From assembly GCA_021300155.1 (NCBI GenBank), contig JAJTID010000048.1, positions 1-64,000 of the forward strand: a DNA stretch of 64,000 bases, in the 5' to 3' direction. Within the stretch, counting starts at the first letter, position 1; every line of letters begins with the position of its first letter. Below the pieces are notes generated by a model. That model searched no databases. It saw nothing but the letters and a program-made list of their open reading frames with translations, and was not told the DNA's origin. Source of the stretch: Pirellula sp. (lineage in GTDB: Bacteria; Planctomycetota; Planctomycetia; Pirellulales; Pirellulaceae). The position numbers and the translations under genes are program-made. Shown here in pieces: positions 1-64,000 of the stretch.

Positions 1-41
1 CATGAAGCGTTGAACCGCTCCTAACTCTCCGAGGAATCATC

Positions 42-1553
42 ATGGGCCATCCGAATCGACGTAGGTTTGTTTCCAACATCTCGACCGCTTCCACAATGGC
101 AGCCCTGGCTGGTCCAAATGGTTGGTTGCGATCAGCCGCAGCGAATGAACTGCAGCTTCCGTCGGGCTCGGTCCGCTTCAGCAACGATGTCGAGCCACTA
201 GTTCGTTGGCTTGAGACGGCACCAAAGGAAAAAGTCGTTGCTGGCTTTGTGGAGAAGATACAAAGCGGCATTCCTTACTATCGATTATTAGCATCCGTCT
301 TTCTGGCTGGTATCCGAAACGTTCAACCACGGCCGAGTGTGGGATTCAAATTCCATACCGTTTTGGTAGTACATTCCGCCCATCAAGCGAGCTTGGCCGC
401 CAGCAATCGGGACCGTTGGCTTCCGCTCCTCTGGGCTGCTGACTATTTCAAACGCGCGCAGGATGATGATGCCAAACAAGGCGACTGGACGATGCAGTCC
501 CCCGCCAATGTTGAGAAGATGAGTTCGTCGGCAGCCATGCGAGGGCTTGAAAGTGCATTCGATCGTTGGGACCTCGAAGCAGCGGACCGCTTCGCAACCG
601 CAGCCGCGCGACACTGTTCGCACGGTCAGTTGCTAGAGATTTTTGCTAAGTACGGCAGTCGAGATTTTCGAGACATCGGCCACAAAGCGATTTACGTCGC
701 AGGGGCATTTCGACTTCTCGATACGATAGGCCGCGAACATACGGAACCGATCGTACGTTCCCTAACCTATGCATTGCTCAATCATGGAAATGGGGCGAAT
801 CCGTCCGGTCTCGATCTTGCTCCGGACCGGCCTGGCAAAGAGAACTGGGATCGAACTCAGAGCATTTCGGACCATTGGATGACAAGCGATTGGAACGAGT
901 CTCACACGCAGTCAGTGCTAGAGAGTTTGCGAGATGATTCTGCGAGCGAAGTTTGCAAATCCGTCCATCAACGAATGCAACGCGATACGAATTGGCATTC
1001 TATCTATGATGCTTTGTTCGTCGCATCAAGCGAATTGGTCCTACGCCAGAATGGTATCGTACCATTGCATGCAGTGACCTCCACCAATGCCATTCACTAT
1101 TTATTCCAAACGGTCAAAGAAGAGCGTTTGCGATGGTGGTTGCTGCTTCAAAATTGCGCTTTCGTCAGTCTTCTTCGAGATGCAGCCAAAGACCGTGACA
1201 AACTTCGCGATATCAAGATTGATACACTGGCTAGCGATACAGGCTCGACGCCAGCCGAACTAGGAACAGTTTTCCAAAACCTGGGAAGCGATCGCGATTT
1301 GGCATCCCGCCAAGTTTATACCTATCTTCAACGATCGAATTCGCCGAACGATTTTTTTGCTTCCGCGCGCAACTACGTATTCTCGAAAGGCAATGACTCG
1401 CACGACTACAAGTTTTCGTCGGCAATTCTGGAAGATTACTCGAATGTGAGTCCTGCTTATCGCAATCTCTATTTATCGGGGTGTGCACAGTTGTTGCATG
1501 GCGATTCTGCTCCTGATACTAAACTGTTTCAACGGGTAAGGGAATTACTGTAG
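42..1553 (+). CDS. Tat-exported protein of unknown function
   Basis: A 503-residue protein. It opens with a twin-arginine export signal (NRRRFVS at residues 5-11, then a short hydrophobic stretch ending near Ala-33), so the folded product should cross the inner membrane. The ATG sits 6 bases after a GAGGA ribosome-binding site at 31-35. The mature part is mostly helical with scattered conserved-looking histidines: VHSAH near 110, GHKAIYVAGAF near 212, HAVTSTNAIHYLF near 345. Such pairs could hold a metal or haem, but this is inference. I do not recognise the family with certainty. The next gene is 175 bases away, so this one is either alone or last in an operon that begins before the window. 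Confidence 0.8.
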   Translation: MGHPNRRRFVSNISTASTMAALAGPNGWLRSAAANELQLPSGSVRFSNDVEPLVRWLETAPKEKVVAGFVEKIQSGIPYYRLLASVFLAGIRNVQPRPSVGFKFHTVLVVHSAHQASLAASNRDRWLPLLWAADYFKRAQDDDAKQGDWTMQSPANVEKMSSSAAMRGLESAFDRWDLEAADRFATAAARHCSHGQLLEIFAKYGSRDFRDIGHKAIYVAGAFRLLDTIGREHTEPIVRSLTYALLNHGNGANPSGLDLAPDRPGKENWDRTQSISDHWMTSDWNESHTQSVLESLRDDSASEVCKSVHQRMQRDTNWHSIYDALFVASSELVLRQNGIVPLHAVTSTNAIHYLFQTVKEERLRWWLLLQNCAFVSLLRDAAKDRDKLRDIKIDTLASDTGSTPAELGTVFQNLGSDRDLASRQVYTYLQRSNSPNDFFASARNYVFSKGNDSHDYKFSSAILEDYSNVSPAYRNLYLSGCAQLLHGDSAPDTKLFQRVRELL

Positions 1554-1728
1554 AGTGAAACAGCTTGATTGAACAAGAACCTTATTCAATCAACTACGAG
1601 CGTCTGGATCTGTTCGATTTTTGCCTTCCCAGGAAAAATGGCTAGCGTTCCGAACCCGTTTTGTACTATCCTGGCTTCTGGCAAAGGAACCATGAACGAC
1701 AAAGCATCATCGGATAACAGCGGAGCGG

Positions 1729-2766
1729 ATGGGAATGCAGGCATTGGTAAAGGCAAAACGAGGCGTTGGACTAGAACTCCAAGAGGTTCCCAAGCCCACG
1801 ATCGGGATCAACGATTGTTTGATTCGCGTCTTCAAGACCGGTATCTGCGGAACCGATTTACATATCTACAATTACGACGCTTGGGCACAGAAAACTATTC
1901 CCGTGCCAATGGTCGTTGGGCATGAATTCGTCGGTGAGATCGTAGAGGTTGGTTCGAATGTCACCGACTTTTTCCCTGGTGAAATCGTATCAGGAGAAGG
2001 CCATGTGGTTTGTGGCCGATGCAGAAACTGCTTGGCCGGCAGACGCCATCTTTGCAAAGACACTTCAGGCGTTGGGGTCAATCGAACGGGGGCATTTGCC
2101 GAGTACATCTCGCTTCCCATGACCAATATCTGGCACCATCGCCAAGATATCGACCATGATATCGCCTCGATTTTCGATCCGCTCGGAAACGCAGTCCATA
2201 CGGCACTTAGTTTTGATTGCCATTTAGAAGATGTTTTGATCACCGGCGCGGGACCGATTGGTTTGATGGCCACGGCAGTGGTTCGCCACGCGGGAGCTCG
2301 CCACATCGTCGTTTCGGACTTGAACCCTTATCGATTGGATCTGGCGAGAAAAATGGGAGCCACGTTAGCCATCGATCCACGCGAAGTGAGTGTCGCGGCC
2401 GCCCAAAAAGAACTGGGAATGAAAGAAGGCTTCGATGTTGGGCTCGAAATGTCTGGTTCGCCAGCAGCCCTGCGATCGATGCTAGAGAACATGTGTCACG
2501 GTGGAAAAATTGCCATGCTCGGGATTCCGTCCGAACCTATCGCGATCGACTGGAATCTAGTTGTTTTTAACATGCTGACGATTCGCGGGATCTACGGACG
2601 GGAAATGTACGAAACCTGGTACAAAATGAGCGTTCTCTTGGAAAGCGGGTTAGACATTTCGCAGGTTATCACCCATCGATTCGATTTCCGGGATTTTGAA
2701 AGAGGATTCGAAGCCATGAATTCCGGGATGTGCGGAAAAGTCGTTTTGGATTGGACAACTGCTTAG
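1729..2766 (+). CDS. tdh: L-threonine 3-dehydrogenase (zinc medium-chain dehydrogenase)
   Basis: Oxidises L-threonine to 2-amino-3-ketobutyrate with NAD+ in the cytoplasm, the first step of threonine breakdown to glycine. The 345-residue length fits the family. Catalytic zinc ligands are visible as C40 in the CGTDLH motif and H65-E66 in GHEF. The structural zinc set is C95, C98, C101 and C109. The Rossmann motif GAGPIG lies near 175. [14 protein letters not shown] is the form typical of Tdh rather than sorbitol dehydrogenase. Two in-frame ATGs (1729 and 1735) compete; GGAG lies just upstream. No kbl gene (2-amino-3-ketobutyrate ligase) is next to it, so it works with a partner encoded elsewhere. 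Confidence 0.88.
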
Positions 2767-2897
2767 CAACCCACGTTGTCCTTGATTTGAAAATCCCCAT
2801 ATTCGAACCTGCGTGAACCAGCGATTTATGGAATTCGCTCGCTGGGATACAATTCCACCCCGCTCTGACGTTCATTTGATGGAAAGTACTTTGGCTC

Positions 2898-4967
2898 ATG
2901 ACGCTCCCTAACCTACTAGTTACAGCAGCTTTGCCCTACGCGAATGGCCATATCCACCTTGGCCATCTCGTTGAATACATTCAAACTGATATCTGGGTTC
3001 GCTTTCAACGCCTCATGGGTCGGCGATGCATCTTCATTTGCGCCGATGATACGCACGGAACCGCGATCATGATCCGCGCTCGGCAAGAAGGACGATCCGA
3101 AGCCGAAGTCATCGCCGATATGCAATCCGCCCACGAACGCGACTTCGCAGGCTTTGATATCTCCTTTGATCACTACGGCAGCACCAATTCGCCCGAGAAC
3201 CTCGAGCTCTGCTCTCAAATTTGGAGTTCGCTTCGCCAAGCAGGATTGGTCGTCGAAGATGATGTCGAACAACTCTTCGATCCAGTCGCCGGTACGTTCT
3301 TAGCCGATCGTTTCGTCAAGGGAACTTGCCCGTTGTGCAAGACGGTCGATCAATACGGCGACAACTGCAGCAAGTGCGGTGCCACCTACTCCCCTACCGA
3401 GCTCATCAACCCCACGAGCACTCTCAGTGGCGCGACACCCGTAAAGAAGACGGCTAAGCATTTGTTTGTGCGTCTCGAAGCCTTGCATGAATTCCTTGAT
3501 AGCTGGACGCAATCGGGTGAACACTTGCAATCGGAAATCGCCAACTATCTCAAGGGACATTTCCTTGGCAATCCGCTGCGAGACTGGGACGTTTCGCGGC
3601 CTGCGCCCTACTTCGGCTTTGAGATTCCAGATAGTCCCGGAAACTACTGGTACGTTTGGTTTGATGCACCCATCGGCTATATCGCTTCCACTTGGCAATG
3701 GTGCAAAAAGAATAACGAAAAGCTCGCCGATTGGTGGCATAGCGATCAGACCGAGATCCACCACTTTATCGGAAAAGACATCACGTACTTCCATACGTTG
3801 TTTTGGCCAGGTGTTCTCAAGTCGGCTGGCTTCTCTCTTCCCAAGTTTGTGCACATCCACGGGTTCCTTACCGTCGATGGCGAGAAAATGGCAAAGTCCA
3901 AAGGTACGCAAGTTCAAGCGGCAACTTACTTGAAGCATTTGGATCCTCAATTCCTTCGATACTTCTATGCGTCCAAGCTTGGACCGCGCCTCGATGACAT
4001 CGATTTGAATTTGACCGAGTTCGCTAACAAAGTGAACTCCGATCTTGTCGGTAAGGTAGTGAACTTGGCAAGTCGAACGGCGCGATTCATTGAGACAGTA
4101 GGGTTGGCACCGGAGTACCCTCACGACGGTGGATTGTTTGTATCCGCAGCAGCTGCAGGCGATAAGATTGCACAAGCGTACGAGCAAGTTGATTATTCGC
4201 GAGCGATGCGAATGATCATGGAGATTGCAGATCAGGCCAATGCATTCGTAGAAAACACAGCGCCGTGGACATTGAAGAAAGATCCGAACCAACAAGTTCG
4301 ATTGCAAGAAGTATGCACGATCGTCCTCAATCTGTTCCGACAGTTGTGTGTTTACTTAGCACCAGTGTTGCCAAAGTTAGCGGATCAATGTGGACAGTTG
4401 TTGCAATCGCCAATCCAACATTGGAACGATAGCCAAACTCCGCTCGTGAACTCACCCATTTCGAAATTCGAACACTTACTACAACGCCTACTCCCAGAGA
4501 AAGTCCAAGCCATGATTGACGAAAGCAAAGTGGAATCTACACCTGTCGAATCTGAGACACTTGCAAGCACAACAGCAGATGCTCCACCTGCTGCTTCACA
4601 AGATTCAGGGGATGCACTGGCTGCCGAGCCGATGGCTCCTGTATGCACTATCGAGGACTTCACCAAGGTCGATTTGCGAGTGGCCCGAATTGTGAAAGCC
4701 GAAGAAGTACCCGAGGCAAAGAAGCTCGTGAAGCTCACCGTCAGTCTTGGTGGCGACAACATTAGAACCGTGTTCGCCGGAATTAAAGCCGCGTACACAC
4801 TTCAGCAACTCGAAGGTCGATTGGTGGTCATCGTTGCGAACTTGCAACCACGTCAAATGAAGTTTGGTTTAAGCGAAGGGATGGTAACTGCAGCCGGCCC
4901 TGGCGGTACCGAAGTCTTCTTGCTCGGCGTCGACAGCGGCGCCGTTCCAGGACAACGAGTACATTAA
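2898..4967 (+). CDS. metG: Methionyl-tRNA synthetase with C-terminal tRNA-binding domain
   Basis: Charges tRNA(Met) with methionine. The class I signature appears as NGHIHLGH at residues 16-23 and KMAKS near 330, a variant of KMSKS. A zinc knuckle with two CxxC pairs (CPLC near 143, CSKC near 159) places it with the zinc-containing E. coli-type enzymes. After the anticodon-binding region comes an acidic, Ala/Ser/Thr-rich linker (about 540-575), then an EMAPII/Trbp111-like OB fold from about 585 to the end, which provides dimerisation and extra tRNA binding. At 689 residues it is full length. The ATG follows GGAAAG about 12 bases upstream. I see no T-box or SAM riboswitch before it. Confidence 0.95.
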
Positions 4968-5111
4968 AAAGTGTATTAAGTTGTACATCGCGAGCAAAGT
5001 AGGTATTTGCACCTACCTACGACCTCGCTTTCATACTGAGACCTGTTATATTGAGAAGTTGCTTTTTGCGTTTACCAGCAGTTTTAACCTGCCGCTTGTG
5101 AAACGGGACTT

Positions 5112-5486
5112 TTGTCAGTTGCATTTCGTCCCGTACTGTTCGAAGGGAATTTCTCGTTGTCCAAGTTTGATGATGCCAGAAGAAACAGTGCTGCCGCTAA
5201 CCCCAATCGACCTCCAGAACGCAGTTGGGAGCCTTCGTTGCAAACGGTCGAGGGAATTGTCTCTGGAGTAGAGGGGACGACACTCTCTATGAAAAACCGA
5301 AATGGACATCTGGTTGCGCACAAGCTAGCAGAGGATGCAACCTATGTATGCGATGGCAAGGGCTGCAATGCTTCTGATCTTGCTGTTGGGCAACGAGTGC
5401 GTGTCACGGTCGCAAAAGGGGATAGGACTCTGGCGGTAGGGATCGAGTCGCTCGATAAAGATCCAAGCTTTAAATCCACCGATTGA
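5112..5486 (+). CDS. Small OB-like/DUF5666-type domain protein
   Basis: A 124-residue protein. From about residue 45 it holds a compact beta-rich domain: VEGIVSGVEGTTLSM, then a two-cysteine stretch CDGKGC, then GQRVRVTV and a final beta strand. The pattern 'threshold value then GQRVRV' is that of DUF5666-like domains common in planctomycete secreted or membrane proteins. No clear signal peptide is visible and the start (TTG at 5112) is a guess. The next in-frame ATG is near 5289, which would cut into the domain. The function is unknown. It lies alone between metG and the convergent pgl gene. Confidence 0.55.
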   Translation: MSVAFRPVLFEGNFSLSKFDDARRNSAAANPNRPPERSWEPSLQTVEGIVSGVEGTTLSMKNRNGHLVAHKLAEDATYVCDGKGCNASDLAVGQRVRVTVAKGDRTLAVGIESLDKDPSFKSTD

Positions 5487-5591
5487 TCATGCTGCTAATC
5501 CAAAATGGATGTCCATCGCATGGTATTTGCATGGATTAACGCGATGGGCATGACATTCTTGCTGCCCTTAGTTCAGGGTCGCGACAAGGAA

Positions 5592-6347
5592 TTAGGGCGT
5601 TGGACTAGCCAGCGAATCGAGGAACCACAACAGCCGACCGTGTTTGGGTTCGATCAATTGCGCCGGGTATTCATTAGGGTGACGTGGTCCATGAAGAACG
5701 ACTTCCATAGCAGGTCGTTTTGAAGCCCCGCAAACGAGGAATGCAACATTACGAGCGGAGTTGATAGCTGGTGCCGTCATCGTGAGTCGGTAGGCTGCAA
5801 ACTTGGGAACGTAATTAGCAACGAACATCCGTTTGGTTTCATCCAATGCATCCGTTTCAGGAAACAACGATGCGGTATGCGCATCATCCCCGAGTCCCAA
5901 AAGGATGACGTCGATAGTCGGGAAGTCACCAGCCAAGCTGTCTTGTGGATCGAGCGCCCTACGAACTTGAAGTTCGTATTCTGCGGCTGCGCGTTCGGGT
6001 GCCGCTACAGAAATCTGCACTGGAACTACACGAGGCACGTGCTTTGGATTCGAGGGATCGATGCGATCCAACCAAGCTTCTCGAACCATTCGATAATTAC
6101 TATCGACGTGCTCATGCGGAACATTCCGTTCGTCGCCCCAGATCAACACTACCTTGGACCAATCTAGTTCGTCGAGTGAAGTCTCAAGGATCAGTTGGTA
6201 TAGTCGTTTCGGTGTAGAGCCCCCCGAGAGCGATATGCTGCACACGCCGCGCGAAGCGATGGACTCTTGGATGGTTTCGATCAGCCATTCTTTGGCCGCC
6301 AAAGCAACATCTTCAGCATTGGTTTTTACAATCGTCTGATGATACAT
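5592..6347 (-). CDS. pgl: 6-phosphogluconolactonase
   Basis: Hydrolyses 6-phosphogluconolactone to 6-phosphogluconate, the second step of the oxidative pentose phosphate pathway. The 251-residue length is standard. Family motifs are SLSGGSTPKRLY near 39, WGDERNVP near 70 and GLGDDAHTASLFP near 152. Neither zwf nor gnd is next to it. The stop lies 6 bases before the start of the upstream same-strand gene's 3' end, so it is probably transcribed together with the DUF2293 gene and the enolase-superfamily gene above it. Confidence 0.92.
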   Translation of the reverse strand: MYHQTIVKTNAEDVALAAKEWLIETIQESIASRGVCSISLSGGSTPKRLYQLILETSLDELDWSKVVLIWGDERNVPHEHVDSNYRMVREAWLDRIDPSNPKHVPRVVPVQISVAAPERAAAEYELQVRRALDPQDSLAGDFPTIDVILLGLGDDAHTASLFPETDALDETKRMFVANYVPKFAAYRLTMTAPAINSARNVAFLVCGASKRPAMEVVLHGPRHPNEYPAQLIEPKHGRLLWFLDSLASPTP

Positions 6348-6353
6348 TCGAAT

Positions 6354-7076
6354 TCAATCATGGATGGTAGGATTCGACGCATTGGATAATTGTCGAAGTG
6401 CCAATTGTAGCGGACAACTCGATTCGTTTACAGCAAGGCCTCTGCGATAAGCATTCAACAGTTCTCGCGATATCTGAGCGAGCATCCGCCGAACTTCTCG
6501 TCGTTCACCTTTGACTCTGGCGATCGTCATGTTGTCATAAGCAGTTGTTTGGTGTCGCATCCAGGCGATCACCGCCGATTCTGCGCGTTGTTCGATGGGT
6601 ATGCGCTCGGTGCGAGCGACCGTTCCGCTACCGACCGGAGTTGCGTGTTCGGTAACCAGCTTAGCCAATTGCTTGGCAACGGATTCATAGCGAGTATCAA
6701 AGTCTAGAAATTGAAGTACCGATTCTTCGAAGGCACCTACATATTGCGTTTGCTTTTTCTCTCGTCGAACCGAATTGGAAGCACGCTTCTTTGCATAGGA
6801 TTCCGTAGCGCGTTCCGCTTCAAGTTCCGATCGCTTGGTAGCGATAGTCAACGCGGACGCCCAAATACCCTGTGAAAAGATCTTTCGGCCTTTTTTGATT
6901 TGAACGGTCCAAGTAGGGCCGGCTGCCTTGACCCGTCTGGTGAGTCCCGCATCGCCGGGAGGTAGCAAATCCCAACCATCCGGAACAATTAGCACTTTTC
7001 CAGAGGCGTCGATTACTGATCGATCTGATTTCCCAGGAGCAACGATCAAAGAAATATGACTAGCCGAAGTGTTCAT
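6354..7076 (-). CDS. DUF2293 domain protein
   Basis: About 240 residues from the ATG at 7076; a TTG at 7100 would add eight basic residues. The first half looks like a small wing-like domain (VIVPDGWDLLPPGDAGLTRR-type stretch, then WTVQ and KKGRKIFSQGIW) followed by a charged helix. The second half, from about residue 120, is the DUF2293 domain: FLDFDTRYESVAKQLA, then HATPVGSGTVART, then RAESAVIAWMRHQTTAYD and GERREVRRMLA. This domain is conserved in bacteria and its function is unknown. The density of Arg and Lys in the last 100 residues hints at nucleic-acid binding, which is inference. It sits 33 bases after the enolase-superfamily gene and 6 before pgl. Confidence 0.85.
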   Translation of the reverse strand: MNTSASHISLIVAPGKSDRSVIDASGKVLIVPDGWDLLPPGDAGLTRRVKAAGPTWTVQIKKGRKIFSQGIWASALTIATKRSELEAERATESYAKKRASNSVRREKKQTQYVGAFEESVLQFLDFDTRYESVAKQLAKLVTEHATPVGSGTVARTERIPIEQRAESAVIAWMRHQTTAYDNMTIARVKGERREVRRMLAQISRELLNAYRRGLAVNESSCPLQLALRQLSNASNPTIHD

Positions 7077-7109
7077 GCCGCGACAGCGTTTCCTCTTCAA
7101 TCGCCGAGA

Positions 7110-8507
7110 TTAGCCTTGCGCAAACGATGCGTATTTTTTGGAAAGCATGTTTCGTGGCCAAGCAAAGCCAAGCCCAACGCCTCCAAGCAACTCCGTAGGC
7201 ACCACTCCACCCAGCACTTTAAACATCGGACGATAGAGCGATTCCCAATCTTTGTTACCTGCTGGGCAATACTGTCGGCCATTCCCTTCTACAGCGGTCA
7301 TGCCGACGATTCGCGATGCAAGAGAAGCCGAAGTCAGGAACGACGCACCAATGCATGTGAGATCTTGAACATAGCACTTCAGTCCATAATGTTTAGCAGC
7401 AGCAGCGAACAGCAAAGAGTCGCTGATACCTTTGCAAGCCTTGATCGCAATGCCAGAATAACCTTGTTGTTTTGCAAACATGAACGCATCCAAGTCGGTC
7501 AGCGACTCGTCGATTACGACAGGTTTGAGGCGACTGACACGATGCATCGTCACCTCTTTTCGTGCACGAAGATCGCGTCCCATCGGTTGTTCAATGTAAT
7601 GAAGCTTTGCGATTGCTTCTCTTGCCAATCGATCGATTCGTTCCAAGAAATCGATGACATAGTCTTCGTTATCGCATGCTTCGTTGAAGTCCATGGAATA
7701 AGACCATGTTCGCGTGGGAGCAACACGCATCGCGATGCGTTCGATCTCTACAAGTCGACCTACATCCGCATCCAAATCTTGGCCGGTGAGCTTCACCTTC
7801 AAGTGTGATAGGTGCTGTGTACGAATCCATTCTTCTAGTGTTTCTGGCAAACCATCGCCGACTGGTTTGTTGAGATCCGCAGCAGATAGTGGGTCGAGCG
7901 AGCCGACCAAATGGTATAGTGCTAGCGTGGAGGCCGGCTTAGGCAAGACCGAGTCGCTAAAGTGCTTGCCCACGAAATCAGGCCCGAGCCAATGCGACAA
8001 GTCACTGCCTATGTGGTCAGGGGTTAGGCAATCGAAACAGTTGGCATTGTGCAATCGTCCATAAGCATCATGCAAAGCAATATCGACGCTTGAAAACGCT
8101 AGGGCGATCGCCAGGTCGGGGATCGGCTCTTGAAGCTTCATAGCGATCGCTAGCTCTTCGGCTTTCGATTTGGCTATCGCTTTGAGTTGTTGTGATAAAA
8201 AGAGCGGGTGGGCGGCTGGTTCCAATTCGGTAACCGATTGAACGATCCGCTCTGCAAGGGCGATTACGGTTCGGAGAACTTGTTCGGGAGTTAGCAATTT
8301 GCTCGGCCAAGCCCATGCTGAGCCAAGGGTCATTTCTCCCATTCCAAACGCGGTTTTCTTTTTCCCTTTGTCTTCCAGCGTGACCGTAGTACGGAATACC
8401 GTAACGTCCTTAACGACACGCCCTCCGAATTTGAGGGGAGAACGATAAACGAAGGGGAACTTTTCGCATTCCGCTTCGATGACTGCAATTTTGGTAGACT
8501 TCGACAT
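7110..8507 (-). CDS. Enolase-superfamily enzyme (mandelate racemase / muconate cycloisomerase type)
   Basis: 465 residues with the residues expected of the muconate-lactonising subgroup of the enolase superfamily: the catalytic KxK in LKVKLTG, metal ligands in DFNEA, IEQPMGRD and VIDES, and the opposite-face lysine in IKACKG. Members abstract a proton next to a carboxylate and act as racemases, epimerases or cycloisomerases with Mg2+. The substrate cannot be read from sequence. The protein is longer than the usual 360-400 residues, with extra material between the capping domain and the barrel and a long C-terminal tail. It heads a minus-strand run with the DUF2293 gene and pgl. Confidence 0.85.
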   Translation of the reverse strand: MSKSTKIAVIEAECEKFPFVYRSPLKFGGRVVKDVTVFRTTVTLEDKGKKKTAFGMGEMTLGSAWAWPSKLLTPEQVLRTVIALAERIVQSVTELEPAAHPLFLSQQLKAIAKSKAEELAIAMKLQEPIPDLAIALAFSSVDIALHDAYGRLHNANCFDCLTPDHIGSDLSHWLGPDFVGKHFSDSVLPKPASTLALYHLVGSLDPLSAADLNKPVGDGLPETLEEWIRTQHLSHLKVKLTGQDLDADVGRLVEIERIAMRVAPTRTWSYSMDFNEACDNEDYVIDFLERIDRLAREAIAKLHYIEQPMGRDLRARKEVTMHRVSRLKPVVIDESLTDLDAFMFAKQQGYSGIAIKACKGISDSLLFAAAAKHYGLKCYVQDLTCIGASFLTSASLASRIVGMTAVEGNGRQYCPAGNKDWESLYRPMFKVLGGVVPTELLGGVGLGFAWPRNMLSKKYASFAQG

Positions 8508-8714
8508 GGTAAGTTAGTAAACGCCTGAGAGACCGGAATGGCTCTATTCTTTTGGATAGCATACGGCCCGGGAAGTCGATTTCGATACCCCTAAAGCGGA
8601 TTTTGTCCCTAGAGAATTGGGCGTTTCTAGCGCAATCGCTCTTGACCTGAATCAACGAAAAACCTGACAATCCGCCTTTCGGCGAAGAGTTCGTCGGCTA
8701 AAGAAGGGATTTTC

Positions 8715-9539
8715 ATGGTAACCGTAGTTTGCACTCGTTGGCTCGACGCTTTTCCAGTTTCGTATGTTCGACTCATGCGCAATGCGGTGCGAGCGAACCT
8801 GACGCGTGAGCATCGATTCATTTGCGTTACTGACAATCCTGGAGCCATGGATCGTGATATTGAAACGGTCCAGATGCCAGACATGCAGATACCGACCCAT
8901 TTTCAACGATTCGGGTGCTGGCCTAAACTCTCGATTTTCGCTCCGGGAGTTTTGCCTCCGGACCAACCGACACTCTACCTAGACTTGGACATGATGATTC
9001 GCGGGAACATCGATCCATTTTTTGAGCGAATTGAGAAGCACGGCGGCTTTCATGCGTTGCGCGAATGGAATCCGTCCTTATGGAGCTTTGTTCCGCTATC
9101 ACTGAGGCCTGATCGGGGTGTTCAAGGCTCGATATTAGGCTTTATCCCCAGCGAACAAGCGGAGATCTATCATCGATTCATGCGTGATCAGAACGCCTGC
9201 TTCGAGCAGTACTCGCTGGACCAGCAGTACCTGTCGGATGCTGCCGGAGAACGAACGTATTGGCCCTTTGCATGGACCGCGAGCTTCAAGTGGCATTGTT
9301 TGAAGTACTATCCATTCAACAAACTGTTCCCTAAAGCCAAAGAGCCGAAACGAGCCAAGATTGTTGTTTTTCATGGCAAGCCTCGCCCTATCGACGTTGT
9401 CCCGCTTGGCAATTATCGCTGGGGTACAAAACGAAAGTTCGGTTATGGACCCGTGAGCTGGGTCCGTGATTATTGGCTTCAGCACGATGACTCCTGGGTC
9501 GATTCGGTTGCAACGAACGAAACTCGATCCGCTGCATAG
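8715..9539 (+). CDS. Glycosyltransferase, GT8-like fold
   Basis: 274 residues. It begins with a strand and helix typical of a nucleotide-sugar fold (VTVVCTRWLDAFP), and carries YLDLDMMIRGNIDPFF near residue 90, where DxD is the metal and sugar-nucleotide binding site. Later motifs (LDQQYLSD near 172 and FHGKPRP near 222) match the hypothetical GT8-like glycosyltransferases found widely in bacteria and often annotated only by fold. It has no signal peptide or membrane span, so it is cytoplasmic or peripheral. The ATG follows an AAGAAGGG site. Acceptor and donor are unknown. Confidence 0.75.
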   Translation: MVTVVCTRWLDAFPVSYVRLMRNAVRANLTREHRFICVTDNPGAMDRDIETVQMPDMQIPTHFQRFGCWPKLSIFAPGVLPPDQPTLYLDLDMMIRGNIDPFFERIEKHGGFHALREWNPSLWSFVPLSLRPDRGVQGSILGFIPSEQAEIYHRFMRDQNACFEQYSLDQQYLSDAAGERTYWPFAWTASFKWHCLKYYPFNKLFPKAKEPKRAKIVVFHGKPRPIDVVPLGNYRWGTKRKFGYGPVSWVRDYWLQHDDSWVDSVATNETRSAA

Positions 9540-9697
9540 TTCCCATTCTGGGGATGCTCGATCCGTTTGCCTTTGGCCATACGAGGTCTTAATTTTAGTG
9601 TAGGTCGGAAAACCTCAAGGAGACAAGCGATTCGATTGTTGGATAATCGGCCCACAAACGATTGAAACGATTCGCGCATCGAAAGGTGACGAACGTA

Positions 9698-9724
9698 GCC
9701 GCACCGACCTGAAACCAGTGCGGC
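9698..9724. terminator. GC-rich hairpin downstream of clpB
   Basis: A perfect 7-bp inverted repeat (GCCGCAC / GTGCGGC) with a 13-base loop lies about 50 bases past the clpB stop and about 160 bases past the glycosyltransferase stop, between two convergent genes. No T-run follows on either strand, so it may be a weak terminator or a 3'-end stabiliser. Confidence 0.35.
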
Positions 9725-9774
9725 AGCTTTCGTTCCGCGTACTAGCTAGATCTCAGTGGGCGCCTGGCGACCGT

Positions 9775-12405
9775 CTACTTTAAAACCAATTCGGAGTCTT
9801 CGCAGTCGATGTGAATTGGCGAAGTGTCGTCTTGTTCACGTCGAAGCAATTCTGTCGCGATCTTGTTCTGCAATCGCCGTTGAATCACTCGCTTCAGCGG
9901 CCTCGCTCCGTAAATCGGATCGAACCCTTCTTCTGCAATGGCATCGAGCGCCCTGTCGGAAACTTCGAGCGTAATGTGCTTGTCAGCAAGTTGCTTCTCG
10001 AGCTTCTGCATCTGCAAGCTAACGATTTTGCGAATCTGCTCTCTCTTGAGAGGTTCGAAAATGATCGTTTCGTCAATTCGATTGAGGAACTCGGGTAGGA
10101 ATCGCGTTTTCAATGAATCTTGAACCGCTTGGTGCATATCTTCTTCATTGCCACCTTCTTCAGCGACACGTTGAATCATTTGGCTGCCGATGTTGCTCGT
10201 CATCACAATGATGGTGTTTGTGAAGTCCACGGTGCGATTCTGACCGTCCGTCAAACGTCCATCGTCGAGCACTTGCAACAACACATTGAAGACATCGGTG
10301 TGGGCCTTCTCGATTTCGTCCAACAGAACAACCGAGTAAGGTCGGCGTCTCACCGCTTCCGTCAGTTGGCCACCCTCTTCGTAACCGACATAGCCAGGAG
10401 GTGCGCCGACCAACCGGCTCACGTTGTGTTTTTCCATAAACTCACTCATGTCGATGCGAACCATGGCAGATTCATCATCGAACATCACTTCAGCAAGCGA
10501 TTTACAAAGTTCCGTTTTCCCAACACCTGTCGGACCCAGGAATAGAAAAGAACCGATCGGTCGATTGGGATCTTGTAATCCACTTCGGCTTCGGCGCACC
10601 GCATTGCTAACCGCTTCGACGGCTTTGTTTTGACCTATGAGACGTTGATGAAGGCGTTCCTCCATCACCAACAATTTTGCTCGCTCGGTCTCAAGCATTC
10701 GCGTAACGGGAACGCCTGTCCAGGAACTGACGACCGCCGCGATCTCATCGGGAGTGACTTCCGTTCGAAGCAATTTCCGCTCACTGGTGTTGGTGGAAAC
10801 AGGATGTGTTTCCGTTTCTTCTTTGTGCAGCTCATCGGTCAATTTGCGACGCTTTTGATCTAGTTCGTAAAGCCGTTGGTATTCCGATTCCTCGACCGTT
10901 CCACCGGACGATTGTTTCTCTTTGATGCGAGATTCGATTTGACGAAATTCGCCTGAAACTTGGTCCAACGCGCGACGAATCGAACCGACGCCAGAAAGTC
11001 CCAACTTTTCGGCTTCCCATTTTTCCCGATACGATGCGAGTTCCTTTTGCGTCTTCGCAATCTCTTGTTCGATGTCTGCCAATGACTCTTCGCTTTCCTC
11101 ATCCGATTCATCGTTGAGTTGGCGTTGCGCGATTTCTAACTGCCTTAATCGACGTTGCAGTGAATCAATTTCCGCAGGCACGCTGTCGCGTTCCATCGCA
11201 ATCCGAGCAGACGCTTCGTCCACGAGATCGATGGCTTTGTCCGGTAAGAAGCGATCTGAGATGTAGCGTTGCGATAGTTTGGCCGCTTCGACGAGTGCCG
11301 CGTCTCGAATCTTGATGCCGTGGTGCGCTTCGTACCGAGGCTTCAATCCACGCAAAATCGTAATCGTATCTTCTACACTCGGTTCGCCAACATAGACTGG
11401 CTGAAAGCGACGTTCGAGGGCAGCGTCCTTTTCAATATGTTTACGGTACTCATCAAGGGTGGTGGCACCGACGCAACGCAGTTGACCGCGGGCCAATTCT
11501 GGTTTGAGAAGATTTGCAGCATCGCTCGACCCTTCTGCCGCTCCTGCTCCAATGACGGTATGCAGTTCGTCAATAAACAGAATGACATCACCATTCGAGT
11601 CCTTGACTTCGCGCAGAACCGCTTTGAGTCTCTCTTCAAACTCACCGCGAAACTTGGTGCCTGCGATCAAGCTTCCCATATCCAACGCGACAACGCGCCG
11701 GTTCTTCAAGCTTTGCGGTACATCACCAGCCACAATGCGTTGAGCCAACCCCTCGGCGATCGCCGTCTTACCCACACCAGGCTCGCCGATAAGTACAGGA
11801 TTGTTCTTCGTTCGACGCGAGAGCACTTGAATCACGCGACGAATCTCATTGTCGCGACCGATGACCGGATCAAGTTTGTTCTTGGTCGCCATCTCGACCA
11901 GATCGATTCCATACTTTTCCAATGCTTGGAATTTGCCTTCGGGGTTTTGGTCGGTTACTCGCGCGCTACCTCGCACCGATTGCAGTGCACCGAGAATGTC
12001 GTTCTCGTCGATCGCTAATAGCTTCAGCACTTCTCCTGCTTTGTTTTGCGTGCGGCAAAGCCCTAATAACAAATGCTCGGTGCTAACGTACTCGTCTTTC
12101 ATCGCCGTCGCCGCGGAAGCAGACGATTCGAAAACTTTTTGCAAACTGGGGCCAACTCCCGCTTGCCGACCACCCGAACTTTTCGGTAATCGTCCCAATT
12201 CACTGTCAGTAACCGAACGAAGCTTATCAACGGAGGCCCCGATTTTCTTCAATAACGGCACGACTACACCTTCATTGTCCAGCAACAATGCATGCATGAG
12301 GTGCAATGGTTCCAGCTCAGGATTGCCGAGCGATGAAGCCTTTGATTGTGCCTCGACGATCGCTTCTTGTGCTTTGATCGTCAGTTTGTCCATTCGAAAC
12401 GACAT
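9775..12405 (-). CDS. clpB: ClpB disaggregase (Hsp100 AAA+ chaperone)
   Basis: Hexameric ATPase that pulls polypeptides out of aggregates together with DnaK. 876 residues, full length. In order: N-terminal Clp-N repeat domain (1-150); first AAA+ module with Walker A GEPGVGKT near 206 and Walker B LFIDELH; a long coiled-coil middle domain (about 400-530) that marks ClpB and separates it from ClpA/ClpC; and a second AAA+ module with GPTGVGKT near 622. No ClpP-binding loop is obvious, as expected. The start is the ATG at 12403-12405. I looked for a CIRCE element upstream and saw none, so heat control must use another signal. Confidence 0.96.
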
Positions 12406-12598
12406 ATAAACCTCTGGTCAATCGGGGTACACTCGGAGCCGGGCAACTGCCTTGGCAGTCGCGAAACGGAACAACTGGCCACCAAAGCAAATGCCGCGCC
12501 AAACCGGAAATGTATTCTAAAGAATTGCGTTCCGGGCCACCGCTTGAAAGATGATCGCCAACTGCTACGGCGCAACGGACTGTGGTGGAATTCTCGCT

Positions 12599-13009
12599 TT
12601 AGGCCTCCGGGGTCGGCAAGTCGCGGTCGTTGCGGAGCTTTTCGGCCAAGCAAAGGACGTGGCCATCCGGGTCCGTAATCTCGAATTCAGATAACCCGTA
12701 GAACATCCGTTCGAGTCGACGATGCACGATTCGATCGGCTACAAATTGCTCATAGAGCGTGCGAAGCTTACCACCCTCCAAACGCAAATAGACATCCCAC
12801 GAATACGGCTTTCTTTCAATAGTTGGGCGACCTGGCTCCCGCTGAAGCATGATCTCCGCCTCGCCGTGACGCAAAATGGCAAAGGTATGTGGAGGCGATT
12901 CGGGAAAAGGATCTCCTTCGAATCCCAAGGCAGTTTCGTACCATCGCATACTTCGTTGTACGTCATTTACCTTGAGAACAGGAACAGCTTGAAAAACACG
13001 CATCGTCAC
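12599..13009 (-). CDS. VOC (glyoxalase/bleomycin-resistance fold) protein
   Basis: 136 residues forming one vicinal-oxygen-chelate domain: VPVLKVNDVQRSMRWYETAL at the start, the beta strand FAILRHGEAEIMLQ in the middle and FEITDPDGHVLCLAE at the end. These positions match the two beta-alpha-beta-beta-beta units of the fold. The final Glu of CLAE is a usual metal ligand. Relatives include bleomycin-binding proteins and dioxygenases; this short form is usually annotated only by fold. The gene stands alone between clpB and a decayed gene. Two starts compete (13009 and 13003). Confidence 0.85.
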   Translation of the reverse strand: MTMRVFQAVPVLKVNDVQRSMRWYETALGFEGDPFPESPPHTFAILRHGEAEIMLQREPGRPTIERKPYSWDVYLRLEGGKLRTLYEQFVADRIVHRRLERMFYGLSEFEITDPDGHVLCLAEKLRNDRDLPTPEA

Positions 13010-13115
13010 AATTGCTTCTCTTCAAATCTTTCGGCATGACGGCATCCATCCCAACCGTGGCCTAATTTCTTCCATTCTGCTAGATGAAGTCGCGGCTGTT
13101 GGGCTGGGCATTGTA

Positions 13116-13478
13116 CTAGAAACGCTGGAACGAAGTTCCATCGAATCGATTGATCCCTGCCGTTGTATTAATATACACATTTTCTATAGGATCCTCCGCG
13201 ATCTGATCAATCCTATGGTGACTGAGACCGTGCTTGGTTATGAAGTGGATGATGCGTTCCCTGTCGAAACGGTAAAGTCCATCCTTCCAGGTTGCGAACC
13301 ACCAATGGTTCTTGCTGTCGTGATGGACCAGCATCAAATTGTCACCCAGTTTCTCAACTACGTTGCCAATTGCATTCTGCGTGAACGAAATTTGAGACGG
13401 TGGCAATTGAAATTCATTTGCATGAATCCCCATTTCCCAACACGCTAAGGAGAGGCTAAGAACAAGTAGATGCGCTAT
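13116..13478 (-). pseudogene. Remnant of a two-component-regulator-propeller lipoprotein gene
   Basis: An open stretch from the ATG at 13433 encodes 105 residues of propeller blades of the regulator-propeller kind: WWFATWKDGLYRFDRE, then GLSHHRIDQIAEDP, then VYINTTAGINRFDG. It stops after about two blades, where intact families have seven or more. Upstream in the same frame the codons still spell a lipoprotein-like signal, AHLLVLSLSLAC, but the codon in front of it (13476-13478) is ATA where ATG would be expected. I read this as a gene that has lost both its start codon and its 3' part. A short functional protein from 13433 cannot be excluded. Confidence 0.6.
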
Positions 13479-13668
13479 GTGATGTAAGGTGTGCAGTGGG
13501 CTCTATTGGTAAGCGGATCTTGTTTTGGTACACGTTGGTTTCCCAAATTGGCACTAACGTGGCCTAGCCTATTGAAAGGACACGGTTGATTGTAGCCAGT
13601 GCTTGCGGGGCAGTGCTAAACCTGCTTTAATTCGAAGGGTATCTAGTCTCTCAAGAAAATAGAATTCT

Positions 13669-15120
13669 ATGCAGTGTATCGCTTCGTTGCCGAATTGGTT
13701 CCAGCTTCCTTGCGATTGTCTTGTCGTAGGCGTCCCTGATGACTGGAAGAGCGCGAGCTATATTGGAGAATTGGACGCGTCTCTTTCGGGCCTATTGACC
13801 AAGCTTTTGGAGTCGGGAGATGTGCCGACCAAAGCCAATACGCTGACAATGTTGCTCGCCCCGGTTGGAATCCCTGCCAAGCAAGTGGTGTTGGTCGGCA
13901 CGGGTGTTTCCTCCGAATGGAATACCAGCACTGCCTTTCGCGCGGCGGGTACCGCTGCGAAATCGGTTGCAAATCGACGACTGGAACGTGTTCGATTTGT
14001 TGGCTTTACAGGCTCCCCCGCTGAGCAGCGAGCTGCGATCTGTGGCGCACTGGTCGGAAGCGTTGGCCAGGATCTCTTGCGAAAAGAAAAGTCTCTGTTT
14101 CAACCTGAAGTCTACGAATGGGTCGGTATCGAGGAAGAGAACATCAAACGGGCATTTGCTATTGGCGAATCGGTTAACTTGGCTCGCAGGCTGGTAAATC
14201 TACCTGCAAACTATCTTTACCCAGAATCGTTTGCCAATGAAGCACAAATCGTCGCTCAACAGTACAAACTCGGCATCGAAGTTTGGGATAAAGCAAAACT
14301 AGAATCAGAGCGCTGCGGCTCATTGCTGGGCGTGGCACGCGGTTCGGTCAAGGAACCACGACTGGTGATCCTTCATTATCGCGGTGGAGATTCGGCCTCG
14401 GCTCCCATTGCTCTGGTTGGCAAAGGAGTCACCTTCGACAGCGGTGGTTACTCGCTGAAACCGACCGACGGTATGTTGACGATGAAATGCGATATGGCTG
14501 GCGCTGCAACCGTACTGGGTATCATGCAAGCCGCGGCGAGGCTTCAAGCATCCTGCAATCTAGTTGCCATCATCGGTCTCGTCGAGAACCTCGTATCAGG
14601 CGATGCCTTCAAGCTGGGCGATGTTCTCACTGCGAGAAGCGGAAAAACGATTGAGATTCACAACACGGATGCCGAAGGTCGATTGGTACTCGCTGATTGT
14701 TTGGACGTGGCTCTAGGTTTCTCGCCTGCCAAGATCGTAGACTTTGCAACATTGACTGGAGCATGCTGTGTAGCGCTCGGCAATGACATCTCCGGCCTGA
14801 TGACCAATAACATCGCATGGCAATCTGAAATCCAACAGGCGGCCGAACGCTTTGGTGAGTATGTTTGGCCATTGCCGATGCATGGGTTCTTCTCGGAACA
14901 AATTGTCGGGAAGGTTGCAGACATCAAGAATGTCGGCGAAGGACGCTGGGGTGGTGCGATAACGGCTGCTAAGTTTTTGGAAGAGTTTGTCAACAAGACA
15001 CCTTGGACACACATCGACATTGCAGGCCCAGCGTTCTTGGATTCTCCGAAGCCATGGTGCGATGCGGGTGGCTCTGGCGCATTGGTTCGTACTTTCGCTG
15101 AAATGCTGAGCGGATCGTGA
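13669..15120 (+). CDS. pepA: Leucyl aminopeptidase, M17 family
   Basis: Cytoplasmic aminopeptidase that removes N-terminal residues from peptides using two divalent metals. 483 residues. The C-terminal catalytic domain carries the metal-binding lysine and aspartate in KGVTFDSGGYS near 252, the MKCDMAGAA motif, and the family signature NTDAEGRL near 332. The N-terminal macro-like domain is more variable, as usual. The start is the ATG at 13669. The stop overlaps the next gene's GTG (sequence GTGA), which indicates translational coupling to tsaB. Confidence 0.94.
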   Translation: MQCIASLPNWFQLPCDCLVVGVPDDWKSASYIGELDASLSGLLTKLLESGDVPTKANTLTMLLAPVGIPAKQVVLVGTGVSSEWNTSTAFRAAGTAAKSVANRRLERVRFVGFTGSPAEQRAAICGALVGSVGQDLLRKEKSLFQPEVYEWVGIEEENIKRAFAIGESVNLARRLVNLPANYLYPESFANEAQIVAQQYKLGIEVWDKAKLESERCGSLLGVARGSVKEPRLVILHYRGGDSASAPIALVGKGVTFDSGGYSLKPTDGMLTMKCDMAGAATVLGIMQAAARLQASCNLVAIIGLVENLVSGDAFKLGDVLTARSGKTIEIHNTDAEGRLVLADCLDVALGFSPAKIVDFATLTGACCVALGNDISGLMTNNIAWQSEIQQAAERFGEYVWPLPMHGFFSEQIVGKVADIKNVGEGRWGGAITAAKFLEEFVNKTPWTHIDIAGPAFLDSPKPWCDAGGSGALVRTFAEMLSGS

Positions 15121-15905
15121 CGGTCCTGTTAGCGATCGAGACAAGCGGCAAATATGGATCGGTCGCGATTGCGAAAGTACCACAAGAACTCCAAGAGGCA
15201 GACGCAACCCATGACGCAGGTCTAGCGAGCCCAGCGGTGGTAGCGGTCGACTTGCCCACCGATCGCGGTTCGGCTCAATCTCTTGCCGCATTCATCGACT
15301 CATTGCTTCGCTCCGAGAATTTGAAGCCCAGCGATCTCGGGTGCATCGCAGTGTTAAGCGGGCCGGGCTCTTTTACAGGTCTGCGTGTCGGCATCGCGAC
15401 GGCCAAGTCGATGGCTTATGCATTATCCATTCCAGTGGTCGAGTTAGACACGCTAGATTGCATTCTACGTCAAACGAGGCACACCACTGAAGGCTATCGA
15501 TTGGCACATGTTTTATTAGATGCCTACCGTGGGCAACTCTTTGTGAAGACAATCTCTGGCAATACGACTACGGGACGGACCGAGGGAGCGACAGTCCTTT
15601 GCGACATCGAAGGGCTTGTCCAGAGTGCGATGTCAGCGGGTATTGACAAAGAGCAGGTCTTTGTTGGGCCAGGTTGTGAGCGACTTCAACGATATTTGGC
15701 ACGTGAAGAAAAGTTAGATGCCGTCAAGAAATGGTTTGAATCGGTAAGATGGATTAACGATTCACATTCGAGTCCCCAAGCATCTAGCGTGGCGGAATTG
15801 GGCTGGAGAAAATGGATGTCAGGCAAAACATTAGACCCGTTCCTTTTGCTTCCCAAGTATTTTCGCGGCAGTGCAGCGGAAGAAAAGGCTTCTAAACCGG
15901 TTTGA
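15117..15905 (+). CDS. tsaB: tRNA threonylcarbamoyladenosine biosynthesis protein TsaB
   Basis: TsaB is the non-catalytic partner of TsaD in making t6A at position 37 of ANN-decoding tRNAs. The 262-residue ASKHA-fold protein starts with [15 protein letters not shown], and [12 protein letters not shown] near residue 81 is the diagnostic TsaB motif. The GTG start overlaps the pepA stop by four bases. A spacer of about 15 charged residues after the first strand ([15 protein letters not shown]) is longer than usual. tsaD and tsaE are not in the window. The stop is followed closely by ispG, so pepA-tsaB-ispG likely share a transcript. Confidence 0.9.
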
Positions 15906-15961
15906 GCAAATTGCCGATCCTGTATAGTATGGTTTCTCGCCATCATTCCCAGGATCTACCT

Positions 15962-17107
15962 ATGGACATCAAACGCAACCCGACTCGATCTGTCAAAATC
16001 GGCTCTATTCACGTGGGAGCGGCTCACCCGATTGCGGTGCAGAGCATGACTGCCACGCACACGACGGACATCGACGCAACGGTTGCCTTGGTGAATGCTC
16101 TGGAGAAAGCAGGGGCTCACGTTGTTCGCATCGCAGTCGATAGTGATAAGGATGCTGCGGCTCTTGCCGAAATTCGCAAACAAACGACAGCGAATCTTTC
16201 GGTGGATTTGCAAGAGAACTATCGGTTGGTTGAAAAAGTTGCGCCGCATGTAGACAAGGTTCGGTACAACCCAGGGCATCTTTATCACCATGAACGGGAG
16301 AGACCTTGGCAAGATAAGGTAAAGTATTTGGCCGAAGTCGCTGCCGCCAATGATTGTGCGATGCGAGTCGGTGTGAATTGCGGAAGCGTAGACCCTGCAC
16401 AAAGAGAAAAGTTCGATGAGCATGACTCGATCGGTCCGATGTTGGCGTCCGCGTTCGAGCATTGCGAGCTATTGGATTCGATCGGCTTTCATCGTTTTGT
16501 CGTTTCATTGAAAGATAGTGATCCAACCAATGTTGTTGAAGTGAATCGCCGCTTTGCAGAAGTACGTCGGGACATCCCGTTGCATTTGGGGGTCACTGAG
16601 GCAGGATTGCCCCCTGATGGAATTATCAAAACGCGAATCGCATTTGAACAGCTCATTGGGCGAGGCATCGGCGACACGTTGCGCGTGAGTTTAACTGTCC
16701 CAAATTCGAAAAAATCGATGGAGATCGAAGCCGGGATGCAGATCATCGACGATATTTATAATGGCCGCCTTCGATCTGTGGTTGCACTGGATCCAACCAA
16801 GCTGAATATCATTTCGTGCCCCAGTTGTTCTCGCGTCGAAAACGAAGCCTTCGTCGAACTGGCTCAAGATGTGAAGGCGATGACCGAATACGCGAAGGAT
16901 TATGCAATTACGATTGCAGTGATGGGGTGCCGTGTGAATGGACCGGGAGAGACGGATGATGCGGATCTCGGTTTATGGTGCGGTCCCAGCAAAGTAAATC
17001 TCAAGAAGGGGAGCGAGTCGTTGGGGGCGTTTCCCTACGATGAGATTCTTGGTAAGCTCAAAATAGAACTTGATAAGCTAATTGAGTCCAAGCGACTTGT
17101 GGTGTAA
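15962..17107 (+). CDS. ispG: 4-hydroxy-3-methylbut-2-en-1-yl diphosphate synthase (flavodoxin)
   Basis: Iron-sulfur enzyme of the non-mevalonate isoprenoid pathway, converting MEcPP to HMBPP. From the ATG at 15962 it has 381 residues and opens with [12 protein letters not shown], as family members do. An in-frame TTG at 15902 would add a poor 20-residue leader, so I prefer 15962. The three 4Fe-4S cysteines are visible: CPSC near 286-289 and [10 protein letters not shown] near 322. The TIM-barrel start [13 protein letters not shown] is conserved. This is the short bacterial form without the plant/chlamydial insert domain. Confidence 0.94.
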
Positions 17108-17119
17108 GCAGTCGAGCTA

Positions 17120-18679
17120 TTGTCTTTCCTTAATTTATCGAGCGTCGTCGTGATTCAGTTTTCTCTCGTGCGTTCCTGCCTGTTCTTGGTTTTGCTTTTT
17201 GCGGGAACGAAAGTAGTGCTGGGCGGAATTACGATGCCCGCAATCTTTTCCGACCACATGGTTTTGCAATGCAATATGGAAACGCCAGTCTGGGGATGGG
17301 CGGAACCGGGAGAGGCTGTGACCGTCTCGATTGATCAACAAAGCAAGCAAGCTACCGCGAATTCCGACGGAAAGTGGATGGTTCGGTTTGAGCCAATGGC
17401 TAGTGGATCATCGACCACCATAACGATTCGTGGAACGAACGAAGTCGTAATTCGTGACGTGGTCGTGGGCGAAGTGTGGCTTGGTTCAGGTCAATCCAAC
17501 ATGGCGATGACGGTGAAGGCGTCCAACAATTTTAGCCAGGAGCAATCCGATGCCGATCTACCGATGATTCGGATGTTCAAGGAAGAGTCTGCGGCTTCAA
17601 ATGAAGAGCAGAAAATCGGAAAAGGAAAGTGGCTTGTTTGCACTCCGGATTCCGTTGGGGGATTCTCGGCCACATTGTTCTTTTTTGGACGCGAGATTCA
17701 CAAATCCCTTCAGGCTCCTGTCGGCTTGATCAATTCTTCAGTGGGTGGCACTCCGATCGAATCGTGGATTGCCGCTGATGTGCAACGCAATTCGAAATCA
17801 TTGCAAGCCTTTTTTGAAGAGCAGAGCCCAGCAGCTAACACATCTCCGACTGAATCAGAGAAGAAGAAGTACGAGCAAGATCTAGCAAAGTGGGCGGAAA
17901 CTGCTAAGAAAGCTCGAGCGGAAAATCGAAAGCTTCCACGCAAACCAGCGGATCCAACTGAAGTTCGCAATCGAAAGGGGAACATAGGAGGATTGTTCAA
18001 TGGAAAGATTGCACCGTTGATTCCATATGCCTTGCGAGGTGCGTTGTGGTATCAAGGGGAAGCGAATAGCTTTCCTGCGAAAGCTCCATTTTATGAGCAC
18101 CAACTGTCTTTGTTGATCCAGGATTGGCGTTCGAGATGGGGATATGATTTTCCATTCGCTTGGGCGCAACTTCCTAATTTTGAAGGTGAAGGTCGCGATT
18201 GGCCAACGATTCGAGAGGCCATGCTTAAATCGCTCTCGATTCCGAAAACCGGTATGGGTATCAACATCGATATCGGTGACAAGAAAGATATCCATCCCAA
18301 GAACAAACAAGAGGTTGGAAGGAGACTATCGCTTTGGGCGTTAGGTACTGTCTACGGTCAATCGGTGGCGGCCACGTCGGGACCATTACCACTTGACCAA
18401 AAGATCCGCGGAAATGAAGTCATCGTTTCGTTTCTGCATGCCAATGGCGGGCTCGTCGCATCGGACGGAACGGTGAAGGGATTTCTGATTGCAGGCGAGA
18501 GCATGGAGTGGAAATCAGCTAAGGCCCGAATTGAGGGCAATACAGTGATTGTGAGTAGTCCCGAAGTGACGAATCCCATCGCTGTCCGTTATGCATGGGA
18601 GAATTTTCCAGATTGCAATCTCTACAACGGCGCTGGCCTCCCCGCTTCTCCTTTTCGAACAGAGAAATCGAACAAGTAA
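17120..18679 (+). CDS. Secreted sialate O-acetylesterase-type SGNH hydrolase
   Basis: 519 residues with an N-terminal hydrophobic signal (LFLVLLFAGTKVVLGG), so the product is exported. It removes acetyl groups from sugars; in planctomycetes this family goes with degradation of sulfated or acetylated polysaccharides. Catalytic elements: Ser in GSGQSN near 122 and the late Asp-His pair in DIHP near 391. A jelly-roll-like region follows the leader (MVLQ, PVWGWAEPGE). A charged insert of about 60 residues (roughly 230-290, rich in Lys/Glu) separates the halves of the esterase domain, a common feature of the family. The start is uncertain: TTG at 17120, or GTGs at 17150 and 17168. Confidence 0.88.
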   Translation: MSFLNLSSVVVIQFSLVRSCLFLVLLFAGTKVVLGGITMPAIFSDHMVLQCNMETPVWGWAEPGEAVTVSIDQQSKQATANSDGKWMVRFEPMASGSSTTITIRGTNEVVIRDVVVGEVWLGSGQSNMAMTVKASNNFSQEQSDADLPMIRMFKEESAASNEEQKIGKGKWLVCTPDSVGGFSATLFFFGREIHKSLQAPVGLINSSVGGTPIESWIAADVQRNSKSLQAFFEEQSPAANTSPTESEKKKYEQDLAKWAETAKKARAENRKLPRKPADPTEVRNRKGNIGGLFNGKIAPLIPYALRGALWYQGEANSFPAKAPFYEHQLSLLIQDWRSRWGYDFPFAWAQLPNFEGEGRDWPTIREAMLKSLSIPKTGMGINIDIGDKKDIHPKNKQEVGRRLSLWALGTVYGQSVAATSGPLPLDQKIRGNEVIVSFLHANGGLVASDGTVKGFLIAGESMEWKSAKARIEGNTVIVSSPEVTNPIAVRYAWENFPDCNLYNGAGLPASPFRTEKSNK

Positions 18680-18741
18680 GCAGCAATCGCACGCTCGATG
18701 GGTTAATTCAATGCGACCACTTGCCGTACCAACAACTTACT

Positions 18742-18793
18742 GTTACCGCACCAAGTTACCGCACCAAGTTACTGGGCCAAGTTACTGGGCCCA
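18742..18793. repeat. Four 13-bp tandem repeats over a stop codon
   Basis: Units at 18742-18754 and 18755-18767 read GTTACCGCACCAA; units at 18768-18780 and 18781-18793 read GTTACTGGGCCAA and GTTACTGGGCCCA. The rightmost unit contains the TAA stop and last codons of the minus-strand FAD oxidoreductase gene, so the array looks like a duplication of that gene's 3' end. Confidence 0.85.
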
Positions 18794-20203
18794 TTCGCGG
18801 AGGCAGTGTTGGTTTGCCATCGAGATACCGCTGACGATGGCTCCGACGATTCCCACGAATCCTTGATCGGTCCCGCAAAGAAATAGATTCTTGAGACGGG
18901 TTGTGCCATCGAGTTGTTTGTGGGGTGCGCCATAAACGGCACCGTTATCGTGGGAAGTGAAGCGTCGTATGGTCTTCGGCGTAAACACGTCCGTATCGAC
19001 GACGTGTCGTCGGAAGTCTGGCATGAATCGAACTGCAGATGCTACCGATTCGTCGTACCAACGAAACTTGGCCCGCTGGTACTCTTCGTCGTTGAGTGAG
19101 GACCAGCGTTGAAAGTCAGCGATGGTCGTTAGTCGCATAAAGCCCGCTTCGAGTTCCCCTTCTTCGGCAGAGTATGCGTAGTTATTCGGTGAGCAAATCA
19201 CACCTGTACGAACATCGCACAACGATTGGGCAGGCTTTGACCAGTGGAACTTTTCGGAATCGTTGAAGAAGACAATCGTTTCGTCAAAGCCGAGCTTTTT
19301 CGGTTGGCAATCGAGAACCGATATCGACTCGATAAACGTCATCTCACCAGCCGCAGCTACCTCGACGACGGAGCTATCGTCGCACAGTCGCATGGTCTCG
19401 ACAACGCCAGCGCTTGAGAGAATACGTTTACCAGTCATTATGGTTCCATCTTCGAGTTCAACACCGACTGCATGATCTCCATCAACATGGATTTTCGAAA
19501 TTCCGCTTCGCAACCGGAGTTCGCCTCCCAATTCGCGATAGCGCCGCACCAAGTGTTTGAGGATAAGTCTTACGCCTTTGAATGGTCGAGCGAATCCTTC
19601 GAGGAAGATACTTCGAAACATGATGCAGAACTGCCCCCAGTCCATATCGTGTTCTTTTGCATTGCCGTACCACATCAATGGACATAAGAGCATTTCAATC
19701 AGAAGCGGATCTGAGAAGATTTCGCTCAAGATCGTTCGTGTCGATTGTGCGAAGTCTTCTTGCTTCAAATCGTCGTAATCGACCAGTCGATTGAGCAATG
19801 TTTGAAATGCGTCTTTCTGGTGCGGAAAGGACGCGTTCACTTGTGATTGGAGATAGGCGATATCGTTGTTGAATTCCAGGTTGACACCAGGGAATGCGAT
19901 TCGAGAGCCGCATTGTTCGGCCAGTTGAAAGTCTTCCCAGCGGAATCGCAGTTGTTTCAATAAGCGAGCCAACGGACCTTTCTTCGCCCCCTTGGCCGTG
20001 TAGTTCGTCATCGCATGAAGACCGACGTCATAATTGCGTCCATTCATGCGGTAGAATGAGTTCAATCCACCGATGGTCCAGTGCTTTTCGAGGATACAAA
20101 CACGTTGATCGTAATGAGCCAACCGGATACCTGCTGCAAGTCCGCTCATGCCTGCACCGATAATGATCGTATCGTAGGGTGCTGGGTGGGTTGGTTCGGA
20201 CAT
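18782..20203 (-). CDS. FAD-dependent oxidoreductase, phytoene desaturase / carotenoid isomerase type
   Basis: About 473 residues from the ATG at 20203; a longer in-frame start at 20278 adds 25 residues without homology-like features. The N-terminal dinucleotide motif YDTIIIGAGMSGLAAG is followed by ILEKHWTIGGLNSFY, the FAD-binding signature of the CrtI/retinol-saturase group. Typical reactions are desaturation, isomerisation or saturation of long polyenes. The substrate here cannot be told, although a carotenoid or related lipid is plausible for these pigmented bacteria. The C-terminal FLCGTDQGFVGIVGA is the second FAD-contacting motif. It stands alone, and its stop lies inside a tandem repeat. 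Confidence 0.82.
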   Translation of the reverse strand: MSEPTHPAPYDTIIIGAGMSGLAAGIRLAHYDQRVCILEKHWTIGGLNSFYRMNGRNYDVGLHAMTNYTAKGAKKGPLARLLKQLRFRWEDFQLAEQCGSRIAFPGVNLEFNNDIAYLQSQVNASFPHQKDAFQTLLNRLVDYDDLKQEDFAQSTRTILSEIFSDPLLIEMLLCPLMWYGNAKEHDMDWGQFCIMFRSIFLEGFARPFKGVRLILKHLVRRYRELGGELRLRSGISKIHVDGDHAVGVELEDGTIMTGKRILSSAGVVETMRLCDDSSVVEVAAAGEMTFIESISVLDCQPKKLGFDETIVFFNDSEKFHWSKPAQSLCDVRTGVICSPNNYAYSAEEGELEAGFMRLTTIADFQRWSSLNDEEYQRAKFRWYDESVASAVRFMPDFRRHVVDTDVFTPKTIRRFTSHDNGAVYGAPHKQLDGTTRLKNLFLCGTDQGFVGIVGAIVSGISMANQHCLREWAQ

Positions 20204-20308
20204 TTTGGCTGGATGGGTTGTTAGCGAAAAATCGCGATGGATGACTAAGGACTGTCGAGAATTATGCCGGGTTGGCAACTGCCGTCTAGGTCTGCAGTTA
20301 CACTCATA

Positions 20309-21238
20309 CTATACACCGGCCATCAAGCAGAGGTTTTGCACAGCAGCCCCGCTAGCGCCCTTGCCGAGGTTGTCGAGTTTGGCGATCAATACCGCTTGCC
20401 CCAAGGCATCATCCCCGAAGACGCTCAGCTCCATTCGATTGGTCCCGTTGAGTGCTTGCGCTTCTACGCGGCCATTGTCTGTCGCCGGAACGACTTGGAC
20501 AAACTCGCAATTTGCATAGTGGTCGCTTAAGCAATCGTGCAATTGGCTTACTTTGGAGATCCCAGAAAGCAGGTCAAAATGGACAGCGATTTCCACAATC
20601 ATGCCGCTATGGAATGCACCTACGGATGGCAAGAATATGGGGCGTCGCTTGAGACCTGTATATTTTTGAAGTTCGGGAACGTGTTTGTGTTTGAGTTGCA
20701 ATCCATACACATCGAGTGGTGCAGCCTTTTTGCTGGCATCGGTGGTTTCGTAGGCTTCGATCATTTGGCGTCCGCCGCCCGAGTAACCACTGAAGCCTTG
20801 AACGACCAGCGGGTAGTCCACGGGCATGATACCCGCGGAGATGAGAGGTCGAGTGAGTCCGATACCGCCGGTGGGATAGCAACCAGGATTGGTGACGCGA
20901 TTCGATTGTTGGATGAGGGAGGTTTGGTTCCGATCCATTTCCGCAAAGCCATAGACCCATCCATCTGCAACACGATGTGCGGTGCTGGCATCGATGATCC
21001 GCGGCCGTTTGGACCCACTAGATAGTCCGTCGACAAGGGCCGTTGTTTCTTTTGCCGCATCGTCATGCAAGCAGAGGATTACAAAGTCAGAATTGGCGAG
21101 GATCGAGACCTTTGCATTCGGATCTTTTCGCGAGGAGGGATCGATGCTGAGCAACTGAAATTCTGGCTTTAGGGCCAGCCGTTCACGAATTTGAAGTCCT
21201 GTGGTACCAGCTTCGCCATCGATAAAAACCGTAGTCAT
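20309..21238 (-). CDS. argC: N-acetyl-gamma-glutamyl-phosphate reductase, type 2
   Basis: NADPH-dependent reduction of N-acetylglutamyl phosphate to the semialdehyde, third step of arginine synthesis. 309 residues, the short type 2 form. It begins [18 protein letters not shown], the nucleotide-binding start of that type. The catalytic cysteine lies in NPGCYPTGG near residue 118, and a histidine in LKHKHVPEL follows near 185. No other arg genes are nearby. The start is the ATG at 21236-21238. Confidence 0.92.
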
Positions 21239-21447
21239 GGTTACTCATGCACAAAGGGTCAGTGAGAAGGAAAGCGAGAAATTGTAGGACGATCGCTCGG
21301 ATTAGGCGAGGACTTATCGTTGGCAGTATCTTCGCATTCATAGACGATCCTCGGTTTCCAAGCGGATGAGAATAGAGGAAAATCGCCTAGGATTCGAATT
21401 TGCTATAACATTGCAATCGACAATCCGATTCAGGCCATGAGCAATCT

Positions 21448-22128
21448 ATGAACCAAGCCTTACCCATTCGCCCGCAGAAATCGTCAGTCACCGAACGTCC
21501 ATCTTTGGTGCGGAGGATTTTGAGGAGGACGATTTTTGGGGTGCTTTTCGCTCTGCCCATTATCCTCACCATCTTTCTGGTTTATCAGATCTATATCGTT
21601 TTGGATTCCTGGGTCATAGAACCTGTGGCATCCCTTATTTTGCCGAAAGGGATTGAGGATCCTTACTGGAAGTCGATCGAAAACTTTGTGACGCCTCCTA
21701 TATCGTTGCTGACGGTTTTTCTTTTCTTTTACTTTCTCGGTTACGCGTTTCAATCTCGACTGAGTCGATGGGTCGACGGACTGTTTGGGCGAATTCCTGG
21801 TATTTCGATGCTTTATCGCGCGATTCGAGATGCATCTCAAGCGATCCAAGGTCCGGACGGATTGAAGAAAATTGACACCGTCGTCCTTGTCCCGTTTCCG
21901 CATGCGAATGCGAGAGCAACCGGGTTCTTGATGGGGGAATGTCAAGATATCGAAAGCGGCGAACCACTCGTTTGTGTTTATGTTCCGATCGCGTTGTTTC
22001 CACCTTCAGGATATACGCTCTTGTTCCGCCGTGAAGAAATCATCTTTACGGAGTGGGAGGCAAGCTCACCGTGGAAGTTGGTTTTATCGGGAGGATTGAC
22101 CATCCCAACTCGAATTCCCTTTCGGTGA
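21448..22128 (+). CDS. DUF502 inner-membrane protein
   Basis: 226 residues. A basic N-terminus is followed by two membrane spans (about 32-55 and 82-107), then a soluble domain with GRIPGISMLYRAIRDASQ, VVLVPFPHANARATGFLMGE and VYVPIALFPPSGYTLLF, which are the DUF502 landmarks. The family is broad in bacteria, and related plant proteins (LCV/COV) affect vascular patterning; the molecular role is unknown. It stands alone. An ATG at 21448 is the natural start. Confidence 0.87.
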   Translation: MNQALPIRPQKSSVTERPSLVRRILRRTIFGVLFALPIILTIFLVYQIYIVLDSWVIEPVASLILPKGIEDPYWKSIENFVTPPISLLTVFLFFYFLGYAFQSRLSRWVDGLFGRIPGISMLYRAIRDASQAIQGPDGLKKIDTVVLVPFPHANARATGFLMGECQDIESGEPLVCVYVPIALFPPSGYTLLFRREEIIFTEWEASSPWKLVLSGGLTIPTRIPFR

Positions 22129-22183
22129 TACGCAATCAAATTTTGACTTCACAGTTAGATATGAGGAAGTGCTTTACAGGTCA

Positions 22184-22663
22184 CTAAACGACCGACACTT
22201 TTTCTTCGTCTCGTATTCGAGCGATGTACGCTGCAAAGTCTGCGTCTTCTCCCTGAAGCAATTGCGGCAAGGCCGTTCGGAAGTCCTCTCGTCGACACCA
22301 TTCTCGCATGAAGTCATCCCACGAGAGCCATCGACGTCGTTGGTTTTGGGACATTTCGTCACTGTAGGCCGTGAGATAAGCGCGTTCGAATAATGATATC
22401 AAGATTTCGAACATCACCTGCATCCGCTCTCGTTGTTCGTCCGAAAGGTCGGGTGTGGCCTTTTGTGTTCTTAGTTTAAGATCTGAATGCTCGAGGACGA
22501 GTTTGAGAAAGTCAATATAAGCATCTGAGAGGAGCTGGTAGACTTCCTCGTCTTCGTTATCCCGCTCTTTATGTTGTTCTAGAACGAACGTATAGATGGC
22601 AAGTGGCAAGCCAAACACGGTGATTATGTTCGCGACGATTTGCCAGAAATCTAAAAACGTCAT
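22184..22663 (-). CDS. Small single-pass membrane protein, unknown
   Basis: 159 residues. One N-terminal membrane helix (WQIVANIITVFGLPLAIYTFV, about residues 7-27) is followed by a cytoplasmic, strongly charged helical domain ending in WLSWDDFMREWCRREDFRTAL. This topology resembles the small anchored helical proteins often annotated DUF4760-like, but I cannot assign a family. It starts 4 bases after the stop of the cobA-hemD fusion, so it is the last gene of a three-gene run. Confidence 0.7.
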   Translation of the reverse strand: MTFLDFWQIVANIITVFGLPLAIYTFVLEQHKERDNEDEEVYQLLSDAYIDFLKLVLEHSDLKLRTQKATPDLSDEQRERMQVMFEILISLFERAYLTAYSDEMSQNQRRRWLSWDDFMREWCRREDFRTALPQLLQGEDADFAAYIARIRDEEKVSVV

Positions 22664-22666
22664 AAC

Positions 22667-24220
22667 TTAATCTGTCCCTTGAGTCGCATTCGACAAACAG
22701 CAGTCCACAAGGCTATCGAGTTCCACGCGTTGCGATGTTCGGATCATGGTGCAGCCACGTGTTTCGAGCGAACGAGTGATTCCAGCAGAGAGGCTAAACC
22801 ATCGTTGTGATGAATAACATTTTGGAATCAGCTTGCAAATACTCTCTGCGATATTCGAACTTGTTACCAGGATGCCGTCAAACTCATCTGATTCGCATTG
22901 ATTTATTAGGTTCTTTGGCCAGGTTTCCACGGGTATTTGACGGTATACGTTGATCGATTGGACGAACGCACCGGATTTCGTTAAGGCTTCGAGCCCTTCT
23001 TGTTTCCCCGAAGCAGTACGAACGAACAGAAACTGCCGATTCTCGCATCCGATCTTTAGCAGGTCTATCAATGCCGCGATTCCAGTTGTCTGTGGCGTGC
23101 AGTCTGCGATGAGATGCCATCTTTGGAGTGCAGCGCTCGTTGCTGTACCGACCGATGCGATTCGGCATTTTCCGAAAGACCGTCCGTCGAGTCCACGAGA
23201 GAATAGCCGACTCATGAAGGCATCGACTCCATTGACGCTTGATAGCACGATCCAATCGAAGCTAGCCAGACGATCTATAGCTTGATCTATCTCCGTCCAA
23301 TCGACGGGAGGTAATATCTCCAAAGCAGGTTCATGAACAACCTCTGCACCTAATGTTCTCAATTTATCGGTAAGGTAAGCGCCGGTATGCGACGTGCTTG
23401 CGACCAAGTACTTTTTCCCGAATAGAGGGCGGTTGACAAACCAATTGAGCGATGCGGTAGATGCGACGACATCTCCCACAATCGAGATGACGGGAGGTCG
23501 CAGTCCGTTCAATGCGATAATGGTTTGACCGACATTCCCTAGTTCGCATCGGATCACTTGCTGGTCGGGCCATGAAATCCGACGAAGCAATGCAACAGGG
23601 GTAGAAGCCGGCTTCCCAGCGGCGATCAATTGACGACTCCAGTGTTCTGCGGTTGTGACGCCCATATACATGACCAAAGTGCCAGGAAATCGCGCTAGAG
23701 CATGCCAGTCTAGTGGATCTTCTGCATCGTTGCTCCCATCGGTTGGTTGCAATTGCCCTGTTACGAATGCAACGGCAGAGGCCCAGTCTCGGTGAGTCAA
23801 GGGTATGCCCGCGTATGCGGTCGCAGCCATAGCCGCGGTGATCCCTGGAACGATCTCGTATGGAATGTTCGCCGCTTCGAGTTCTTCGACTTCTTCTGCG
23901 GTGCGAGCGAATATTGCTGTATCGCCACCCTTAAGGCGTGCAACGGATTTGCCCAATTTCGCAAACTCGATTATCCGCTTATTGATTTCTTGTTGGGTCC
24001 ACATACCTCCGTGACCATGCTTGCCAACACACAGGGTGATTGCGTCAGCCTTTGCATGTTTCAGCAAGAGTGGATTGGCCAGTCCATCGTACAGAATGAT
24101 GTCACACCGATGCAGACACTCAACACCCTTCAACGTGATCAGTTGCGGGTCCCCCGGTCCTGCTCCGATGAGATAGACCTTTCCAAATGGAGTCGTATCC
24201 ATAGCGCTACCTTCGGACAC
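22667..24220 (-). CDS. cobA-hemD: Uroporphyrinogen-III C-methyltransferase / uroporphyrinogen-III synthase fusion
   Basis: Bifunctional tetrapyrrole enzyme. Residues about 10-255 are the SAM-dependent methyltransferase that makes precorrin-2: GAGPGDP near 20, the RLKGGDTAIFARTAEE region, PGITAAMAA near 133 and an MYMGV motif. Residues about 270-517 are the uroporphyrinogen-III synthase that closes the ring: LVASTSHTGAYLTDKLR at its start, and FDWIVLSSVNGVDAF and FDGILVTSSNIAES as the two central motifs. Fusing both sends uroporphyrinogen III directly toward sirohaem or cobalamin, and uroporphyrinogen III also feeds haem. Starts: GTG at 24220 (14-base overlap with the upstream gene) or ATG at 24202. 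hemC is not adjacent. Confidence 0.92.
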   Translation of the reverse strand: MSEGSAMDTTPFGKVYLIGAGPGDPQLITLKGVECLHRCDIILYDGLANPLLLKHAKADAITLCVGKHGHGGMWTQQEINKRIIEFAKLGKSVARLKGGDTAIFARTAEEVEELEAANIPYEIVPGITAAMAATAYAGIPLTHRDWASAVAFVTGQLQPTDGSNDAEDPLDWHALARFPGTLVMYMGVTTAEHWSRQLIAAGKPASTPVALLRRISWPDQQVIRCELGNVGQTIIALNGLRPPVISIVGDVVASTASLNWFVNRPLFGKKYLVASTSHTGAYLTDKLRTLGAEVVHEPALEILPPVDWTEIDQAIDRLASFDWIVLSSVNGVDAFMSRLFSRGLDGRSFGKCRIASVGTATSAALQRWHLIADCTPQTTGIAALIDLLKIGCENRQFLFVRTASGKQEGLEALTKSGAFVQSINVYRQIPVETWPKNLINQCESDEFDGILVTSSNIAESICKLIPKCYSSQRWFSLSAGITRSLETRGCTMIRTSQRVELDSLVDCCLSNATQGTD

Positions 24221-24827
24221 AGATCGTTATCGGTGATAGGTGAAGCTTCAATTCTGGTACGGTCATGTGGATCGCTTTAAGATCGGATGGCTGCAACGCA
24301 CCGTGTGCCAAGGCATGATCTAGCGATTTGCATCGTTCGAGGCCCAACCAGAATTGGTCTGGGAACAAAGCATCTTGTAAATCCAAGACAGCCAAGTTGG
24401 GTAGATACTGCCACAACTCATGAATGTGATCTCGAATAACCAATCCACGCATCGACAACACTTGGATCTGGCGTTGGCGACTCGACTTGATTTTGCTCAG
24501 GATAGTCTTCAGATCCGAGTCCATGGTTGCTTGATCCAAGATCCAAACATTTTGGACATCCAACGGAGACACAACAAGGGTATCTTGCCAAAGGAAGTAT
24601 TCGGGCAGATTGGGTTGGCTTCGTCGTGTATGGACCAGAGCAGCGACGAGCCCGATACACGAAAAAAGCATGCAGTAAAAACAGAAGTACTTGACGTTTT
24701 CAATCCACAACTCGCCGCGACTCCATCGCGAGAAAAGCTCTGCGACGATCGATGCCATCGTCGTAGCTAGGATGCACAGGATTGCGATGCCGACAGGCGT
24801 GAGACTGGTGTGTTTTCGACGGAACAT
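24207..24827 (-). CDS. Two-pass membrane protein with a leucine-rich-repeat-like tail
   Basis: 206 residues with membrane spans at about 10-30 and 44-65. A cytoplasmic or periplasmic part follows with repeat-like strands: VWILDQATMD, IQVLSMRGLVI and LPNLAVLDLQDALF. The spacing recalls degenerate leucine-rich repeats. The family is unknown. Its stop overlaps the start of the cobA-hemD gene, so they are co-transcribed; whether it has any role in tetrapyrrole synthesis is not shown. Confidence 0.7.
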   Translation of the reverse strand: MFRRKHTSLTPVGIAILCILATTMASIVAELFSRWSRGELWIENVKYFCFYCMLFSCIGLVAALVHTRRSQPNLPEYFLWQDTLVVSPLDVQNVWILDQATMDSDLKTILSKIKSSRQRQIQVLSMRGLVIRDHIHELWQYLPNLAVLDLQDALFPDQFWLGLERCKSLDHALAHGALQPSDLKAIHMTVPELKLHLSPITICVRR

Positions 24828-25065
24828 GGAAGCTCAAAAGCACAGCGGAAAAAGCAAAACGGAAAAACACACAATAGATAACCAAGGAACGAAGCGAAGC
24901 GGTCAAGGTTCACGCTGCGAAATTCTGGTTTGAACCCGCAGTATAGCAGCTGAGCAAGATTTCGAAACGATTTCCTTTCGGATGGATTGTCAGGTAGTTG
25001 ATCATTGACACGGAATGTTCGAGAAATACCCACTCACATCTATGCCACGCAAGGGATCAGTTGTC

Positions 25066-25071
25066 TATAAT
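25066..25071 (+). promoter_or_regulatory. Possible -10 box close to the TPR gene start
   Basis: A perfect TATAAT lies 9 bases before the ATG at 25081. If used, the transcript would begin within a few bases of the start codon and be nearly leaderless. The matching -35 region is poor, so this is tentative. Confidence 0.3.
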
Positions 25072-25080
25072 AAGGACATC

Positions 25081-25950
25081 ATGAACCCGATCGACCCAGC
25101 CGCATCTCCTTCTCAAGTCGGAAGTAAATCTCTGGCTCGGTTTGCCAATACAGATTCGCTTTTTGTCCGGCCAGATCCAAACGCCGACGTCGTCAAGTCT
25201 GGTCCGATGATCCAATTGGAGCGATTCCAGCAATTGGAGCAGGAGATCCGACATTCGTCCGCTGTTCCTGAGCCGTATGTCGAACTTGCACAGATTTATT
25301 TACAACGCGAACGCTGGGCGGATGCGAGGCGAACGCTTGATGCTGGGATCCAAAATTGTCCTGAGCATGAACCGCTGGTACTTTTGCATGAAGATCTTGT
25401 GTTGAATCAAGCTGCACAGTTTGTCGAGGCCGCCAAAACGGAACATGCCCAAAAGCATACAGCTCAGGCTCGCTTTGATTTAGAACAAGCCGAAGTTAAT
25501 TTGGTCAACTTACGGATCAAGGTTTGTCGGGATCGTTTTCAAAGGCACCCAGACCAGAAGGAAATACTCATCACATGGGCAATTGCACTGCGTCAGTCGA
25601 AACGGCCCGAGGAAGCGATCGAGATACTGCAGGAAGCGGCTAGGGAATTGCCTCTTCGATCGCGTGCTAGTTTGCAGCTCGGGATGTGTTATCAATCGAT
25701 GGATCGGTCTCTCGATGCATTAAGTGCATTTCGCAAAGCTGCCTTGTTTCGATCGCCTGAACCTGACGCAAAAATAGCGAGCACCGCTCTTGAGTTAGCA
25801 GCCAAACTGGCCGAAGAAAAGGGACTAATCGATTCAGCCATTTACTACTGGGAGGAGTTGGCGAAGCGACAGGCGGGAATGAGTGATACGATCCGCCAAA
25901 AGATAGCTTCCCTCACGCCACTTCTTCCCAAGCTGCCCGACCTACTTTGA
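25081..25950 (+). CDS. TPR-repeat protein
   Basis: 289 residues from the ATG at 25081; a start at 25015 would put a possible promoter inside the gene. Helical repeats include VPEPYVELAQIYLQRERWADARRTL-type and ITWAIALRQSKRPEEAIEIL-type units near residues 60-90 and 160-185, two more units near 195-225, and a final SAIYYWEELAKRQ near 260. It has no signal peptide, so it is a cytoplasmic scaffold or adaptor. Its stop TGA shares bases with the ATG of the permease gene (TGATG), a strong sign of coupling. Planctomycetes encode many such proteins, and nothing here tells the partner. Confidence 0.8.
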   Translation: MNPIDPAASPSQVGSKSLARFANTDSLFVRPDPNADVVKSGPMIQLERFQQLEQEIRHSSAVPEPYVELAQIYLQRERWADARRTLDAGIQNCPEHEPLVLLHEDLVLNQAAQFVEAAKTEHAQKHTAQARFDLEQAEVNLVNLRIKVCRDRFQRHPDQKEILITWAIALRQSKRPEEAIEILQEAARELPLRSRASLQLGMCYQSMDRSLDALSAFRKAALFRSPEPDAKIASTALELAAKLAEEKGLIDSAIYYWEELAKRQAGMSDTIRQKIASLTPLLPKLPDLL

Positions 25951-27407
25951 TGGTGAATCGTTCAACTGGCACATCGAGGCACTCGCTGGGCCTCGTTTCG
26001 CTCGTTTGCCTCGTCATTGGCAACATGATAGGAAGCGGTGTGTACCTGTCCAGCTACTACTCTCTGGATAGCCTTCGGGACGCCAAATATGTTTTGTGGA
26101 TATGGTTGATTGCTGGAGTCCATGCCATCTGCGGAGCGGTGGCATATGCGGCCGTTGCAAAACGGCTCCCTATCTCTGGCGGTGAATATGCAATCCTCTC
26201 GCGATGGGGGCATCCTGTTTTCGGATTCATGGCGGGTTGGATTTCGATCGTGGCTGGTTTCGCAGCACCGATCGCGTTGGCAGCGGGTGTATTCGCCGAG
26301 TATGCAGCACTCGTGATAACGAACAATGCGAGTATTCCGTTTTGGTTGTCTGTCGGATCCATCGTAGTCGCTTCCGTTCTGCATGCGATCGGTGTATCGG
26401 TGAACGCATGGGTGAACAACACCGTGGTCACCATCAAGATGCTCTGTTTGGTTTTATTTCTCATCATCGGGCTTGTATGGTTGACGGATCATCGGGAGTC
26501 TGGTGTGCTACTCGATGCTTCCAAAGAGGTCGTCGCAGAAACGCAGGGAGAAAAGCCGGCAGAAGAGGCCAAGCCAGTCAGTGGACCGGTAGGCTCTGTA
26601 TTGATATGGGCGATGATGGGTTCACTCTACTTTACCACGCTCGCCTATACAGGCTTCAATGCAAGTATCTATTTGGCGGGTGAGTTTTCCAAATCGAACG
26701 AGGAACTTGAAAACGCGAAGGCATCGAATTCCACAGGTTCGATTGCGGATCCAATCGTTGGAAGATCGATGATCATCGCATGCATGGTCGTGACGATATT
26801 TTACTTGCTACTGAACTTTATCTTTTTGTATGCGATACCAGCGACAGAGATCATTGGTGCAAAGGAACGTTTTGTTGGCGCCGTTGCGATGGCGATTGGC
26901 GGAGAATGGTGCAGGCAGATGATGAGTTGGGTGATAATCCTTTCGTCACTCACGAGCATTCTTGCCATGACGATGACGGGGCCTTACGTTTATCTTCAAA
27001 TGTTTCAAGACTATGGCGCGGACCGTTGGGTTCCCGACAAGCGAGTGCAAAAAGTGCTTGCCATTAGCATTCAAGCCGTTTTGGCGTTGTTAGTCGTTCA
27101 ATTCGGGACGTTGCGTTCGACGTTGGCGTATCTTGGGCTAACGTTAACTGCTTGTGGAGCATTGGCTATAGCAACGCTTTGGTTTGCGGGTCTTCGAGGG
27201 CGCAAATTGAAGGATTCTGTATCGACTCCTTTGCGATGGTGGGAGCATGTCGGCGCTGGCGTTTATGTTGTTGGTGCAGGTGTGTTGTTTGCGGTCGCAT
27301 CCACCATGATCCCGAAGCAATTCTATTGGTGTCTTGCTACGATCGCGATAGGACTGGCTCTTTATGCGATCATCAAAAAGCTGGGCGTACGAGCGACTCC
27401 AGACTGA
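25950..27407 (+). CDS. APC-family amino acid/polyamine permease
   Basis: About 485 residues with roughly twelve membrane spans. The first span holds GNMIGSGVYLS, the substrate-contacting unwound motif of APC transporters. LPISGGEYAILSRWGHPVFGFMAGW-type features follow near residues 72-95. A charged soluble loop near residues 190-215, rich in Glu and Lys, is longer than typical, and so is the segment between spans near 250. Transport is presumably proton- or exchange-driven; the substrate is unknown. The ATG overlaps the stop of the TPR gene. Confidence 0.87.
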   Translation: MVNRSTGTSRHSLGLVSLVCLVIGNMIGSGVYLSSYYSLDSLRDAKYVLWIWLIAGVHAICGAVAYAAVAKRLPISGGEYAILSRWGHPVFGFMAGWISIVAGFAAPIALAAGVFAEYAALVITNNASIPFWLSVGSIVVASVLHAIGVSVNAWVNNTVVTIKMLCLVLFLIIGLVWLTDHRESGVLLDASKEVVAETQGEKPAEEAKPVSGPVGSVLIWAMMGSLYFTTLAYTGFNASIYLAGEFSKSNEELENAKASNSTGSIADPIVGRSMIIACMVVTIFYLLLNFIFLYAIPATEIIGAKERFVGAVAMAIGGEWCRQMMSWVIILSSLTSILAMTMTGPYVYLQMFQDYGADRWVPDKRVQKVLAISIQAVLALLVVQFGTLRSTLAYLGLTLTACGALAIATLWFAGLRGRKLKDSVSTPLRWWEHVGAGVYVVGAGVLFAVASTMIPKQFYWCLATIAIGLALYAIIKKLGVRATPD

Positions 27408-27441
27408 TATAGGGATCACGATTCAAGGGATTCCTGAATGG

Positions 27442-28116
27442 TCACTTGGGTAGTAGCGACAGCGCAGCTGCGCATGGTCTGGCGATTACGTGACAGGCGA
27501 TCAATTTCCCAAGTCCTTCGACCCGTGGTTTTGCAGCTTCGATAGCCGCATTCACGGCAGCTACATCACCCCGAATGACGACCGTTACGTATCCGCCTCC
27601 GAGTTTCTCTTTACCGACCACTTCGACGGATGCCGATTTGCATGCAGTGTCGATCGCCTCAAAGACCGCAGTGAAGCCTTGTGTTTCGATGAAGCCTAAG
27701 GCGAGAGAGTTGTTAGGAGTCATAAGTTGATTTTCGTTCGAGGAAGGAATCTTGACAACCGGTTGTTCGATGAGAGCACTGACTTCGTTCGGGCTGAGGA
27801 TCGCGCGGAGAGCTTGTTCATCAGGGCGATTGATAATCAGTGTTGTTGTATTTCCGTTAGGTGCGTGAGGGAAAAATGATGAGGCTGCAACTTTGCCTGC
27901 TTGCAGGGCGGATTGTACATCGCTGGAGCTACCTGCAATTTTAATTACCGAACCGAGCATGTCGTTCCATTCTGCTTGAATAAGAACCACATTGGCGGCC
28001 TTGGCCATCTGATCTAGAGCGACCATACCTGCTGTCCATCCGAGCGTTTCTAAGATACCGATGGAGTCAGTTGTAATGGCCAAGGTGTTGCTATCGATGA
28101 ATGTCAGCGAGCTCAT
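27442..28116 (-). CDS. Tandem-domain bacterial microcompartment shell protein (BMC-T)
   Basis: 224 residues made of two BMC domains, so three copies should form a pseudo-hexameric shell tile. Domain 1 (about 9-95) has SIGILETLGWTAGMVALDQM and a SALQAGKVAA helix. Domain 2 (about 140-215) has LGFIETQGFTAVFEAIDTA, then EKLGGGYVTVVIRGDVAAV, the classical BMC signature. The cores are joined by a linker carrying a PDEQALRAIL helix. No enzymes, aldehyde dehydrogenase or BMC-P vertex proteins are within the window, so it is not part of the standard planctomycete fucose/rhamnose compartment operon seen here. It begins 6 bases after the stop of the upstream TPR gene. Confidence 0.9.
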   Translation of the reverse strand: MSSLTFIDSNTLAITTDSIGILETLGWTAGMVALDQMAKAANVVLIQAEWNDMLGSVIKIAGSSSDVQSALQAGKVAASSFFPHAPNGNTTTLIINRPDEQALRAILSPNEVSALIEQPVVKIPSSNENQLMTPNNSLALGFIETQGFTAVFEAIDTACKSASVEVVGKEKLGGGYVTVVIRGDVAAVNAAIEAAKPRVEGLGKLIACHVIARPCAAALSLLPK

Positions 28117-28122
28117 AATCGA

Positions 28123-30051
28123 TTATTGCTTTTGGGAGGTGGCAAGCTTTTCTTCGAAGCGGGAGAGAGCCCGCTTGAGATCTGGGTGATGTGGTTTGAG
28201 TTCGCATGCTTTGCGTTGTTGCTCGACGGCATCTTTCCATTTGCCTGCAGCAAAGTAGCAATGCGCTAACGTATCCAAATACTCTGCATGATCAGGATCG
28301 AGGAGGCAAGCGCGTCGGCTCAGCAAGACAGCTTCGCCGAAATCTCCTTCGGTATTGGCAATAAGCCAAGCTAGGGAGTTCAGGTTGTTCGCAAGTCGAT
28401 CGAAAAACGATTCTACAAATTCGGAGTTGTACTTTTTGAGAAACTCGTCGTACCTTCGAATCTCGGTACGAAGTTCAGATACCGAGTTTTTTAACTTTTC
28501 TCTTCGAATCGACTTTAACTCTTCTGTTTCTTTTAGTTTGTAGAGGCCGATGATCGCATCGACATTGGCGGGTAGAATGTCGATAGATTGGATGTAGTGC
28601 GAAGCTGCATCCGCTTCGTTGGATGTTCGCAATGCGTCAGCAGCATAAAGATGGTAGTAGGAACGAACAAATGCCGTGGACTCCGGTTGATCCATCATCT
28701 GTCGGCGAAACATCGGTTCATTCTCGAAGCGAAGCACAAAGGGCTCGAGTGTCTTCTTTGCGTCGTCGAAGCGTCCTTGAGAATGCTGGATTTCTGCGAG
28801 TTGTTGAAGGCATCGCAGGCTGGTTTCCATCAGCAGGTCTTGGTCTGCAGCGATAGCTAGCTCGCGTTCTGCCCAGTCAAATCGACCTCGACTTGCTAGA
28901 ACGCTTCCAATGTAGAAACGCCGCTCTTTGCTGGAGGCATTACGATAGCCCAGTGTGAACTCAAGTGACTTATTCAGGGGGTCGTTATTGGATGCGGTCG
29001 GTTCCAGCGGTTCACCCTGCACATCGACGGTGCGTTGGTTTAGAGCGTTTTCCGCGATCGCATCTGCTAATTTCAGATTACCTAATTGCAAGTGGCTTTC
29101 AGCTAGGTAGTACGTAAAGATTGGTTCGCGAGATAGAACCTTATATGGCAACGATGCGTGTTGGAGTTGCACCAATTCACTCAATTCGAGTCGCAATGCC
29201 CATTGAGCGAATTCTTCAGCTTGCGAAGAAGCGACACCCGTTTGCGATTGAGCATTGAGAGACGTCGGGCGAGGTTCCAGAAGAGTTTTGCCAAGTTCGA
29301 TCGCTTGCTCTCGCATCGCAGGCAAGCGACAAATTTGGAATACGATCCATTTCGTCAGATCTTGCTTTACGTCGTATGACGAATCGCTGGAACGCGACTG
29401 AATCAACTGTGTTTCTTTATCAATCTCTTTTTTCCACCACTCTATCTCGGCGGTTATGATCTCGCTTGCAAAGTATTTTTGAATCCATTGGCTGGCAGTA
29501 CTTTCGCCGCCGTCTACAAAGCTCAGGATTCTTTTGGCTCGCGCTTCCTGGGATTGACCAATCGGTGGTTTGCTTCGTAGCACATGCAATGCGGCTCGTT
29601 TTGCGAGAGCACCATAGGTTTCATAACGCGCCAGTCTGCAAAGTGCAGGCAACCCATCCTCTCGTTCCAGTCGAGCGAGTTCATCAATGTAGGTCGTCTT
29701 CTCGACAATTTCTGCAGAACCGTAATTGGACAGAATCTCGCGGACTCGAGGTGAATCGTATTCCCATTCCCAGTTGAATTGATTGCTTTGGACGATAAAG
29801 CGGGCGGCGGCGGCGATTTCGGGGTCAACATGAAAGCTTGCCGCATGAAGTTGGTCGAGTGCAACCACTCCGATTCGCTCTAGCTCCGTTTTCGCGTTCT
29901 GTCTGCGTCCATAGGAAGAATCCCCCAACTGCTCGATCAGTTTTCCGATCCGATCCTTGAGCGGCGTGGCATCCTGGCACGAACCTGAAGAACTGACGCC
30001 AACGAAAAGCCCCAGTCCTCCGGCTATTACTTTTGCAAGGTAAATGTTCAT
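28123..30051 (-). CDS. Exported TPR-repeat protein
   Basis: 642 residues with an N-terminal signal (YLAKVIAGGLGLFVGVSSSGSC); the Cys at the end makes a lipoprotein possible but no classical lipobox is clear. The first third is helical and HEAT-like (YGRRQNAKTELERIG, then repeated RAALHVL-type helices). The last 250 residues hold TPR units including LARLEREDGL-type helices and a final pair, HAEYLDTLAHCYFAAGKW and DAVEQQRKACELKPHHPD. Planctomycetes have many such periplasmic TPR proteins of unknown role. It leads directly into the BMC-T gene, which is cytoplasmic, so the pairing is puzzling. Confidence 0.8.
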   Translation of the reverse strand: MNIYLAKVIAGGLGLFVGVSSSGSCQDATPLKDRIGKLIEQLGDSSYGRRQNAKTELERIGVVALDQLHAASFHVDPEIAAAARFIVQSNQFNWEWEYDSPRVREILSNYGSAEIVEKTTYIDELARLEREDGLPALCRLARYETYGALAKRAALHVLRSKPPIGQSQEARAKRILSFVDGGESTASQWIQKYFASEIITAEIEWWKKEIDKETQLIQSRSSDSSYDVKQDLTKWIVFQICRLPAMREQAIELGKTLLEPRPTSLNAQSQTGVASSQAEEFAQWALRLELSELVQLQHASLPYKVLSREPIFTYYLAESHLQLGNLKLADAIAENALNQRTVDVQGEPLEPTASNNDPLNKSLEFTLGYRNASSKERRFYIGSVLASRGRFDWAERELAIAADQDLLMETSLRCLQQLAEIQHSQGRFDDAKKTLEPFVLRFENEPMFRRQMMDQPESTAFVRSYYHLYAADALRTSNEADAASHYIQSIDILPANVDAIIGLYKLKETEELKSIRREKLKNSVSELRTEIRRYDEFLKKYNSEFVESFFDRLANNLNSLAWLIANTEGDFGEAVLLSRRACLLDPDHAEYLDTLAHCYFAAGKWKDAVEQQRKACELKPHHPDLKRALSRFEEKLATSQKQ

Positions 30052-30220
30052 TTATAGGAATCCTATCCCGATCAAGCACGCGACAGCAGGATCGAACTAC
30101 TCGAGAAATCGTCCAACCGACGCGACACAAAAGAATGGTATGAACCCGACATTCCCATCTTAACAGACAAATGGATCGGAGCGGAATATTCGTTATTTTT
30201 ACCGGTTCGGTAGGAATTTT

Positions 30221-30249
30221 TTGACAGAGGAGTCTGAGGCCGGTAGGAT
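30221..30249 (+). promoter_or_regulatory. Sigma-70-type promoter for the pilus operon
   Basis: TTGACA at 30221-30226, a 17-base spacer, then TAGGAT at 30244-30249. Transcription would start near 30256 and leave a 5' leader of about 140 bases before the pilM-pilN gene. It is the best promoter match in the 345-base divergent gap 30052-30396; I see nothing else coding there. Confidence 0.5.
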
Positions 30250-30396
30250 AAAGGTCGGATGGATAGGTCGGCACCCGGCCTTTCTCCACTCGTCTGCACA
30301 CACTTTTCCGCTGCTTGGGCTATTTGAAAAGGACGCTTTTCAGTCTGTGTCATTTCACAGGCATGGCTCCTAGCATGCTCATAGGAGATTCGCACG

Positions 30397-32703
30397 ATGG
30401 CGAAGAAACTTCAACATGTTTGGGGCCTTGAGATTGGCCAGAGCGCCCTCAAGGGACTGCGATGTCATTTGGAGGGGGATCAAGTTATTGCGGATACTTT
30501 CGATTTCGTCGAGTATCCCAAAATCCTCAGCCAGCCCGAAGCTGAACCGGAACTGCTGATTTCGGATGCGCTCCAGCAGTTTACCTCTCGGAATGATTTG
30601 CGTGGTGCTTCGGTTGCAGTCAGTGTTCCTGGACAAAGTGGTCTCGCGAAATTCTTCAAGCCGCCGCCCGTTGAAGTCAAGAAAATCGGCGACATCGTAA
30701 GGTATGAAGCAAAGCAGCAAATTCCCTTCGACTTAAAGGACGTTATTTGGGACTTCCAGCAGATGGAGGGCGCTCAAATCGAGGACGGATACGCACTGGA
30801 GAGCGAAGTTGGTCTTTTTGCTATGAAGCGAGAGGCTGTTTTTCGAGCCTTGAAGCCATACAAGGACAAAGGGATCGATATCGATCTTGTGCAATTGGCC
30901 CCGATGAGTCTTTACAACATGGTTACCTATGATCGCTTTACGGAGCGGATGGCGACCGAGACTTTTGATGCAGATGCGCCACAAAAATCGGTAGTTGTTT
31001 TATCGATCGGAACGGATGCTAGTGACCTGATCGTTACCAATGGATTTCGTGTTTGGCAACGAAACATTCCGATCGGCGGAAACCACTTTACGCGACAGTT
31101 AACGAAAGATCTTAAGCTGACATTTGCGAAAGCGGAACATCTTAAACGCAACGCAATGCAAGCGGATGATCCCAAACTCGTTTTTCAAGCGATGCGACCC
31201 GTCTTCAACGACATGGTAACAGAAATTCAGCGTTCATTGAATTTCTACAAAACGGTCAATAAAAAAGGAGAGCTGGAATCGATCCTTCTGCTTGGCAACA
31301 CCTCTAAATTGCCTGGTTTGCAACAGTTCTTGAACAAGAACTTAGGCATGGATGTGGAGCTATTGGAAAAGTTTCCAAAGCTAGAAGGGACTGAAGTAAC
31401 CGGCGCTCAAGCTTTCAAAGAGAATGTTCCAGCGTTTGGTGTCGTTTATGGTCTTTGCTTGCAACAGCTTCGTCGAGGTCCGATGCGGACCAATTTGTTG
31501 CCTCAAGAGATCATTGTTGAGCGTGTTATTCGCAACAAGAAACCTTGGACGGTCGCGGCTTTGTCGATATTGCTAGGCGGTATGGTTGCACATCACGCAA
31601 TGAAGGGCCAGGCACTGGGTGTAGTCGATGCGGCTGTGTGGGCGCCGGCGGAAACGGCTGTCGGATCACTCACGAAGAAATCTGCGGACGAGATTGCGAC
31701 TGATGCTACCTACTTGGCCAAAGCGGAATTGTTTCAAAAGGTCGGTCTAGAAGTTAGTTCAGGAGCAAGTCGCCGACTGCAAACTTTGGAGCTGATGAAG
31801 GTGATTGCAGCTGCGAAGAACCAAGATCCAGAGCTGCTCGACAAAACTCCCGAAGAACTCCCCTACAATAAGAGAAAAGACTTTCACTTTACGAGTATCG
31901 AACAAAAGTATTTTGCAGATCTAGAACGATGGTTCACTGCTGACCTCAAATCCAAGTACATGGACGGGGTCAAAAACATGAACAAGTTCTTGAAGATAGC
32001 TGCTCCGTTACCCGAGTTAACACCATTAACCGGCCCGGGCTGGGTAATTGAGATCAAGGGCTATCATTTTTACAATGGTATCAAGGGAGAAGAAGGCCAA
32101 GAGCACGTTCAGAATTATCTTATTAATTTCCTGCTAAACGGCTCTATTCCTTTGAACTTAGAAGACAAAACAGGAATAGCTCCGCCAGAGGGAGCTCCTC
32201 CGGTACCAGCGGGGAATGTGGCCATCCGGGACTTAGGCATTCGACTTCCGATCGTAAGATATGCTCCGCTTATCGATAGCAAGTTCAAGGTACCGAACCC
32301 TGCCTACTGGGCTCTTTTACAAGAGCAACGGTTGGCTGCATTAGGAGCTAGTGGCGCCGGAGGTATGGCTGGCATGGGCGGAGGTCCAGGCGGTATGGCT
32401 GGCATGGGTGGAGGTCCAGGCGGTATGGCCGGCATGGGTGGAGGTCCAGGTGGCTTGGCTGGAGGAATGGGAGGAATGGGATCCGGTGGTGATGGCTACT
32501 CAGGTACAGGAGTTGCGTTGAAGCCGTTAAAGGATGCGAATGGCAAAGAAGTGCCACCAGATTTCGCTGCTCCACTTTCTGAGTTTGTAGTTCAGTTTGC
32601 CTGGAAGCCCCGCTTGGATCCGGAAGGAGGAAGCGCGGCAGGTGGATTGCCTTCTGCGGAAGCTGCCGCGACAGAAGAAGGTACGACAACCGATTCCCAG
32701 TAA
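30397..32703 (+). CDS. pilM: PilM-PilN fusion protein with Gly-Met repeat insert
   Basis: 768 residues, twice the length of a normal PilM. Residues 1-355 are the actin-like cytoplasmic ATPase domain: WGLEIGQSALKGL at the start, SIGTDASDLIV as a phosphate loop and GNTSKLPGLQQFL as the late ATP-site motif. At 363-369 comes MRTNLLP, the equivalent of the INLLP motif with which PilN binds PilM, then a membrane span (about 383-402) and a periplasmic half. I infer that PilM and PilN are one polypeptide here. Near 656-690 lies a Gly-Met-rich low-complexity stretch (three 30-bp repeats in the DNA). Type IV pilus or type II secretion assembly platforms use these parts. Confidence 0.85.
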   Translation: MAKKLQHVWGLEIGQSALKGLRCHLEGDQVIADTFDFVEYPKILSQPEAEPELLISDALQQFTSRNDLRGASVAVSVPGQSGLAKFFKPPPVEVKKIGDIVRYEAKQQIPFDLKDVIWDFQQMEGAQIEDGYALESEVGLFAMKREAVFRALKPYKDKGIDIDLVQLAPMSLYNMVTYDRFTERMATETFDADAPQKSVVVLSIGTDASDLIVTNGFRVWQRNIPIGGNHFTRQLTKDLKLTFAKAEHLKRNAMQADDPKLVFQAMRPVFNDMVTEIQRSLNFYKTVNKKGELESILLLGNTSKLPGLQQFLNKNLGMDVELLEKFPKLEGTEVTGAQAFKENVPAFGVVYGLCLQQLRRGPMRTNLLPQEIIVERVIRNKKPWTVAALSILLGGMVAHHAMKGQALGVVDAAVWAPAETAVGSLTKKSADEIATDATYLAKAELFQKVGLEVSSGASRRLQTLELMKVIAAAKNQDPELLDKTPEELPYNKRKDFHFTSIEQKYFADLERWFTADLKSKYMDGVKNMNKFLKIAAPLPELTPLTGPGWVIEIKGYHFYNGIKGEEGQEHVQNYLINFLLNGSIPLNLEDKTGIAPPEGAPPVPAGNVAIRDLGIRLPIVRYAPLIDSKFKVPNPAYWALLQEQRLAALGASGAGGMAGMGGGPGGMAGMGGGPGGMAGMGGGPGGLAGGMGGMGSGGDGYSGTGVALKPLKDANGKEVPPDFAAPLSEFVVQFAWKPRLDPEGGSAAGGLPSAEAAATEEGTTTDSQ
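32362..32451 (+). repeat. Three 30-bp repeats encoding GMAGMGGGPG
   Basis: Units at 32362-32391, 32392-32421 and 32422-32451 differ at only a few third-codon positions. They lie in the periplasmic half of the PilM-PilN protein and could change copy number by slippage. Confidence 0.85.
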
Positions 32704-32767
32704 GTGGCTTTTCATTTACATGTCAGTTCGATCTCGATTTAAACGACTTTGTGAAGAGTGAATCAAT

Positions 32768-34816
32768 ATGGATGAGTTCAAGAAGAAACTAGCAGTTGCG
32801 CTGAAGCACAAGTTTTGGATACTTGCTGTGCTTTTGCTTCTTCTGTCAATTGTCGGGTTTTGGATTGCGGAGTCGGGGTTGTCTAAGCTGTTGTCAGAGC
32901 GTGTTTCTGCCATCAATAAAGGATATGACGACGTGCAACAAGTTAGCTCGAAGGTTGCGACCCATCCGAATCAGCTGTCCCATGCAAAGATGGAGGAGAT
33001 GCTAAAGCGTAAAGAGTTCGACGTCCGTGAAGCATGGAAAGACAGGTACGTTAATCAACTGCCGTTGATGACTTGGCCAAGCGAAGCATTTGCGCAAGAA
33101 GAAACGGCGGACATATTCCGTTCACTTCGCCCAGTTGAGAAGTTCATCGAATTCCCAATTGCTGACCCTCCAGCAGATCTATCGACATTCTCTGAGGCCG
33201 ATCGCCGCGTTTATCTCGGCTTGGCAAAAATCACGGAAGCCGATCGCCGAGTTTATCGGGATTATATCGGACCAGTCTTCAAAAAGATCACAAGCCAAAT
33301 AGGTACGGAATGGAGAGCGGAGCTTAAAGTCAACGCCGGCGGTGGAATGGGTGGATACGGTGGTATGGGCGGAATGATGGGCGGCATGGGAGGTATGGGA
33401 GGCGAAGGTGGTGAAGGCGGATTCAGTGGGGGAGAAGGGATGAGTGGATATGGGGGAATGACTGGAGCCTTGACCAATGATGTTGTCATTTGGCAAACAC
33501 CATCTCAGCAAGCTTTGCTGGATCAGATCGTTCCCTGGTACAACCCCAACTCTGCTCCGTCCATCTTGGATATCTACTATACCCAGGAAGATATGTGGCT
33601 TCTGGGAAACATCATGAAGATCATCAAAGCGACAAATGAGAATGCAAAAGAGAACTTTCAAGCGGTCGTGAAGGAGATTGAGTGGATTCGCATGGGGCGG
33701 CATGCTAACCGCGACGCTGGGAAGCTTTATGTCGGTGCTACTGGTGGCGGAATGGGTGGTTATGGTGGGATGGGAATGGGAATGGGATCTGAAGGAGGTG
33801 GCGAGGGCGACGGAATGGGAATGGGAATGGGAATGGGAATGGGAATGGGATCTGAAGGAGGTAGCGACGGGATGGGGATGGGGATGGGAATGGGAATGGG
33901 ATCTGAAGGAGGTAGTGAAGGCAGCGGAATGGAAGGTGGTGGGATGTACGGCGGTGTTGGAGGAGTCACAAGAGATCCTGCCGACAACCGTTACATCAGT
34001 TTTGCAACTGAAACATTCTTCCAACCTAGAAAAGGGGAAGAGATTCGTTCGTCCATCAAGGATGTTCAGCCTGGAAATGCGGTGGATGCAATTGCCAAAC
34101 GCATACCCATTAGGTTACGTGTCCGAATGGAATCAAGCCAAATTCATAGATTGGTTGCCGCGTGTGGGAATGCTCCTTTCCCGCTGGAAGTATACCAAGT
34201 CCGAGTCAACACAGAGGCGGCAACCAGTTCGGGTGGGGGTGGATACGGCGATGGAATGGGTGGAATGGCAGGTGGAGGATTGGGAGGCATGGGAGGTGGA
34301 GGATTGGGAGGCATGGGAGGTGGAGGATTGGGAGGCATGGGGATGGGAATGGGGATGCCCGGCGGTGATGGAATGGGAAGCGAAGGCGGAATGGGAGTCG
34401 GTGGCGAGGGCTATGGCGGTATGAGTGGTATGAGTGGCATGACCATGCCCAAGACCAAGGTATCGCCTATAGAGGAAGTGGCCGTTGAAATTTTTGGTCT
34501 GATCTATTTGTATAACCCAGTCAACATTGGAGAATTGGGCGCAGACGCTGTCGGTAGCATTTCCAATACGGAAGTAGCTGATGGATCTGCCGTTCCTCCC
34601 ACAGATGGAAACGCGAATTCTCCAGCAGCTCCGAGCGGCATGCCGGAGGGGGCAGTACCGAATGCAGATCCTAGCGCACCGAATGCAGATCCTGGCGCAC
34701 CAAATGCAGAGCCTGGCGCACCAAATGCAGATCCTGGCGCGCCAAATGCAGATCCTGGCGCGCCAGGTGCAGATTCTGGAGCGCCGGGTGCAGGTCCAGG
34801 TGCACCGGGGAATTGA
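32768..34816 (+). CDS. Inner-membrane-anchored Gly-Met-rich protein (PilO position)
   Basis: 682 residues. A short cytoplasmic N-terminus (MDEFKKKLAVALKHK) and one membrane span (about 17-36) point a large part into the periplasm. Residues 37-180 are helical (a coiled coil like that of PilN/PilO is possible). Ordinary domains at about 230-320 and 395-485 alternate with Gly-Met-rich segments near 190-235, 325-395 and 490-560. The C-terminus is seven copies of a seven-residue Asn/Ala/Pro unit. By position, topology and size class it may stand in for PilO, but I cannot show homology. It starts 64 bases after the PilM-PilN gene. Confidence 0.7.
   Translation: MDEFKKKLAVALKHKFWILAVLLLLLSIVGFWIAESGLSKLLSERVSAINKGYDDVQQVSSKVATHPNQLSHAKMEEMLKRKEFDVREAWKDRYVNQLPLMTWPSEAFAQEETADIFRSLRPVEKFIEFPIADPPADLSTFSEADRRVYLGLAKITEADRRVYRDYIGPVFKKITSQIGTEWRAELKVNAGGGMGGYGGMGGMMGGMGGMGGEGGEGGFSGGEGMSGYGGMTGALTNDVVIWQTPSQQALLDQIVPWYNPNSAPSILDIYYTQEDMWLLGNIMKIIKATNENAKENFQAVVKEIEWIRMGRHANRDAGKLYVGATGGGMGGYGGMGMGMGSEGGGEGDGMGMGMGMGMGMGSEGGSDGMGMGMGMGMGSEGGSEGSGMEGGGMYGGVGGVTRDPADNRYISFATETFFQPRKGEEIRSSIKDVQPGNAVDAIAKRIPIRLRVRMESSQIHRLVAACGNAPFPLEVYQVRVNTEAATSSGGGGYGDGMGGMAGGGLGGMGGGGLGGMGGGGLGGMGMGMGMPGGDGMGSEGGMGVGGEGYGGMSGMSGMTMPKTKVSPIEEVAVEIFGLIYLYNPVNIGELGADAVGSISNTEVADGSAVPPTDGNANSPAAPSGMPEGAVPNADPSAPNADPGAPNAEPGAPNADPGAPNADPGAPGADSGAPGAGPGAPGN
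33745..33960 (+). repeat. Hexanucleotide (GGAATG-like) repeat region
   Basis: Runs of GGAATG and GGGATG, broken by conserved GGATCTGAAGGAGGT blocks, encode Met-Gly dipeptide repeats in the 682-residue protein. The pure short-unit runs are prone to length change. Confidence 0.75.
34271..34342 (+). repeat. Three 24-bp repeats encoding GGGLGGMG
   Basis: Units at 34271-34294, 34295-34318 and 34319-34342; the first two are identical and the third differs only at its last base. They lie in the 682-residue Gly-Met-rich protein. Confidence 0.85.
34661..34807 (+). repeat. Seven 21-bp repeats at the C-terminus of the 682-residue protein
   Basis: Seven units encode NADPSAP, NADPGAP, NAEPGAP, NADPGAP, NADPGAP, GADSGAP and GAGPGAP. 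The last two are the most diverged, as expected when an array ages from one end. The proline-rich tail would be extended and flexible. Confidence 0.85.
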
Positions 34817-34934
34817 TCTGGGATTGGCACCAGGCTTTGGAAATTTTTTCAATTAGCAAACCTGCAAGCAACCGCTGCAGGTTCAACAAACTCTCGATCG
34901 TAGCCATTTAAACAGTCTTCATAGGAATAGAACC

Positions 34935-37451
34935 ATGGCAAAAAAGAAGAAATCCTCTTCTGGCGGAAAGAGCATCGGTGCAAAAGGCTTTTTGGTACTA
35001 CACATCGAGAAGATTGTATTTGCAACGATAGCATTACTTTCGTTGGTGCTTGTTTACCTGGGAATGTCGGGAGACAAAATCTCTGGGAATAAGAACCCAG
35101 AGGATCTAAAGAAAAAGGCAGAGGTCACCCTGGCTAGCGTGGTGAACGATTCACATTGGGACCAGATAAACACCGAGGCCGGTCGTTCGCATACGGATTC
35201 GTTTGTGAGAGTAACGAATCCAATTGACTCAATTGAATGGAAAGAGCCTCGCTTCTTTACGCCATCGAATAAATCGAAAACGAAGCGTGGCGACCCAGAG
35301 ATCAAGGCGCCCGTGAAGTTGATGGCGCAGTATTACGCGGGCCCCATCGCGCAATTGGCAAACAACGACCCATTTGATCTCTTTATGGATGCTAAGCGTG
35401 AAGAACCGAAGAAACCCAAGAACAGTGGTCAGGGCGGTATGGGAATGGGAGGATTCGGCGGTGAGGGAGGAGAAATGGGATCCGGTGGAGGACGAGGAGG
35501 TGTAGGAGGAATGGGTGCCGGTGGAATGGGTGCCGGTGGAATGGGTGCCGGTGGAATGGGTGCCGGTGGAATGTCGGGAGGCATGGGCGGCGAAGGTGGT
35601 GATGGGATGGGAGGTTTTGCTGGCGCAAATGCCAAACGAATGCTAAGCACTGGATATGATAAAGGGTACAAGCTAGGCATGATCACCAACCCAGAGGTGT
35701 TTCCAAAGAGGGACAAAAACAAAAAGAACATAGCAGCAAGGTCATTTGAAGTGGTCGCAGTGACGGCTTTGGCCCTCCACGAAGAAATGGAGGCGTCCTA
35801 TAAGAGTGTTTTTCAGGACAATGAGCCACCCGACTTCATGTCAGGGCGAGATCATCCATACTATCAGGGATTCGAAGTGCAGAGAGTCGAGGTTTCGAGT
35901 GCTTCCCAAGAGATCAAGGAGGAGGATTGGAAGCCTTTGCCAGACGCATCGCCAACGCAGTTCAAAAAATTCGCTTCCGAAGAATTCATGGGCACTTGTA
36001 ATGAAGTCAACCGAGCTGGATGGACAACAGGCAACCTTTCAATGCCAATTCCTCCTTTTTTGCGCATGGACTACAGGAAGCTTGCGACGCATCCAGACGT
36101 TCCATCGAATTTGCCCGAACTCGTTCGAGATGATGATCAACCGACGGGAGGGATGTTCGGTGGCATGGGTGGCATGGGTGGCTATAGCGGAGAAGGCGGC
36201 ATGGGGGGGATGGGTGGCTATGGCGGAGAGGGTGGTATGGGCGGCATGGGTGGCTATGGCGGAGAAGGTGGCTTTGGCATGGGTATCGGTAGCGAGGGGG
36301 GCTTTGGAGAAGGCAGCGGAATGGGCACCGGCGGATTAGGCGGTGAGGGTGGCATGGGTGGCATGGGTGGCTATGGCGGAGAAGGAGGGATGGGTGGCAT
36401 GATGGGTGGAGAAGGGATGGGCGGAGTTGGTGGTTACGGTGGAATGGGAGGAGCCGCAGGAGTCGCTGCGCCTGCGAGACTTCCGAGTACGAAGTACAAG
36501 CTGATTCGGTTTTTTGACACCAAAGTCGAACGAGAAAAATCCTATCGTTATCGTGTTCGATTGGTGATGTATGATCCAAACTTCCCAGAGTATGAAATTA
36601 TTGCACCGAAAACCATTAACCTTGACAAGGATGCAGTGGATAGAGTTCAGGACTTGAAGCTAGCGGTGAAGCCTGACCCGGATAACTTTAACAAGAGGAA
36701 GAGCGAACGCTTTACCGATTGGTCTGCTCCGTCAGATGTTGTAACAACGATCATGCCAGCAGCTGTTTATGCGGGCACACTTGGCAAGCCTGCGTTGGCA
36801 CCTTGGGGGGAAGGCGAATTCTACGAAACGCAGCCAACCAAAACAGAGTTAGTTCTGAACGCTCGGCTGAGGTCATATTTCCCATCTTTTGCTTTGAAAG
36901 AGAAGGAAGCCGTTACTCGAGGCTATGTGTTTACGACTGGACAAAAAACCAGCCTTGGTCATGAGTTTGTCCATCCAGTTTTGCCGGTTGTGAAGGTGTT
37001 GAAGAAAGTAAATCCTAAAGAACCGGAGGTGAAACTAGAATCACTTATTACCACACAGGTTGCGGTGTTGGATGTTTCTGGTGGATATCCGTTGAAGATG
37101 CTAACTGCAAAAGATGGCGGGACTGGTGGTGAAGTGGTTTCGTTCGATGCCGCGACGGGACAGCTTGTTGTTAGTCGGGAGTTTGAGGACTTTACCGATT
37201 TCAACATGGCCGTAAAGCCGGACCAACCGGCTGTTGGTCCACTCGGTGGAGGAATGGGGAACACTGGGGCCGGAGCCATGGGCGGAGATGGATACGGAAT
37301 GGGTGGAATGGGTGGAATGGGTGGCTATGGCGGAGAAGGCGGCATGGGAGGAGAAGGTATGGGCAGTGGCGGCATGGGGCCAGGTGGGCTGAGTGGTGGT
37401 GGAATGGGACCTGGTGGTGGCATGGGAGCCGGAGGAAGAGGCGGAAAGTAG
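34935..37451 (+). CDS. Membrane-anchored giant Gly-Met/Gly-Glu repeat protein
   Basis: 838 residues. A lysine-rich start (MAKKKKSSSGGKS) and a single membrane span (about 29-46) give the same topology as the preceding gene. Globular parts (about 50-160, 230-400, 515-765) are separated by low-complexity segments near 165-230, 402-510 and 770-835 made of GGMGG, GYGGEGG and GAGGM units. The middle globular region shows repeated short beta strands; YRYRVRLVMYDPNFPEYE suggests a fibronectin-III-like fold. I know no function. It lies 119 bases after the previous gene and is followed by a strong terminator, so it closes the transcript. Confidence 0.7.
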   Translation: MAKKKKSSSGGKSIGAKGFLVLHIEKIVFATIALLSLVLVYLGMSGDKISGNKNPEDLKKKAEVTLASVVNDSHWDQINTEAGRSHTDSFVRVTNPIDSIEWKEPRFFTPSNKSKTKRGDPEIKAPVKLMAQYYAGPIAQLANNDPFDLFMDAKREEPKKPKNSGQGGMGMGGFGGEGGEMGSGGGRGGVGGMGAGGMGAGGMGAGGMGAGGMSGGMGGEGGDGMGGFAGANAKRMLSTGYDKGYKLGMITNPEVFPKRDKNKKNIAARSFEVVAVTALALHEEMEASYKSVFQDNEPPDFMSGRDHPYYQGFEVQRVEVSSASQEIKEEDWKPLPDASPTQFKKFASEEFMGTCNEVNRAGWTTGNLSMPIPPFLRMDYRKLATHPDVPSNLPELVRDDDQPTGGMFGGMGGMGGYSGEGGMGGMGGYGGEGGMGGMGGYGGEGGFGMGIGSEGGFGEGSGMGTGGLGGEGGMGGMGGYGGEGGMGGMMGGEGMGGVGGYGGMGGAAGVAAPARLPSTKYKLIRFFDTKVEREKSYRYRVRLVMYDPNFPEYEIIAPKTINLDKDAVDRVQDLKLAVKPDPDNFNKRKSERFTDWSAPSDVVTTIMPAAVYAGTLGKPALAPWGEGEFYETQPTKTELVLNARLRSYFPSFALKEKEAVTRGYVFTTGQKTSLGHEFVHPVLPVVKVLKKVNPKEPEVKLESLITTQVAVLDVSGGYPLKMLTAKDGGTGGEVVSFDAATGQLVVSREFEDFTDFNMAVKPDQPAVGPLGGGMGNTGAGAMGGDGYGMGGMGGMGGYGGEGGMGGEGMGSGGMGPGGLSGGGMGPGGGMGAGGRGGK
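35508..35567 (+). repeat. Four perfect 15-bp repeats encoding GMGAG
   Basis: GGAATGGGTGCCGGT occurs four times without a single change (35508, 35523, 35538, 35553). Perfect identity means either recent expansion or active homogenisation; it is a good candidate for length variation between strains. Confidence 0.9.
36154..36455 (+). repeat. Imperfect 30-bp-type Gly-Met-Tyr-Glu repeat region
   Basis: Repeated blocks spelling GGMGGYGGEG occupy about 300 bases of the 838-residue gene, interrupted once by a GIGSEGGFGEGS block. A related stretch returns at the C-terminus (about 37240-37445). Confidence 0.75.
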
Positions 37452-37467
37452 AAAATCGTCGGATTGT

Positions 37468-37500
37468 AAAAAAGGCTGGTGTTATGTCAGCCTTTTTTTT
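37468..37500 (+). terminator. Factor-independent terminator after the pilus operon
   Basis: An A-run, the stem AAGGCTG / CAGCCTT with a 9-base loop, and a run of eight T at 37493-37500. It lies 17 bases after the stop of the 838-residue gene and separates it from the PQQ-propeller gene. Confidence 0.85.
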
Positions 37501-37567
37501 ACATAAACGAGTGTTTTGCTGATTACGATGGAGTAGACATTTCATTCTCAACAAACCCTTTAGACTC

Positions 37568-39070
37568 ATGAAATTAAATTTTTCCGCTGCGTTTGCTTAT
37601 TCGGTCTTACTCTTTTTTGGTGCGAATCTGGTCGCGCAATATCGAGAGTCAGATCTTGAGAAGTTCGGGCTGGTCAATCATTGGGAAGGAAATCTCGGCG
37701 GGGCAGGCACCGTTGGCGGAGCGAATTCCGTTTTGATTTGGCCCCACTCTACGAAGAACCATGAGGTGGTTCGCGTTGTTGTAAGTGGTAGATTAGTTGG
37801 GGCCTTTTATGGCGATCAAGTTGACCAAACGGAGCTAGAAGACTCCATTGCCACGGGAAATAACGGGGCGAAACAACCGATGCTCGGGATGAAGGGTGCG
37901 CAGCGTGAGGCTGAGAAACTAGCCAAGAAGTACTCGATCCTCGGCAAGAAAGTCGACGTTCAAGCAGAAGAGCCGGTCCCCTTTGTCTATTTGATAGCAG
38001 TAAATCAATTAGGTGCGCTAACCGTTCTTGACGCCGAGAACGGTACATTGATTTGGCGAAATCAACTGCCAGACCATACTCTTCCTGTTTTTGGTCCGGG
38101 TGCATCTGACGACTATGTTGTTGTAACGAACGGAAAGCGGCTCTTGGTTTACGAGATGGCCACAGGCCGTACCGTCGTCGATCGAATGTTGGAGTTTGTT
38201 CCGACGGGGCAACCAACAATTGCGAACGGTAAAGCCGTCGTTCCATCTGTCGGCGGCCGCACTATTTTCTATGATATAAAGGATCCGAAGGCTCGTTCTT
38301 TAGTCTTGAGGATCGGTACAGAAAATCGATTTGGGATAGCAAAATCCGCCGACCGTTATTTAGCTTGGCCTGTGGACTCCAAACTAGTGATTGCCCAAAC
38401 AGAGCCAGAAACCAGGATTTGGACTATGTTCGACACACGGTCTAAAATTCATGCGAAGCCCGTGGCCGTTGATTCAGGTTTTGTGGCAGTTTCCGAAAGT
38501 GGGAACGTGGTTCGTTGCAAGAACAGCCGATTGGAACCACTCGTTTGGCAGACAAAAATAGGCTCGACTTGCAAACAGTCTCCAGTACCTGGAAAAAACA
38601 TCGTTACAGTTGTAACCGATAACAATCAGATCTTTGCATTGAGCTTAGAGGACGGACAGGAAGTATGGCGATCGACAAGTTCCACATATGTTTCCGTTCT
38701 AGCTGTGACTAAATCAAAGGTGTATGCATTTGATAAGTCCGGAAATCTAGTAATCCTCGACTCCAGTTCCGGCAGAGTCGATGGTAGGATGTCGGTGGGA
38801 TTAATTGTGCCTATCGCAAATACTGTATCAGACCGGCTCTTTTTTGCGGCACAAGACGGTCGAATCGTTAGCATACGCGAAGAAGATGCGAAGACTCCAT
38901 CGTTTCATTTCTCGACAAAGGGGACTTCTTCAGACTCTGCGCCAGAAGCAGAAGAAAAAGAAGCCAAACCAGATGAAGCTGCTCCTGCAGTCGATCCTTT
39001 TGGTAATTCGGACTTGCCGATGACAGATGCGACTCCAGATCCATTCGAGGTTGGCAAAGACCCTCTCTAG
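37568..39070 (+). CDS. Exported PQQ-type beta-propeller protein
   Basis: 500 residues with a cleavable signal (LNFSAAFAYSVLLFFGANLVAQ). From about residue 125 onward there are propeller blades with the outer-membrane-biogenesis BamB / PQQ-enzyme pattern: LTVLDAENGTLIWRNQLP, IFALSLEDGQEVWRS and LVILDSSSGRVDGRM. No PQQ-ligand residues or enzyme domain are visible, so it is likely a binding scaffold. The tail (from about 455) is acidic, Pro/Ala-rich and probably disordered. It meets the convergent gene with only one base between stops. Confidence 0.8.
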   Translation: MKLNFSAAFAYSVLLFFGANLVAQYRESDLEKFGLVNHWEGNLGGAGTVGGANSVLIWPHSTKNHEVVRVVVSGRLVGAFYGDQVDQTELEDSIATGNNGAKQPMLGMKGAQREAEKLAKKYSILGKKVDVQAEEPVPFVYLIAVNQLGALTVLDAENGTLIWRNQLPDHTLPVFGPGASDDYVVVTNGKRLLVYEMATGRTVVDRMLEFVPTGQPTIANGKAVVPSVGGRTIFYDIKDPKARSLVLRIGTENRFGIAKSADRYLAWPVDSKLVIAQTEPETRIWTMFDTRSKIHAKPVAVDSGFVAVSESGNVVRCKNSRLEPLVWQTKIGSTCKQSPVPGKNIVTVVTDNNQIFALSLEDGQEVWRSTSSTYVSVLAVTKSKVYAFDKSGNLVILDSSSGRVDGRMSVGLIVPIANTVSDRLFFAAQDGRIVSIREEDAKTPSFHFSTKGTSSDSAPEAEEKEAKPDEAAPAVDPFGNSDLPMTDATPDPFEVGKDPL

Positions 39071-39071
39071 C

Positions 39072-39926
39072 CTAACGCCGAAGGGAGTCGAGTTGGTATG
39101 AGATTTCGGTAGATTGCTGGATGGATTGCACTGTTGTTGCTTCGTCCCTTTGCATTTCTAATCCGATTTCTTGGTGGTTTTCAGAACGAGCTAGTTTCCC
39201 CTCTGCAGGGTCAAACCAAAAAAGTCCTATCGCATTTTGGCTCACGAGCTTCGCTTCGGATCCCTCTTCGAGCTGAAAGGCAGTGGATGACTTTATTTTG
39301 GAAAGCTCGCGTCCATCAACCGTTTCCTTACCAACCAGTTGATAAGAAGTCGTTAGAAGAAGCTTCCAGTATTGCTTCTTTACATGAGATTGAACCGTCC
39401 ATGGCTCGCCGATTTTCGGGCCCGACTTGGGGAAAGCAATAGCTACCTTCGGGTTATATAGTGTTTCCTTTGGTTGGCTCGTTTCAAAGTCAATGATGTC
39501 GCCAAACGAACTCAATCGGAATTGCAACGTTGCATTCATAGGAGCGATAGCGGTCGCCCAAATCGTTTTGATTTTCGGATGCAAAGCACCCGGTGCGGCT
39601 GCCTTATCGGAATCTGCGCTGTGCTCTTCTTTTGAATCAGAAATAGAAAGTCTCACTCGTTCTGTTTTTTGTTGGATAGTGGCAATCCCTTCGGAGTCCA
39701 CCTCGACTACACGCCACGCGAGGGAAGTACGTTGACGAATCTTTGATTCCGCTTGAGAGGCTTCTCGAACAGCCGAGTTCTGGTCCACTTCGATAGCGAT
39801 ACGTTCATCTTTTCGAAATTTCCATCGAAGTGGCTCATCTCCAATCGCAGTCGTTGGAAGCAGCCCAACAAGAAAAGCAACTGTGAAACGACTTCGACAG
39901 TTTAAAGCATGTTTTCGCGAACGCAT
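39072..39926 (-). CDS. Exported protein of unknown function
   Basis: 284 residues. The start carries a signal peptide after a basic segment (RSRFTVAFLVGLLPTTAIG), so it is exported. The mature part is beta-rich: LRWKFRKDERIAIEVDQ, then a repeated pattern WRVVEVDSEGIATIQQKTERV and WTVQSHVKKQYWKLLLTTSYQLVG. The layout recalls the DUF6263-type secreted proteins of Planctomycetes, but I am not certain. It lies downstream of the candidate RNA region and its terminator and should have its own promoter within 39927-40050. Confidence 0.7.
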   Translation of the reverse strand: MRSRKHALNCRSRFTVAFLVGLLPTTAIGDEPLRWKFRKDERIAIEVDQNSAVREASQAESKIRQRTSLAWRVVEVDSEGIATIQQKTERVRLSISDSKEEHSADSDKAAAPGALHPKIKTIWATAIAPMNATLQFRLSSFGDIIDFETSQPKETLYNPKVAIAFPKSGPKIGEPWTVQSHVKKQYWKLLLTTSYQLVGKETVDGRELSKIKSSTAFQLEEGSEAKLVSQNAIGLFWFDPAEGKLARSENHQEIGLEMQRDEATTVQSIQQSTEISYQLDSLRR

Positions 39927-40053
39927 TCTTGGATTCCAGGATTGAAAGGAGGCAGGCGGGGAATCCTATCGACTCACGCACGTTCGGCACAATAGGAACG
40001 ACGAGGCCGCTGTGATAGAGACTTGCGTTAAAAGCCTGGAAAGAATGGGGGCA

Positions 40054-40099
40054 GAAAAAAGAGGGCCGACGTTAGACGCCGGCCCTCTGTTATTTTTTT
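40054..40099. terminator. Bidirectional terminator
   Basis: A 12-position stem (40060-40071 with 40077-40088, one mismatch) and a 5-base loop. On the minus strand it is followed by six T (the A-run at 40054-40059); on the plus strand by a T-rich run ending TTTTTTT. It ends minus-strand transcription coming from the zinc-ribbon gene and the region between. Confidence 0.8.
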
Positions 40100-40300
40100 C
40101 CTCCGACCGTTCGCGGCACGACACGGAGCCGCTGCGAGACTGGCGCAGATCAAGCGTGCTACTGCACTCGCCTATAGTGATCCAGGCCAACGCAAAATGA
40201 TGGTCCCTCAGCCGGAAAAACGACCGGAGGCTTTTTGAGTGCTTCTCATTTCCAAGAAGCACATCCGCACTATAGGCCACAGAAACGGCCAAGGAAAGGG
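40100..40300 (-). ncRNA. Candidate structured RNA between zinc-ribbon gene and terminator
   Basis: Between the stop of the zinc-ribbon gene and the terminator lie about 215 bases without coding potential but with nested pairing. A perfect 10-bp outer stem joins 40268-40277 with 40170-40179. Inside it are a perfect 8-bp hairpin (GTGCTTCT / AGAAGCAC, 8-base loop) and a second hairpin built on CCGG / CCGG with outer CCTC / GAGG. Outside it, toward the terminator, is a GCGGC / GCCGC hairpin. The branched plan does not match 6S, SRP, tmRNA or RNase P RNA as I know them. Strand is inferred from the terminator; a plus-strand reading also gives a T-tailed hairpin near 40205-40236. Confidence 0.45.
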
Positions 40301-40313
40301 AGAAAACGATTTT

Positions 40314-41024
40314 CTAGTTTTCGGGGCGGTACAACATCCGTCCGCAACTAGGGCAAGGGCAAGGGTGGCCCATTCGCAAACGATCTAGAACTCGTGGCGT
40401 CACATTCGTATAGCAGCCACCACACGAATTCCCATCGATCGGGCACAACGCGTCCATTCCGCGAGAGCCAACGAGGCGTTTGTATTCTGTTGCAAATTCT
40501 GAGGGCAAGGAGCATTCAAGTTCCGCAAGTTCCGATTGGACACGCTTCAGATCCACGTGAAGGGACTCTAGTCTTTTCTCAACCGCCAGGATCATCTTAG
40601 CCTTTTCCTCTTCGGCTAGCTTCACTCTTTCCTCGAGTCCGGGAACAGTCGATTGCAACGCATCCACTTCCTCGGAGGCTTCGAAGATTTCGTCGGAGAG
40701 GACACTATTGGCTTTCTCGTCGGCCGCAATTTGCTCCTTGAGCGTCTGGTACTCACGATTGTTTTTTGCCGCGTTCATTTTCCCAGCGAGGTCGCGAAGT
40801 TTAACTTCCCTTTCTCGTTGCTGAAGCTGTTTTCGATCTGCTTCCATCTTTTTTTGCTTGATGGCGTCGCGACAATCTTGGAGCGATTGCTTGGCAGTCT
40901 TGACGACAACCTCTGCTGCCGAGATTTGTTTCGGTCCACGCTCGATCTGATTTGTTAATTCGGAAATTTGAGTCAAACGGAGATGAAGCAGGCGAACAAC
41001 CGAATCTGAAACGTTCACTGGCAC
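40314..41024 (-). CDS. Coiled-coil protein with C-terminal C4 zinc ribbon (CT398 / DUF164 type)
   Basis: 236 residues. About 1-175 form a long helical hairpin (LTQISELTNQIERG, KEQIAADEKANSVLSDEI, VEKRLESLHVDLKRVQ). The last 60 residues form a zinc ribbon with C-x-x-C pairs: GNSCGGCYTNVTP and CPCPSCGRMLY. The family is widespread. The Chlamydia member is CT398 and interacts with sigma-54 and secretion components, as I recall from the literature. The start is the ATG at 41022-41024. It is followed on the same strand by the candidate RNA region. Confidence 0.88.
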   Translation of the reverse strand: MPVNVSDSVVRLLHLRLTQISELTNQIERGPKQISAAEVVVKTAKQSLQDCRDAIKQKKMEADRKQLQQREREVKLRDLAGKMNAAKNNREYQTLKEQIAADEKANSVLSDEIFEASEEVDALQSTVPGLEERVKLAEEEKAKMILAVEKRLESLHVDLKRVQSELAELECSLPSEFATEYKRLVGSRGMDALCPIDGNSCGGCYTNVTPRVLDRLRMGHPCPCPSCGRMLYRPEN

Positions 41025-41269
41025 CTCGGAAAATGAACAAACGCGAGTAAACGAGCAATTAAACCAGAAACCTAAGACAAAACAATGGCATGGAACCAGA
41101 CATCCGTGCGGCTATCTACCGAGTTTTTCGGACGCAGCCCGTGGATTCGAGGAAAGGAGAAGATTCTCATGGAACACCTGTCCTCAAACGAGAGGGGCTT
41201 AGTTATCATAATCACGGGTTCTCTCTCCTCAAATGCCCCTCACTTTTCCCGTTTGGATTCGTTTGGCAT

Positions 41270-41935
41270 ATGGATGCAAGTAAGGTTTTCGATTTAGTTG
41301 GCAAGGCGTCTTATCTAGCACTTGCTGCAGTTGCTCTTTGGGGAGCCTACTACGTTGTGCTCGTTTTGTCGCGAGTGGGACGAAAGAGATTCAAGACAGA
41401 GGAGGCGCAGGATGCATTTCTGGATTCAATCGAAGCCGACTTGAAACGAGGCGACTTCGACACGGTCATACAAGCCTGCGAAGGAGACCAGAGGGCCTTG
41501 CCAATGATGGTATCGTTCGCATGCAAGAATCGCATTTTTGGATTCAATAAAGTTCGGCAGATGACGCTGGATCGGTTTCAGCGCGACGTGATCGCGGACC
41601 TCGACTTCAATATTGCGTGGATCATTACTGTGATCAAAACAGCACCGATGTTGGGGCTGTTCGGAACGGTCGTCGGTATGATGGGAGCGTTCGGAAAGCT
41701 TTCCAGTGCGGCCAATGTTAGCCCTGCAGATTTAGCTTTGGACATTCGTGTCGCCTTGGAGACAACGGCGATCGGTCTATCGATCGCTATTCCGCTCGTA
41801 ATGTGCATGGCATTGATCACCAATCGTATTCGACAAATGCAGGATCTAATCACCTCGGGATTGGCGAGGTTTCTTGAGGCTTACAAAATCGGACACGACC
41901 GTGATCTCGCACGTAAAGGTCGACAAAGCGCATAG
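41270..41935 (+). CDS. exbB: ExbB/TolQ/MotA-type proton-channel protein
   Basis: About 221 residues from the ATG at 41270; the longer open frame from 41090 lacks family features. Three membrane spans: about 10-32, 110-135 and 150-175. APMLGLFGTVVGMMGAF and LETTAIGLSIAIPLVMCM are the channel-forming segments of the family. With ExbD it forms an inner-membrane motor that turns proton flow into force on periplasmic partners. It heads a run of at least seven closely spaced genes. A 245-base gap upstream (41025-41269) separates it from the divergent zinc-ribbon gene and should hold its promoter, though none is clear. Confidence 0.9.
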   Translation: MDASKVFDLVGKASYLALAAVALWGAYYVVLVLSRVGRKRFKTEEAQDAFLDSIEADLKRGDFDTVIQACEGDQRALPMMVSFACKNRIFGFNKVRQMTLDRFQRDVIADLDFNIAWIITVIKTAPMLGLFGTVVGMMGAFGKLSSAANVSPADLALDIRVALETTAIGLSIAIPLVMCMALITNRIRQMQDLITSGLARFLEAYKIGHDRDLARKGRQSA

Positions 41936-42002
41936 TGGAGGGGTTTGCGTTTTAGAATTTCCAGTGTAGACGTCCGCTCAAACTCGATGGAGGCCGTGGT
42001 CT

Positions 42003-42479
42003 GTGAGTAATCTGCCGATCGAAGATGGCGAGCCTGAATTGGTATCGCTACCACCTCGACCTCCCATGGACGACGAGATGGACATCACTCCGATGATTGA
42101 TATGACGTTTTTGCTTCTCATCTTTTTCATTCTGACTTCGAAGATGACGGGCGAGAAAACATACGACACTCCACCTGCGAAGAACGGCACAACGGTCGTC
42201 AGCAAGAATTGTGTTTCGATTGTGGTAACGCGTGGCACAGGCGAAGCGCCGCTTGTGGCTCGCGGAGACGGGACCTTGTTTGCGGAAGATCCTGAATTGC
42301 AAGCTGCAGAGATATCCGAGTACGTTCAATTGGAGTTGGAATCGGGAAGAAAAACCGAAGTGTTGATTCGCGCCGAAGGAAACGTGACTGCAGGTCAGTT
42401 GAACAAAGTAAAGCAGTCGATCAGCGAAGTCCTGAGCGAAGGCAAACTCCTCAATATTGCCGTGACGGAGTCAAAGTAG
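42003..42479 (+). CDS. exbD: ExbD/TolR family protein
   Basis: 158 residues. The single membrane span carries the essential proton-bearing aspartate in DMDITPMIDMTFLLLIFF (about 22-39). The periplasmic part ends with ILIRAEG-like strands (VLIRAEGNVTAGQLNKV), as in TolR. The start is GTG at 42003. It is two bases from the following second ExbD gene. Having two ExbD proteins with one ExbB suggests a heteromeric motor. Confidence 0.9.
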   Translation: MSNLPIEDGEPELVSLPPRPPMDDEMDITPMIDMTFLLLIFFILTSKMTGEKTYDTPPAKNGTTVVSKNCVSIVVTRGTGEAPLVARGDGTLFAEDPELQAAEISEYVQLELESGRKTEVLIRAEGNVTAGQLNKVKQSISEVLSEGKLLNIAVTESK

Positions 42480-42480
42480 T

Positions 42481-43242
42481 ATGGCAATCAAGGTCGCATG
42501 CGCATCGTGTTCTTCGGTTCACTCGGTAAACGATCGACTGGCCGGGCGCGCAATTCGTTGTCCGCACTGCGATGCTTTTATCCAAGTCCCGCTCCCGTCC
42601 GCCACCGCCACCGACGAGATTGTCGAGGTGGAATTAATCGAAGAGGATGTGGCGGAAGTTGTCGAAATCGTTGAATCTACCGATAACGGTGCTGCTGCCG
42701 TCGAAGCCGAAGTCTTGGATGAAAACAGTCTCGATGCTCGAGCTTCCGATGATAAATTCCGAGACGACGAAGAAGAAGTAGAGGAAATTTCTTTCCCAAA
42801 AAAGGAACTTCCCAAGGACGACATGGACATGACACCGATGGTCGATGTCACGTTTTTGTTGCTGATATTCTTCATGATTACAGCTTCATTCAGTAGTGAA
42901 AAAGTTTTTGAAGAGCCTCCGCCACTCTCGGACGCCAGCTCGATTCAAAAGCAAGAACCGATCAATCTCGACAACGTTCGTGTGCAGATCGACGAGTACA
43001 ACGCGTATACGATCATCATGCCCGGTGGTGATGAGCGCGAAGCAAGCAGCAAGCAAGATTTGCTCATTGCTCTCTCCGAGGCGCGAGCCGAAGTTGCGAC
43101 GGGTGCTAATGACGATCAACTCAAGCTTATCGTAGAAGCTCACGTCGAATGCATTCATGCGGCGGTGATTTCAGCACTCGATGCGGGGAGAGATCGCGGT
43201 TTTACAAGTTTTCAAGTTCAGGTGGTTGAGGAGTTTCAGTAA
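42481..43242 (+). CDS. exbD: Zinc-ribbon/ExbD fusion protein
   Basis: 253 residues. The first 38 form an MJ0042-like zinc finger (VACASCSSVHSV, then AIRCPHCDAFIQVP; four cysteines in two CxxC pairs). An acidic linker (about 40-110, full of Glu and Asp) follows, then the ExbD module with DMDMTPMVDVTFLLLIFF at about 116-133 and a periplasmic domain ending in LKLIVEAHVECIHAAV. The finger would lie in the cytoplasm. ExbD proteins normally have only a few residues there, so the finger is an unusual addition that could sense or recruit a partner. Confidence 0.88.
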   Translation: MAIKVACASCSSVHSVNDRLAGRAIRCPHCDAFIQVPLPSATATDEIVEVELIEEDVAEVVEIVESTDNGAAAVEAEVLDENSLDARASDDKFRDDEEEVEEISFPKKELPKDDMDMTPMVDVTFLLLIFFMITASFSSEKVFEEPPPLSDASSIQKQEPINLDNVRVQIDEYNAYTIIMPGGDEREASSKQDLLIALSEARAEVATGANDDQLKLIVEAHVECIHAAVISALDAGRDRGFTSFQVQVVEEFQ

Positions 43243-43245
43243 TCA

Positions 43246-46200
43246 ATGGCAGCTTCTGCGTTTATACGACTGCTTGAAAGTCGCGGTCTCCTCGATCCCG
43301 AGATCATTTCAGAACTGGACCGACAAGTCGAAACATCCAAAGTCCGTGTGACACCTGAGGCGATCGCCAAGCTTCTTGTCGAGAACGGGCAGCTCACACG
43401 TTTTCAGGCAACCAAACTGATTGCGGAATTGAACGAATCTGTCGATCGATCTGGAAGTGATCCGACGACCACTCTTCGAGGTGGCCGACCTCTTGAAACG
43501 GCATCGATCGCGGTTAGCGATCATGATTCCGTCGAAGACCTGCTTCCAGACGAACTCGTCGCGGAAGCAGCCGATGTTGTCGCGGCGGACGTAGTCGAAG
43601 AAGTGACTCCAGTGCAGGTGGTGGCTCAGCCCATCGCGAGAGCTTCGCGGCGCGACGCTGATGAAGATTTCGGTAGTATTCAATCGCCGCGTCAAGTCAT
43701 CCGAGATAATCCCAGCAAGAAAAATTCATGGGAGTCGTTTCGCATCCTTGGAATCGGTGCCATTTTAGCACTGTTCCTAGTTGCGCTCATCCCGTTAGTC
43801 ATGTGGGTGATGAAAGGCTCAGCACAAGATGCATATGGCATGGCTGAGAGCGCTTACGAATCGAGAGATTACGAGAAAGCAGCCAAGCTATTCAATGATT
43901 TTGCGTACAAATTTTCGGGCGATGAGAATGCGAGCAAAGCAAGGGTTCTCGCTGTCTTGGCTCAGATACGCGAAGACGCGGAGAAAGTCGCTGACCCAAC
44001 CGTTGCCCTAAAGTCTGCGCAGGATTTATTGCCAAAAGTCTCGGCCGAAGACGATATCGATGCTCTTCGAACGGACATGGCAGATGTGTTGCTTCGATTG
44101 TCGGAGAAATTCGTTGGACGCATTGAAGCGACTGAATCGCTGGACGATCGCGAGAAGTTGCTGGCCAAGATGGGTGAGCAGATGGCATTGGTACGCGATC
44201 CACGCTATATCGCGACGCAAGAACGTACCCAAAACGCTCTTCGAATTCAAAATATCGAAGAAGGTATGCTGCGAGCGCAGCGGGATATTCAAAAGGGTCG
44301 TGACCTTTTGGTAGCGATCGATTCTATGTCGAAATCGAACGAGGCTAAAGACGTCAATAAATCCTACGAGATTCGTCGTGAGATTGTTCGCAAGTATCCG
44401 ATCCTCGAGTCGGATGGAAAGCTGAACGAACTCTTGGCTAACGCAACAGGACTCCAAAAAGATCTCGTCACAGGAGCAACACAGCTTCCGACCGTAAGTA
44501 CAGAAGTGGCGTCCAACGACGTTATTGCAAAAGCCATTCTTGTGAATAGAACAGGGAAAGGGGATAGTAGCCTCACGGAGACGGTCTACCTGAAAGTCAA
44601 AGGTTCGCTAGTTGCTATACGGGTTTCGGATGGAACCGTTTTGTGGAGTCAATATGTCGGCCGAGACTGGACCGGGCGTCCACAACAGCTTTCCGCCTCC
44701 GGAGATGGCGACGTCTTGGTGAGCTTTCCAGAGCAAGGGGCAATACGACGTCTTTCCGCTGCCGATGGTTCGATCGTTTGGGACTCTAAGTTTCAGTGTC
44801 GGATCCAAGAGCCAGTCATCGATCGCGAAGAGATTTTTCTCACAACTTCCAATGGAGAAGCTTATGCGATCGACGTATCCTCGGGACAGATTCGGTGGGG
44901 CAAGAAATTCCCGCAAACGATCGAGACTGCACCCGGCGGGGCACTAGGAAAGAAACGGAAATACATCGTCGGTAATCATTCCAATCTGTACGCGGTTTCG
45001 CGGGCCAGCGGCGCATGTGAAGAAGTCGAGTACCTCGGGCACAATCCCGGTACCATCGCGATTCCGCCGATTTGGATCATGAATCACTTGATCGTTTTCG
45101 AAAATTCCGGTCCAGATTATTCGTTCGTTAAAGTGTTTTCGACAAATGAGGAAGGGCTTGAGATCAAACCGAGTCAGCAGATCCCGATGCGGTTTCGAGG
45201 TCATTTTGTTGTCGAGCCTCAAATCGAAGGGCGAAGATTTGTGGTTGCAACCAACCTCGGGGAAGTTGCAGTCTTGGAAGTCGATGCATCGAGTACCAAA
45301 GATAAAGTCACCAAGATGGCGAGCATCATTGAAAAAGAATCGTCACCGAAAGTGAATTGGCCATTGATGGTCGGATCCGATTTGTATTTAGCCTCGGATA
45401 GACTCGCGTTTTACCAGATTCAAGTTAGTAGCCAGAAGATAAACCCCTCTTGGCAGAAGTACGCGAAAGACCAGTTTACGGCTCGCCCCATTAAGCTTCA
45501 GGACTCTATTTTGCTTTCTCGCGTGGTCCGAGGAAACCTGGGTGTTCGTATTGCCTCGATCAACCCACAAACGGGAAATACTAACTGGGAAACAGATATT
45601 GGAGTCCCTATTTCCGCGATAGTTGGTAATGCAAAACAGTTCACCGCACTTACAACACAGGGAGCGGTTTATACCTTTGATGCAAAAGCATTCGATGGCA
45701 AGCAACCTATCCAACAAGTAGAGAATCTCGGTGGTAATGAACTGAATATGAAGTTCACAAATCCTGTTCAACTCAAAGATGGTCGGCTGCTTGTCATGAA
45801 CGGTGAGAAGGCGGACTCAATGCTTCTTGTCGATCCTAGCAAGAGTCGAAGCTTGAGTAAGATGATTGCAGTCTCGTTCGGAGAGGCCAAGCCAAGCAAC
45901 GACCTAGTGGCTGTCGGCAACAACGTGATCATTCCTCTTTCGAATGCCCAGTTGGCGATGTTCGATCCGGACAAAGGGCAACAAGTTGGCATACCATTCC
46001 AGCCAACCGTGCGAGCTGGTGAGAGCCCGAAATGGTTGAATCCTATTGTGCTTGCCGACGGCCAAAATATCGTGATTGCGGATACGCAACGCAGTATGTA
46101 CAAGCTATCGACCAACCGACAATTGCGGACCATCATTCAACAGGATTTGGAACGTCCGCTCAAGGGACGGTTGTCTGTGCTAGGCAATGCCGTTGTTGCG

Positions 46201-46635
46201 GTCAGTGCGAATGACTCGGGCGATCAACTCGATTTCTTTGACGGAATAGAACTCAAGAAATTTGCCTCACTTCCGGTGGAGGGACGATTCGCGTGGGGGC
46301 CGTACGTCGCGACAGGTCAAACGGACAGTCTCGTCGTTGCATTGAGCGATATCGAGGGATTAGTTGCGGTGGACGAGTCAGGCAAACGTCGTTGGAGCAC
46401 GTCGCTAGAGCGAGAAGAGTTTGTCGACAAGCCCATCGTGATCGAGAACGACATTGTCGTCGGAACGTCTGGAGGTGATCTTCTGCGATTTTCTTTAACC
46501 GATGGGAAAATTGTCGGCAAAACGAAAGTTGGCCAGCCGCACAGCGCTTCACCGCTTCAAGTTGGCAATAGGTTGCTCATTCCATGCGACGAAGGTTCGA
46601 TTGTTACACTTCCGTTGCCTGCTGCGAAAGATTAG
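43246..46635 (+). CDS. Membrane-anchored PQQ-propeller protein with cytoplasmic helical domain
   Basis: 1129 residues. Cytoplasmic part: a helical start (FIRLLESRGLLDPEIISELDR, then LLVENGQLTRFQATKLIAEL) of the kind found at the head of planctomycete kinases and FHA proteins, and an acidic stretch. One membrane span lies at about 168-190. Periplasmic part: TPR-like helices (about 195-400), then a large propeller from about 430 with blades such as VAIRVSDGTVLWSQYVGRDW, AYAIDVSSGQIRWGKKFP and LVAVDESGKRRWSTSLERE. It lies 4 bases after the zinc-ribbon/ExbD gene and 10 before the next, so it is plausibly the periplasmic partner of the ExbB-ExbD motor. Confidence 0.82.
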   Translation: MAASAFIRLLESRGLLDPEIISELDRQVETSKVRVTPEAIAKLLVENGQLTRFQATKLIAELNESVDRSGSDPTTTLRGGRPLETASIAVSDHDSVEDLLPDELVAEAADVVAADVVEEVTPVQVVAQPIARASRRDADEDFGSIQSPRQVIRDNPSKKNSWESFRILGIGAILALFLVALIPLVMWVMKGSAQDAYGMAESAYESRDYEKAAKLFNDFAYKFSGDENASKARVLAVLAQIREDAEKVADPTVALKSAQDLLPKVSAEDDIDALRTDMADVLLRLSEKFVGRIEATESLDDREKLLAKMGEQMALVRDPRYIATQERTQNALRIQNIEEGMLRAQRDIQKGRDLLVAIDSMSKSNEAKDVNKSYEIRREIVRKYPILESDGKLNELLANATGLQKDLVTGATQLPTVSTEVASNDVIAKAILVNRTGKGDSSLTETVYLKVKGSLVAIRVSDGTVLWSQYVGRDWTGRPQQLSASGDGDVLVSFPEQGAIRRLSAADGSIVWDSKFQCRIQEPVIDREEIFLTTSNGEAYAIDVSSGQIRWGKKFPQTIETAPGGALGKKRKYIVGNHSNLYAVSRASGACEEVEYLGHNPGTIAIPPIWIMNHLIVFENSGPDYSFVKVFSTNEEGLEIKPSQQIPMRFRGHFVVEPQIEGRRFVVATNLGEVAVLEVDASSTKDKVTKMASIIEKESSPKVNWPLMVGSDLYLASDRLAFYQIQVSSQKINPSWQKYAKDQFTARPIKLQDSILLSRVVRGNLGVRIASINPQTGNTNWETDIGVPISAIVGNAKQFTALTTQGAVYTFDAKAFDGKQPIQQVENLGGNELNMKFTNPVQLKDGRLLVMNGEKADSMLLVDPSKSRSLSKMIAVSFGEAKPSNDLVAVGNNVIIPLSNAQLAMFDPDKGQQVGIPFQPTVRAGESPKWLNPIVLADGQNIVIADTQRSMYKLSTNRQLRTIIQQDLERPLKGRLSVLGNAVVAVSANDSGDQLDFFDGIELKKFASLPVEGRFAWGPYVATGQTDSLVVALSDIEGLVAVDESGKRRWSTSLEREEFVDKPIVIENDIVVGTSGGDLLRFSLTDGKIVGKTKVGQPHSASPLQVGNRLLIPCDEGSIVTLPLPAAKD

Positions 46636-46644
46636 GCGATAAGG

Positions 46645-48990
46645 ATGAGTAGTTACCTCAGAACAATGAAGGGTCTTCGAGCCAAGGCTATGCTAGAGCT
46701 AGTCCGGTGGCTGCTCTGCGCGTCTTTCGTTTTCGCTGGCGTGCAAAGCCAAGCCCAGGACATCGATAACATACTCAAGGAGCTCGATATCTCGGGTTCG
46801 TTGCTCGATATGGCTCCGTTTGACATCATTACCTTGATCCCATCGGAAAGCGGCAAGAGCGTTCTTGTTAATCTTTTAGAACTACCGAACAGAAAGGTGC
46901 CTACCAATCCGAAAACAACGGAAAAGCTACGTTGCGTTCTGAATATTTTTCCCGGTCGCGTCTATGAAGTCGCATGGAAAGATATAGCCAAGGTGACACT
47001 TTGGGAAGATTTGCTCTTGGATCGAGCGAAAAAGCATATCGAAGAACGTAGCTACGCCGAAGCCTTCGAGTATCTCGTCCATTTGCGAGACAATTATCCA
47101 CAGGTCGCAAACATTAGTGCGCTCCATCAGGATTTTTTGTTTCGCACCGCTCGCGACATGGCAAACGAAGGAGATTTACCTCATACGTTAGCCGCTTTAG
47201 AAGAACTGCAGCGAAAGTTTCCGGCCTTTAAGACAAAGGAAGTCCAGAATGCGATTTCGAATGTTGCTAAGAAACTGATCGATGATCTTTTTCAACGTGA
47301 TGAATTGGCCGTCGCGCGTTCGATGATCTTGCGACTTGATTCGGAGTATAAAGGTAGTTTGCCTGTGGTGTCGCAAGCGAAGGCAAGATTCGCAGACCTA
47401 GCAGAGAGTTATCTCGAAAAATCAAAGGCCTATCGAGACGAAGGAGATTATGGTCGTGCGCGAACGGCCGCTGTCAAAATGCTGGAGATCGAACCAACTC
47501 TCAAAGGCGGGAAAGAGTACCTACAAGAGTTGGTGAAATCTTTCCCATTGGTCCGAATTGGCGTGTTTCAACAATCATCCAAAGCGGACACCGCTGCGTT
47601 GGCGGATTGGCCTGCGTTGAGAAATGGACAGATTCTCTCAAGTCCTGTCTTTGAGTTTAGAAATACAGGTCCTGAGGGTGGCATCTACAAGTTTTCGTTC
47701 GGAAACGCGATGCACAGTGACGACCGGCAAGAGCTGGATCTGACCATTCAGAATCCTGGAAAATCAAAAATTCCCGACAGCCTGATCTTGTCGCAAGCGA
47801 TGCTCAATAGAGCCCGTGTGGGTGGACCGCAATATACACCGAGCTGGGCATCGATTTTGGATTCGGTCACCGTATCTGGCCCGGAGCGATTGAAGCTTAA
47901 ATTTCGGCGCCCCCATGTTTTGCCGCAAGCGTTCTTGCAATGGCAACTGCCTCCTTCTGCAGAGATGTCGTTTGATCGCTCCGTCTATCGTTTGAAGGCC
48001 GAAGATAAAGAAAGAAAACGGTATGAATGGGCTGGTGAAAGTGACCCCGCAGACTTTCAACCTCGCGAAATACAAGAAATCCTCTATTCCGATCCCATGA
48101 AAGCAATCAGCGATCTGATCAAAGGAGAGATTGAATTTATCGACCGATTGTTCCCCGCCGATGCAAAACGTCTCGGCAATGTGCCTGCTATCAAAACTGA
48201 ACCGTATGCTTTGCCGATGGTTCACATGCTGGTGCCGCGAGGCAAGAATCCGTTTATGGAAGATCGTGAGTTTAAACGCGCTATGTTGTACGCGATCAAT
48301 CGAGAAGTGATCTTGCGCGATGAGATCTTGGGCGGAGCGGCAACTCCCGCCGATCGATTGATTAGTGGTCCTTTCCCGGCAGGAGTCAGTGACTCCGATG
48401 CGATCGCTTATGCCTACAATTCGAGTGTAGAGACCATTCCTTATGATCCTCGACTTGCCAAGGTATTAGTACTTCTAGCGCAGGCTAACCAGGCAACCAA
48501 AGCAGCAAAGAAACGTGAGGCGGCACCGAAGCTTCCCGTCGTGCGATTGGGAGTGCCAAACTATGAGTCGACGCGAGTTGCCGGACAAGCGATCATGCAA
48601 GCGTGGAAGATTGTCGGGATCGATAGCGAATTGGTTCTGTATGATACGATCCCTTCGCCTGAGGATGAATCGATCGACGTCCTTTATCTGTCGGCTTCCG
48701 TTTGGGAGCCAGCTACAGATGCCGAGAGACTCTTTGGTAAAGGCGCTCCAGCAGAGACAAATAACCAGTATATTGTTCAGTCCCTTGGAAAACTGAATAG
48801 TGCCAGGAACTGGAAAGAAGTGCGCGATGGCTGCCAAGATTTGCACGCACTGGTCGCCTCGCATCTACCGATACTACCTCTCTGGCAAGTGAGCGAGACC
48901 TTTGCTTATCGAACGGAGATGGCGGGAGTATCGAAACGCCCAATTGGTTTGTATCAAGATGTCCAGAAGTGGAGGATTCAAGTAAAGTGA
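46645..48990 (+). CDS. Periplasmic oligopeptide-binding-protein relative with TPR-like N-terminus
   Basis: 781 residues with a signal peptide (LLCASFVFAGVQSQAQ). Residues 30-290 look helical and TPR-like (YAEAFEYLVHLRDNYPQ, YLEKSKAYRDEGDYGRART). From about 295 the sequence follows family 5 solute-binding proteins: LVRIGVF at the start, a middle LIKGEIEFIDRLFPAD, and the hallmark FMEDREFKRAMLYAINREVIL near 535 with FGKGAPAET near 695. No ABC permease or ATPase genes are nearby, so a classical importer role is doubtful. It overlaps the next gene (GTGA). Confidence 0.82.
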   Translation: MSSYLRTMKGLRAKAMLELVRWLLCASFVFAGVQSQAQDIDNILKELDISGSLLDMAPFDIITLIPSESGKSVLVNLLELPNRKVPTNPKTTEKLRCVLNIFPGRVYEVAWKDIAKVTLWEDLLLDRAKKHIEERSYAEAFEYLVHLRDNYPQVANISALHQDFLFRTARDMANEGDLPHTLAALEELQRKFPAFKTKEVQNAISNVAKKLIDDLFQRDELAVARSMILRLDSEYKGSLPVVSQAKARFADLAESYLEKSKAYRDEGDYGRARTAAVKMLEIEPTLKGGKEYLQELVKSFPLVRIGVFQQSSKADTAALADWPALRNGQILSSPVFEFRNTGPEGGIYKFSFGNAMHSDDRQELDLTIQNPGKSKIPDSLILSQAMLNRARVGGPQYTPSWASILDSVTVSGPERLKLKFRRPHVLPQAFLQWQLPPSAEMSFDRSVYRLKAEDKERKRYEWAGESDPADFQPREIQEILYSDPMKAISDLIKGEIEFIDRLFPADAKRLGNVPAIKTEPYALPMVHMLVPRGKNPFMEDREFKRAMLYAINREVILRDEILGGAATPADRLISGPFPAGVSDSDAIAYAYNSSVETIPYDPRLAKVLVLLAQANQATKAAKKREAAPKLPVVRLGVPNYESTRVAGQAIMQAWKIVGIDSELVLYDTIPSPEDESIDVLYLSASVWEPATDAERLFGKGAPAETNNQYIVQSLGKLNSARNWKEVRDGCQDLHALVASHLPILPLWQVSETFAYRTEMAGVSKRPIGLYQDVQKWRIQVK

Positions 48991-51218
48991 AGTTGAATCC
49001 ATCGTTATTGGCCACTCGGACACTAGTTGCGCGAAATTGCTCTTTCATGTTGAACGCTTGGGCGTTGTTCTTCGCATTCGTTGTTACGACGTCTCGTTCG
49101 GAAGCCCAAGATATTTGGGAATATGCACCGTATCGGGTTAGCGTATGGGTTACTGTCGCGCCCAGCATCGGTTGGACCGAATCGAGCGAACAGGATTTTC
49201 ATCGAAAAGTACAAGAGCTATGCGAAGTAGACTTTGGTGGAACCTGGAAAATAAAATCACAGTCTGCACCTGATTCTCTTTATGGATCGTTGCTGTATCG
49301 AATTGATGAAATGTCGATTCAGCAAGTGCTTGCGCGAGAAATGACCTTGGTAGTTGGCAAGTCGGAAAAAGCAAAAGCGAAGTTTTTGGAACTGAATCCA
49401 CCTCCTCCGCCAGTTGTCTTGACACCTGCCGAGGAGGCAAAACGCAAGAAGATGTCCAAAGAACAGATCCAGGAAATGGAGGATGCAGCAGCGCGAGCCG
49501 CCAGTCTGAACAGCGTGCGTACTTTTGATTCAGCATTGGAGAGAATTGATTCATTCCATGTCATGTCGCTCCCTTATTCAGGGCTCATCCGAGATCTAGT
49601 TCCCTATCAACAGACCGAACGATGGAAGAAGTTTTCAGACAAAGTTCGTTTGTTCCCGGGTTCTTTAGAAAAGCTCAAATCGGATTTGTCTGAGGGCAAT
49701 ATTGTTGCTGCATTAATTCCTAAAACGGAGTTGAATCTGATCAAAGATGTTGCACGTTCTATTCCGGCTCGATTACCTTGGCAGCCTGAACAATTGCTTC
49801 GCGACTATGACAAGATCTTCTTGGCATCGATCGATCGTTCGGGTGAGAACTATCGAATACGCGTTCGTGAATTGGACTCCGTCGTCCGTCGAATGAGCGA
49901 GACATCGACGAGCGAAGCCTTCCGTCGAGAGGATATCGCTCGATCCTTAGTCCATCAAATGCGATCCGTCTTTTCGCCCGTGGTGCGAATCGAAGAAACC
50001 GACAACTTCACGGCGACGATGCGAGTCAAGAGCTCAGGTCTTATCGTAGGTAAAGATCATCCGGCCAAAATTGGTATCGGAGATGTTGTGGTTCCATTCA
50101 TTCGTCGCGATGACATGAATGGCAATCCGACATTGCTTCAGAATTTACCTTTTACCTTCATTGCAGCCACAGAAAAGATCGATGAGACGTCGTTGTTTTA
50201 CGGGGCTATTTTCTCAGCGAGTCGCGGCGCACTGACGGCTGCAAAGAACAGACGCACCCAACGCTTGGGGCTGAAGATATCTGCTTCTCATCCGGCCTCC
50301 GAATTGAAGCTAACCTTTCGACAGCAGATTGTAGCTGGAAAACTTCAGCCCCCAGTCGCAGTACCGGGTGCAGAGATCTATCAGCGAACACCGGGGCACG
50401 ATGATTTGTTGATGTTGGGAAGAACTGATTGGCAAGGGAATATATCTCTCAATGCAACATCGCTGCCGACGATCAAATACGAGATTCCAACCGCAAGTCG
50501 TAATCGTGCTATCGCAGACGCCCGCAAAGTCGTGCGCGATCCGGTGCCACCACCCAAGTATCCAGAACCACCACCCGAACCTCAAGCGACAGAATCTCAA
50601 GCCGTTCCCTCACCCGGAGAAAAGAGCGACGAGGGCAAGTCGATGGAGGAGCCTAAACCAACGCCGAAAAAATCAGAAGAAGAAGCATTGGTAAAGATGG
50701 CAGCTCCCGTCACTGAGGCTCTACCACCGAAACCGATCAAGGGGGAAGTTCAGATCAACTACCCGTTGTATCTTTACTACGTGAAGAATGGAGATACTCT
50801 GTTGGCAAGATTGCCGATCGTCACAGGCATGTCGCCGATAGAAGAAGCAAAATTGCCCGACGACAGAAAACGGTTGGAGACCGAAGCGTTCTTGAAAGGA
50901 TTGCAGAACGAAGTGCTCGATCTCGTTGTGCGTCGAAAGATTCTCGAATCACGCATCAACAAGCAGCTGGCCGATAAAAAAGTTGCCGAAGCCGAAAAGT
51001 ATTTGGACCAGTTCAAACGAATCAAGTCCTATGAAAAACTATCCGAACAGATCGAATCAATTCAGCGTCGGGCCATGCTCAATGATGCTGGAAAGATCAG
51101 CCCAGCCCTCGAGAAAAAGATCGATACGATGGTGGATACCACCAGGCAGATCATGCAAAAATGGTTGCAAGATTCAATGCTTCGAGATCTCGAATTGAAA
51201 GTTAGCGAAGCCAAATGA
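48987..51218 (+). CDS. Large exported protein of unknown function
   Basis: 743 residues from the GTG at 48987, which overlaps the previous stop as GTGA; an upstream GTG at 48969 would add six residues. A signal peptide (CSFMLNAWALFFAFVVTTSRSEA) leads into a mixed region. Near residue 30-150 the order of strands and a charged helix (LTPAEEAKRKKMSKEQIQEME) is distinctive. The middle holds beta-rich parts (VVPFIRRDDMNGNPTLLQNL). A proline-rich linker lies at about 515-570. The last 130 residues form a coiled coil (VVRRKILESRINKQLADKKV). Its partners are presumably the other exported products of this operon. Confidence 0.72.
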   Translation: MKLNPSLLATRTLVARNCSFMLNAWALFFAFVVTTSRSEAQDIWEYAPYRVSVWVTVAPSIGWTESSEQDFHRKVQELCEVDFGGTWKIKSQSAPDSLYGSLLYRIDEMSIQQVLAREMTLVVGKSEKAKAKFLELNPPPPPVVLTPAEEAKRKKMSKEQIQEMEDAAARAASLNSVRTFDSALERIDSFHVMSLPYSGLIRDLVPYQQTERWKKFSDKVRLFPGSLEKLKSDLSEGNIVAALIPKTELNLIKDVARSIPARLPWQPEQLLRDYDKIFLASIDRSGENYRIRVRELDSVVRRMSETSTSEAFRREDIARSLVHQMRSVFSPVVRIEETDNFTATMRVKSSGLIVGKDHPAKIGIGDVVVPFIRRDDMNGNPTLLQNLPFTFIAATEKIDETSLFYGAIFSASRGALTAAKNRRTQRLGLKISASHPASELKLTFRQQIVAGKLQPPVAVPGAEIYQRTPGHDDLLMLGRTDWQGNISLNATSLPTIKYEIPTASRNRAIADARKVVRDPVPPPKYPEPPPEPQATESQAVPSPGEKSDEGKSMEEPKPTPKKSEEEALVKMAAPVTEALPPKPIKGEVQINYPLYLYYVKNGDTLLARLPIVTGMSPIEEAKLPDDRKRLETEAFLKGLQNEVLDLVVRRKILESRINKQLADKKVAEAEKYLDQFKRIKSYEKLSEQIESIQRRAMLNDAGKISPALEKKIDTMVDTTRQIMQKWLQDSMLRDLELKVSEAK

Positions 51219-51592
51219 CCAAAAAAGTTTTAGATGTTGGGAACTGCAATCCCGACCACAGCGCGTTGCAGTCAATGCTTACCAGTCGATACTATGTCCA
51301 GGTTTTGCGAACGCATGGGATGGCAGATACCATCGCGGCGATGCAATCGGAAAAGGTCGATTTGGTCCTGATTAATCGAAAACTCGACCAGGATTACAGC
51401 GACGGCACGGAGATTCTTAAGAAAATCAAGGCAAATCCAGACTTCGCCGCGATCCCCGTCATGGTTATCACAAATTATCCGGAACATCAAGAGCGAGCGG
51501 TTGCCATGGGTGCCGAATACGGATTCGGCAAGCTACAATATAAAGATGCTGCAACTCACGAAAGGTTGAGCCAGTTCCTGAATCCCAAGTAG
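51215..51592 (+). CDS. Degenerate response-regulator receiver protein
   Basis: 125 residues with a full receiver fold but altered active site. The usual acidic pair after the first strand reads DVGNCNPDHSA, and where the phospho-accepting aspartate should sit the sequence is LVLINRKLD, with Asn in its place. The later conserved Thr/Ser (VMVITN) is Thr, and the switch lysine region reads FGKLQYKD. I infer a pseudo-receiver that does not take up phosphate, acting through protein contacts. Start ATG overlaps the upstream stop (ATGA). It closes the ExbB-ExbD operon, 25 bases before the Fur gene. Confidence 0.8.
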   Translation: MTKKVLDVGNCNPDHSALQSMLTSRYYVQVLRTHGMADTIAAMQSEKVDLVLINRKLDQDYSDGTEILKKIKANPDFAAIPVMVITNYPEHQERAVAMGAEYGFGKLQYKDAATHERLSQFLNPK

Positions 51593-51617
51593 TCGATTGA
51601 AGTTGTTGGATAGAGTC

Positions 51618-52064
51618 ATGGCAAGAAAAAATGACGCAGATGAAGTAGAGGTCGTCCGACAAATTCTGCGATCCGTTGGTCTGCGTAGCACTCCTGCGCG
51701 AATCGCAGTGTTGACGTTGTTGCGCAAAGCATCCAAGCCGCGAACCCATGCAGAACTCTCCGAGCAACTCGTTCCGATGGGATTTGATAAAGCGACAGTG
51801 TTTCGAAACCTATCGGATTTGGCCGATGCCGAACTCATCGTTCGTACCGAGTTGGGTGACCATGTGTGGCGATTTGAAATCCGCGATCCAAATCACGACC
51901 GCAGCAGCCATCCCCATTTTGTTTGTGTAGATTGCGGAACAGTCGCATGTCTGGTGGATGTGTCTGTTCCAGACGACCGGGTTCGGCGCACGAACAAGAT
52001 TGCTCGGATAACCGAAGTCTTGGTCAAGGGCCATTGTTTAAGTTGTGAACCTGCCGGAGTTTAG
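51618..52064 (+). CDS. fur: Fur-family metal-dependent regulator
   Basis: About 148 residues from the ATG at 51618; a TTG at 51597 would add seven. N-terminal winged helix: LRSVGLRSTPARIAVLTLL, with KATVFRNLSDLADAELI as the DNA-reading part. The C-terminal dimer domain has HPHFVCVDCGTVACL and GHCLSCEP, two CxxC pairs for the structural zinc. Whether the metal it senses is iron, zinc or the peroxide-sensing type cannot be told. It directly precedes the MNIO locus, which is of interest because such loci are often metal-controlled. Confidence 0.85.
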   Translation: MARKNDADEVEVVRQILRSVGLRSTPARIAVLTLLRKASKPRTHAELSEQLVPMGFDKATVFRNLSDLADAELIVRTELGDHVWRFEIRDPNHDRSSHPHFVCVDCGTVACLVDVSVPDDRVRRTNKIARITEVLVKGHCLSCEPAGV

Positions 52065-52209
52065 AGTGGTCATTGCCCCTGTGGGCAAACCGCACCCTCC
52101 CCTAGCGGCCTGTAAAAACAAGCGATATCGCGCCTTAATCTCATAGACTTCAGGCCAATCTCAGCGTATCTGGGAGCACAAAAATGAATCCACCCGATGG
52201 AGGTTATCG

Positions 52210-53193
52210 ATGAATTGGCTGCTGAACAATCCGCTGGGAAATCTTTATGGCCCGTATTTCTTGGTCCTCTATATCGCGTTGATTGCCGTGGCCATCGGTT
52301 GGTTACTGTTCCAACATAAAATCTCTATCGCGAACGATTCTCGCCCTCCTCTACCTGTCCCACGCCAGATCGATCCTTATCTCTTTGCGTACCTTCGAGG
52401 TAGCTCGAACGAAGTGATTCGTCTAGGTTTCGTCGAGTTGTTGGAGAAAGGATGGATCGAACCGGTGAAGGGACTCAAGCGATCCACCAAGTACCAGTCG
52501 ATCGCCGAACGTCCCAAGACATTGGATAGCAACCCACTGCTGGCAGCCATCTTCGACTATTTTCGTGTTGCGAAGCAGCCTGAGTCGATGTTCCGAACGA
52601 ATCTGCCTCAGCAAGTGAAAGATAAAGCCATGCATTGGGACGCATGGATTGAAAAAGAAAACTTGAAGCCATCCTCGGATGCAAGATTCTCCTATCGCTT
52701 CCAATCCATCTTCTTGATGATTGCATTAGGCATCTTGGGTCTCTACAAATTCGTGGTAGCCGTCCTTCACGGACGAGACAATGTGATCATCCTTACCGTA
52801 TTGCTCGTCAGTACACCGATCGCCCTGTTTTGGTTAGGTTCCATGAGACGATTCACAGATCGAGGGAAGCAATTTGTCGGGGACGTTCAATCGGCATTGC
52901 GACCATCGCTGATGTCCAAGGATCCGGATGTGAAGCAACGCGTAGAATCAGAGCTTACAGACTCGACCAGCTTTCCTGTCTATGCGATGGGCGTATTCGG
53001 AATCATGGCACTCCAAGGAACCGAGCTAGACGCAGCGCACAGAGCGTTCCAAAATTCTCAACTCGCTGCGGGCGGCAGCTGCGGTGCTTCCGCCTGTGGC
53101 AGCGGTGTGAGCTGCGGTGGCGGTGCTAGCTGCGGTGGCGGAGGAGGAGGTGGATGCGGAGGCGGCGGGTGTGGTGGTTGCGGTGCGGGCTAA
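52210..53193 (+). CDS. TIGR04222-type membrane protein with Gly/Cys-only tail
   Basis: 327 residues. An N-terminal span (about 12-30) is followed by the TIGR04222 landmark DPYLFAYLRGSSNEVIRL near 57, then a winged-helix-like stretch (FVELLEKGWIEPVKGLKR) and two more spans near 170-187 and 195-212. After DAAHRAFQNSQLAAGG come about 37 residues of almost pure Gly and Cys with seven cysteines (SCGASACGSGVSCGGG and onward). As I recall, the family is defined by such tails and found beside DUF692 genes. I infer that the tail is the substrate of the next gene's enzyme. Confidence 0.85.
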   Translation: MNWLLNNPLGNLYGPYFLVLYIALIAVAIGWLLFQHKISIANDSRPPLPVPRQIDPYLFAYLRGSSNEVIRLGFVELLEKGWIEPVKGLKRSTKYQSIAERPKTLDSNPLLAAIFDYFRVAKQPESMFRTNLPQQVKDKAMHWDAWIEKENLKPSSDARFSYRFQSIFLMIALGILGLYKFVVAVLHGRDNVIILTVLLVSTPIALFWLGSMRRFTDRGKQFVGDVQSALRPSLMSKDPDVKQRVESELTDSTSFPVYAMGVFGIMALQGTELDAAHRAFQNSQLAAGGSCGASACGSGVSCGGGASCGGGGGGGCGGGGCGGCGAG

Positions 53194-54043
53194 TGTGGAT
53201 TGGTCGGCCCTACCAACGCTAGGTGTCGGACTGGGCTTTCGTCCGATACATCGATCGGAGATCTTTCTCTATCGAGACCAAATCCACTTTCTCGAAGTCA
53301 CCGCTGATCATTACTTCGATCCTGTTGCAGAGAAAGACAACGAGCTCCGACTGCTTGCAAAGAATTTTGCGATCATCCCCCACGGATTGGCGATGTCACT
53401 CGGCTCGGCCGAAGGACTGGACGCAGAGTATGTAGCCGAGTTCACCAATGTCGTCGATACCGTTCAACCCGCTTGGTGTAGCGATCACATCGCCTTTACG
53501 CGCGCTGGCGGACTAGAGATCGGTCACCTTACTCCGATCCCGCGAACAAGAGCTTCATTGCGAGTACTCGACAGAAACATAGCGACACTGAAACAGTCCG
53601 TGTCAGTACCGATCATCTTGGAGAACATTACAGAAACAATCTTGTTCCCCGGTGAAGCGATCGAGCAAGCGGAATTCTTAACGGAGTTATGTGAACAGTC
53701 GGATGTGGGGCTTTTATTGGACGTTACAAATCTGTTCATCAATTCTGTCAATCATCGATACGATCCGATTTCCGTGTTGCAGCGGCTACCTCGCGATCGA
53801 ATCATTCAATTGCACTTCGTAGGAGGTCATCTTCGCGATGGGGTGTGGATCGATAGTCACGGTGACGAGACCAATGAAGAAGTTTGGCAACTCCTCGAAG
53901 AAGTCCTGAAGTATGCACCGGTCAAGGGAATAATCTTGGAACGTGACGAGAATATTCCACCTTTGGCTCAATTGATCCCAGAGATTTCGAGAGCCACGCA
54001 GCTTGGTAGCAAATACGGTCGTTGGGCAGCCGTCCATGACTAG
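53183..54043 (+). CDS. DUF692 protein, multinuclear non-haem iron oxidase (MNIO)
   Basis: 287 residues from the GTG at 53183 (alternatively GTG at 53195). The reading overlaps the 3' end of the Gly/Cys-tail gene. Family metal-site motifs are all present in order: HGLAMSLG, WCSDHIAF, ILENIT, LLLDVTN, LHFVGGH, DSHGDE and ILERDEN. In MbnB and TglH relatives, these motifs bind two or three irons that oxidise cysteines of a peptide into oxazolone/thioamide or related groups. Upstream in the same frame are codons that belong to the tail of the previous gene, so earlier starts are unlikely. Confidence 0.92.
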   Translation: MRANVDWSALPTLGVGLGFRPIHRSEIFLYRDQIHFLEVTADHYFDPVAEKDNELRLLAKNFAIIPHGLAMSLGSAEGLDAEYVAEFTNVVDTVQPAWCSDHIAFTRAGGLEIGHLTPIPRTRASLRVLDRNIATLKQSVSVPIILENITETILFPGEAIEQAEFLTELCEQSDVGLLLDVTNLFINSVNHRYDPISVLQRLPRDRIIQLHFVGGHLRDGVWIDSHGDETNEEVWQLLEEVLKYAPVKGIILERDENIPPLAQLIPEISRATQLGSKYGRWAAVHD

Positions 54044-54575
54044 AGAGCGTAGCGATTCGGAAGATGTCGAGCGGGAAATCGAAAGGCTTCGCATCGATCA
54101 AGAGACACTCGCTGCGATGTTGCTTAGAGTCCGAACCAACAACGATGCGTCGACATTATCCATCGATCAACAGCAACTCGACGATTCGCGTGAAACATTA
54201 TTCCGCAAGCGACAATCACAGACCGCCGCATGTCTCCCGCGAACCACAGCGATACTGAGGCAGAACTTTTTCATCGAGTATCGAAGCTTTGCGGAAGGCT
54301 ATCAGCCCAAAAGTTCGAAAGCCATCTTGGATGAAGCGATTGCATTTGCCAGCCATATCCCGAAGCACCATGTTCTCGAACGATGGAAAGAGGAAGCAGT
54401 ACGATACGATCTTTTGTTCTGCCGTTGGAAAAGAAACAAACTCTTTTTCACTATAGATCGGTTAACCTATGACCTACCAGGGTGGTCGCTTGCTATTACC
54501 GAACCACCGCACAAGAAATCGCTCCTGGTTATCGCATGGCGATGTGGCAAATTTGGTAAGATTCATTTGCTCTAA
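54036..54575 (+). CDS. Probable MNIO partner protein
   Basis: 179 residues from the ATG at 54036, overlapping the MNIO stop by eight bases. Helical: a charged start with EDVEREIERLRIDQETLAAM, then LFRKRQSQTAACLPRT near 60, FFIEYRSFAEGYQPKSS and AILDEAIAFASHIPKHHVLERWKEEAVRYDLLF. The layout 'R..R...aa.LPRT..iL...F...y..fA' resembles the partner subunits (MbnC / DUF2063-like) that bring a peptide substrate to MNIO enzymes. The homology is weak and the assignment rests mostly on position. The C-terminal 45 residues look beta-rich and are specific to this protein. Confidence 0.6.
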   Translation: MTRERSDSEDVEREIERLRIDQETLAAMLLRVRTNNDASTLSIDQQQLDDSRETLFRKRQSQTAACLPRTTAILRQNFFIEYRSFAEGYQPKSSKAILDEAIAFASHIPKHHVLERWKEEAVRYDLLFCRWKRNKLFFTIDRLTYDLPGWSLAITEPPHKKSLLVIAWRCGKFGKIHLL

Positions 54576-55005
54576 TGACGCATTTTTTTCTGAAGTGAAT
54601 CGGAAAGATTCTGAATAGCAGCAGAACCTACGCTGTAGTTCTGGCTGCTCTAGTCTAGTCGCCGCTTGCGTACTCATCACGGGTTAAAAGCACAAAAATG
54701 GTGTGTCCCCATAGACATCCCCATAGACAACATGCTCAAGAGTTTGGATGTTGGAGGGAGCAGAAAAGGACAGGGGTAGAACGCCAAAAACGGTGTCCGG
54801 TCGGGGCCAGCTCGAAACGGACAGGATTACAGGCTCGTTCTGGCTTGATCCTGCCTCCGGAGCTTTGGTGATCTACTAAAAGGCGGCTCAAGATCCCGCT
54901 ACCGTACTCGAATCCCACGGACAGCGTGGAATACGTTACGATGTACAGATCTACATACAAGCCCACCATGAAAACCTACCTCGTTTATTTGATCCAGGCT
55001 CTTCT
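54576..55005. other. 430-base non-coding gap with a 12-bp direct repeat
   Basis: No convincing gene on either strand. Near the start lie two copies of a 12-bp unit, CCCCATAGACAT at 54708-54719 and CCCCATAGACAA at 54720-54731. The gap must hold the promoter of the sulfatase gene and the end of the MNIO operon. I saw no strong terminator. Confidence 0.5.
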
Positions 55006-56613
55006 ATGCTGAAGCGATTTTCAATAGCAGCCCTGTTGTTCGTCCTGCTATTTAATGTTTATGACGTTGCCGCTTCGCCACCTAACGCTGCTGCGTCTCC
55101 GAATGTCGTGGTGATTATTGCTGATGACTTGGGGTATTCCGATATCGGTTGTTATGGCGGTGAGATTTCGACGCCCAACCTGGATGCACTGGCTGCGAAT
55201 GGATTGCGATTTACGCAGTTTTATAACACAGCGCGATGTTGGCCTAGCAGATCCGCGTTGCTAACCGGTTACTATCCGCAACAGATGCGACGCGATGCGT
55301 TGCCGGAAATCAAAGGTGGCAACAGTGGCAAACGGCCGTCATGGGCTCGATTGATACCGGATTATTTGAAGCCAGCCGGCTACCGCTGCTACCACAGCGG
55401 CAAATGGCACATTGATGGCAATGTTTTGAGTGGTGGTTTTGATCGCTCGTTCAATGTAAGGAACCAAGGTAATTTTTTCTCGGGCAAGAACGATACGATC
55501 GATGACAAGCTTGTTCCGCAGACAGTAGACGAGAAAGGCCACTATTCGACGATCGCGACGGCGGATCATGCGATCGAGTGCCTAAAGGACCATGCGGCGA
55601 ATCATTCTTCGAAACCATTCTTTCAGTATTTGGCCTTTATTGCGCCGCACTTTCCATTGCATGCGCTGCCTGAAGACATTGCCAAGTACGATCGCAAGTA
55701 CTTGGGTGGTTGGGATGCAATGCGACAAGCAAGATACGAGCGCATGCGGAAGTATGGGATAAGCAACACGGCACTTTCGCTTTTGGAACCTACAGTCGGC
55801 CCTCCTTATCCGTTTCCTGATGCGATTGCAAAGTTGGGGCCAGGTGAAATCAATCGGCCGTTGCCATGGGATCAGTTAACATCCCTTCAAAAGGAGTTTC
55901 AAGCGACCAAGATGGCGATTCATGCAGCGATGGTCGATCGCATGGACCAAGAGATCGGTCGAATCATTGCCCAATTGAGAGCGATGAACGCACTGGAGAA
56001 CACCTTGATTCTGTTTTGTTCCGACAATGGTGCCAGTGCAGAGATCATGGTTCGGGATGGTGGTCATGATCCGAATGCGGCACCGGGAAGTGCTGCCTCG
56101 TATTTGTGCCTCGGACCTGGGTTTTCCAGTGCATGCAACACACCACATCGCAGGCACAAGTCGTGGGTGCATGAGGGAGGCATCAGTACACCGTTGATCG
56201 TGCATTGGCCGCAAGGAATCGCAGACAAAGGTGCGATTCGATCAACTCCATCGCATCTCATTGATGTGGTTCCGACGGTTCTCGACCTTGCGAAAATAGA
56301 GAAACCCAAAAAGTGGAACGATGTCGAGATTCCTTCTGCACCTGGAAGAAGTCTCACGAAGGCATTTGCCGGGGAACTAACAATTGAACGGGAGTCGTTA
56401 TGGTGGTTGCATGAAGGGCACCGAGCGATCCGCGTCGGCGATTGGAAGCTTGTTGCGGCAAAAGGTGATCCATGGGAGTTGTACGATATGAAGGTTGATC
56501 GCGCGGAGCAGAACAATCTTGCGTCAGCGATGCCCGCGAAAGTGGCTGAGCTAGAAAAGGCGTGGCAAACCCAAACCGAGAGCTTTACTCAATTGGTGAA
56601 GTCCAGCGACTAG
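55006..56613 (+). CDS. Exported type I sulfatase
   Basis: 535 residues with a signal peptide (IAALLFVLLFNVYDVAAS). Hydrolyses sulfate esters, most likely on algal or host polysaccharides. D40-D41 (ADDLGYSDIG) bind calcium. The formylglycine motif is C78-W-P-S-R, of the C/S-x-P-x-R type, with Cys to be oxidised by a formylglycine-generating enzyme. HGKWH-type (HSGKWHIDG) and FCSDNGAS motifs complete the active site, and HEGGISTPLIVHWP is typical. The substrate is unknown. No other polysaccharide genes flank it. Confidence 0.93.
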   Translation: MLKRFSIAALLFVLLFNVYDVAASPPNAAASPNVVVIIADDLGYSDIGCYGGEISTPNLDALAANGLRFTQFYNTARCWPSRSALLTGYYPQQMRRDALPEIKGGNSGKRPSWARLIPDYLKPAGYRCYHSGKWHIDGNVLSGGFDRSFNVRNQGNFFSGKNDTIDDKLVPQTVDEKGHYSTIATADHAIECLKDHAANHSSKPFFQYLAFIAPHFPLHALPEDIAKYDRKYLGGWDAMRQARYERMRKYGISNTALSLLEPTVGPPYPFPDAIAKLGPGEINRPLPWDQLTSLQKEFQATKMAIHAAMVDRMDQEIGRIIAQLRAMNALENTLILFCSDNGASAEIMVRDGGHDPNAAPGSAASYLCLGPGFSSACNTPHRRHKSWVHEGGISTPLIVHWPQGIADKGAIRSTPSHLIDVVPTVLDLAKIEKPKKWNDVEIPSAPGRSLTKAFAGELTIERESLWWLHEGHRAIRVGDWKLVAAKGDPWELYDMKVDRAEQNNLASAMPAKVAELEKAWQTQTESFTQLVKSSD

Positions 56614-56683
56614 TTAGTTCGACTTGGCTACGATGGCGACTTAAACGAAACTGGAGCGATTGATTGTCGTTTGCATTTTGATT

Positions 56684-56962
56684 CTAACTTTTCATCGAGG
56701 TTTTCCAGCAAGCTCGAATTTCGGCGAGTCGTCGTTCTGCGGTTGCGACGGATTTCTCGATCATTTTTGCTGTCTCCGAATTGCTATAACCCTCCATTCG
56801 AAGGCACGCGATACGTTGAAGCTCTTGGTCTGTGAGCATCGCGAATAAACCCTGACATTCTTCTTCCACCATGGCTATCTCTTCTGGCGAAGGTGTGTTG
56901 TCTTGAACGCTATCGATACCCAGACTAGATGCTTTCAAGTCCGGCCACTCCCCCAGGTGCAA
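56684..56962 (-). pseudogene. C-terminal remnant of a planctomycete ECF sigma factor
   Basis: 92 residues matching only region 4 of ECF sigma factors: VEEECQGLFAMLTDQELQRIACLRMEGYSNSETAKMI, then SVATAERRLAEIRACW (shown here in parts). This form, with RMEGYSN and ERRLAEIR, is the one usually paired with Ser/Thr kinases in Planctomycetes. Region 2, which binds the -10 box and RNA polymerase, is missing and the only start is a TTG. The lost 5' end runs into the kinase remnant on the other strand. Confidence 0.7.
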
Positions 56963-57189
56963 TATTGATCGGTTATCCGATGGTCGTTGTCGGGGGAGGC
57001 ATGTTCTTTCGAGCGAGGATGGTCGTGCTTGTTACCAGTGTTTCTATGCTCTCGTATATTGTGCTTCTGGTCGTTAACCCATACATGCTTACTAACCGTT
57101 TTCAGCATGCAGTTTTTCTCGTTATCCTGGCTTGCATGGGGATTTGTGGATTGCACCAAGTCCGTCGCTTTCGCATGCTAAGTAACTAG
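56929..57189 (+). pseudogene. C-terminal remnant of a planctomycete membrane Ser/Thr kinase
   Basis: 86 residues with three hydrophobic stretches (ILIGYPMVVVGGGMFF, MVVLVTSVSMLSYIVLLVV, HAVFLVILACMGICGL) ending HQVRRFRMLSN. I recognise this as the membrane tail carried by many planctomycete Ser/Thr kinases, from memory of the family. A TAG stands directly before the ATG, so no kinase domain is attached. It overlaps the ECF fragment head to head, as if one deletion removed both 5' halves. It could still be a small membrane protein in its own right. Confidence 0.5.
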
Positions 57190-57261
57190 ATCGAGACTTG
57201 GAGAGATCACTCGCTCGAGTGTATGTTATGTCATCGATTGAGAAGCCCACGATAGATCCGA

Positions 57262-59736
57262 TCAACTACGAACTTTCGGAAGTTGATCGAGCGAAGTGAT
57301 GAGTGTTTCAAGGCGAGTCCTGTCGATGCTATTCAATTCCAACTGGCGACCGAATCGGACTGCATAAAAACAATCAGCCAGCCAGTAAGCGTCTTCTTGC
57401 AAGCGATTGCATTTGAGAATTGTAGCGGCCTCGATCAAAAACTCGCGTGGCGTTTGTGATGGGTTTCGTTGCAATCCCAATCTTTTGAGCGATAACGTGA
57501 TTCGTCTGAAAAATTCAACCTTCACTACATTTGTTTTTCGCCTTCGGATGCTTAATCGTGGCGCAAGCTGCGGAAACATCCACATCAATACACGTTGAAC
57601 AACAATCATAGCCAATCCTAAAACAGATATGGTCAATGCTGCTTTCCAGGAAAACCACTTGTCTGGAGATAGGAGACCGCCTATCAGTCTGCTCGATTGA
57701 AGATTGGATAAGAAATCGGATACACTGGACCAGAATGCGTTGTATGACTCCTGAGAAGATTCTGCAAAAATGGATAGCATGCCGCTTTGCCGCGACTTAT
57801 CCATATTCAGTATCATCTCCGACCAGAGATCTTGCATCACACCGAAAGTTTGTCCACTTGGTTCACGAAACGAACCACTTGCATTCGAGCCATCGCCCGA
57901 TGGTGTGGGGTCCATTCGAAGCCACATGCCGTGCTTTACCCAGCTAGGAACCCGCTCCATAAGGGCTTTCGACTTGAGTTCCTCAACACTAAAGTAAGCT
58001 TCGACCCAAACGTGAGCATGCTTTTGCTGCACTAAGAAATAGCTGCCGACCTCGTTGTATTCACTTGGTCGAAATCCACTTACTAGACGGGTGGGAATAT
58101 TCATGGAACGGAGCAGTATCGCCAAGGAAGAAGCGTAATACTCGCAATGGCCACTTCGCTTGTTCAGCAGAAAGTCCGCAATCGGATCTAACCGAGGATT
58201 GATGGGTGGGGTGTTCCGAAGAGAATACTTGAATTCTTGGCTCGTAGCGAAGTGCTGTTCCAAAAACAATGCTCTTGCAACTTTGTCTCGCGAGTCGGCT
58301 GTGCATTTATCAAGAATCTGATCGCGAAGGCGAAGAATCACGCTAAGCGATGTCGGGAATTCGGTAAGCTCTTCTCGGCGATAGATCCGAAACGAATCAC
58401 GGTCCGACTCTATTCCCGGTTCGTCCGGGAAGCAATCATTCATGCTTGGTAACAACGCCAGTTCTTCGCCCGCTAGAAATCCATACGATCGAAAGCTGAA
58501 TCGCCGTTTAATGGAGCGTGTTCGTGATTCATCTGCCGTATCTGCTAATCGCCAGTCCCGACGCATCGAGATGAAGCTCTCAGGCAGGTTCGAGTGCGCG
58601 AACGGCGCAACAACGGGAACTGGTTCTCCGAGCGAATTCTTCTCAATGATAGAAACGATCACTCTGTCTGTTTGTGTTGCAAGCTCCTGGCGTATTTCGC
58701 CCGGTTTAGGGACCGCGCGAAATGTTTTCCGATCGACCATAACGGCGGGTTCACCTTTTTCCCACACACCCTGGGTTGGTCCATCAAAGTATCTGTGAAG
58801 TACCGTGAGTCTCACATAGGGTGGTCGGTTAGGGCGGTAAGGGAGACCGCTTAGCTCGTTGAGCATTTGCATTCGAAACATGGGAGTCTCGTTCTGCCGA
58901 ATGTCCCCTCGAAACTTGAGCGACACTTGTTCTGAAAATCCAACCGACGACATAAACCAATTTTCAGGTTCGTATGCCCCAACCTTCGTTCGAGGTAATG
59001 TGTAAAAGTAAGCTGCGGAAAACAACAGCACACTGAATGAAATAGGAAGAATACTGCTTCTCCATCGCGAGAATTGTTTTAACGCCGACCGCGATGCCAA
59101 AGTCTCTAGTGAATCTGTTGAAGTCAATGACACGCCTGAACTCTGCTTGGAAACAGCGTTTTCACGACCGAACCAGTGCATCCACTTTGCCCACAAGCTG
59201 ATCGATTCGGATTGCGACTCACCATGTCGCATTTGCGACGCGTACTGAGCCAGGGCGATCATGGTTGCCGTCCCAATCGCAAGAATCGGTAACATCAATA
59301 CGCCGTAGAGTACGTTGTCATTTACCAGGGCTCCAACGACTAGTTCCAGTAGCAGGAACACTCCCCATTGTTCGAAAACCCTCTTGTTCTTCTTCTGAAA
59401 AATCAAAGGGAGTTGGACATAAACCAGCAGGTTGCCTACTGCTAACAATCGATTGGCTGCCGCATCGCCTAAGAACTGGCCGACGGCGAAGATGGCTCCA
59501 GTAATCATCAGCACATAGACTAGGAAACGATGAATGGTGAACCAACGCAACAAATCCGTGTATAGAACTCCGACCAAGACGGAGATACCTACCAATGTTG
59601 GCAGCGACCAGGACTCTTGCCCCAGACCAACTAGCCCCGCAATCATCGTAGCGAGAATACCAAAATAGACCGAACATCGGAGCAGCACTCGATCCGATAG
59701 GCTTGGTTCCTTTGGGTTGTTCTGGACTTGCATCAT
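57262..59736 (-). CDS. DUF3488/transglutaminase-core membrane protein
   Basis: 824 residues. N-terminal half: about six membrane spans (1-180) and another near 230-250. Periplasmic middle: a beta-rich part and then the transglutaminase fold with Cys (about 529, in GHCEY), His (about 575, in HAHVW) and Asp (about 608, in MDPTP), all three of the triad. A last span lies near 690-710, followed by a cytoplasmic tail (about 720-824) of DUF4129 type. Members are peptidase-like or cross-linking enzymes of unknown substrate and are usually next to MoxR and DUF58 genes; neither is here. Confidence 0.88.
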   Translation of the reverse strand: MMQVQNNPKEPSLSDRVLLRCSVYFGILATMIAGLVGLGQESWSLPTLVGISVLVGVLYTDLLRWFTIHRFLVYVLMITGAIFAVGQFLGDAAANRLLAVGNLLVYVQLPLIFQKKNKRVFEQWGVFLLLELVVGALVNDNVLYGVLMLPILAIGTATMIALAQYASQMRHGESQSESISLWAKWMHWFGRENAVSKQSSGVSLTSTDSLETLASRSALKQFSRWRSSILPISFSVLLFSAAYFYTLPRTKVGAYEPENWFMSSVGFSEQVSLKFRGDIRQNETPMFRMQMLNELSGLPYRPNRPPYVRLTVLHRYFDGPTQGVWEKGEPAVMVDRKTFRAVPKPGEIRQELATQTDRVIVSIIEKNSLGEPVPVVAPFAHSNLPESFISMRRDWRLADTADESRTRSIKRRFSFRSYGFLAGEELALLPSMNDCFPDEPGIESDRDSFRIYRREELTEFPTSLSVILRLRDQILDKCTADSRDKVARALFLEQHFATSQEFKYSLRNTPPINPRLDPIADFLLNKRSGHCEYYASSLAILLRSMNIPTRLVSGFRPSEYNEVGSYFLVQQKHAHVWVEAYFSVEELKSKALMERVPSWVKHGMWLRMDPTPSGDGSNASGSFREPSGQTFGVMQDLWSEMILNMDKSRQSGMLSIFAESSQESYNAFWSSVSDFLSNLQSSRLIGGLLSPDKWFSWKAALTISVLGLAMIVVQRVLMWMFPQLAPRLSIRRRKTNVVKVEFFRRITLSLKRLGLQRNPSQTPREFLIEAATILKCNRLQEDAYWLADCFYAVRFGRQLELNSIDRTRLETLITSLDQLPKVRS

Positions 59737-59763
59737 GTTCGTCGCCTCCAGCCCATGGCTCGC

Positions 59764-61011
59764 TTATCGCTTAAGAATCGTTTTCCTTGCACTCATTTTA
59801 ACAAACTCGATAACTCCGAGCAGCACAGCGAGAGCAATTAGCAAGATTCCCCAGAAAACAATCAACATCGAAGGGGGCAAGATGATTTCCGAAACTGTCG
59901 TCCAAATGTTCGCCCAGTTGTATAGCGTGTAAACGACTCCCAGCGATAGATAAGGGCCGAATGGTGTTGACGAGTCTCTAGTAACTATCCAGAAACCTAC
60001 CACGAATATCAAGCCAAAGAACGGCGATAGAAAAAACGAAATCCAAACCACTTGCCAGCCCGTAAATGCCCCCACCATTGCCATCAGTGTTACGTCACCG
60101 AAACCCAATGCCTCTTTCTTGAGAACCACAGCCGCAACAATGCGAAAGGACCAAACCAAAAGACCTCCTAGTCCAATTCCGAACAGAGAGGAGAGCATGC
60201 TTTCCCATCGTACTGGCGTTAAGAAATAGTAGGCTGCGATGATTCCCACCGTTCCCACCACTGCCATCCATATCACTCGAATCGTCCATGGGTCGCGAGC
60301 CAGATAAGCCCAAAAATAGTTCCATGCCTTCTTCCAACCACGTCGTGTAATCCAAACCCGATTGAGCAACGCAAAGCACCAACCAAGCCAGAAAAAGATC
60401 GCTAAAAACAACGCTAGACTCCCGCCTTGAATCCAGCTTGCAGGCCAAAGAAACGGCGAGTTCGCGTGCAAGTCGACCATAGCTACTGTAGGCCAATCCG
60501 TCGGATCCAGCTCTTTCAATCGCCAGTCAGGAAATGCTGCTGACATGACAACGGCTAAGCATGTGCCTGGCACCGTGATGACGTCAGGAATTGTCCTCTC
60601 ATCAAAGTCGATGAACGTGGCGACCGTCAATAATAATGTTAGCAACCCTACGCATACAAACGATTGAAACAATACGTAGTCGCTGGCAGGCGGCACTCCG
60701 AGAGGTAGCAATCTACCAGCCATGATGTAGGAATACATCCACCATAGCGCTATGGGGACAGAGAGTTCGATCAGCATTGGACGTAACCAAAAGAGCCATC
60801 CATGTTTATCCGATTCGCTGGTGCGGGCGAACCAGCCCAACACAGGCACTTTCTGAATAAGAGGCCGGGCGGGCGAATCGGGGGGGCGTTGCCACGGACT
60901 GATCGGTCGAGGAAAGTATGCGAACTGGTAGATCGCGTAATTGATGAATGGTCCGAGGATCAGTCCCAGCAATGCGATGATGAAGCCCAGCAAAGCGATC
61001 ATGTATTCCAC
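59764..61011 (-). CDS. Prepilin peptidase, A24 family, cysteine-free form
   Basis: 415 residues, with eight or more membrane spans. Aspartyl protease motifs are DFDERTIPD near 134-142 and GFGDVTLM near 304-311 (the GxGD motif). The N-terminal loop between the first spans (ISPWQRPPDSPARPL then RPMLIELSVP) corresponds to the methylase/zinc domain of PilD but lacks all its cysteines. It should cleave and perhaps methylate prepilins for the type IV pilus-like system; the PilM-PilN operon lies 30 kb away. The tail after 390 is basic. Confidence 0.87.
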   Translation of the reverse strand: MEYMIALLGFIIALLGLILGPFINYAIYQFAYFPRPISPWQRPPDSPARPLIQKVPVLGWFARTSESDKHGWLFWLRPMLIELSVPIALWWMYSYIMAGRLLPLGVPPASDYVLFQSFVCVGLLTLLLTVATFIDFDERTIPDVITVPGTCLAVVMSAAFPDWRLKELDPTDWPTVAMVDLHANSPFLWPASWIQGGSLALFLAIFFWLGWCFALLNRVWITRRGWKKAWNYFWAYLARDPWTIRVIWMAVVGTVGIIAAYYFLTPVRWESMLSSLFGIGLGGLLVWSFRIVAAVVLKKEALGFGDVTLMAMVGAFTGWQVVWISFFLSPFFGLIFVVGFWIVTRDSSTPFGPYLSLGVVYTLYNWANIWTTVSEIILPPSMLIVFWGILLIALAVLLGVIEFVKMSARKTILKR

Positions 61012-61072
61012 CCGTCACGTTGCTTTCTTTGTTGCATGCTATGAGCCCGGTGTATTCAAGACGTTCGAGAAT

Positions 61073-61618
61073 TCAATCGCCAGTGGATTGCCATTGGACA
61101 TAGCTACGAAAGACGTCGTCTGCCAGTTGCTCCAATTCTACCGTATCGCTTGAAAAAGATGCATGCGCAACCGTTTGGTAAAGAGGAGATCGCCGTTCCA
61201 AAACGGTCTCAATCTCCTCGACGACTCCAAGTTTGCTAAGAGCTGGGCGGCGTGCTTTGGTGGTCGTGTCCGTTGCGATCCTCATTGCTAATGTTGTGGG
61301 GCTGGCTTTTAACCATGCCACCCATCCACTTCGACGGATTAGCTCTCGATTGGTCTCTCGAAGTATTGCCCCACCACCGAGGGCGATTACGTGAGGCTCA
61401 GGTCGTTTGGAGACCTCTGCAATCACAGCCGACTCTTGATCGCGGAATCCTTCCTCGCCGACCGCCTCAAAGATGCTGGCGATAGTGGCACCAGCTTTCG
61501 TTTCAATCAATTCATCTGTATCAACCACAGGTCGATTCAACCGGCTGCCGAGCAGCCTAGAAAGCGTAGACTTTCCACATCCCCGATATCCGGTTAGATA
61601 GAGATGGATCGCTTTCAA
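61073..61618 (-). CDS. aroK: Shikimate kinase
   Basis: Phosphorylates shikimate at the 3-hydroxyl in aromatic amino acid synthesis. 181 residues. Walker A GYRGCGKST at 9-17, DTDELIE as the shikimate and Mg-binding strand, and ALGGGAIL as the substrate loop are all present. Other aro genes are not near. It is 14 bases from the upstream rplU gene on the same strand, so the two are probably co-transcribed. Confidence 0.93.
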   Translation of the reverse strand: MKAIHLYLTGYRGCGKSTLSRLLGSRLNRPVVDTDELIETKAGATIASIFEAVGEEGFRDQESAVIAEVSKRPEPHVIALGGGAILRETNRELIRRSGWVAWLKASPTTLAMRIATDTTTKARRPALSKLGVVEEIETVLERRSPLYQTVAHASFSSDTVELEQLADDVFRSYVQWQSTGD

Positions 61619-61632
61619 TTGCTACCGCAACC

Positions 61633-61947
61633 CTAGCCGTTGATCGATTCGATTTTGATCCGAGTGTACTTTTGACGGTGTCCTGTTCGGACATCGTAGT
61701 TCTTTCTGCGGCGGAACTTTTGAATGTAGATCTTTTCGCCTTTTTCAAGGCCAACGACCGACGCTGTTACTTTTGCACCATCTACAGTGGGGCGCCCCAA
61801 CTTGAGGCCGCTTTCGCCTCCGATGGCAAGAATTCGATCGAATTCGATTTGGTCGCCTGTTTCAGCGGTATCGCGGTAATCGATATCCAGAAGTTGATCT
61901 TTTTCGACTTTAAACTGGCGTCCGCCGTCACAAATAATCGCGTACAT
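61633..61947 (-). CDS. rplU: 50S ribosomal protein L21
   Basis: 104 residues: MYAIICDGGRQFKVEKDQ at the start and FRRRKNYDVRTGHRQKYTRIKI at the end are the L21 hallmarks. L21 is normally followed by rpmA (L27); here the next gene on the strand is aroK and L27 is missing, so the usual pair is split. The region upstream (61948-62170) is the divergent gap with pyrG and holds both promoters. Confidence 0.95.
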   Translation of the reverse strand: MYAIICDGGRQFKVEKDQLLDIDYRDTAETGDQIEFDRILAIGGESGLKLGRPTVDGAKVTASVVGLEKGEKIYIQKFRRRKNYDVRTGHRQKYTRIKIESING

Positions 61948-62170
61948 GGCTCGTAAAACGGAATTTTCTAGGAATATTGGCTAACATCCAAAAATTGGAG
62001 AACCTCGAAGGATACTTGGCCACCTTGGTTTCGTCGAGCCCAAAACTCCCGGGCAATTTCCGAAAAACAACTCGTTTGTCAGCCGGGATTGTCGATGCTA
62101 CGATTTGGGTCCGTCATCGTCTCGCTCTTCCAAATCGTGTTCCCACTCGCAAAATGACGGATCTTTTACC

Positions 62171-63841
62171 ATGACCAAGCATATTTTCGTGACTGGAGGG
62201 GTTGTAAGCTCCATTGGCAAGGGGCTTACCAGTGCCTCGATCGGAATGCTTTTGGAAGCCCGCGGACTACGGGTTCGCATGCAAAAGCTCGATCCGTACA
62301 TTAACGTCGACCCCGGCACGATGAGCCCCTATCAGCACGGGGAAGTCTACGTGTTGGATGACGGCAGCGAAACCGATTTGGACCTCGGACATTATGAGCG
62401 ATTCACCAGCGGCCGCTTGACTCGGGATTCCAACTACACGACGGGACAAATCTACCTGCGCGTGATCGAAAAGGAACGCCGAGGCCAATTCCTCGGGAAA
62501 ACCGTTCAGGTCATTCCGCATATCACGAATGAGATCAAAGAAGCGATCCACCGGATGGCTGACAAGGATACGGATATCGTCATCACTGAGATCGGCGGCA
62601 CCGTGGGCGATATTGAATCGCTCCCGTTCCTGGAAGCGATTCGGCAGTTTCGACAAGACATCGGACGCGACAACTGTTTGTTCATTCACCTTACCTTGGT
62701 GCCGTACCTCAAGGCAGCCGCCGAAATCAAAACCAAACCGACTCAGCATTCGGTCGGGTTGCTCCGCCAAATTGGTATCCAACCGGAAATGTTGATCTGC
62801 CGATGTGAACAAAGTATCTCTCGCGAAGAACGGGAGAAAATCGCTTTGTTCTGCAATGTCGACCTGGAAGCAGTGATCGAAGAATTGGACAAAGACTTTT
62901 CGATTTACGAAGTCCCACTTTCGCTGCGTGATCACAAGCTCGATGAGTTTGTGATGAAAAAATTCCAACTGACGGGCCAACCATTGAAGCTGGACGCATG
63001 GGACAATTTGATGTTCGCATTGCGAAACCCTAAGCATGAAATCAGTATCGCTGTCGTTGGTAAGTATGCAGAACACAAAGATGCCTACAAATCGATCTAT
63101 GAATCTCTAGATCATGCAGGGATCCATCACCATGCACAGATTCGTATCGCCCGAATCCAAAGCGCTGATATCGAAGAAGAAGGGCCAGAACGATTGCTCG
63201 CTGGCTACGATGGAATCTTGATTCCCGGCGGTTTCGGCGAACGTGGTGTCGAAGGCAAAGTGCAAGCGATCCGCTACGCTCGCGAACGAGAAATTCCTTT
63301 TTTCGGAATCTGCTTGGGTATGCAATGCGCTGCCATCGAATTCGGTCGAAACATCGTGGGGTTGGACCGAGCTCACTCAACGGAATTCGATAAGGACACC
63401 CCAAACCCTGTGATCTGTTTGCTCGATGAACAAAAACAAGTTACCAATCTGGGCGGGACAATGCGCCTTGGTGCGCAACCATGCTCTCTCATCGAAGGTT
63501 CCACTGCTCACAAAGCTTATCAAGAATCACAAGTTTCCGAGCGACATCGACATCGATACGAATTCAACAACGTCTATCGAAGCCAATTCGAAGCCCATGG
63601 CATGCGATTTTCCGGATTAAGCCCCGACGGCACGTTAGTTGAAATTCTAGAAATACCGTCGCACCCTTTTTACTTGGCCGTCCAATTCCACCCAGAATTC
63701 AAGAGCAAGCCAACCAAATCACACCCGCTGTTTGCTGCGTTTGTGAATGCAGCAGTTCAACGTCGAACTGGTCGTAAGCAACGTAATGTGAATGCCGATA
63801 ACGTCGAACAACGTGTTTCGCCGCCCGCTATCGCTCCGTAA
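62171..63841 (+). CDS. pyrG: CTP synthase
   Basis: Makes CTP from UTP, ATP and glutamine. From the ATG at 62171 it has 556 residues; an upstream GTG-like frame from 62105 adds residues unrelated to the family. Amidoligase domain: [19 protein letters not shown] at the start, then [20 protein letters not shown] and [17 protein letters not shown]. The glutaminase domain holds Cys in [11 protein letters not shown] near 380, with His and Glu in the final [12 protein letters not shown]. The short C-terminal extension (KQRNVNADN-like) is not essential to the family. Confidence 0.96.
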
Positions 63842-64000
63842 ACTAGACCATGCAATTTGCAATGGCTTTCGATGCCTGCAACATTGCGTGACCGCGGCTT
63901 TCATTGCAGTCGCGGTCGCTGCATCGCGGTTGGTTATTAAGGTTTAACTGCTTTGAGCAGAAACGTCGGATTGGCGGACTCGAGGCGCAACTTATCAAGC

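Follow-up and report, generated by a model that had tools for sequence, protein, structure and literature searches.

The window analysed here is a stretch of 64,000 nucleotides from a Pirellula sp. genome (assembly GCA_021300155.1, contig JAJTID010000048.1, positions 1 to 64,000), and three consecutive genes on its forward strand make up a putative operon for the modification of a membrane protein. The first gene (52210..53193, + strand) encodes a 327-aa membrane protein, the putative protein substrate, which belongs to NCBIfam family TIGR04222 (70.5 bits against a cut-off of 43) and in which a hydropathy scan predicts transmembrane (TM) segments at residues 16–34, 167–185 and 192–210. As a preliminary description of this DNA had noticed, its translation ends in nearly pure glycine and cysteine, with a tail of 40 residues (288–327; 53071..53190, + strand) that contains seven Cys, each followed by Gly. 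The second gene (53195..54043, + strand) encodes a predicted oxidative iron enzyme of the MNIO type (DUF692, PF05114), and the third (54036..54575, + strand) a 179-aa protein with an ATG start, which by its predicted fold and its position is a candidate MNIO partner resembling PME-type 2. The start of the MNIO gene is uncertain: the ATG that overlaps the stop codon of the TIGR04222 gene lies in a different frame, and the MNIO frame, which includes GTG 53195, stays open back to 53117. With this GTG taken as the start the first two genes abut, and of the three overlapping genes described previously only the last two then overlap, the third gene beginning 8 bases before the end of the MNIO gene. 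A gene for a Fur-family regulator (51597..52064, + strand; PF01475, 50.3 bits) lies upstream and had been read as a link to metals. It is kept only in the nearest relative (L009) among 16 MNIO-selected loci with a TIGR04222 gene, two of which (L013, L018) have less than 400 bases upstream; Fur was therefore rejected as a component of the system, and is probably just a neighbour. A promoter scan returned 1 site where 3.6 were expected, terminator-like sites numbered 6 against 4.0 expected, and at E ≤ 1e-3 the genome contains one TIGR04222 protein and one MNIO.

The enzyme is a clear member of PF05114 (264.2 bits against a cut-off of 25), and its motifs HGL, SDH, EN, LDVxN, NH, DxH and LERD have counterparts in 3bww and partly in TglH and MbnB, in agreement with the metal-site motifs previously ascribed to it; we take the aligned residues to have the corresponding roles in the metal site. 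Among NCBIfam models, those of the bufferin and HvfB maturases come closest, both with scores below cut-off (BufB, 221 vs 310 bits; HvfB, 187 vs 360 bits). The bufferin systems, to which the nearest model belongs, resemble the window operon in combining an MNIO and a partner with Cys-Gly units, but their precursors are described with a Sec signal peptide (Antoine et al., 2025; PMC12452194) where the window operon has an integral membrane protein, and both the BufB score and a third protein without DUF2063 place the operon outside them.

The third protein has no Pfam or NCBIfam family above cut-off, no DUF2063 match and no convincing sequence relatives in the PDB. Its AlphaFold2 model, built from an 18-row alignment (pLDDT 85, pTM 0.68), has as top PDB match in Foldseek the structure 3dee of NGO1945 (probability 1.00), and none of the other 49 matches listed exceeds a probability of 0.13. 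The recognition of PME-type 2 partners was based on NGO1945 (Antoine et al., 2025; PMC12452194), and the third protein shares with these partners its location 3′ of the MNIO gene, its lack of a DUF2063 signature and an NGO1945-like predicted fold, the likeness being a distant one (TM 0.50/0.46, E 0.028). Structure prediction, which had been proposed as a check on this protein, thus returned a single clear match, itself the reference MNIO partner, and bears out the suggestion that the third gene encodes one.

Gene order and tail composition in the TIGR04222 family

A TIGR04222 profile search covered 392 genomes of the phylum of the window, with at least 18 above cut-off, and further searches around other centres covered 292, 5, 247, 213 and 299 genomes, with at least 13, 3, 1, 5 and 13 above cut-off, centres included; these counts are lower bounds, as only part of the candidates was scored in many genomes. 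Matches were examined with flanks of up to 7 kb. Together with MNIO-selected loci, this gave 71 TIGR04222 proteins, of which 30 are paired with an MNIO (an inflated class, since 17 rows of L002–L037 come from MNIO-selected loci, and 16 of the 30 MNIO-adjacent loci were chosen by their MNIO), 23 with a domain here called WHLH, three with a radical SAM protein (including L132, which was placed by hand, its radical SAM gene lying 772 bases upstream and fitting NirJ equally) and 15 are unpaired. A 49-row set leaves out the L002–L037 rows together with L148, L158, L159, L176 and L178, which come from MNIO-chosen genomes. A 132-aa ORF (L141), a copy of L037 (L177) and ORFs of less than 200 aa were dropped before counting, matches below cut-off were excluded apart from L178 (27 bits), which is one of the 71 rows but absent from the 49-row set, and tests on Cys leave out L159, L171 and L175, whose tails are cut by contig ends.

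In each of the 30 rows with an adjacent MNIO, TIGR04222 precedes the enzyme gene, and 24 of these loci have the order TIGR04222, MNIO, partner (partner at E < 1e-3), in phyla that include Planctomycetota, Verrucomicrobiota, Cyanobacteriota and Pseudomonadota; the gene order is hence conserved in relatives, as the preliminary description had required of its proposal. In the six rows without a partner match, L176 is cut by its contig, L011, L136 and L139 have none, and L130 and L135 may be MNIO–partner fusions, the MNIO continuing, as judged by eye, into a segment resembling the start of the partner (profile E 0.62 for L135, nothing for L130). Outside the 30, the order in an actinobacterial locus from Streptomyces (L206) is MNIO, partner-like gene, TIGR04222, but the TIGR04222 protein there has no Cys tail, and Nonomuraea (L207) has two Cys-tailed TIGR04222 copies. 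A DNA search of plasmids with a TIGR04222 gene gave 2 records.

At least 3 Cys and at least 30% Gly in the last 50 residues are found in 47 of the 71 TIGR04222 proteins and in none of the 556 remaining ORFs with 150 aa or more that were predicted in the neighbourhoods, so the Gly/Cys tail is not due to chance. Between the window and L009, which keeps seven of seven tail Cys and has lost one Gly codon, dN/dS is 0.10 for the TIGR04222 core, 0.14 for the tail, 0.065 for the MNIO and 0.26 for the third gene; all three genes and the tail are under purifying selection in this comparison. Over wider distances the number of Cys (3–10 in MNIO-adjacent rows) and their spacing do drift, a behaviour that had been named beforehand as evidence against the tail as substrate and that applies here in part. 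However, 83% of tail Cys (317/380) are followed by Gly, whereas Gly makes up 58% of the tail residues other than Cys; Gly also precedes 261 of 382 Cys, and CGGCG occurs within the last 25 residues of 52 of the 63 Cys-tailed rows.

The presence of Cys also follows the presence of a partner. At least two Cys in the last 70 residues are found in all MNIO-paired (30/30), WHLH-paired (23/23) and radical SAM-paired (3/3) rows and in 7 of the 15 unpaired ones. Among genome-search-derived rows with whole tails, Cys are present in all 39 that are paired and in 4 of the 8 that are not (p = 4e-4, phylogeny uncorrected), and a tree-based test yielded five independent pairs, with 3–4 concordant and none opposed (median p = 0.125, the pairs being few). 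A strict linkage of Cys tail and MNIO was nevertheless rejected: some genomes that gave no MNIO on searching do have Cys tails, so the two are not one inseparable unit. This is the case in 13 of the 23 WHLH-type genomes, one of which (G352) is a single contig of 7.4 Mb. Six complete Cys-tailed rows have no local partner; for three of them (L148, L156, L158) there is an MNIO elsewhere in the genome, and the genomes of the other three (L131, L154 and L173, the first on a contig of 3.8 kb) yielded no MNIO.

The association of TIGR04222 with DUF692, which the preliminary description had put forward, is real, and it is already in print with its PME-type 2 partners. More than 3,500 TIGR04222 proteins with frequent MNIO neighbours have been described, a large part of them with Cys-containing C-termini, with PME-type 2 partners present in 10% or more of the clusters and the MNIO missing from a third of the TIGR04222-containing genomes, and the chemistry was left open (Antoine et al., 2025; PMC12452194). 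These clusters have the same kinds of genes as the window operon, a Cys/Gly/Ser tail and no DUF2063 partner, and Pirellula staleyi is among the published examples (Antoine et al., 2025; PMC12452194). The window operon is a real, conserved case of a recently predicted kind, and a compact representative of those clusters whose MNIO would have an integral membrane protein as its target. Biochemical work on a TIGR04222 tail was not found in the open PMC papers searched.

WHLH and radical SAM proteins beside the same kind of tail

WHLH is a domain of ~150 residues with the core D..WH.H...YW...C...HH.P, which is fused to or lies directly upstream of TIGR04222 in 23 of the 71 loci. The fusion is N-terminal to TIGR04222 in 16 rows, and in seven the domain is a separate ORF (L145 is counted here because its reading frame is broken). 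A profile search of the window genome gave no WHLH domain at E ≤ 1e-3. In 22 aligned copies D64, W67, H68, H70, Y77, W78, C82, H91, H92, P94 and G97 are invariant, and this core of His, Cys, Asp and Trp resembles a site for metal binding or catalysis. In Pfam and NCBIfam, no family scores above cut-off; PF07173 (GRDP-like, which we take to be DUF1399) reaches 20.7 bits at best where 22.7 are needed, and matches WHLH proteins at E ≤ 10 in 4 of the 15 WHLH genomes searched. Convincing sequence relatives in the PDB were not found, a model built from six rows is nearly all helical with a moderate pLDDT of 74, and the fold search of the PDB gave no match (best E 2.4). PHROGs contained no family for the three proteins tried, and our literature search found no paper linking a domain of this type with TIGR04222 or MNIO.

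None of the 71 rows combines an MNIO with WHLH, and on a quick tree of 67 rows a single branch divides the two (SH-aLRT 95.5). Since one change on the tree suffices, their mutual exclusion represents one historical event; many independent swaps were rejected on this ground, and the Fisher p of 4e-5 does not stand for many events. A WHLH protein is present elsewhere in 2 of 17 MNIO-type genomes (G065, G410). The MNIOs of ten WHLH-type genomes (L190–L199) score 83–255 bits with a profile of our own, trained on TIGR04222-adjacent MNIOs with L014, L017 and L036 included, and the detached MNIO of L189, outside the training set, scores 392. The score alone is not decisive everywhere, because the actinobacterial MNIOs beside TIGR04222 (L206, L207) reach only 257 and 269. 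In seven of the eight scanned downstream neighbours of the L190–L199 MNIOs (L190–L195, L197) the DUF2063 signature of bufferin-type partners is found, L199 being without it.

WHLH proteins also occur without TIGR04222, on viral contigs (L179–L185), in Rhizobium gallicum (L208, L211), Deinococcus (L209) and Streptomyces (L210), in L201–L205 and in a 595 kb phage record (L212), and some of them come from plasmids and large phage contigs. They provide a more telling test of the tail, because it was the domain, not the tail, that led to them, and at least three Cys follow the domain in 14 of 16 different proteins, the exceptions being L204 (2 Cys) and the fragment L205. GCGGCG ends six of them (L179, L181–L184, L202), the tails of L203, L210 and L211 are short and rich in Cys but not in Gly, and the end of L209 lacks the pattern. 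Instead of a role in maturation, WHLH could have one in binding or in protein structure and simply tend to occur with Gly/Cys tails; the exclusion of the MNIO would then be the accident of one ancient split. The single change on the tree is what this reading expects, the missing PDB fold match means that no catalytic function can be read off, and WHxH is replaced by WHxF in the distant copies L203, L210 and L211. The Cys that follow the domain where TIGR04222 is absent, and the invariant core of the 22 closer copies, speak against it, and we hold it to be quite possible, a little short of an even call.

The third kind of neighbour is a radical SAM/SPASM ORF that starts 3 bases after TIGR04222 in two loci (L169, L170). 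The best NCBIfam model for both is SbtM (TIGR04082), nearly tied with the ACGX model for L169, with scores of 114.5 and 142.3 bits, well short of the 350 that define the family. SbtM turns Cys into thiooxazole with the loss of four hydrogens (PMC11002830), and thus this thio(seleno)oxazole system offers the same likely product from an enzyme class unrelated to MNIO. The pairing of one kind of tail with an MNIO, with WHLH or, rarely, with an SbtM-like radical SAM protein suggests a constant tail and an exchangeable maturation module across the wider family.

Proposed maturation of the tail

We suggest that the operon consists of substrate, enzyme and partner, in which the partner, with its helical, DUF2063-like fold, would present the C-terminal Gly/Cys tail of the TIGR04222 protein to the MNIO. 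The enzyme would oxidise the Cys of the CG units, most likely to 5-thiooxazoles, and the product would be a membrane-anchored array of ligands for a metal, probably copper. That the tail is the MNIO substrate, as first proposed, is well supported by the conserved gene order and by the pairing of tail and partner. The thiooxazole chemistry is a moderately firm proposal, its main ground being that one kind of tail is found next to enzymes of two unrelated classes that probably share a product; the MNIO-made bufferin Buf1 carries copper-chelating thiooxazoles (Antoine et al., 2025; PMC12452194). Metal capture by the modified tail is a weaker suggestion. The conversion of tail Cys into thiooxazoles by MNIO and partner, giving a tethered metal-binding surface, is taken as a whole the reading towards which we lean, with some confidence. 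Points that count against it are the Streptomyces locus L206, the six Cys-tailed rows with no local partner, the low SbtM scores of the radical SAM proteins and the equal fit of that of L132 to NirJ, the few pairs in the tree-based test, and the ambiguous topology described next.

For a cytoplasmic enzyme to act on the finished tail, the tail must not be periplasmic, as it could not then be reached. A periplasmic position is favoured for the TIGR04222 tail by Antoine et al., 2025 (PMC12452194), whereas the charge patterns found here lean towards the cytoplasm. The hydropathy scan gives three TM segments in 39 of the 71 TIGR04222 proteins (a late, weak segment being the third in a few), and in 31 of these 39 the density of Lys and Arg favours a cytoplasmic tail (p = 3e-6, uncorrected for related sequences). 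Four segments are predicted in 21 proteins, 20 of which have a weak segment just before the tail that would reverse its side, and 11 rows have fewer than three. Among the WHLH proteins, those of phages seem on reading to have two hydrophobic stretches between domain and tail, which would put domain and tail on one side, by extension the cytoplasm. With the topology ambiguous, these patterns lend weak to moderate weight to a tail on the cytoplasmic side.

Alternatively, the tail Cys may act unmodified, as metal-binding thiols, in disulfides or as part of an anchoring tail, with MNIO and partner modifying something else under shared regulation. The Cys tails of WHLH-type genomes without a detected MNIO and of the seven unpaired rows would fit, as would the MNIO–partner loci without an adjacent TIGR04222 gene (L036, L189) and the lone MNIO of L014. 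We nevertheless consider it unlikely, given a gene order conserved over phyla, a further dedicated domain in 26 of the 33 Cys-tailed rows without MNIO (23 WHLH, 3 radical SAM), and the fact that all six whole-tail rows without Cys are unpaired. Excision or rearrangement of Cys as by TglH or ChrH, or release of the tail as a peptide, either of which would leave no tethered metal-binding product, is more improbable again: MNIO chemistry is diverse, TglH being one example (PMC11002830), and PF05114 cannot separate the reactions, but the nearest models, albeit below cut-off, are the bufferin and HvfB maturases, and gene families other than TIGR04222/WHLH, MNIO and partner are each present in at most 14 of the 75 neighbourhoods.

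Returning to the tail as a substrate for maturation, a description of one tail with three alternative partners was not found in the literature searched (a term search of the main text of PMC12452194 gave no mention of GRDP or a glycine-rich domain, and radical SAM in the references only), and the arrangement is testable. If MNIO, radical SAM protein and WHLH all serve the same tail, its product can be tested in three ways; an absorbance near 305 nm is common to the thiooxazole group, and not unique to it (PMC13097082). In the widest reading, which we regard as rather doubtful, the Gly/Cys tail would be an ancient, portable metal-handling module, served by MNIO and partner, by an SbtM-like radical SAM protein, or by WHLH as an unrecognised metal-dependent peptide-modifying domain of bacteria, large phages and, distantly, plant GRDP proteins. 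Should WHLH work as a maturase, it would add a new kind of protein to those that modify peptides and might point to a biochemical function of the plant proteins. The latter resemble WHLH proteins in having an N-terminal domain and a Gly/Cys-rich C-terminus and are possibly their distant kin, a likeness that rests on published description and on the weak PF07173 matches. In AtGRDP2 an N-terminal DUF1399 is followed by a C-terminal glycine-rich region with interspersed Cys and the consensus [CG]GGGCGG[GC] (PMC4299439).

Genes found beside or apart from TIGR04222

In two of the loci compared with the window operon, L169 and L170, a radical SAM/SPASM ORF (5747-6802 and 5780-6823, respectively) starts 3 bases downstream of the TIGR04222 gene. 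The top NCBIfam model for both ORFs is SbtM, a thiooxazole-making radical SAM maturase, with scores under its cut-off. An MNIO and partner gene of the window type can also be found with no adjoining TIGR04222 gene (L036:3983-5445; L189:2950-4421), and a search of the L036 genome found no TIGR04222 match.

Tails and related domains

The protein encoded at L172:6935-7789, a sister of the MNIO-paired L016 and L018 proteins, has no tail Cys, and the locus has no local MNIO; the two may have been lost together. The window TIGR04222 core (52210-53193) has weak similarity to DUF2207_C (PF20990, E 2e-5, below cut-off), and Gly-rich tails often terminate DUF2207 proteins.

Proteins with the WHLH domain, which in some loci is fused to TIGR04222 or encoded directly upstream of it, are encoded by large phage contigs (L179-L184, L212), where they carry Ser/Gly/Cys tails and lack the TIGR04222 domain.

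Other window ORFs

At E <= 0.1, neither Pfam nor NCBIfam gave a match for the predicted 749-aa protein at 48969-51218. A short ORF at 56684-56962 (minus strand) matches the ECF sigma factor family PF07638 solely over the C-terminal part of that model, positions 108-183.
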